Of a DNA stretch of 20,436 nt, positions 1-20,436 are shown in pieces. The translations under genes and the position numbers were made by a program. Below the pieces are notes generated by a model, which worked only from the letters and a program-made list of their open reading frames with translations, ran no database searches and was not told the DNA's origin. Each line of letters opens with the position of its first letter. Positions within the stretch are counted from its first letter, which is position 1. The stretch lies in IMG/VR virus record IMGVR_UViG_3300017739_003776, positions 1-20,436 of that record. One strand, 5' to 3'. The DNA is from a virus.

Positions 1-126
1 TTGAATGAGATGTACGAAAGTACTTCAAAAGAAATTGAGAATTTACATAGAGAACTTGATTCTCAAATTAATAAACTAGAATCTAGATTGGTAAAACAAT
101 TTAAAGATTATAATTACAATAAATAA
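1..126 (+). CDS. 3' end of a coiled-coil protein (5' end outside window)
   Basis: Frame 1 is open from the first base to a TAA at 124-126, giving the last 41 residues of a protein whose start lies left of the window. The segment is rich in Glu, Lys, Asn, Leu and Ile with heptad-like spacing (a run around EIENLHRELDSQINKLESRL), which predicts a C-terminal coiled coil. Nothing identifies a family. It sits 26 nt before the clamp-loader ATPase gene on the same strand, so it is probably co-transcribed with the replication block. It does not resemble the C-terminus of a sliding clamp. Confidence 0.6.
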   Translation: MNEMYESTSKEIENLHRELDSQINKLESRLVKQFKDYNYNK

Positions 127-152
127 TTAACCAATTTAGGACTCTCAATTTT

Positions 153-1076
153 ATGAAAGAACATTCATTATTAGTAGAAAAATATAGATCAAAAGATCTA
201 ACAGAGTATGTAGGAAATGAACACATTAAAACACAAATACAAAAATATTTAGACCAAGATGATATTCAAAACTTTATATTCTATGGTCCTGCTGGTACTG
301 GAAAAACGACTTTGGCAAAACTTATTGTTAATAATCTGGAGTGTGACTACCTTTACATCAACGCTTCTGATGAACGAGGCATCGAAACTATTAGGGATAA
401 AGTCACAAGTTTCTCAAGCACTATATCGTTTAAAAAGATTAAAGTTGTCATCCTTGATGAGGCGGATTTTCTCACCATCCAAGCACAAGCATCTCTAAGA
501 AATACAATAGAAACGTTTTCCCGCAACACACGTTTTATCCTCACTTGTAATTTCATAGAAAGAATAATAGATCCGCTTCAATCAAGGTGTCAAACACTAA
601 AAATAGTACCACCAAGTAAAAAGGAGGTAGCAAAGCATTTATCCAACATACTAATAGATGAAGGTATAAAAGTAAATCTTAAAGATCTTGCCCACATAGT
701 TAATAAACATCATCCGGATATACGAAAAATGCTAAATACAATTCAGTTATCAACTAAAGATAATGAATTAGTATTAGATGAATCTATTTTAGTATCATCA
801 AATTACATTAAACAAATTATAGAAGAGCTAAAACAAAAGAAAACCGATTTTAGAAAACTAAGGCAAATAATAGCCGATTCTCAAGTACGTGATTTTGAAG
901 AATTATATAGAGCATTATTTGATCATGCCTCCGAATATGCCATTGGTAGAGAAGGAAGTGTAGCAATAATTTTGAATGAGCATCAATATCATTCTAACTT
1001 TCGTATTGACAAAGAAGTCAATATAGCAAGTGCATTAGCAAAAATAATTGAAATAAAAAAACCCCAAGTGATATGA
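153..1076 (+). CDS. 44: Clamp loader large subunit, T4 gp44-like AAA+ ATPase
   Basis: This 307-aa protein is the ATPase that opens and loads the sliding clamp onto primer-template DNA. Visible motifs are Walker A GPAGTGKT (residues 45-52), Walker B VVILDEAD (98-105), a sensor-1-like TCN (131-133) and the SRC arginine-finger motif (144-146), in the order seen in RFC/gp44 proteins. T4 gp44 is about 319 aa, so the length fits a full gene. The N-terminal EKYRSKDLTEYVGNE matches the usual start of clamp-loader ATPases. A weak AGGA lies about 11 nt before the ATG, the nearest thing to a Shine-Dalgarno in the window. The stop overlaps the next start (ATGA). The partner small subunit lies 0.8 kb downstream. 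Bases about 330-600 look less A+T-rich than their surroundings. Confidence 0.93.
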   Translation: MKEHSLLVEKYRSKDLTEYVGNEHIKTQIQKYLDQDDIQNFIFYGPAGTGKTTLAKLIVNNLECDYLYINASDERGIETIRDKVTSFSSTISFKKIKVVILDEADFLTIQAQASLRNTIETFSRNTRFILTCNFIERIIDPLQSRCQTLKIVPPSKKEVAKHLSNILIDEGIKVNLKDLAHIVNKHHPDIRKMLNTIQLSTKDNELVLDESILVSSNYIKQIIEELKQKKTDFRKLRQIIADSQVRDFEELYRALFDHASEYAIGREGSVAIILNEHQYHSNFRIDKEVNIASALAKIIEIKKPQVI

Positions 1077-1318
1077 AAAATCCACAGCAACAAGGTCTAA
1101 ATATAGATTTTAAAAATACAACAATGATAGAAGGTTTTGACGGAGGATTATTATTCGGTCAGGCATTTGTATTAAGAAAAGTATCAAAATTCGTAGCAGG
1201 AACAGATGAGGATGCAATGCTTCCAATACCTGTATTTTATGATTTAGAGACTAAAAAAATAATAGCTGATTCCTTACCTAAAGAAATTAGAGAAGATTAT
1301 AAAGATATTACAATATAG
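1073..1318 (+). CDS. Small phage protein of unknown function (81 aa)
   Basis: An 81-aa acidic-to-neutral protein whose ATG overlaps the gp44-like stop by 4 nt, so it is probably translationally coupled. It has no signal peptide or membrane segment. The central part (FGQAFVLRKVSKFVAGTDED, then LPIPVFYDLETKKI) looks like a compact alpha/beta fold, but I do not recognise a named family. Its stop is followed at once by the next ATG. Position between the two clamp-loader genes suggests a replication-block accessory gene; that is context only. Confidence 0.75.
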   Translation: MKNPQQQGLNIDFKNTTMIEGFDGGLLFGQAFVLRKVSKFVAGTDEDAMLPIPVFYDLETKKIIADSLPKEIREDYKDITI

Positions 1319-1822
1319 ATGAAAGTAATTACTATTAGGCAAAAAAAATATGAAGTTCTAGAAGAGAAAAATTTAAATAAGTGGAGAACTCATTATATTT
1401 TAAAAAACCTTGATAGTGATGAAAAGTTTATGTTAAAAATAGAAGATTATAGAGAGGCAGAATTTATAGTAAATGGAAAAATATCATCTGTTATACATAA
1501 AATAGGGGATCAAGTTTTAACAACGGTATTACGTCCTGAAAATCTTGAATTTAAAGAAGAAAAAAAAATAAAAAATAAAAATAATAAATTTAAATTTTTT
1601 AGATTTACAAAGGGCAATGTTGAAAGGAAAAGACACTTAGCTAAAACTATTACTTGGAGAGCAGTTGGGACTTTAGACACTATTTTATTATCTTATTTAA
1701 TAACAGGAAGTATTAAGATAGGTTTTACAATAGGATCTATTGAAATGTTTACAAAAATGATTTTATATTATTTACATGAAAGAGCTTGGTATAAATTTTC
1801 AAAATTTGGAGTAAAAAAATGA
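1319..1822 (+). CDS. DUF2061 membrane protein with extra N-terminal domain
   Basis: 167 aa. Residues about 1-90 form a charged soluble part with several beta-strand-like stretches, ending in a Lys/Asn-rich linker (about 80-95). Residues about 104-160 match the DUF2061 pattern: RKRHLAKTITWRAVGTLDT, a hydrophobic segment (LLSYLITGSIKIGFTIGSIE), then KMILYYLHERAW. DUF2061 proteins are short, predicted membrane-associated proteins of unknown function found in bacteria and phages; most are about 60-90 aa, so the N-terminal half is an addition. The ATG directly follows the previous stop. The 3' end overlaps the start of a 29-aa membrane peptide by 4 nt. The function of the combination is unknown. 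Confidence 0.85.
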   Translation: MKVITIRQKKYEVLEEKNLNKWRTHYILKNLDSDEKFMLKIEDYREAEFIVNGKISSVIHKIGDQVLTTVLRPENLEFKEEKKIKNKNNKFKFFRFTKGNVERKRHLAKTITWRAVGTLDTILLSYLITGSIKIGFTIGSIEMFTKMILYYLHERAWYKFSKFGVKK

Positions 1823-1908
1823 TTTATATAGTAATTACAATGTCAATAGGATTAGGTTTAGTAGGAATCTGGGTATATCAAGGTGAAAAAGAAAGAAGAC
1901 AAGATTAA
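1819..1908 (+). CDS. 29-aa single-pass membrane peptide
   Basis: The ATG at 1819 overlaps the DUF2061 gene's TGA (ATGA) and the frame ends with TAA at 1906-1908. The peptide has one hydrophobic stretch (IYIVITMSIGLGLVGIWVY, residues 2-20) followed by a charged tail EKERRQD, so it would sit in a membrane with a positive-rich end. The last 26 nt overlap the GTG start region of the gp62-like gene. The start-stop overlap and membrane-like composition support a real small gene. With so few residues, chance cannot be excluded. Confidence 0.5.
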   Translation: MIYIVITMSIGLGLVGIWVYQGEKERRQD

Positions 1909-2317
1909 GAATATTTTTGACTGGTTACAACATATAACGTTGTATAAAACACCTGCTTCAGAATTTACGGATAACGACTGGGAAAAATTTAATTCATACA
2001 TGGTGCATCGATTTGTTAGTATGCATATATATTACATTGAAATCGCAGATTATGCGCAAAGTATGTTACCAACTATGAAAAAACAAATATATAATTTTTA
2101 CAAAGAAATGTTACCTAAAAAGAAAGTCTGGTTACAGTATGTTAAATCAAAAACTGAAACTATAAACAAAGATTTAGTAGAAGACATAGCAAAATACTAT
2201 GAAGTTGGAGCAGCAGATGCTCTTTCGTATATTGCAGTAATGACTAAAGAAGAGATACCTATTATATTAAGTGAAATGGGTAAAGATAAAAAAGAAATAA
2301 AAAAGTTACTAAAATGA
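1883..2317 (+). CDS. 62: Clamp loader small subunit, T4 gp62-like
   Basis: 144 aa. The C-terminal half aligns by eye with T4 gp62: DLVEDIAKYYEVGAADALSYIAVM (from about residue 98) parallels the gp62 segment with KRYQVNTNDAINY, followed by a stretch resembling PLVLKEL. gp62-type subunits have no ATPase site; they bridge the gp44 ring in the clamp loader. T4 gp62 is 187 aa, so this is a short member. The start is GTG at 1883, inside the preceding membrane-peptide gene; the next in-frame ATG at 2000 would remove the conserved N-terminal helix. No Shine-Dalgarno precedes it. The stop overlaps the next ATG (ATGA). Confidence 0.8.
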   Translation: MKKKEDKIKNIFDWLQHITLYKTPASEFTDNDWEKFNSYMVHRFVSMHIYYIEIADYAQSMLPTMKKQIYNFYKEMLPKKKVWLQYVKSKTETINKDLVEDIAKYYEVGAADALSYIAVMTKEEIPIILSEMGKDKKEIKKLLK

Positions 2318-2466
2318 GTAAATTAGAGGAACTACTTTATAGTGCTGAAGAGCATGGTAAGCGACAACAAATGTTTGATGAAATAAAAAAATTAAAAATG
2401 GAAAATCCTAAACTCACTTTAGAACAACAATATGAACAAGCGTATCAAAAAGTAATGAAAACATGA
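2314..2466 (+). CDS. 50-aa helical hypothetical protein
   Basis: The ATG at 2314 overlaps the gp62-like stop by 4 nt, and the TGA at 2464-2466 overlaps the next ATG by 4 nt, so the frame fits the tight coupling of its neighbours. The 50-residue product is strongly charged (many Glu, Lys, Gln) and looks entirely helical (SKLEELLYSAEEHGKRQQMF, then TLEQQYEQAYQKVMK). No family is recognised. It is the only frame that fills the 145-nt gap between two supported genes. Confidence 0.7.
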   Translation: MSKLEELLYSAEEHGKRQQMFDEIKKLKMENPKLTLEQQYEQAYQKVMKT

Positions 2467-2690
2467 AAAAAAGTAAAATTATAGAAGCTTTAATTAGACA
2501 AGCAGAAGCAGATAAATCAAAAGCTTTAATGGCGTTAGATTTATTAGAAAACCAAGCAGTAGGAATTGGTGACCATACAGCAAATGACTTTTTTAAAGAT
2601 GCAAATGAAGCATTAGAATTATTAACAGATGCTGATGATAAATTAGAAACATTAAATAAATATTGGGGCGATCAACCTCTACCTTTTTAA
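2463..2690 (+). CDS. Small helical phage protein, unknown function (75 aa)
   Basis: 75 aa, acidic and Ala/Leu-rich, predicted as two helices (KIIEALIRQAEADKSKALMA and DANEALELLTDADDKLETLN) separated by a Gly-containing turn. It has no membrane segment, cysteines or recognisable catalytic motif. The ATG overlaps the previous stop, and one base separates its TAA from the next ATG. The position among replication and nucleotide genes suggests an accessory role, but I cannot name one. Confidence 0.75.
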   Translation: MKKSKIIEALIRQAEADKSKALMALDLLENQAVGIGDHTANDFFKDANEALELLTDADDKLETLNKYWGDQPLPF

Positions 2691-2691
2691 T

Positions 2692-3069
2692 ATGGAAGCG
2701 GAAAAGATAAAAGAAATTATCGAAGATGAGATAAATCAAACAATTGCTATTTTTGAAGAAGAATACCCTGAATTATCTCAGGAATTTAAAGAAATTCAAG
2801 ATGAAATGTATAGAATGTTTGCAGCTAAACACATGGATTATGGTTTACAAAACATTTCATTAGGAGGAGACTTAACTAAAGAAAACGATAAAAAATTCTC
2901 ATTAACAGGTTTAGCTATCAGATTAACAGATAAAATTTCAAGATTAAGAAATTTACTTACTAATGGTAGAAATTTTGTTAAAGGTGAAGGAATGGAAGAC
3001 ACATTTATAGACATAGCTAATTACGGTATAATTGGTATGTTAGTAGGACGTGACAAGTGGAAAAAATAA
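2692..3069 (+). CDS. Nmad1/DUF1599-type nucleotide-modification-associated protein
   Basis: 125 aa, all-helical. The signature is KHMDYG..N (46-54), RLTDKISRLRNL (77-88) and EDTFIDIANY (102-111), the layout of the DUF1599 / 'nucleotide modification associated domain 1' family (PF07659), which recalls the acidic and basic helices of all-alpha (MazG-like) NTP pyrophosphatases. Such proteins occur in phages and are linked by neighbourhood to modified nucleotides; their chemistry is unproven. A cytoplasmic role in the nucleotide pool is the best inference. The gene starts one base after the previous stop, and its TAA is followed at once by the nuclease ATG. Confidence 0.75.
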   Translation: MEAEKIKEIIEDEINQTIAIFEEEYPELSQEFKEIQDEMYRMFAAKHMDYGLQNISLGGDLTKENDKKFSLTGLAIRLTDKISRLRNLLTNGRNFVKGEGMEDTFIDIANYGIIGMLVGRDKWKK

Positions 3070-4017
3070 ATGGCCAAAACACCTGCTATAGTAAAGGAGA
3101 TACAATTATCCCCTAAAAGAGAATTAGACTACTCTTATCAAAAAAATATTTCATATTCACAATATACAATGTGGAAGAAATGTCCTAAACAATGGGCTTT
3201 ACAATATAGAGACGGTCATAAAGTTTATACACCTAGTATTCACACTGTATTTGGGAAAGCATTACATGAGGCTTTTCAACATTATATTAAAGTAATGTAT
3301 GAAACAAGTGCTGCAGCAGCTAATAGAGAAGATATATTAGAAATACTTAAGGATCAATTAAGAGCTCACTATCAAGAAGAGTATAAGAAAAATAATAAAC
3401 AACATTTTTCTAACCCAGGTGAACTAAGTGAATTTTATCAAGACGGAGTTGAAATTTTAAATTACCTAAAAAAACATAGGGGCAAATATTTTTCAAAACG
3501 AGGTTGGCATTTAGTAGGAATAGAAACTCCCATACTAATGCCTCCTGTAAAATATAACCCTAATATTTTATTTATGGGTTATTTAGACATTGTAATGTAC
3601 AATGAAAACTTAAATAAATTTAAAATAATAGATATTAAAACATCTACTAATGGTTGGAAATTAAATTATGTTAAAAATGATGAAGATAAACAATTCCAAC
3701 TCATACTATATAAAAAATTCTTTGCAGAACAGTTTGGAATAGATATAAAGGATATTGATATTGAGTTCTTTATTACCAGAAGAAAAGTATACGAAGATGG
3801 AGATTACCCACAGAAACGATTTCAAATGTATTCTCCTCCTTCAGGTAAAATAAAAGTAAATAGAGCAACTAAAGCAATACAAGAATTTATGAGTGAATGT
3901 TTTATAAAAAATGAATACTCAACTAAAGAAATGTCACCAAATCCCTCAAAATGGAATTGTGGGTTTTGCCCTTATAAAACGGATAAAAAATTATGTGGAT
4001 TAGGTGAACATTTTTAA
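3070..4017 (+). CDS. PD-(D/E)XK nuclease, Cas4/RecB type, with Fe-S cysteines
   Basis: 315 aa. Nuclease motifs are GKALHE (H66), GYLD (D173), IDIK (D188, K190) and Q210-LILY, the typical order for the PDDEXK_1/RecB-like fold. Four cysteines, C38 (in CPKQWALQY) and C297-x2-C300-x8-C309, match the N-terminal one plus C-terminal three layout that holds a 4Fe-4S cluster in Cas4 and AddB nucleases. The likely role is a metal-dependent DNA exonuclease in replication, recombination or host DNA breakdown. No cas1 or cas2 gene is nearby, so this is not a CRISPR locus. The gene is the last of the replication block; a 47-nt gap with regulatory-looking sequence follows. Confidence 0.87.
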   Translation: MAKTPAIVKEIQLSPKRELDYSYQKNISYSQYTMWKKCPKQWALQYRDGHKVYTPSIHTVFGKALHEAFQHYIKVMYETSAAAANREDILEILKDQLRAHYQEEYKKNNKQHFSNPGELSEFYQDGVEILNYLKKHRGKYFSKRGWHLVGIETPILMPPVKYNPNILFMGYLDIVMYNENLNKFKIIDIKTSTNGWKLNYVKNDEDKQFQLILYKKFFAEQFGIDIKDIDIEFFITRRKVYEDGDYPQKRFQMYSPPSGKIKVNRATKAIQEFMSECFIKNEYSTKEMSPNPSKWNCGFCPYKTDKKLCGLGEHF

Positions 4018-4019
4018 TA

Positions 4020-4035
4020 CAATACGTATGTATTG
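4020..4035. repeat. Perfect inverted repeat, possible operator
   Basis: CAATAC and GTATTG form a perfect 6-bp dyad around a GTAT centre, 3 nt after the nuclease gene and one base before the late promoter box. It is too A/T-rich and short, and lacks a T-run, so it is a poor terminator. Its place at the promoter of an RHH gene suggests an operator for that protein, by inference only. Confidence 0.4.
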
Positions 4036-4036
4036 A

Positions 4037-4044
4037 TATAAATA
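4037..4044 (+). promoter_or_regulatory. T4-type late promoter box (TATAAATA)
   Basis: An exact TATAAATA, the consensus -10 of T4 late promoters used by the gp55/gp33/sliding-clamp system, lies in the one notable intergenic gap, 20 nt before the ATG at 4065. This spacing leaves room for a start site and a short leader. The octamer also occurs by chance inside genes here (for example near 7112 and 10124), so its location rather than its presence is the support. It would drive the RHH gene and the glycan island. Confidence 0.5.
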
Positions 4045-4064
4045 GTTTTATTAAATTAAAGATT

Positions 4065-4253
4065 ATGAGCAATAAAAAAGAAAAAACACTAACTAGTGTT
4101 AAAATACAAAGTGATTTATTTCAAGATTTTAAAATAGAGTGTGTAAAACGTAAATTTTCCTTCCAGAAACTTGCCGACCGCGCTATCCATTTGTATCTTA
4201 CAAATGATGATTTTAGAAAAACAATTAACAATCACAATAACCTCGAGTTATAA
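4065..4253 (+). CDS. Ribbon-helix-helix DNA-binding protein (62 aa)
   Basis: 62 aa. Residues 8-14 (TLTSVKI) fit the short DNA-contacting beta strand of RHH proteins, followed by two helices (LFQDFKIECVKRKF, 18-31; FQKLADRAIHLYLT, 33-46) and a basic-polar tail. RHH proteins bind DNA as dimers, usually as repressors. It is the first gene after the late promoter box and inverted repeat, so autoregulation or control of the downstream glycan genes is plausible but not shown. The gene's centre (about 4150-4200) has more G+C than its surroundings. No Shine-Dalgarno is visible; 12 nt separate it from the next gene. Confidence 0.72.
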   Translation: MSNKKEKTLTSVKIQSDLFQDFKIECVKRKFSFQKLADRAIHLYLTNDDFRKTINNHNNLEL

Positions 4254-4265
4254 AAACAAAAATAA

Positions 4266-5711
4266 ATGAATAAAGATTTTAAGTATCTTCCTCCAAATAA
4301 AAGGAAGAAAATACTCTTAATATGTGATGATATTAGAGTACATTCGGGAATAGCTACAGTAGGTAAAGAAATAGTATTACATACTTGTCAACATTTTAAT
4401 TGGGTACAAATAGCGGGAGCAATAAAACATCCTGATAAAGGTAAAGTTTTTGATTTATCTAAAAGTATTAATCAAGAAACAGGTTTAAATAATTCTAATG
4501 TTAAATTATTTCCTGTTGATGGTTATGGTAATATAGAATTAGTAAGACAAATTATAAAACAAGAAAAACCAGATGCATTAATGCTTATTACAGATCCAAG
4601 ATATTTTTCTTGGTTATTTAATGCTGAAGGAGAGATAAGAAAAAATATACCCATTATTTATTTAAACATTTGGGATGACTACCCAGCTCCTTTATATAAT
4701 AAAGCATTTTATGAGTCATGTGATTTATTAATGGGGATTTCAAAACAAACAGTAAACATTAATAATATTGTTTTAGGTAATAAAGCTAAAAACAAAATAA
4801 TAAAATATTTACCTCATGGTTTAAACCATAAAATTTACCGTCCTTTAGAAACTACAGAAGAGTTAGATGCTGTGGAAAAAATGAAATTAGATTTATTTGG
4901 CAAAGATGAAGTTAATTTTGTTTTATTTTTTAATTCAAGAAATATTAGAAGAAAACAAATCCCGGATGCAATGTGGGCATTTAAAATGTTTTTAGATAGT
5001 TTACCTAAAGAAAAAGCAGATAAATGTAGATTTTTACTTCATACTGAAAAAGTGCATGAAGCCGGTACAGATTTAGAAGCTATAAATGAATTATTATTTG
5101 GAGAAAAATACCCAAATGCTATAGTAATTGATGAAAAAAGATGGTCAACACAAGAGTTAAATATGTTATATAATATAACAGATTGTCAAATTCTTTTAAC
5201 ATCAAATGAGGGATGGGGATTAACACTAACTGAAGCAATGTTAGCAGGTAACCCTATTATAGCTAATGTTACAGGAGGAATGCAAGATCAAATGAGATTT
5301 GAGGATGAAAATGAAAAATGGTTTACACCTTCCCTAGAAATACCATCTAATAATACGGGTAAATATAAAAAACATGGTGAATGGGCTTTCCCATGTTATC
5401 CAACTTCTAGATCAATTCAGGGGTCACCTGTTACTCCTTATATCTGGGATGATAGATGCAAAGCCGAAGATGCAGCTGATAGAATAAAAGAAGTTTATGA
5501 CTTAGGACCAGAAAAAAGAAAAGAATTAGGTCTTAAAGCTAGAGAATGGTGCTTAAGCGAAGAAGCAGGATTTACAGCTGAACACCAGGGTAAAAGATTT
5601 ATAGAATTTACTAATGAATTATTCAATACTTGGGAACCAAGAGAAGCATTTGAAGTAATAGACACAGACGAAGATATTAGAAAAATACAAACACATAATT
5701 TAGTATATTAA
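4266..5711 (+). CDS. GT-B glycosyltransferase (GT4-like)
   Basis: 481 aa, cytoplasmic, no signal peptide. The C-terminal Rossmann domain holds the GT4-type E-x7-E signature, EGWGLTLTE (E315, E323), followed by AGNPIIANVTGG. The N-terminal domain begins with KILLICDDIRVHSGIATVGK (15-34), a Gly-containing loop typical for acceptor-side GT-B domains. Residues 183-188 (PHGLNH) and 221-229 (FFNSRNIRR) match the linker and start of the donor domain. The protein would transfer a sugar from a nucleotide donor; donor and acceptor cannot be read from sequence. It opens the glycan island. One base separates its stop from the next GT-B gene, which suggests that the pair act in sequence. Confidence 0.85.
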   Translation: MNKDFKYLPPNKRKKILLICDDIRVHSGIATVGKEIVLHTCQHFNWVQIAGAIKHPDKGKVFDLSKSINQETGLNNSNVKLFPVDGYGNIELVRQIIKQEKPDALMLITDPRYFSWLFNAEGEIRKNIPIIYLNIWDDYPAPLYNKAFYESCDLLMGISKQTVNINNIVLGNKAKNKIIKYLPHGLNHKIYRPLETTEELDAVEKMKLDLFGKDEVNFVLFFNSRNIRRKQIPDAMWAFKMFLDSLPKEKADKCRFLLHTEKVHEAGTDLEAINELLFGEKYPNAIVIDEKRWSTQELNMLYNITDCQILLTSNEGWGLTLTEAMLAGNPIIANVTGGMQDQMRFEDENEKWFTPSLEIPSNNTGKYKKHGEWAFPCYPTSRSIQGSPVTPYIWDDRCKAEDAADRIKEVYDLGPEKRKELGLKAREWCLSEEAGFTAEHQGKRFIEFTNELFNTWEPREAFEVIDTDEDIRKIQTHNLVY

Positions 5712-5712
5712 T

Positions 5713-7041
5713 ATGAAACCAACATTTGTAATAAGCTGCCCAATAGACACCTATTCAGGTTATGGAGCAAGATCAAGAGATATAGTAAAATCCATTATTG
5801 AAATGGATAAATATGATGTAAAAATATTACCACAAAGATGGGGTGCTACACCCTGGGGTTTTATAGAAGATCATAAAGAAGATTGGGGTTTTTTAAATAA
5901 GCATTTATGGCAACCCGAACCTAATAAACAATATCCTAAACCTGATGTATGGATGCAAATAACAATTCCAAATGAATTTATGCCACAAGGACATTATAAC
6001 ATAGGAATGACTGCTGGTATTGAAACTACTTTATGTAAACCTGAATGGATTGAAGGCTGTAACAGAATGAATATTGTAGTTGGGTCATCAGAACATACTA
6101 TTCAAGTATTAAAAAATAGTAAATTCCAACAAAAAGATCAAAAAACCCAACAAACTATTAAAAATATAGAATTATCTACAAAAACTAAAGTTTTATTTGA
6201 GGGTTTTAATGAAAATGTTTATAAAAAAACAAATGAAATATTAGATTTGCCTGAAATAAAAGAACAATTTTGTTTTTTATTTGTTGGTCATTGGATGCAA
6301 GGAGCATTTGGGCATGATAGAAAAAATGTAGGTTTACTAGTAAAATCATTTTTAGAAACTTTTAAAAATAAACAAAAACAACCTGCTCTTATAATGAAAA
6401 CCTCTGGGGGAATGGTTTCATATATGGATAGAGATGCTATCTTAAAAAAAATAAGTGATATTAAAAAAACTGTAAAAGGAAAATTACCTAAAATTTATGT
6501 TATACATGGGGATCTTTTAGATGAAGAAATAAATGAATTATATAATCATCCCAAAGTAAAATGTATGGTTAATATTACTAAAGGTGAAGGATTTGGTAGG
6601 CCACTACTTGAATTTACTCAAACTAAAAAACCAATAATAGCTTCAAGTTGGTCAGGCCATATTGATTTTCTTAAACCTGATATGAGTATATTATTACCAG
6701 GTACTTTAGGTGATATTCATAAAAGTGTAAAAAATAATTGGTTTATTGATGGAGCTAAATGGTTTGATGTTGATACTATGGCATTGGGGAAAGCCTTAAA
6801 GGATGTGTATAAAAATTATAAAAATTGGATTCATAAAGCTAAACAACAAGGTAATTTTGCTAAAGAAAACTTTACATATACTAAAATGAAAGAAAAATTT
6901 AGTAAAATGTTAGAAAAAAATGTATCTACAGCTCCTAAACAAGTAGGATTAAAATTACCAAAACTTAAAAAAATAGGAGAGGATAATAAACCTGAACTTC
7001 CTAAATTAAAATTACCAAAATTGAAAAAAGTAGAAATATGA
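5713..7041 (+). CDS. GT-B glycosyltransferase with repeated Lys-Leu-Pro tail
   Basis: 442 aa. The N-terminal half has a GT-B start (SGYGARSRDIV, 15-25) and a strongly conserved-looking IGMTAGIETTLC...GCNRMN region (97-120). The C-terminal domain has the E-x7-E motif EGFGRPLLE (E292, E300) and KPIIASSWSGH. It therefore resembles GT4-family retaining transferases. The last about 31 residues are a low-complexity tail built from repeated (L)KLPKLKK units, outside the catalytic fold. The ATG follows the previous stop after one base, and the stop overlaps the next gene by 4 nt. The donor and acceptor are unknown. Confidence 0.83.
   Translation: MKPTFVISCPIDTYSGYGARSRDIVKSIIEMDKYDVKILPQRWGATPWGFIEDHKEDWGFLNKHLWQPEPNKQYPKPDVWMQITIPNEFMPQGHYNIGMTAGIETTLCKPEWIEGCNRMNIVVGSSEHTIQVLKNSKFQQKDQKTQQTIKNIELSTKTKVLFEGFNENVYKKTNEILDLPEIKEQFCFLFVGHWMQGAFGHDRKNVGLLVKSFLETFKNKQKQPALIMKTSGGMVSYMDRDAILKKISDIKKTVKGKLPKIYVIHGDLLDEEINELYNHPKVKCMVNITKGEGFGRPLLEFTQTKKPIIASSWSGHIDFLKPDMSILLPGTLGDIHKSVKNNWFIDGAKWFDVDTMALGKALKDVYKNYKNWIHKAKQQGNFAKENFTYTKMKEKFSKMLEKNVSTAPKQVGLKLPKLKKIGEDNKPELPKLKLPKLKKVEI
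6949..7029 (+). repeat. Near-identical 24-bp direct repeats coding the LKLPKLKK tail
   Basis: Two 24-bp copies (6949-6972 and 7006-7029) both read ttaaaattaccaaaa then, after a 3-base stretch that differs at two positions, six A. They encode LKLPKLKK twice, with a further ELPK half-unit between. The near-identity at the DNA level points to recent duplication or slippage rather than convergent amino-acid selection. Confidence 0.7.
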
Positions 7042-7499
7042 ACCCAGATAGATTAGAAATATGCCCCAAATGTGGATCAGATGCATGTTATGTAACTGAA
7101 ATAAATCAAGATATAAATAATTATTTTTGTTACGGTTGTGGTTTTCAATCTAATTCTTTAATGAGAGAAGGAGAAGAAATAATGGATGACCAGTTATCTA
7201 TGCTACCTGAACTGTATAAAGATCTTAGACATGAAGATAAAACAGGTCAAGTATGGTTCCCTTCAACAGTAAATTTGCCTACTCAAGGAATGGTATTTGC
7301 AAATGGGTCTACAACTAATAACTGGAAATGGGCAGCAGTTAAAGCTGTAGAAGTAACTGAAGAAGAAAAATTAAAATATCCAATCCCAGGAAAAAAAGAT
7401 CAATATTATAAACATAGAATGGACATGACTACAATGAAACAATTTGAGGAACGTGATTTTATGGAAGCTCTTTCGTATATTGGGGTATTACCTAGTTAA
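7038..7499 (+). CDS. Zinc-ribbon phage protein of unknown function
   Basis: 153 aa. The N-terminus carries C9-x2-C12 and C31-x2-C34 (CPKCG and CYGCG), a classic zinc-ribbon knuckle pair. A helical acidic linker (about 45-65) follows, then a C-terminal domain with VWFPSTVNLPTQGMVFANG (about 71-89), NNWKWAAVKAVEVT and a final DFMEALSYIGVLPS. The C-terminal part is not a sugar enzyme I recognise. It is odd inside a glycosyltransferase island and looks like a core-type phage gene into which the island was built around. The ATG overlaps the previous stop by 4 nt. Possible roles include binding nucleic acid or protein; I cannot choose. Confidence 0.75.
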   Translation: MNPDRLEICPKCGSDACYVTEINQDINNYFCYGCGFQSNSLMREGEEIMDDQLSMLPELYKDLRHEDKTGQVWFPSTVNLPTQGMVFANGSTTNNWKWAAVKAVEVTEEEKLKYPIPGKKDQYYKHRMDMTTMKQFEERDFMEALSYIGVLPS

Positions 7500-7502
7500 G
7501 AT

Positions 7503-8126
7503 ATGAAAATAAGTTATGCAATAACAGTCTGTAATGAGTTTATAGAAATTCAAAGACTGATAAATTTTTTACTAAAAAATAAAAGACCAGAAGATGAGAT
7601 TGTTGTACTATATGATATTAATAATGGTCATAAAGGAATTGAAGAATTTTTAAGAGCAAAATCTGTTAATAAAGGGCTTTCTTGGATGTATGGTTCATTT
7701 AAAGGACACTTTGCTGATTGGAAAAATAAACTAAACAGTTTTTGCACTGGAGATTATATTTTTCAAATAGATGCTGATGAACTTCCACCTAAATATTTAG
7801 TAGAAAATCTATGGGCAATATTAGAAATGAATAAAACTGTAGATGTTTATAGAGTCCCTAGGATTAACATAGTAGAGGGTTTAACTCGAGAACATATTCA
7901 AAAATGGAGATGGAGAATAGATGATAAAGAACGAGTTAATTTCCCTGATTATCAATGGAGAATTTATAGAAATGACCCTAATTTAAAATGGGTAAATAAA
8001 GTACATGAGGTATTAACAGGATTTGAAGTTATGTCTGAATTACCCCCTGAAGAAGAATACTGTTTACTACATGAAAAAACTATAGAAAGACAAGAAAAAC
8101 AAAATAATTACTATAATACACTATGA
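7503..8126 (+). CDS. GT2-like glycosyltransferase (GT-A fold)
   Basis: 207 aa. It begins with the GT-A/GT2 pattern ISYAITVCNEFIEIQRLINF and contains QIDADE with the D-x-D metal/nucleotide site at D90 and D92. The later segments WRIYRN, WVNKVHEVL and the closing HEKTIERQEKQNNYY match bacterial family-2 transferases of the SunS/WaaE-like type that add a sugar to a glycan core. At 207 aa it is a compact member. It has no membrane segment. The stop overlaps the HAD gene ATG by 4 nt. Confidence 0.85.
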   Translation: MKISYAITVCNEFIEIQRLINFLLKNKRPEDEIVVLYDINNGHKGIEEFLRAKSVNKGLSWMYGSFKGHFADWKNKLNSFCTGDYIFQIDADELPPKYLVENLWAILEMNKTVDVYRVPRINIVEGLTREHIQKWRWRIDDKERVNFPDYQWRIYRNDPNLKWVNKVHEVLTGFEVMSELPPEEEYCLLHEKTIERQEKQNNYYNTL

Positions 8127-8512
8127 AAACAGATAAGGATAAATTTTTAGACCATGTTATAAACTATGAAAAAAATGTTATAGCTATTGATTTTGATGGA
8201 GTAATCCATAACCATCATTTAGGTTTCCATGATGGAACCGTGTACGGGGAACCAATTCCAGAAGCTCTAGAAGCTATAAAAGAAATTTCAAATAATTATA
8301 AAATAGTCATTTTTTCCTCTAAAGCTAATCCTAATAGACCTTTAATAGAAGGAAAAACTGGTGTTGAATTAATATGGGAATGGCTAGATAAATATCAAAT
8401 AAAAAAACATATACAAGATGTTACATTTAGCAAAATAAATGCTAAATATTATATAGATGATAAAGCTATATATTTTGACAATTGGAAAAATGTTTTAAAT
8501 AAAATAAAGTAA
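8123..8512 (+). CDS. HAD-superfamily phosphatase, small capless type
   Basis: 129 aa. All four HAD motifs are visible: DFDGV (D23 nucleophile, D25 acid/base), IFSS (S65), K104 (FSKINAK), and the DD pair 112-113. No cap domain is inserted, as in small polynucleotide or sugar-phosphate phosphatases. Between the GT2 gene and the aldolase gene it is a good candidate for removing a phosphate from a sugar-acid intermediate, parallel to the Kdo-8-P or Neu5Ac-9-P phosphatase step. That is inference from context. Substrate could equally be a nucleotide. It overlaps its downstream neighbour by 1 base at 8512. Confidence 0.78.
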   Translation: MKTDKDKFLDHVINYEKNVIAIDFDGVIHNHHLGFHDGTVYGEPIPEALEAIKEISNNYKIVIFSSKANPNRPLIEGKTGVELIWEWLDKYQIKKHIQDVTFSKINAKYYIDDKAIYFDNWKNVLNKIK

Positions 8513-9252
8513 TGTTTAAATATTTAAAAAATTTAGATTGTGAAATAAAAATTTCACTAGAAGATGAGGGTTTAACTTTTGACCAAGCTGTAAACATAGC
8601 TTGCTTATCTCACTTAAACCAATACCCCCTAAATATAAAAATAGGAGGAGCTGAAGCCATTTCAGATATGAGATTTGCTAAAAATATAAATTGCAGTGGT
8701 TGTGTAGCTCCTATGATAGAATCTCCATATGCTTTACATAAGTTTATTTCTTCAGTTTATAAAAATAAATTTGATTTTGAAAAATTATTTATAAATATTG
8801 AAAGTAAACAAGCATACGAAAATATATCAAAAATTCTTAATTCTTCAGATGCAAAACACTTATATGGGATAGTATTAGGAAGAACGGATTTTATTCAATC
8901 TTTTAACTATACTAAGGATAGGGTAGATTCAGATGAATGTCTTAAAATGGCTATAGAAATATTTACACTAGCTAAAAGTAAAAATTTAAAAACCTTAATG
9001 GGTGGAAATTTAAATATTAATAGTTTAGATTTTATTAAAACTTTATATCAAAAAAATTTATTAGACTATGTTGAAACTAGAAATGTAAAAGTTAAACTAT
9101 CTTCCAATTTTTTAGATAATTTTGAAGAAAATTTATCTTATATGTTAAGATTTGAAATAGAATGGTTAACTAATAAGTATAATACTTTAACTCTTCTTTC
9201 TGTTGAAGATAAAAAAAGATTAGATAATTTAAAACTAAGAAATATAAAATGA
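8512..9252 (+). CDS. HpcH/HpaI-type aldolase or citrate-lyase-like protein
   Basis: 246 aa. Motifs KIGGAEAISDMRFAK (43-57), VAPMIESPYALHKF (65-78, E70), LFINIES (92-98, E97) and VLGRTDF (121-127, D126) fit the PEP/pyruvate TIM-barrel superfamily, close to aldolase/citrate lyase family proteins seen in bacterial polysaccharide loci. HpaI enzymes join or split pyruvate and an aldehyde to make 2-keto-3-deoxy acids. The next two genes are an epimerase and a CMP-sugar synthetase, so a 2-keto acid sugar product is an attractive inference. Whether the Arg and metal ligands of HpaI are complete needs an alignment. It overlaps the epimerase ATG by 4 nt. Confidence 0.68.
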   Translation: MFKYLKNLDCEIKISLEDEGLTFDQAVNIACLSHLNQYPLNIKIGGAEAISDMRFAKNINCSGCVAPMIESPYALHKFISSVYKNKFDFEKLFINIESKQAYENISKILNSSDAKHLYGIVLGRTDFIQSFNYTKDRVDSDECLKMAIEIFTLAKSKNLKTLMGGNLNINSLDFIKTLYQKNLLDYVETRNVKVKLSSNFLDNFEENLSYMLRFEIEWLTNKYNTLTLLSVEDKKRLDNLKLRNIK

Positions 9253-10139
9253 ACATATTAGTTACTGGAGCAAATGGGTTTGTGGGTTCTAAGTTAGTAT
9301 CTAAATTAAACCAACTTGGCCACCAGGTTATAGGATTAGATAAAAATAAAAGTTTTAATAAAAAAACTTTAATTTACGATATAAGTAAAAAAACTTTTGT
9401 TAAAGATTTTACTAGTAAAGAAAATATTTCTATAGATATTATTTTTCATTTAGCTGCTCAACCTGGAGGGTATAAAAGTTTAATGGATCCTTACATAGAT
9501 GCTAAATGGAATTGTATAGGAACAGCTAACATGGTTTCTCTTTCTAAAGTATTAAAAATTAAAAAATTTATTTACACTAGTTCTATGGCAGTTTATGGAA
9601 ATAATAATAATGTATTAGAAAATACCCCAGTTAATCCTATATCTTTTTATGGAGTAAGTAAATATACAGGAGAGTTACAATGTAAATTATTACTAGAACA
9701 TAATAGTATTCCCTATACTATATTTAGATTATTTGCTACATATGGTTCGGGTCAAAACTTAAAAAACCAACATCAGGGGATTTTAAGCATATATTTAAAT
9801 CAAATGTTAAAAGGTACTAAAGTCAAAATAACAGGAACTAAAAACAGAATTAGAGAACTAATTCATGTTAATGATGTAATAGATGCTTTAGTATGGGGAT
9901 TAGATAAAAAAACAAATAATGAAATTTACAATGTTTCTAATAATGAATCCATAACCCCAGAAATAATAATTAAACAAATATCAAAAGAATTAAATAAACC
10001 TGTAGAAATTATAGAACTCCCAGGATATGAGGGAGATCAAATTAATATAACGGGAAATATAAGTAAACTTTGTAGATTAGGTTGGAAACCAAAAATAAAT
10101 CTTTCTAAAGGAATTAAAGAATTTATAAATAATATATAA
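9249..10139 (+). CDS. NAD-dependent sugar epimerase/dehydratase (extended SDR)
   Basis: 296 aa. The Rossmann loop is TGANGFVG (G7, G10, G13). The catalytic Ser is in YTSSMAVYG (S111/S112), and YGVSK gives Y134 and K138. FHLAAQPGG (66-74) and the substrate segment RELIHVNDV are typical for UDP/dTDP-sugar 4-epimerases and 4,6-dehydratases. The length is normal for a short family member. It would act on a nucleotide sugar in the cytoplasm; epimerase versus dehydratase cannot be settled. It lies between the aldolase (4-nt overlap) and the CMP-sugar synthetase (one-base gap). A second, separate SDR gene lies at the right edge of the window. Confidence 0.87.
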   Translation: MNILVTGANGFVGSKLVSKLNQLGHQVIGLDKNKSFNKKTLIYDISKKTFVKDFTSKENISIDIIFHLAAQPGGYKSLMDPYIDAKWNCIGTANMVSLSKVLKIKKFIYTSSMAVYGNNNNVLENTPVNPISFYGVSKYTGELQCKLLLEHNSIPYTIFRLFATYGSGQNLKNQHQGILSIYLNQMLKGTKVKITGTKNRIRELIHVNDVIDALVWGLDKKTNNEIYNVSNNESITPEIIIKQISKELNKPVEIIELPGYEGDQINITGNISKLCRLGWKPKINLSKGIKEFINNI

Positions 10140-10140
10140 T

Positions 10141-10794
10141 ATGAAAAATATAACTGCAATTATCCCTGTTAGACAGGGTTCTCAAAGAGTAAAAAATAAA
10201 AATTTCAAACCTTTTGCTGGAAAGTCCCTATTAGAACATAAAATAGAAATAATCAAAAAACTTCCTGTTAAAGATATAATTATAAATACTGATAGTGATT
10301 ATGCTATAGAGCTAGCAAAAAAATTAAATATTTCTTACCATAAAAGAGAATCTTATTATGCTAGTTCAGAATGTACTAATAGTGAATATCATGAGTATTT
10401 AGCTAAGGTAACCCAAGCTGAAAATATATTAATAACTCAGGTTACAGCTCCCTTAATTACCATAGATACTTTTATAGAAGCTATTGATTTATATAATAAT
10501 GTTAATTGTAATAGTTTAATGTCTATTAAAAAAATTAAAGAATATCTGTGGTATAATAATCAACCTATAAATTATAAATTAGATTATGCCCCTAATTCCC
10601 AAGACTTACCGGATTATTTTTCTCCTACTTTTGGAGTTATTATAGTTAATAGAGAAGCAATGTTAAAATCTAAAAATTTTATTTGTGATAATCCTTATTT
10701 TTATGAAATATCAGAAACTGAATCTATAGATATAGACACTGAATTAGATTTTGAATTTGCTGAATTTTTATTTAAAAAAAATAACAATGCATAA
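10141..10794 (+). CDS. CMP-sugar synthetase (acylneuraminate/Kdo cytidylyltransferase type)
   Basis: 217 aa. It opens with ITAIIPVRQGSQRVKNKNFK (4-23), the nucleotide-binding loop of NeuA/KdsB enzymes (R11-x-GS-x-R-x3-KN). ITQVTAPL (98-105) corresponds to the QPTSPL motif and the C-terminal SIDIDTELDFEFAE carries the metal-binding D-x-D. These enzymes use CTP to activate sialic, legionaminic, pseudaminic or Kdo-type acids. The exact substrate is not readable, and relatives also make CDP-sugars or phosphonate CMP esters. Just upstream are an aldolase and an epimerase; downstream is a GT42/DUF115-like gene, which may use the product. The 3' end overlaps it by 8 nt. Confidence 0.82.
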   Translation: MKNITAIIPVRQGSQRVKNKNFKPFAGKSLLEHKIEIIKKLPVKDIIINTDSDYAIELAKKLNISYHKRESYYASSECTNSEYHEYLAKVTQAENILITQVTAPLITIDTFIEAIDLYNNVNCNSLMSIKKIKEYLWYNNQPINYKLDYAPNSQDLPDYFSPTFGVIIVNREAMLKSKNFICDNPYFYEISETESIDIDTELDFEFAEFLFKKNNNA

Positions 10795-11590
10795 AAACAC
10801 CCAACAAGTAAAAAAGTTTATAACTTCACAATATGATGACTCTTATGATAGGGTAAAATATTTAAGAGATAAATATAAAGGAGAAACGGCTTATGTTTTA
10901 GCTTCTGGACCTTCTTTAAATAATATATCTACTCAAATTTTAAATGAAAAATTAAAAGATAAATTAGTAATATCAATTAAGCAATCTATAAATAATATTT
11001 CTGATATTGTAGACTATCACTTATTAAATTTTTGTAATTTAACTCAATACAATTATAATAATCCAAACACAATAGTAGGATGGACTGTGTGGGATGAACA
11101 TCAACCTAATGTTATAGTTCAAAATTTTCCTTGTGATTTTATTTTAGATACTTTTAAACTAAATGATGGCTTACCTAATATAGAAAATTCAATAGCTTTC
11201 AACCCAGATCAAATAGAATTATTAGATATAAATAATAGCATGTCAAGACCTTGGGGTCCTGGAACTATGCATGAATTAGGAATACCATTAGCTTTATATT
11301 TGGGTTGTACTAAAATAGTAACTATAGGTTGGGATTTATTTAAAAGTTCTATAAAAAGATATAAAAATGATGGAGAATCTTTAAATAACCAACCTCATTG
11401 TTATGATAATAATAGTTTAATATTTAAAAATACAGATACATCTATAACTAAAAAAGAAATAATTCAGGTGATAAAAAGTACAGAAACATTATATAATTGG
11501 TTACAATCTAGAGGAATTGAACTTGAAATAGTAGACCCCCATGGAGATAACCCAGCTTTTGATAAAATTAAAAAAATAAATATGATATAA
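10787..11590 (+). CDS. GT42/DUF115-like protein, possible CMP-sugar transferase
   Basis: 267 aa from the ATG at 10787, preferred over a TTG at 10751 because it gives the ATGCATAA overlap and drops an A/T-rich, non-domain start. Motif TAYVLASGPSLNNI (34-47) and the later GPGTMHELGIPLALYLGCTK and IVTIGWDL (158-184) match the layout shared by DUF115 (MAF/6-hydroxymethylpterin pyrophosphokinase-like) proteins and GT42 sialyltransferases (GNGPSL; ALGYKEIYLSGIDF). A GT42-type role fits the CMP-sugar synthetase directly upstream. The alternative is a flagellin-glycosylation-type MAF transferase without clear donor. A His needed as GT42 base could be in the region after residue 190 (PHCYD), not verified. 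A 9-nt gap follows. Confidence 0.62.
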   Translation: MHKNTQQVKKFITSQYDDSYDRVKYLRDKYKGETAYVLASGPSLNNISTQILNEKLKDKLVISIKQSINNISDIVDYHLLNFCNLTQYNYNNPNTIVGWTVWDEHQPNVIVQNFPCDFILDTFKLNDGLPNIENSIAFNPDQIELLDINNSMSRPWGPGTMHELGIPLALYLGCTKIVTIGWDLFKSSIKRYKNDGESLNNQPHCYDNNSLIFKNTDTSITKKEIIQVIKSTETLYNWLQSRGIELEIVDPHGDNPAFDKIKKINMI

Positions 11591-11599
11591 AATTATATT

Positions 11600-12415
11600 A
11601 TGGTAAAATTTGTATTATATACTAAAACTTACTCTGGAGACTTTAATAGACTTACAAAACTTTTAACTTCCATTAAAGAATATAATAGGGATAATATACC
11701 ATACTATATATCATGTCCTCATAATGAAAAAACCTTATTAATAGACACCATAGGAAAAGAAGGTTATACTTTTATTCCTGATGAGGAATTATGGCAATTT
11801 AAGTATCTCCTGGATGGGTGGAGACAACAGCAAATAGTAAAATCCCATTTATGGAAAGCAATAGATATTGAAAATTATCTAAGTATTGATTCAGACCAAT
11901 ATTTTATTAGAGATTTTTATTACAGTGATTTTATCCACCCTTCGGGAACTGTATATTCTTTAATATATGAAAATAAAGAAAACCAACAATACGAAAAACT
12001 ATTATTTAATAGGGATTACCAAAAAACAGGATATGCTAAAGCGGTTAGAGCATATAGAAATGTGTTTAATCAAAAACCATATAATAAGATTTATGATTTT
12101 GGTCCACCACCATATTCTTGGTGCTCTTTAGTTTGGAAAAATTTTGAAGAAAATTACTTAATTCCCAATAACTTAACATTTGAAACTTTTCAAATTTTAA
12201 TGGAACAAGAATATAAAATAGCTATGAGAGAAGCTGTTACTTACGGAGAATATTTATTAGCTTCTAAAACTATTGATATATATCCTACCTCAGGATATTT
12301 TAAATTCTATAATAGTAAAGAAATGTATGAATTTGAAAACCAAAATAAATTATCCCAAATTAAAAATTTAAAAGAAAACTATTTAGGAGTAACTTTTCAA
12401 AGTAAATTATTTTAA
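11600..12415 (+). CDS. GT-A-like glycosyltransferase, DUF6492 type
   Basis: 271 aa. The N-terminal VKFVLYTKTYSGDFNRLTKL (2-21) has the GT-A start, then GWRQQQIVK (73-81) and YLSIDSDQYF with D-x-D at D97/D99, as in DUF6492 family proteins predicted to be glycosyltransferases. The later part is rich in Tyr, Trp and Lys (GPPPYSW; YPTSGYFKFY). It has no membrane segment. One base separates it from the sulfotransferase gene. A donor cannot be inferred. The ATG is preceded by an A/T-only leader with no Shine-Dalgarno. Confidence 0.72.
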   Translation: MVKFVLYTKTYSGDFNRLTKLLTSIKEYNRDNIPYYISCPHNEKTLLIDTIGKEGYTFIPDEELWQFKYLLDGWRQQQIVKSHLWKAIDIENYLSIDSDQYFIRDFYYSDFIHPSGTVYSLIYENKENQQYEKLLFNRDYQKTGYAKAVRAYRNVFNQKPYNKIYDFGPPPYSWCSLVWKNFEENYLIPNNLTFETFQILMEQEYKIAMREAVTYGEYLLASKTIDIYPTSGYFKFYNSKEMYEFENQNKLSQIKNLKENYLGVTFQSKLF

Positions 12416-12416
12416 T

Positions 12417-12962
12417 ATGAAAAAAGAAAAAGTATTTTGTTTAGGGATGTCTCGAACTGGGACTAAATCTTTTGCAGTAGGGATGAAAAAATTAGGATAT
12501 AATCCATGTCATAATGGAGGGCGTCCATTAACTGAAGAACTTTTAAATACTTATAATGCTTTTTCAGATTCTAATACTTGTATGTTTCATTATGAATATC
12601 TTTATAATAGATTTCCTAATTCCATGTTTGTGTTTTCCTACAGAGATCCTGAAGATTGGGCTGATAAAATATTAGACTGGTATAATCCCAAACATAAAAT
12701 AAGTTATATAGATTGGCATTTAAATAATGATTATATTACTAAAGTCAATACTAGAAAAGAATTAATTAACTTTAATAAATGGCAGTATAATTCTATAATA
12801 AAATTCTTTCAAGATAAACCATCCCAGTTTTTACCTCATTGTGTTTTTAAGGGAGATACATTTGCATCTATAGCAAAGTTAATAGGAGTAGATCTTAAAG
12901 AAGATTTTTCAATTCATTTAAAAGATGAATCTGTAAAAAATAATAAATATATAAACATATGA
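12417..12962 (+). CDS. Sulfotransferase-like protein (P-loop, PAPS type)
   Basis: 181 aa. GMSRTGTKSF (10-19) matches the 5'-phosphosulfate-binding loop of the Sulfotransfer family, and FVFSYRDPEDWADKILDWYN (71-90) matches the 3'-phosphate-binding strand and helix, with the R76-D77-P78 pattern. The family moves sulfate from PAPS to hydroxyls, here presumably of a glycan. At 181 aa it is a short member, resembling small bacterial forms. It requires host-supplied PAPS; no PAPS synthase gene lies in the window. It overlaps the next gene by 4 nt. Confidence 0.78.
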   Translation: MKKEKVFCLGMSRTGTKSFAVGMKKLGYNPCHNGGRPLTEELLNTYNAFSDSNTCMFHYEYLYNRFPNSMFVFSYRDPEDWADKILDWYNPKHKISYIDWHLNNDYITKVNTRKELINFNKWQYNSIIKFFQDKPSQFLPHCVFKGDTFASIAKLIGVDLKEDFSIHLKDESVKNNKYINI

Positions 12963-13909
12963 AAACAAAATTTGCAATAGGATGTATAGTGCAATGGTAT
13001 GAAAGTGAAATGATAAACGAATACATCACTTCACTAAAGAAAACTATAGATGAATATAAAGAAGGAGAAGTATTAGTAGATTTTTTAATATGTTTAAACC
13101 AAGATCTAGAAAAATGTACTAGTGAAGAACAATTACTTAAATGTAAAACAACTATATTAAGTTCAATAATTTATAATGGCTTTTCAGCTAAAATTACTAA
13201 CGATTTAGTAACTATAGCGGATTATAGAAGAACATTTAATGATGAGTATTGTGAAAAAGTAGATGTATTGATGTGGGGGGAATCTGATATGTTATTACCT
13301 CATAGGACTTTTACTATATTAAATTCCCTTCACCAAAGTGTAGTTAAACAAACTCCTAAATATTTATCTTTTTTTGGAACTTGTAAAATGTGGGATGATT
13401 CATGGAAGTCCTTAGAACATCCTAAATTTACAAACCAAAAACATGTATCTGATCCAAACGTAGTTGGTAGTACATGGCATACAATGACACAAAAAGAAAT
13501 GGATAGTATTAATAATGAAGTAGAAGATTTAGAAATTCTTCAACTCCCTCAACATAAGTTTAATGGGTGTGGTTTAATTATATCTTCTGAGGTAATTAAA
13601 TCAGGTGCTAATATACCTAAATCAGTATTTTTTGTACATGAAGACACAGCTTTTATGATGGTAACTAATAAATTATTGGGAAACATCCCCCAATATGTTA
13701 TAAAAAATATATTACTTGTCCATAATAGAAAACATCCTAAAAAAAGGATGTACGTTAAAGATGAAGTTGGAAATAATTCAACAGAATGTAGAGAAAGTAA
13801 TAATTGGTATTTAAAAGCTAATAAGCTTTGTGAAGAAAATTGCTATAATATTTTTAACCCTTCATACACTTCTCATACTTGGAATACTTTAAAAAAAAAT
13901 AATAAATAA
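12959..13909 (+). CDS. Putative GT-A-like glycosyltransferase (family not firm)
   Basis: 316 aa. The start KFAIGCIVQWYESEMINEYI is GT2-like; E108-S-D110 (VLMWGESDMLLPHR) sits where a D-x-D metal site is expected, and FFVHEDTAF (HED, 227-229) resembles the late ED/His segment of GT-A folds. NGCGLIISS (202-210) supports this. It shows weak family identity, so the call is structural. No membrane segment is seen. It overlaps the sulfotransferase by 4 nt and is followed after 6 nt by the GT29-like gene. A perfect 7-bp inverted repeat at about 13674-13695 is probably chance. Confidence 0.6.
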   Translation: MKTKFAIGCIVQWYESEMINEYITSLKKTIDEYKEGEVLVDFLICLNQDLEKCTSEEQLLKCKTTILSSIIYNGFSAKITNDLVTIADYRRTFNDEYCEKVDVLMWGESDMLLPHRTFTILNSLHQSVVKQTPKYLSFFGTCKMWDDSWKSLEHPKFTNQKHVSDPNVVGSTWHTMTQKEMDSINNEVEDLEILQLPQHKFNGCGLIISSEVIKSGANIPKSVFFVHEDTAFMMVTNKLLGNIPQYVIKNILLVHNRKHPKKRMYVKDEVGNNSTECRESNNWYLKANKLCEENCYNIFNPSYTSHTWNTLKKNNK

Positions 13910-13915
13910 TAAATA

Positions 13916-14719
13916 ATGTACAAAATAGAATTAGATTTTAACATCCCAGAACTAGAAAGACCCTTAGAGGGAAATTATACTTTAAATCAAAATATACTAA
14001 AACATTTATTTAATAATTCTTCAATTGATAGAAGATTTAATAATTATGTTAAGGGTAAATCTGTGGTTGTAATAGCATCTGCAGGATATCTAGCAAATCA
14101 GAAAAAGGGAGAATTTTTTGAAGATTTTGATATAATAGTAAGATTGGGACCAGGGTGGAAACCCTTAAAAGAATCTTATGAAGTAATGGGTAAAAGAACT
14201 AATATAAGATGGCATAGTGGGCACGAATTTCCAACAACAGGAGGATTATGGGAAATAGATAAAATGATAGACCATGGCGTGGAGTATGCCTGTATACAAT
14301 ATCCAAGATATTTAGATTATTTTCACCATGATATTAAAAAATTTGAAAAACAAAACGAAGAATATAACATGCCATTTCATATATGGTCAGATTTAGAACT
14401 ATATTTATCTCTCCACCATTATTTAGGTACTAGATTAAATTTAGGTATGGCTGCAGTTACAGATTTATTGTTTTATGATATATCTAAATTGCATATGTCT
14501 GGTTTTACTTTTTATTCGGGAGGAAAGGATGATTTTAATTATAAGCATGGATGTAAACAAAAAGGTTACATGCTTGATGATTATATTCCTGAAAAATCTA
14601 CTATGATAAATCATGCTCAAATTCCACAAATGAAATTATTAAGAGAACTTCAAATTTTAGATAAACGTTTATCTTTTGATAAGGAAACAGAAGATGTACT
14701 TAAAATTCATAATATTTAA
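13916..14719 (+). CDS. GT29-like sialyltransferase-family protein
   Basis: 267 aa. GKSVVVIASAGYLANQ...GEFFEDFDIIVRLG (47-78) resembles the L-motif of GT29 sialyltransferases (GKxV.IVG.s..L..G..ID..D.VvR.N). GTRLNLGMAAVTDLLFY (171-187) with HMSGFTFY (193-200) resembles the S-motif. The last motif is less exact: H233 is followed by E244 rather than a strict H-x4-E. GT29 enzymes transfer sialic-type sugars from a CMP donor. With the CMP-sugar synthetase 3 kb upstream this fits, but homology is moderate. No signal-anchor is present, so it would act in the cytoplasm. Two bases separate it from the deacetylase. Confidence 0.62.
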   Translation: MYKIELDFNIPELERPLEGNYTLNQNILKHLFNNSSIDRRFNNYVKGKSVVVIASAGYLANQKKGEFFEDFDIIVRLGPGWKPLKESYEVMGKRTNIRWHSGHEFPTTGGLWEIDKMIDHGVEYACIQYPRYLDYFHHDIKKFEKQNEEYNMPFHIWSDLELYLSLHHYLGTRLNLGMAAVTDLLFYDISKLHMSGFTFYSGGKDDFNYKHGCKQKGYMLDDYIPEKSTMINHAQIPQMKLLRELQILDKRLSFDKETEDVLKIHNI

Positions 14720-14721
14720 AA

Positions 14722-15372
14722 ATGCGTAAAATTTTAGCAATAGGAGCCCACCCTGATGATCTTGAATTTGGTTGTTTTGGTACTTTAAAAAAACATATAG
14801 ATGATGGTGATAATGTTACTTTATTAATAATGACTCAAAGTGATGTTAAAGATGCTTATACTGGAAAAGTAACAAGAGATTCTAATATAAGTAAAAATGA
14901 AGCAACTAAAGCAGCCGAATTATTAGGTGCCGAATTAATTTTAGGACCCTTCCAAGATACTAAAGTACCTTTTAATTCTGAATCTATTAAGTTTGTAGAA
15001 AGTATAATTAAAGAAAAAGAAATTAATTGGATATACACTCATTGGGCTGGGGATACCCACCAGGATCATATCAATACCTTAAATACTACTATGGCAGCTT
15101 CTCGTTTAGTAAAAAATGTTTTAAGTTACGAACAAGTTCCTTTACCAAGAATAACTACAACATACCCTGTAGCTAATTATTATGTTGACATATCCAAAAC
15201 TCTAAATACTAAATTAGAGGGATGTAAAGCTCATAAAAGCCAAATTAATAAATTTGCTGAGCACGGATTTAATATGATTGATAATGTAAAAACCCTAGCA
15301 AAATTTAGAGGAAATCAATGTGGGTTAAAATATGCCGAAGCGTTTAATATTTTAAAAATGGTTAATGTATAA
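14722..15372 (+). CDS. PIG-L/LmbE-type zinc deacetylase
   Basis: 216 aa. AIGAHPDDLEFG (6-17) is the family's A-H-P-D-D-x-E motif, giving metal ligands H10 and D13 and the catalytic D12; HQDH (113-116) supplies the third ligand. The family removes N-acetyl groups from GlcNAc-type sugars, as in MshB, PIG-L and BtrD. The length is normal (about 220-240). Following an aldolase/CMP-sugar block and preceding an aminotransferase gene, it could trim an N-acyl group on a sugar of the glycan. The stop overlaps the aminotransferase ATG by 8 nt (ATGTATAA). Confidence 0.88.
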   Translation: MRKILAIGAHPDDLEFGCFGTLKKHIDDGDNVTLLIMTQSDVKDAYTGKVTRDSNISKNEATKAAELLGAELILGPFQDTKVPFNSESIKFVESIIKEKEINWIYTHWAGDTHQDHINTLNTTMAASRLVKNVLSYEQVPLPRITTTYPVANYYVDISKTLNTKLEGCKAHKSQINKFAEHGFNMIDNVKTLAKFRGNQCGLKYAEAFNILKMVNV

Positions 15373-16054
15373 GAAATATACCTATTCAGTAAAATCAGGA
15401 ACAGAAGCATTAATTTTATCTTTAAAATCACTTAATTCAAAAAAAGTAATAATTCCTACTTATACTTGTACTGATATTCTTAAAGCAGTAAAGCAAAGTA
15501 ATTGTGAATATCTTATTGTAGATTGTGGTTTAGATTTACAAATAGATGTTTCTGAAGTAATTAATAATTTTAAAGATTATGATACCATTATTATTCCTCA
15601 TATGTTTGGGATTAGAGCCAACATAAAGGCTATTAGGGATAATACTAATTTAAAAATAATAGAAGACTTAAGTCAATGTCATGGGCTATCTAATTTGGGT
15701 AAATATGCTGATATTGTTATATCTTCAACTAATAAAAGTAAATGGATTGATAAAGGAAAAGGTGGTTTAATTTTTTCAGATGTTTATTTTCAATTTCTTG
15801 ATTATGTTAATTTTTTAGAATATATTCCTAAAATTCAAAAAGATTTAATAAGAAGAAATGAATTAGCAAAAGAAATTAAAGAAGCAGGAATTCAGTTAAT
15901 TGGTAAGGAAAGTTCTTGGTTAAGAGGAATGTATTTTACAGAATTTTCATCAAGAGAACCCTATATTCCCCTTCATAAAATTGAAGAAAAATTTGACTGT
16001 CCCAAAGTAAATTCGTATATTGGGAAAGTTAATTGGTTATCTATTATAGTATGA
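15365..16054 (+). CDS. Short DegT/DnrJ/EryC1/StrS-type aminotransferase
   Basis: 229 aa. SGTEALILSLKSL (11-23) is the PLP phosphate-binding segment, IIEDLSQCHG (98-107) has D101 and Q104 that hold the pyridine ring, and SSTNKSKWIDKGKGG has K126 spaced seven residues before the GG, the place of the PLP lysine. Sugar aminotransferases of this family are about 360-400 aa; here the first about 25 residues and most of the C-terminal small domain are missing. No frameshift or stop explains this inside the window, so it is either a naturally shortened enzyme or a decayed one. It overlaps the methyltransferase ATG by 4 nt. Confidence 0.75.
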   Translation: MYKKYTYSVKSGTEALILSLKSLNSKKVIIPTYTCTDILKAVKQSNCEYLIVDCGLDLQIDVSEVINNFKDYDTIIIPHMFGIRANIKAIRDNTNLKIIEDLSQCHGLSNLGKYADIVISSTNKSKWIDKGKGGLIFSDVYFQFLDYVNFLEYIPKIQKDLIRRNELAKEIKEAGIQLIGKESSWLRGMYFTEFSSREPYIPLHKIEEKFDCPKVNSYIGKVNWLSIIV

Positions 16055-16638
16055 ATCAAGAAAAAATGATACAGTGGTATGATTCTTCATTAGAATGTTA
16101 TGGTGAAGATGATTTTAGATCTTTAACTTGGGGGGATAAGGAAGGAAAATCTGCTAAATTACGCTACCAAATGATGGATGATTTAGTTAATTTTAAAAAT
16201 AAAAATATTATAGAATTTGGGTGTGGTTGGGGTTCATTTTTTGATTTTGGTTTCAATTGTAAATCATATCAAGGAATAGATATCAATAATAAATTTACCA
16301 AAATAGCTAGTAAAAAATATCCTAAGTATAGTTTTAAAACCTATGATGTATCTACTTATAAAGATAAAAATGTGTATGATGTATCTATAGCATCTGGAGT
16401 TGCTGGTAATATGGGTGGTCCCGCAGACCACCCCACTAAAGTTAGACAACTTTTATTAAATATGTATAATCATTCTAAAATTGTTATGATTAATTTCCCT
16501 AGTATTTTTTCAACAATAAGAAGTAATAATATAGAGTATTTTTCCCCTTCCTCAACATTAGAAATTGCCCTATCTATTTCAGAAAATACACAATTAATCC
16601 ATAAATCTAAATTTGATTTTTTACTAATACTAAAATGA
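16051..16638 (+). CDS. SAM-dependent methyltransferase
   Basis: 195 aa from the ATG at 16051, which overlaps the aminotransferase stop (ATGA); an upstream in-frame TTG at 16033 is less likely. Motif I is IIEFGCGWGSFFDFG (53-67), and YQGIDIN (73-79) gives the acidic residue that binds the SAM ribose. The rest is a plain class I Rossmann methyltransferase with no target-recognition domain. Sugar O- or N-methylation is the likely task given its neighbours. An unusually G+C-rich hairpin (16413-16433) lies within it. The next gene overlaps by 4 nt. Confidence 0.8.
   Translation: MNQEKMIQWYDSSLECYGEDDFRSLTWGDKEGKSAKLRYQMMDDLVNFKNKNIIEFGCGWGSFFDFGFNCKSYQGIDINNKFTKIASKKYPKYSFKTYDVSTYKDKNVYDVSIASGVAGNMGGPADHPTKVRQLLLNMYNHSKIVMINFPSIFSTIRSNNIEYFSPSSTLEIALSISENTQLIHKSKFDFLLILK
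16413..16433 (+). other. G+C-rich perfect hairpin inside a coding region
   Basis: GGGTGGTC (16413-16420) and GACCACCC (16426-16433) form an 8-bp perfect stem with a CCGCA loop. Six of eight pairs are G-C, in a gene that is otherwise highly A/T-rich. It is not followed by a T-run, so it is not a classical terminator. It encodes GGPADHP in the methyltransferase. Confidence 0.55.
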
Positions 16639-17213
16639 AAATTACAATACATCAACCAGAACACTTTCCCTATATGGGGTTTTTCCAAAAAATGGAAGCA
16701 TCTGATTTATTTGTAATTTTAGATGATGTTCAGTATACAAAAAATAATTTTCAAAATAGAAATAAATTTTTAAATAGTAATGGAGTAGAAGAATGGTTTA
16801 CTATAGGATTAGAACCAAGTCCTAATAAAAAGTTAATTAAGGATATTTACGTAAATGATCACCCTAAATGGAAAAAAATAATTTTAACAAAACTCCAAAC
16901 AAAATTTAAAATAGATTTTTCAGAAATATATAAATATAAAAAATTAATAGATATTAATATAGCTAGTATTGAATATGTTAGAAATCAATTAAATATAAAA
17001 GTTCCAATGGTATTAAGTTCTACTCTTAACATACAATCTCAGGGTTCTCAACGATTAGCCGATATATGTAAATATTTTAAGGCTACAGAATATATTAGTG
17101 GAGCTGGGGGTAAAGCTTATCTTAATACCTCAATATTTAACTGTGATGTATCTTTTTTCCAACCTAATATAGATAATTATTATACATCTTTACAACATAT
17201 ATTTAAGTTATGA
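16635..17213 (+). CDS. WbqC-like family protein
   Basis: 192 aa. The opening MKITIHQPEHFPYMGFFQKM (HQP-x3-PY-x-GFF, 6-17), the DVQYTKNNFQNRNKF stretch and the late ISGAGGKAYL match the WbqC-like family (PF08889), found in bacterial O-antigen and capsule loci beside nucleotide-sugar genes. Its biochemical role is unproven; it is usually linked to DegT aminotransferase steps, and here one lies two genes upstream. The protein is slightly shorter than many relatives (about 220-230 aa). It overlaps both neighbours by 4 nt. Confidence 0.8.
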   Translation: MKITIHQPEHFPYMGFFQKMEASDLFVILDDVQYTKNNFQNRNKFLNSNGVEEWFTIGLEPSPNKKLIKDIYVNDHPKWKKIILTKLQTKFKIDFSEIYKYKKLIDINIASIEYVRNQLNIKVPMVLSSTLNIQSQGSQRLADICKYFKATEYISGAGGKAYLNTSIFNCDVSFFQPNIDNYYTSLQHIFKL

Positions 17214-18145
17214 ATATAGCATTTTTTACAGAAGGAGGGTATGAAGGTAAAATACCTAGGAATAACCCCAATATGAGAACTGATCAAGCATGGATTTGTG
17301 CTTTAGATGCAATCCATCACTGTGTGTTTAATTTATCTCATTTAGAACAAAAATATGATATTGGTATAGTTATTATTCCAAAGGAAAAAAATAGAGAAAA
17401 ATTAGCATTGATGGATTTTCCTTTAATTGAAACTATAAGGTCTTATTGTAGTAAAGTATATATTATGCAAGAAAGTATACAATGGGATTGGCAAGATGAA
17501 TCTTTTGCTTCTATGGCTTGGTTTTACAATCAGCTTACTGAAGCTGATAAAATATTATGTCATAATGACATTGACATCCCTTATTTTAGTGGTATATCAA
17601 ATAAACCAGCAAGTATACTCCCTACTTTAATGGTCGAAGATGAAATCACGATTGCTAACAAAAAAGAAAATAAAGTTTTTATTGCCGGAAATTGGACTGC
17701 AACTTATAGAGGCTTTGATGCATGGGTTATAGGAAATCATTTTAATTTACCTATGACAGGATATAAAACGGGAAAATTTAAAGAAGGAGAAGAAACTAAT
17801 GGTATTAATTATTTACCTTGGATTATTTGGAAGGATTTTATGTATGAATTATCAAAACATAAGTACGCAGTTCAATGTTACCCTGCATCTGCAGGGCAGT
17901 TTCCCTTAAATTGTGGTTATTTGGGCATACCTTGTATAGGATATAATGATATTAATACACAAAAAAATCTATTTCCTGAGTTAAGTGTAAAAAGAGGAGA
18001 TATTTTATCTGCTATAAAATTAGCAAATAGGTTAAAAATAGATAAAGATTTTTACAATGAAGTAAGTAATAATTCAAAAAGATTATATAATAAACTTTAT
18101 AAAGAAGATCAATTTGTAGAAAATTTTAAAAATATAATAAACTAA
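17210..18145 (+). CDS. Putative GT-B-like glycosyltransferase (unassigned family)
   Basis: 311 aa. NIAFFTEGGYEGKIPRNNPN (2-21) resembles a GT-B N-terminal loop. The C-terminal region KYAVQCYPASAGQFPLNCGYLGIPCIGY resembles the donor-domain segment that normally follows the conserved E/G-rich site (EA...G.P.I). No E-x7-E motif is clear, so the family is uncertain. It may be a transferase of a distinct or degenerate GT-B branch. It overlaps WbqC by 4 nt and precedes the FkbM fusion by 3 nt. A perfect G+C-rich inverted repeat (17881-17896) lies inside. Confidence 0.55.
   Translation: MNIAFFTEGGYEGKIPRNNPNMRTDQAWICALDAIHHCVFNLSHLEQKYDIGIVIIPKEKNREKLALMDFPLIETIRSYCSKVYIMQESIQWDWQDESFASMAWFYNQLTEADKILCHNDIDIPYFSGISNKPASILPTLMVEDEITIANKKENKVFIAGNWTATYRGFDAWVIGNHFNLPMTGYKTGKFKEGEETNGINYLPWIIWKDFMYELSKHKYAVQCYPASAGQFPLNCGYLGIPCIGYNDINTQKNLFPELSVKRGDILSAIKLANRLKIDKDFYNEVSNNSKRLYNKLYKEDQFVENFKNIIN
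17881..17896. repeat. G+C-rich perfect inverted repeat inside a gene
   Basis: CCCTGCA and TGCAGGG (7 bp) around a 2-base TC centre, with five G-C pairs of seven. It contains CTGCA-type sequence on both sides and lies in the middle of the putative GT-B gene. Its tiny 2-base centre disfavours an RNA hairpin; as DNA it could be a binding dyad or chance. Confidence 0.4.
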
Positions 18146-18148
18146 ATT

Positions 18149-19831
18149 ATGAGAAAAATATTTATTGATGGGGGTTGTCATAAAGGACAATCTATAATTA
18201 AAGCAAGAAAAGAATTTGGGGATAACATAGAAATTTATGGTTTTGAGGCTGTTCCTTTTTTAGCTTATAGTCTCCAAGAATATTACAAATTAGATTCTAA
18301 AGTTAATGTTACATGGTCTGCTCTTTGGAAAAATAATAAAGGTGTTAATTTTAATTTTCCTAAAAAAGGAGCTAGTTGGAGTAATTCAGTTTATGAAAGG
18401 TGGGAAGAAAAAGTTACTCAAAAAGTTCCAAGTATTGATTTATCTACTTGGTTAAAAGAAAATGTAACCAAAAAAGATTATGTTATACTAAAGTTAGATA
18501 TAGAGGGGGCTGAATATGAGGTTTTAAATAAAATGATAAAAGATGGTACTATTGACTTAGTAAATGAATTTTGGGGGGAATGGCATGATAATAAAATTTC
18601 TTCTTTACCTTTAAATATTGTAAATGAGGTAAAAAATTATTTTACTACTAAGCCTTTTAACATATGGGAAGCCCCTTGGTATGATGAATCTCTTACCCCT
18701 GGAATGACTAAATTTCCATTAGAAATAGATAAAAATTATAAGTGGACTATAGTAAACCCATTTCAAAAAATTACATTTGTTATTCCTAGTAGAAATAACC
18801 TAGAATTTTTAAAATTAGCTTATGAATCAATACGTAATCTTGATACTAAACATGATATATTAGTATTAAATGATGCTAGTACAGATGGTACACAAGAATG
18901 GATAGATTCATTAAATGATCCTGATTTAATAACACATCACAACCCTGGCCCTGAACGTATTGGTATAGTAGGTATGTTTGATAAAGGTATTGAAATGGCT
19001 AGAACAGAAGTTATATTTGCTTTCCATGCTGATATGGTTGCAGCTCCTGGGTTAGATAAACATATTTTAAAATATTTAACTAGGGGATCCGTTATAAGTG
19101 CAACTAGAGTAGAACCTCCACTGCATCCAGATGGACCCGAAAAAATGTTAGTAGATTTTGGGGTTGAAGTAGAAGATTTTAATATGGATAAATTTAATAA
19201 TTGGGTTTTAGATGAATATAAGCCTAAACATGGTAAAAATGTTACTGAGGGTATATTTGCTCCCTGGTGTATGTATAAAGAAGACTTTTTAGCTATAGGA
19301 GGACATGATGAATTATTTGCCCCACAGTCTAAAGAAGATTCAGATTTATTTAATAGATTTGTTTTAAATGGTTATGAAGTGCTACAAACATGGGAAGGTT
19401 TAGTTTACCACTTTACAAGTAGAGGTAGCAGGTTTAACAAACATGTTGGAGGAGCTGCAGGTAAAAATTCAGAAGAGTGGTTACAAACAACAACTACAAA
19501 TATGAAAAAATTTATAAAAAAGTGGGGTACCCCAGTACAACATGATGTTTTTATGAAGCCAATTATTTCCCCTGTTTACAAAAAAGAAGTTAATATTATT
19601 AATTCAAATCCTCAATTACAAACTTCTCTAGAACCTTGGTTTAATGGAGGTAAAGACATTATTGTTGAAGTTGATGGAAATAATTTTACCCAACAAGATT
19701 TTCAGGTAATTCAAAAACTAAATGATATTATAAAAGATAGTGGAGAAATAGGACAGTTTGAATTGGGTAATCTCCAAATAACAATTAATTCTTTAGAAGA
19801 ATATCAAAATGAACTAATATGCGTATCTTAG
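18149..19831 (+). CDS. FkbM methyltransferase-GT2 glycosyltransferase fusion
   Basis: 560 aa, two domains. Residues 1-about 190 form an FkbM-type methyltransferase: IDGGCHKGQS (6-15) for SAM binding, IYGFEAVP (29-36) and KLDIEGAEYE (115-124). Residues from about 208 form a GT2 domain: TFVIPSRNNLEFLKLAYES, VLNDASTDGT (239-248), FHADM (292-296; D295 as the metal site) and a late QSKEDSDLFNRFV. About 70 more residues follow with no identified fold. The pair in one chain suggests sugar transfer and O-methylation of the same chain. No frameshift is needed. The 3' end overlaps the next gene by 13 nt. Confidence 0.85.
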   Translation: MRKIFIDGGCHKGQSIIKARKEFGDNIEIYGFEAVPFLAYSLQEYYKLDSKVNVTWSALWKNNKGVNFNFPKKGASWSNSVYERWEEKVTQKVPSIDLSTWLKENVTKKDYVILKLDIEGAEYEVLNKMIKDGTIDLVNEFWGEWHDNKISSLPLNIVNEVKNYFTTKPFNIWEAPWYDESLTPGMTKFPLEIDKNYKWTIVNPFQKITFVIPSRNNLEFLKLAYESIRNLDTKHDILVLNDASTDGTQEWIDSLNDPDLITHHNPGPERIGIVGMFDKGIEMARTEVIFAFHADMVAAPGLDKHILKYLTRGSVISATRVEPPLHPDGPEKMLVDFGVEVEDFNMDKFNNWVLDEYKPKHGKNVTEGIFAPWCMYKEDFLAIGGHDELFAPQSKEDSDLFNRFVLNGYEVLQTWEGLVYHFTSRGSRFNKHVGGAAGKNSEEWLQTTTTNMKKFIKKWGTPVQHDVFMKPIISPVYKKEVNIINSNPQLQTSLEPWFNGGKDIIVEVDGNNFTQQDFQVIQKLNDIIKDSGEIGQFELGNLQITINSLEEYQNELICVS

Positions 19832-20436
19832 TAACAGGTGGTGCTGGGTTTGTAGGAACAAACCTTATCAAAAGGCTTTTAGAAAATAACTATGAAGTAA
19901 TTTCTATAGATAATTATAACACTGGGTTAAAATCTAATCATCAAAAGGGGTGCAAATATCTTGAGTATGATATTGTAAATATATATGATTATGATTTTAT
20001 TAAACCCGATTTAGTGTTTCATATGGCAGCAATAGCAAGGATTCAACCTTCATTTGAAAACCCAATTGAATATTTTAAAGCTAATGCTAATGGGACTATG
20101 CAATTAGCTTATTATTGTGCTAAAAACAGTGTACCCCTAATATACGCAGGTTCATCTTCACACCATTCGGGTAAATTCAAAAATCCCTACACTTTTAGTA
20201 AAGATATAGGAGAAGAATGTTTGAAATTATTTTTTGAATGTTTTAAATTACAATATTCAATAGCCAGATTTTATAATGTGTATGGGCCTTATCAACTAAC
20301 AGAGGGGGGATACACTACATTAATTGGTAGATGGATTAATAATATTGAAAAAGGATTACAGTGTGAAATCTATGGTGATGGAGAACAACGTAGAGATTTT
20401 ACTCATGTAGATGATATAGTAGAAGCTTTAATCCAA
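19819..20436 (+). CDS. NAD-dependent epimerase (UDP-glucose 4-epimerase-like), 3' end cut
   Basis: The ATG at 19819 opens a frame that runs through the right edge, giving 206 residues without a stop. The Rossmann loop is TGGAGFVG (G7, G10, G13); the active site is AGSSSHHSG (S112-S114) with YTFSK (Y124, K128); VYGPYQ and RRDFTHVDDIVEA are typical of extended SDR epimerases. It differs from the other SDR gene at 9249 in sequence and motif spacing, so it is not a recent copy. It most likely makes a UDP-hexose or a related nucleotide sugar. Full length should be about 300 aa; the C-terminus is missing here. Confidence 0.85.
   Translation, partial: MRILVTGGAGFVGTNLIKRLLENNYEVISIDNYNTGLKSNHQKGCKYLEYDIVNIYDYDFIKPDLVFHMAAIARIQPSFENPIEYFKANANGTMQLAYYCAKNSVPLIYAGSSSHHSGKFKNPYTFSKDIGEECLKLFFECFKLQYSIARFYNVYGPYQLTEGGYTTLIGRWINNIEKGLQCEIYGDGEQRRDFTHVDDIVEALIQ

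Follow-up and report, generated by a model that had tools for sequence, protein, structure and literature searches.

Late promoters of phage T4 carry the word TATAAATA and depend on the proteins gp55, gp33 and gp45; at promoters of this type, transcription starts about 6 nt downstream of the box. Published passages place the T4 late box at -13 to -6, and describe the late promoter CTAAATA of the T4-like phage Aeh1 as a word that shifted along with a divergent gp55 (passages of PMC1524935). T4 late promoters are described as showing no conservation at -35 (a passage of PMC2988020). Cyanophage S-PM2 and other cyanophages carry NATAAATA, and middle genes of cyanophages and of RB49 have both early and late promoters (passages of PMC2984593). 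In Bacteroidota, the sigma-A promoter takes the form TAnnTTTG (a passage of PMC9723704).

The phage group analysed here resembles T4 in placing an AT word of 8 bp shortly before late genes, without an upstream box, and in carrying genes for a gp55-like sigma factor, a sliding clamp and a clamp loader. It differs from T4 in that enrichment is seen for TATTTATA, or for TATGTATA at some sites, and not for TATAAATA. As in Aeh1, at least as far as the cited passages describe it, the late word is shifted, although the letters and the host group are different. Within this setting, we propose that a 47-nt gap upstream of an RHH-like gene is probably the head promoter of an RHH-glycan operon, and a variant of T4-type late promoters.

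The window and its gene neighbourhood

The window, that is, the whole stretch of DNA analysed, is a virus record of 20,436 bases containing gp44-like and gp62-like genes, a PD-(D/E)XK nuclease gene, an RHH-like gene and two glycosyltransferase genes (Table 1). The nuclease stop codon occupies 4015-4017, and from the RHH ATG at 4065 nearly gapless genes run to the end of the window. A sequence-only reading of this DNA had taken them for sugar genes; the family search covered the two glycosyltransferases, and the remaining downstream genes are glycan-like by eye. The same reading had called the gap the longest in the window, which is correct if a 29-aa frame starting at 1819 is counted as a gene; by ORFs of at least 50 aa, the interval 1823-1882 is longer (60 nt). 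Between the gp44 and gp62 genes, positions 1319-1822 encode a protein of 167 aa that carries a DUF2061 membrane domain at its C-terminal end (2.7e-22). The word ATTAACCA precedes gp44 (window 126-152), and is enriched in upstream regions of the marine lineage of relatives, hereafter REL (7 versus 0.41 expected).

Table 1. Positions of genes and sequence elements in the window, counted from its first base
Feature	Position	Strand	Remarks
Clamp loader large subunit, gp44-like	153..1076	+	phrog_168, 2.4e-77
Clamp loader small subunit, gp62-like	1883..2317	+	phrog_225, 4.1e-14; start codon uncertain
PD-(D/E)XK nuclease gene	3070..4017	+	Pfam PDDEXK_1, 2.9e-18; upstream of gap
47-nt gap, proposed promoter region of the RHH-glycan operon	4018..4064	+	
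Dyad CAATAC-GTAT-GTATTG	4020..4035	.	proposed earlier; perfect in window only
AATACGTATG, window copy of TATA[C/T][G/T]TAT[A/G]	4021..4030	+	one base off; weak
TATAAATA	4037..4044	+	kept in window's close clade, lost in L009
RHH-like gene, 62 aa	4065..4253	+	Arc-like PHROG in 25/34 homologs
First glycosyltransferase of the operon	4266..5711	+	Pfam Glycos_transf_1, 5.4e-09; adjoins RHH in 237/240 loci

Searches with the RHH protein found at least 593 relatives in viral contigs, the best 80 of which were fetched, and two further queries added the Immutovirus lineage and others. The nuclease gene lies directly upstream of the RHH gene in 232 of the 238 loci with room for it, and a glycosyltransferase gene lies directly downstream at the frequency given in Table 1, where some of the contigs behind the 240 loci came in through several queries. 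The order nuclease, RHH, glycosyltransferase is also found in the cultured Flavobacterium phage Immutovirus.

A conserved element upstream of RHH genes

We observed the word TATA[C/T][G/T]TAT[A/G] in 94 of 119 distinct RHH upstream regions, with 3.5 expected from Markov resamples, and the element starts 23-45 nt 5' of the RHH ATG. These 119 regions were obtained from 241 loci by merging those with an identical last 45 nt and dropping those shorter than 60 nt. Each region was assigned to the first class that it fitted. In the 84 REL regions, the strict forms were TATATGTATA (33), TATACGTATA (11), TATATTTATA (10) and TATACGTATG (6), the remainder comprising 18 looser forms and 6 regions with none, while the 35 regions of the Immutovirus lineage contained TATATTTATA (25), TATATGTATA (9) or no form (1). 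The strict word is thus missing from 25 of the 119 regions, and 7 of those are without any classed form. On the REL profile, the window copy scores 7.7 bits and ranks eighth within the window; the RHH sites of G001, G003 and Immutovirus rank 10, 9 and 11, respectively, and the rank for G010 is void because the ORF caller misplaced the start.

The element remains before the RHH gene where extra genes separate it from the nuclease gene (L039, L205 and L207), and a near form, GATATGTATA, occupies this position in L077. In L075 (5561) and L185 (2543), a GIY-YIG endonuclease-like gene, recognized by eye, stands between a near form of the element and the RHH ORF. As judged from these arrangements, the element behaves as the head of the RHH-glycan operon. 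The GIY-YIG-like insertions are found in two separate lineages.

A conserved, putatively regulatory element is present in the gap, and it differs from both words to which the sequence-only reading had drawn attention. That reading had described a regulatory gate made up of a dyad and a T4-type late box. The letters are as claimed, with a single A at 4036 between the two words, and the idea of a gate survives in so far as the gap appears to be a conserved regulatory site heading the RHH and glycan genes; the flagged words do not form its core. Among nine alignable sequences, all 6 pairs of the dyad form in the window only, and the arms in the other eight retain 4 or 5 of the 6. The closest relatives of the window have CTATACGTATG where the window has CAATACGTATG, and the same single change perfects the dyad of the window. 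Perfect 6-bp inverted repeats with loops of 0-8 nt numbered 134 in the window against 136.2 in ten shuffles (22 against 14.3 for loops of exactly 4), and at least one repeat with a loop of 0-8 nt arose in 42% of shuffled copies of the 47-nt gap. In view of this chance level, the unconserved arms and the predicted RNA fold of the gap (z = -0.98), the dyad was dropped as a hairpin or operator. No sigma-70-type promoter or terminator was listed within 4018-4064.

Promoter words and late-transcription proteins of the group

We searched for promoter motifs in nine REL contigs and the complete Immutovirus genome using a simple ORF caller, word counts and an EM motif finder, with the labels 'early' and 'late' taken from gene content and not from expression. 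Among the long contigs of the Immutovirus lineage (G011-G017), G011 and G013 were read whole; G005 was read by pattern only. Two motifs were found, an early-type motif, TTTGG-N-TTCGTATATTCAC, and a late-type motif, TATTTATA. The early-type motif is strong in REL contigs G001-G010 and in Immutovirus, with 74 intergenic occurrences of TCGTATAT against 1.5 expected. The counts of TATTTATA upstream of starts, taken over all genes and not late genes alone, were 26 in REL, 25 in Immutovirus, 18 in G011 and 26 in G013, where second-order resamples gave 7.6, 2.8, 3.1 and 3.8, respectively. Corresponding counts for TATGTATA were 14 (2.0 in resamples), 1 (0.5), 1 (0.5) and 0 (0.8). The late-type word precedes the tail sheath and tail tube genes in G001 and gp20 in Immutovirus, and the estimated fraction of upstream regions containing it is 0.72 among 33 from the late region of Immutovirus. 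We did not find TATTTATA in print as a phage promoter word in a thin search on phage promoters and Bacteroidetes-phage late promoters. A further, partly palindromic word, TATGTATAA[T/C]CGTTATA, occurs near the end of a late-looking region at G001 76502, G009 33222 and G006 27633; it precedes a gene for a secreted-looking protein in G001 and G009, and a different small gene in G006.

The same counts bear on TATAAATA, which the sequence-only reading had proposed as a late box. It is very unlikely that this word serves the window's own clade as a genuine late box of the T4 type, even though it is the exact T4 word, is kept in the near clade (L010, L011, L013, L022, L029, L035 and L055), and occurs in 27 of the 119 RHH upstream regions against 9.9 expected. 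By our reading, that excess comes mainly from the window's close clade and from palindromes of the Immutovirus lineage. The word is broken in L009, which has an RHH protein 100% identical to that of the window, and on both strands of the window it occurs 9 times, with a mean of 10.76 in shuffles, 8 of the 9 inside ORFs. Sense counts upstream of starts were close to expectation in all four sets (9 against 9.8 in REL, 7 against 4.1 in Immutovirus, 3 against 3.5 in G011 and 7 against 4.8 in G013). Its raw rate upstream exceeds the genic rate in all four, as does that of any AT-rich word there. Given the lack of enrichment upstream of genes and the chance level in the window, TATAAATA was rejected as the late box.

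The RHH element and the late word TATTTATA have a TAT-N-TATA frame in common, as well as the absence of a TTGG box at nearly all of their sites. The central base is G in 41 of 50 REL RHH sites as against 7 of 31 other (late) REL sites, a count that is conditioned on the regular expression, leaves out the window (L001), and includes a control (7 G, 24 T) counted by hand. A flanking A is present in 43 of 51 REL RHH sites and in 12 of 40 others, a count free of such conditioning. The preference for G at RHH sites, in a position where late sites carry T, means that they may be another class.

Could the gap instead hold a host promoter of the sigma-A type, with TTTG at -33 and TAnnTTTG at -7? The AT core of TTTGG-N-TTCGTATATTCAC, the early motif of the group, is similar, and this motif fits the Bacteroidota class as far as the cited passage defines it. 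Early-type sites also overlap the element at a second location, the Hsp20 operon described below (L293, L294 and L296-L298). The RHH element, unlike the Bacteroidota sigma-A promoter, has no upstream box: a TTGG (-33) box accompanies 57 of 94 early sites and 2 of 99 late sites, and it is missing at 90 of 96 RHH sites (present at 6). We consider a sigma-A promoter in the gap highly improbable.

Scanning with the profile showed that the RHH element also lies before an Hsp20 operon, behind a clamp-like gene, and its supposed restriction to the RHH gene was consequently abandoned. The core starts 83-103 nt 5' of the Hsp20 start. Of 17 Hsp20 loci found, three were too short and three partial; the element, with the same G/T alternation, was present in 11 of 11 with enough upstream sequence, some of them near-duplicates. 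In L293 and L294, TTTGG stands 24 nt before TATATTTATA, and in L296-L298 an early-type site abuts TATATGTATA, both assessed by eye. This overlap of early- and late-like words recalls the middle genes of cyanophages and RB49, as the cited passages present them, with the likeness here being one of sequence only. From the element to the Hsp20 start, REL phages have a conserved leader of about 80-95 nt (L284 2907-3000, L116 4759-4845 and others) with two short predicted hairpins, which may be a regulatory RNA; the structure is weak, with 8 pairs over 8 sequences. Rfam searches of the window and two 20-kb stretches gave three tRNAs, in L098 only.

The sequence-only reading had linked the clamp loader to T4-like late transcription, and the parts for this are present, the gp44 and gp62 genes in the window itself and a gp55-like sigma and a PCNA-fold clamp in relatives. 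The window's own genome is a fragment, and the sigma is known from relatives: REL contig G004, Immutovirus, G011 and G013 share it, and their four proteins are homologous. With the sigma profile phrog_234, matches were obtained in 4 of 12 records, most of them weak, with a best value of 2.1e-5 and with two control bacteria matching too; the value for the G011 protein was 8e-4. Sigma70_r2 was above cut-off for the G004 protein only, and the Immutovirus protein, immuto26A_153, taken alone matched no sigma family in PHROG or Pfam. The REL clamp-like gene before Hsp20 was left unnamed by PHROG and Pfam, but its AlphaFold model matches PCNA chains with E near 1e-7 (pLDDT 60.6, with 98 of 246 residues under 50). 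The T4 clamp profile of PHROG matched none of 12 records, Immutovirus included, and was silent on the control as well.

The element, its position and recurrence, the gene order, and the presence of sigma-, clamp- and loader-like genes in the group are all computed observations. From them we infer the promoter role, the sigma that reads the element, and the timing. A promoter in the gap would head an operon running from the RHH gene through the glycosyltransferases to the glycan genes. Its working core would be TATA[C/T]GTAT[A/G] at 4021-4030, and neither TATAAATA nor the dyad; the element would be a variant of the group's late-type promoter (TATTTATA, without a -33 box). Recognition would fall to a gp55-like sigma of the phage acting with host RNA polymerase, and the phage's sliding clamp, once loaded onto DNA by the clamp loader, would assist. 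Because the Hsp20 operon is headed by the same element, both operons, which lie on either side of the clamp-loader and nuclease genes, would respond to one switch. For a large group of phages that includes a cultured Flavobacterium phage, these results supply early and late promoter words that can be tested. They also suggest that TATTTATA or TATGTATA can take the place of the T4 late box without loss of the sigma, clamp and loader genes. If the proposal is true, an island of glycan genes with this kind of promoter and a repressor-like gene at its head would directly exemplify the coupling of sugar-gene control to replication.

The RHH protein and its possible operator

The Arc-like repressor PHROG matched by most homologs of the RHH protein (Table 1) gave a best value of 8.7e-06. 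Pfam RHH_10 matched 3 of 34 homologs, below cut-off, and unrelated families match as often. The predicted model has two RHH-like helices and no strand, and had no match in Foldseek or VIA; a profile search of solved structures with the RHH protein returned no RHH. The LTSVK strand region is invariant in the 34 homologs, a point in favour of a different reading of the gap, in which the element is chiefly an operator for repression by the RHH protein, directed at the RHH operon itself and perhaps also at that of Hsp20. Such an operator may overlap a promoter.

The likeness to Arc-like RHH repressors lies in the small size of the protein, the Arc-like PHROG match and, in Immutovirus, a palindrome before the RHH gene (product immuto26A_89). 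This palindrome, TATATTTATATATAAATATA at 48953-48972, is 20 bp long and lies 12 nt 5' of the RHH ATG; no other AT-only palindrome with 9-bp arms (spacer 0-2) occurs in the 160 kb of the Immutovirus genome. After sites were merged at 90% identity and only those fitting the regular expression were kept, 12 of 12 dereplicated sites of the Immutovirus lineage had arms of at least 7, as against 36% in shuffles, and autoregulation by the RHH protein is plausible in this lineage. The form TATACGTATA is also a perfect palindrome. REL sites, however, differ from those of Arc-like repressors in showing no inverted-repeat excess (12% versus 18% in shuffles), no AT-only palindrome with 9-bp arms was found in G011 or G013, and the same element lies before Hsp20, far from the RHH gene. 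The repressor role is putative here, and we regard a primarily operator function, the main alternative to the promoter reading or an overlay on it, as possible but rather doubtful.

A combination of the two functions is a speculative extension that we consider unlikely. The RHH protein would be a middle-phase switch acting at TATATGTATA elements, each overlapping a variant late promoter, at the heads of the Hsp20 and RHH-glycan operons, and would so tie the surface-glycan island to replication via the sliding clamp, in a layout kept from marine to Flavobacterium phages.

Two relatives of the RHH gene were found in genome_contigs (L090 and L091), in records labelled as a bacterium MAG and a Woesearchaeota MAG. 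Both are probably misplaced phage contigs, since they carry this phage RHH gene.
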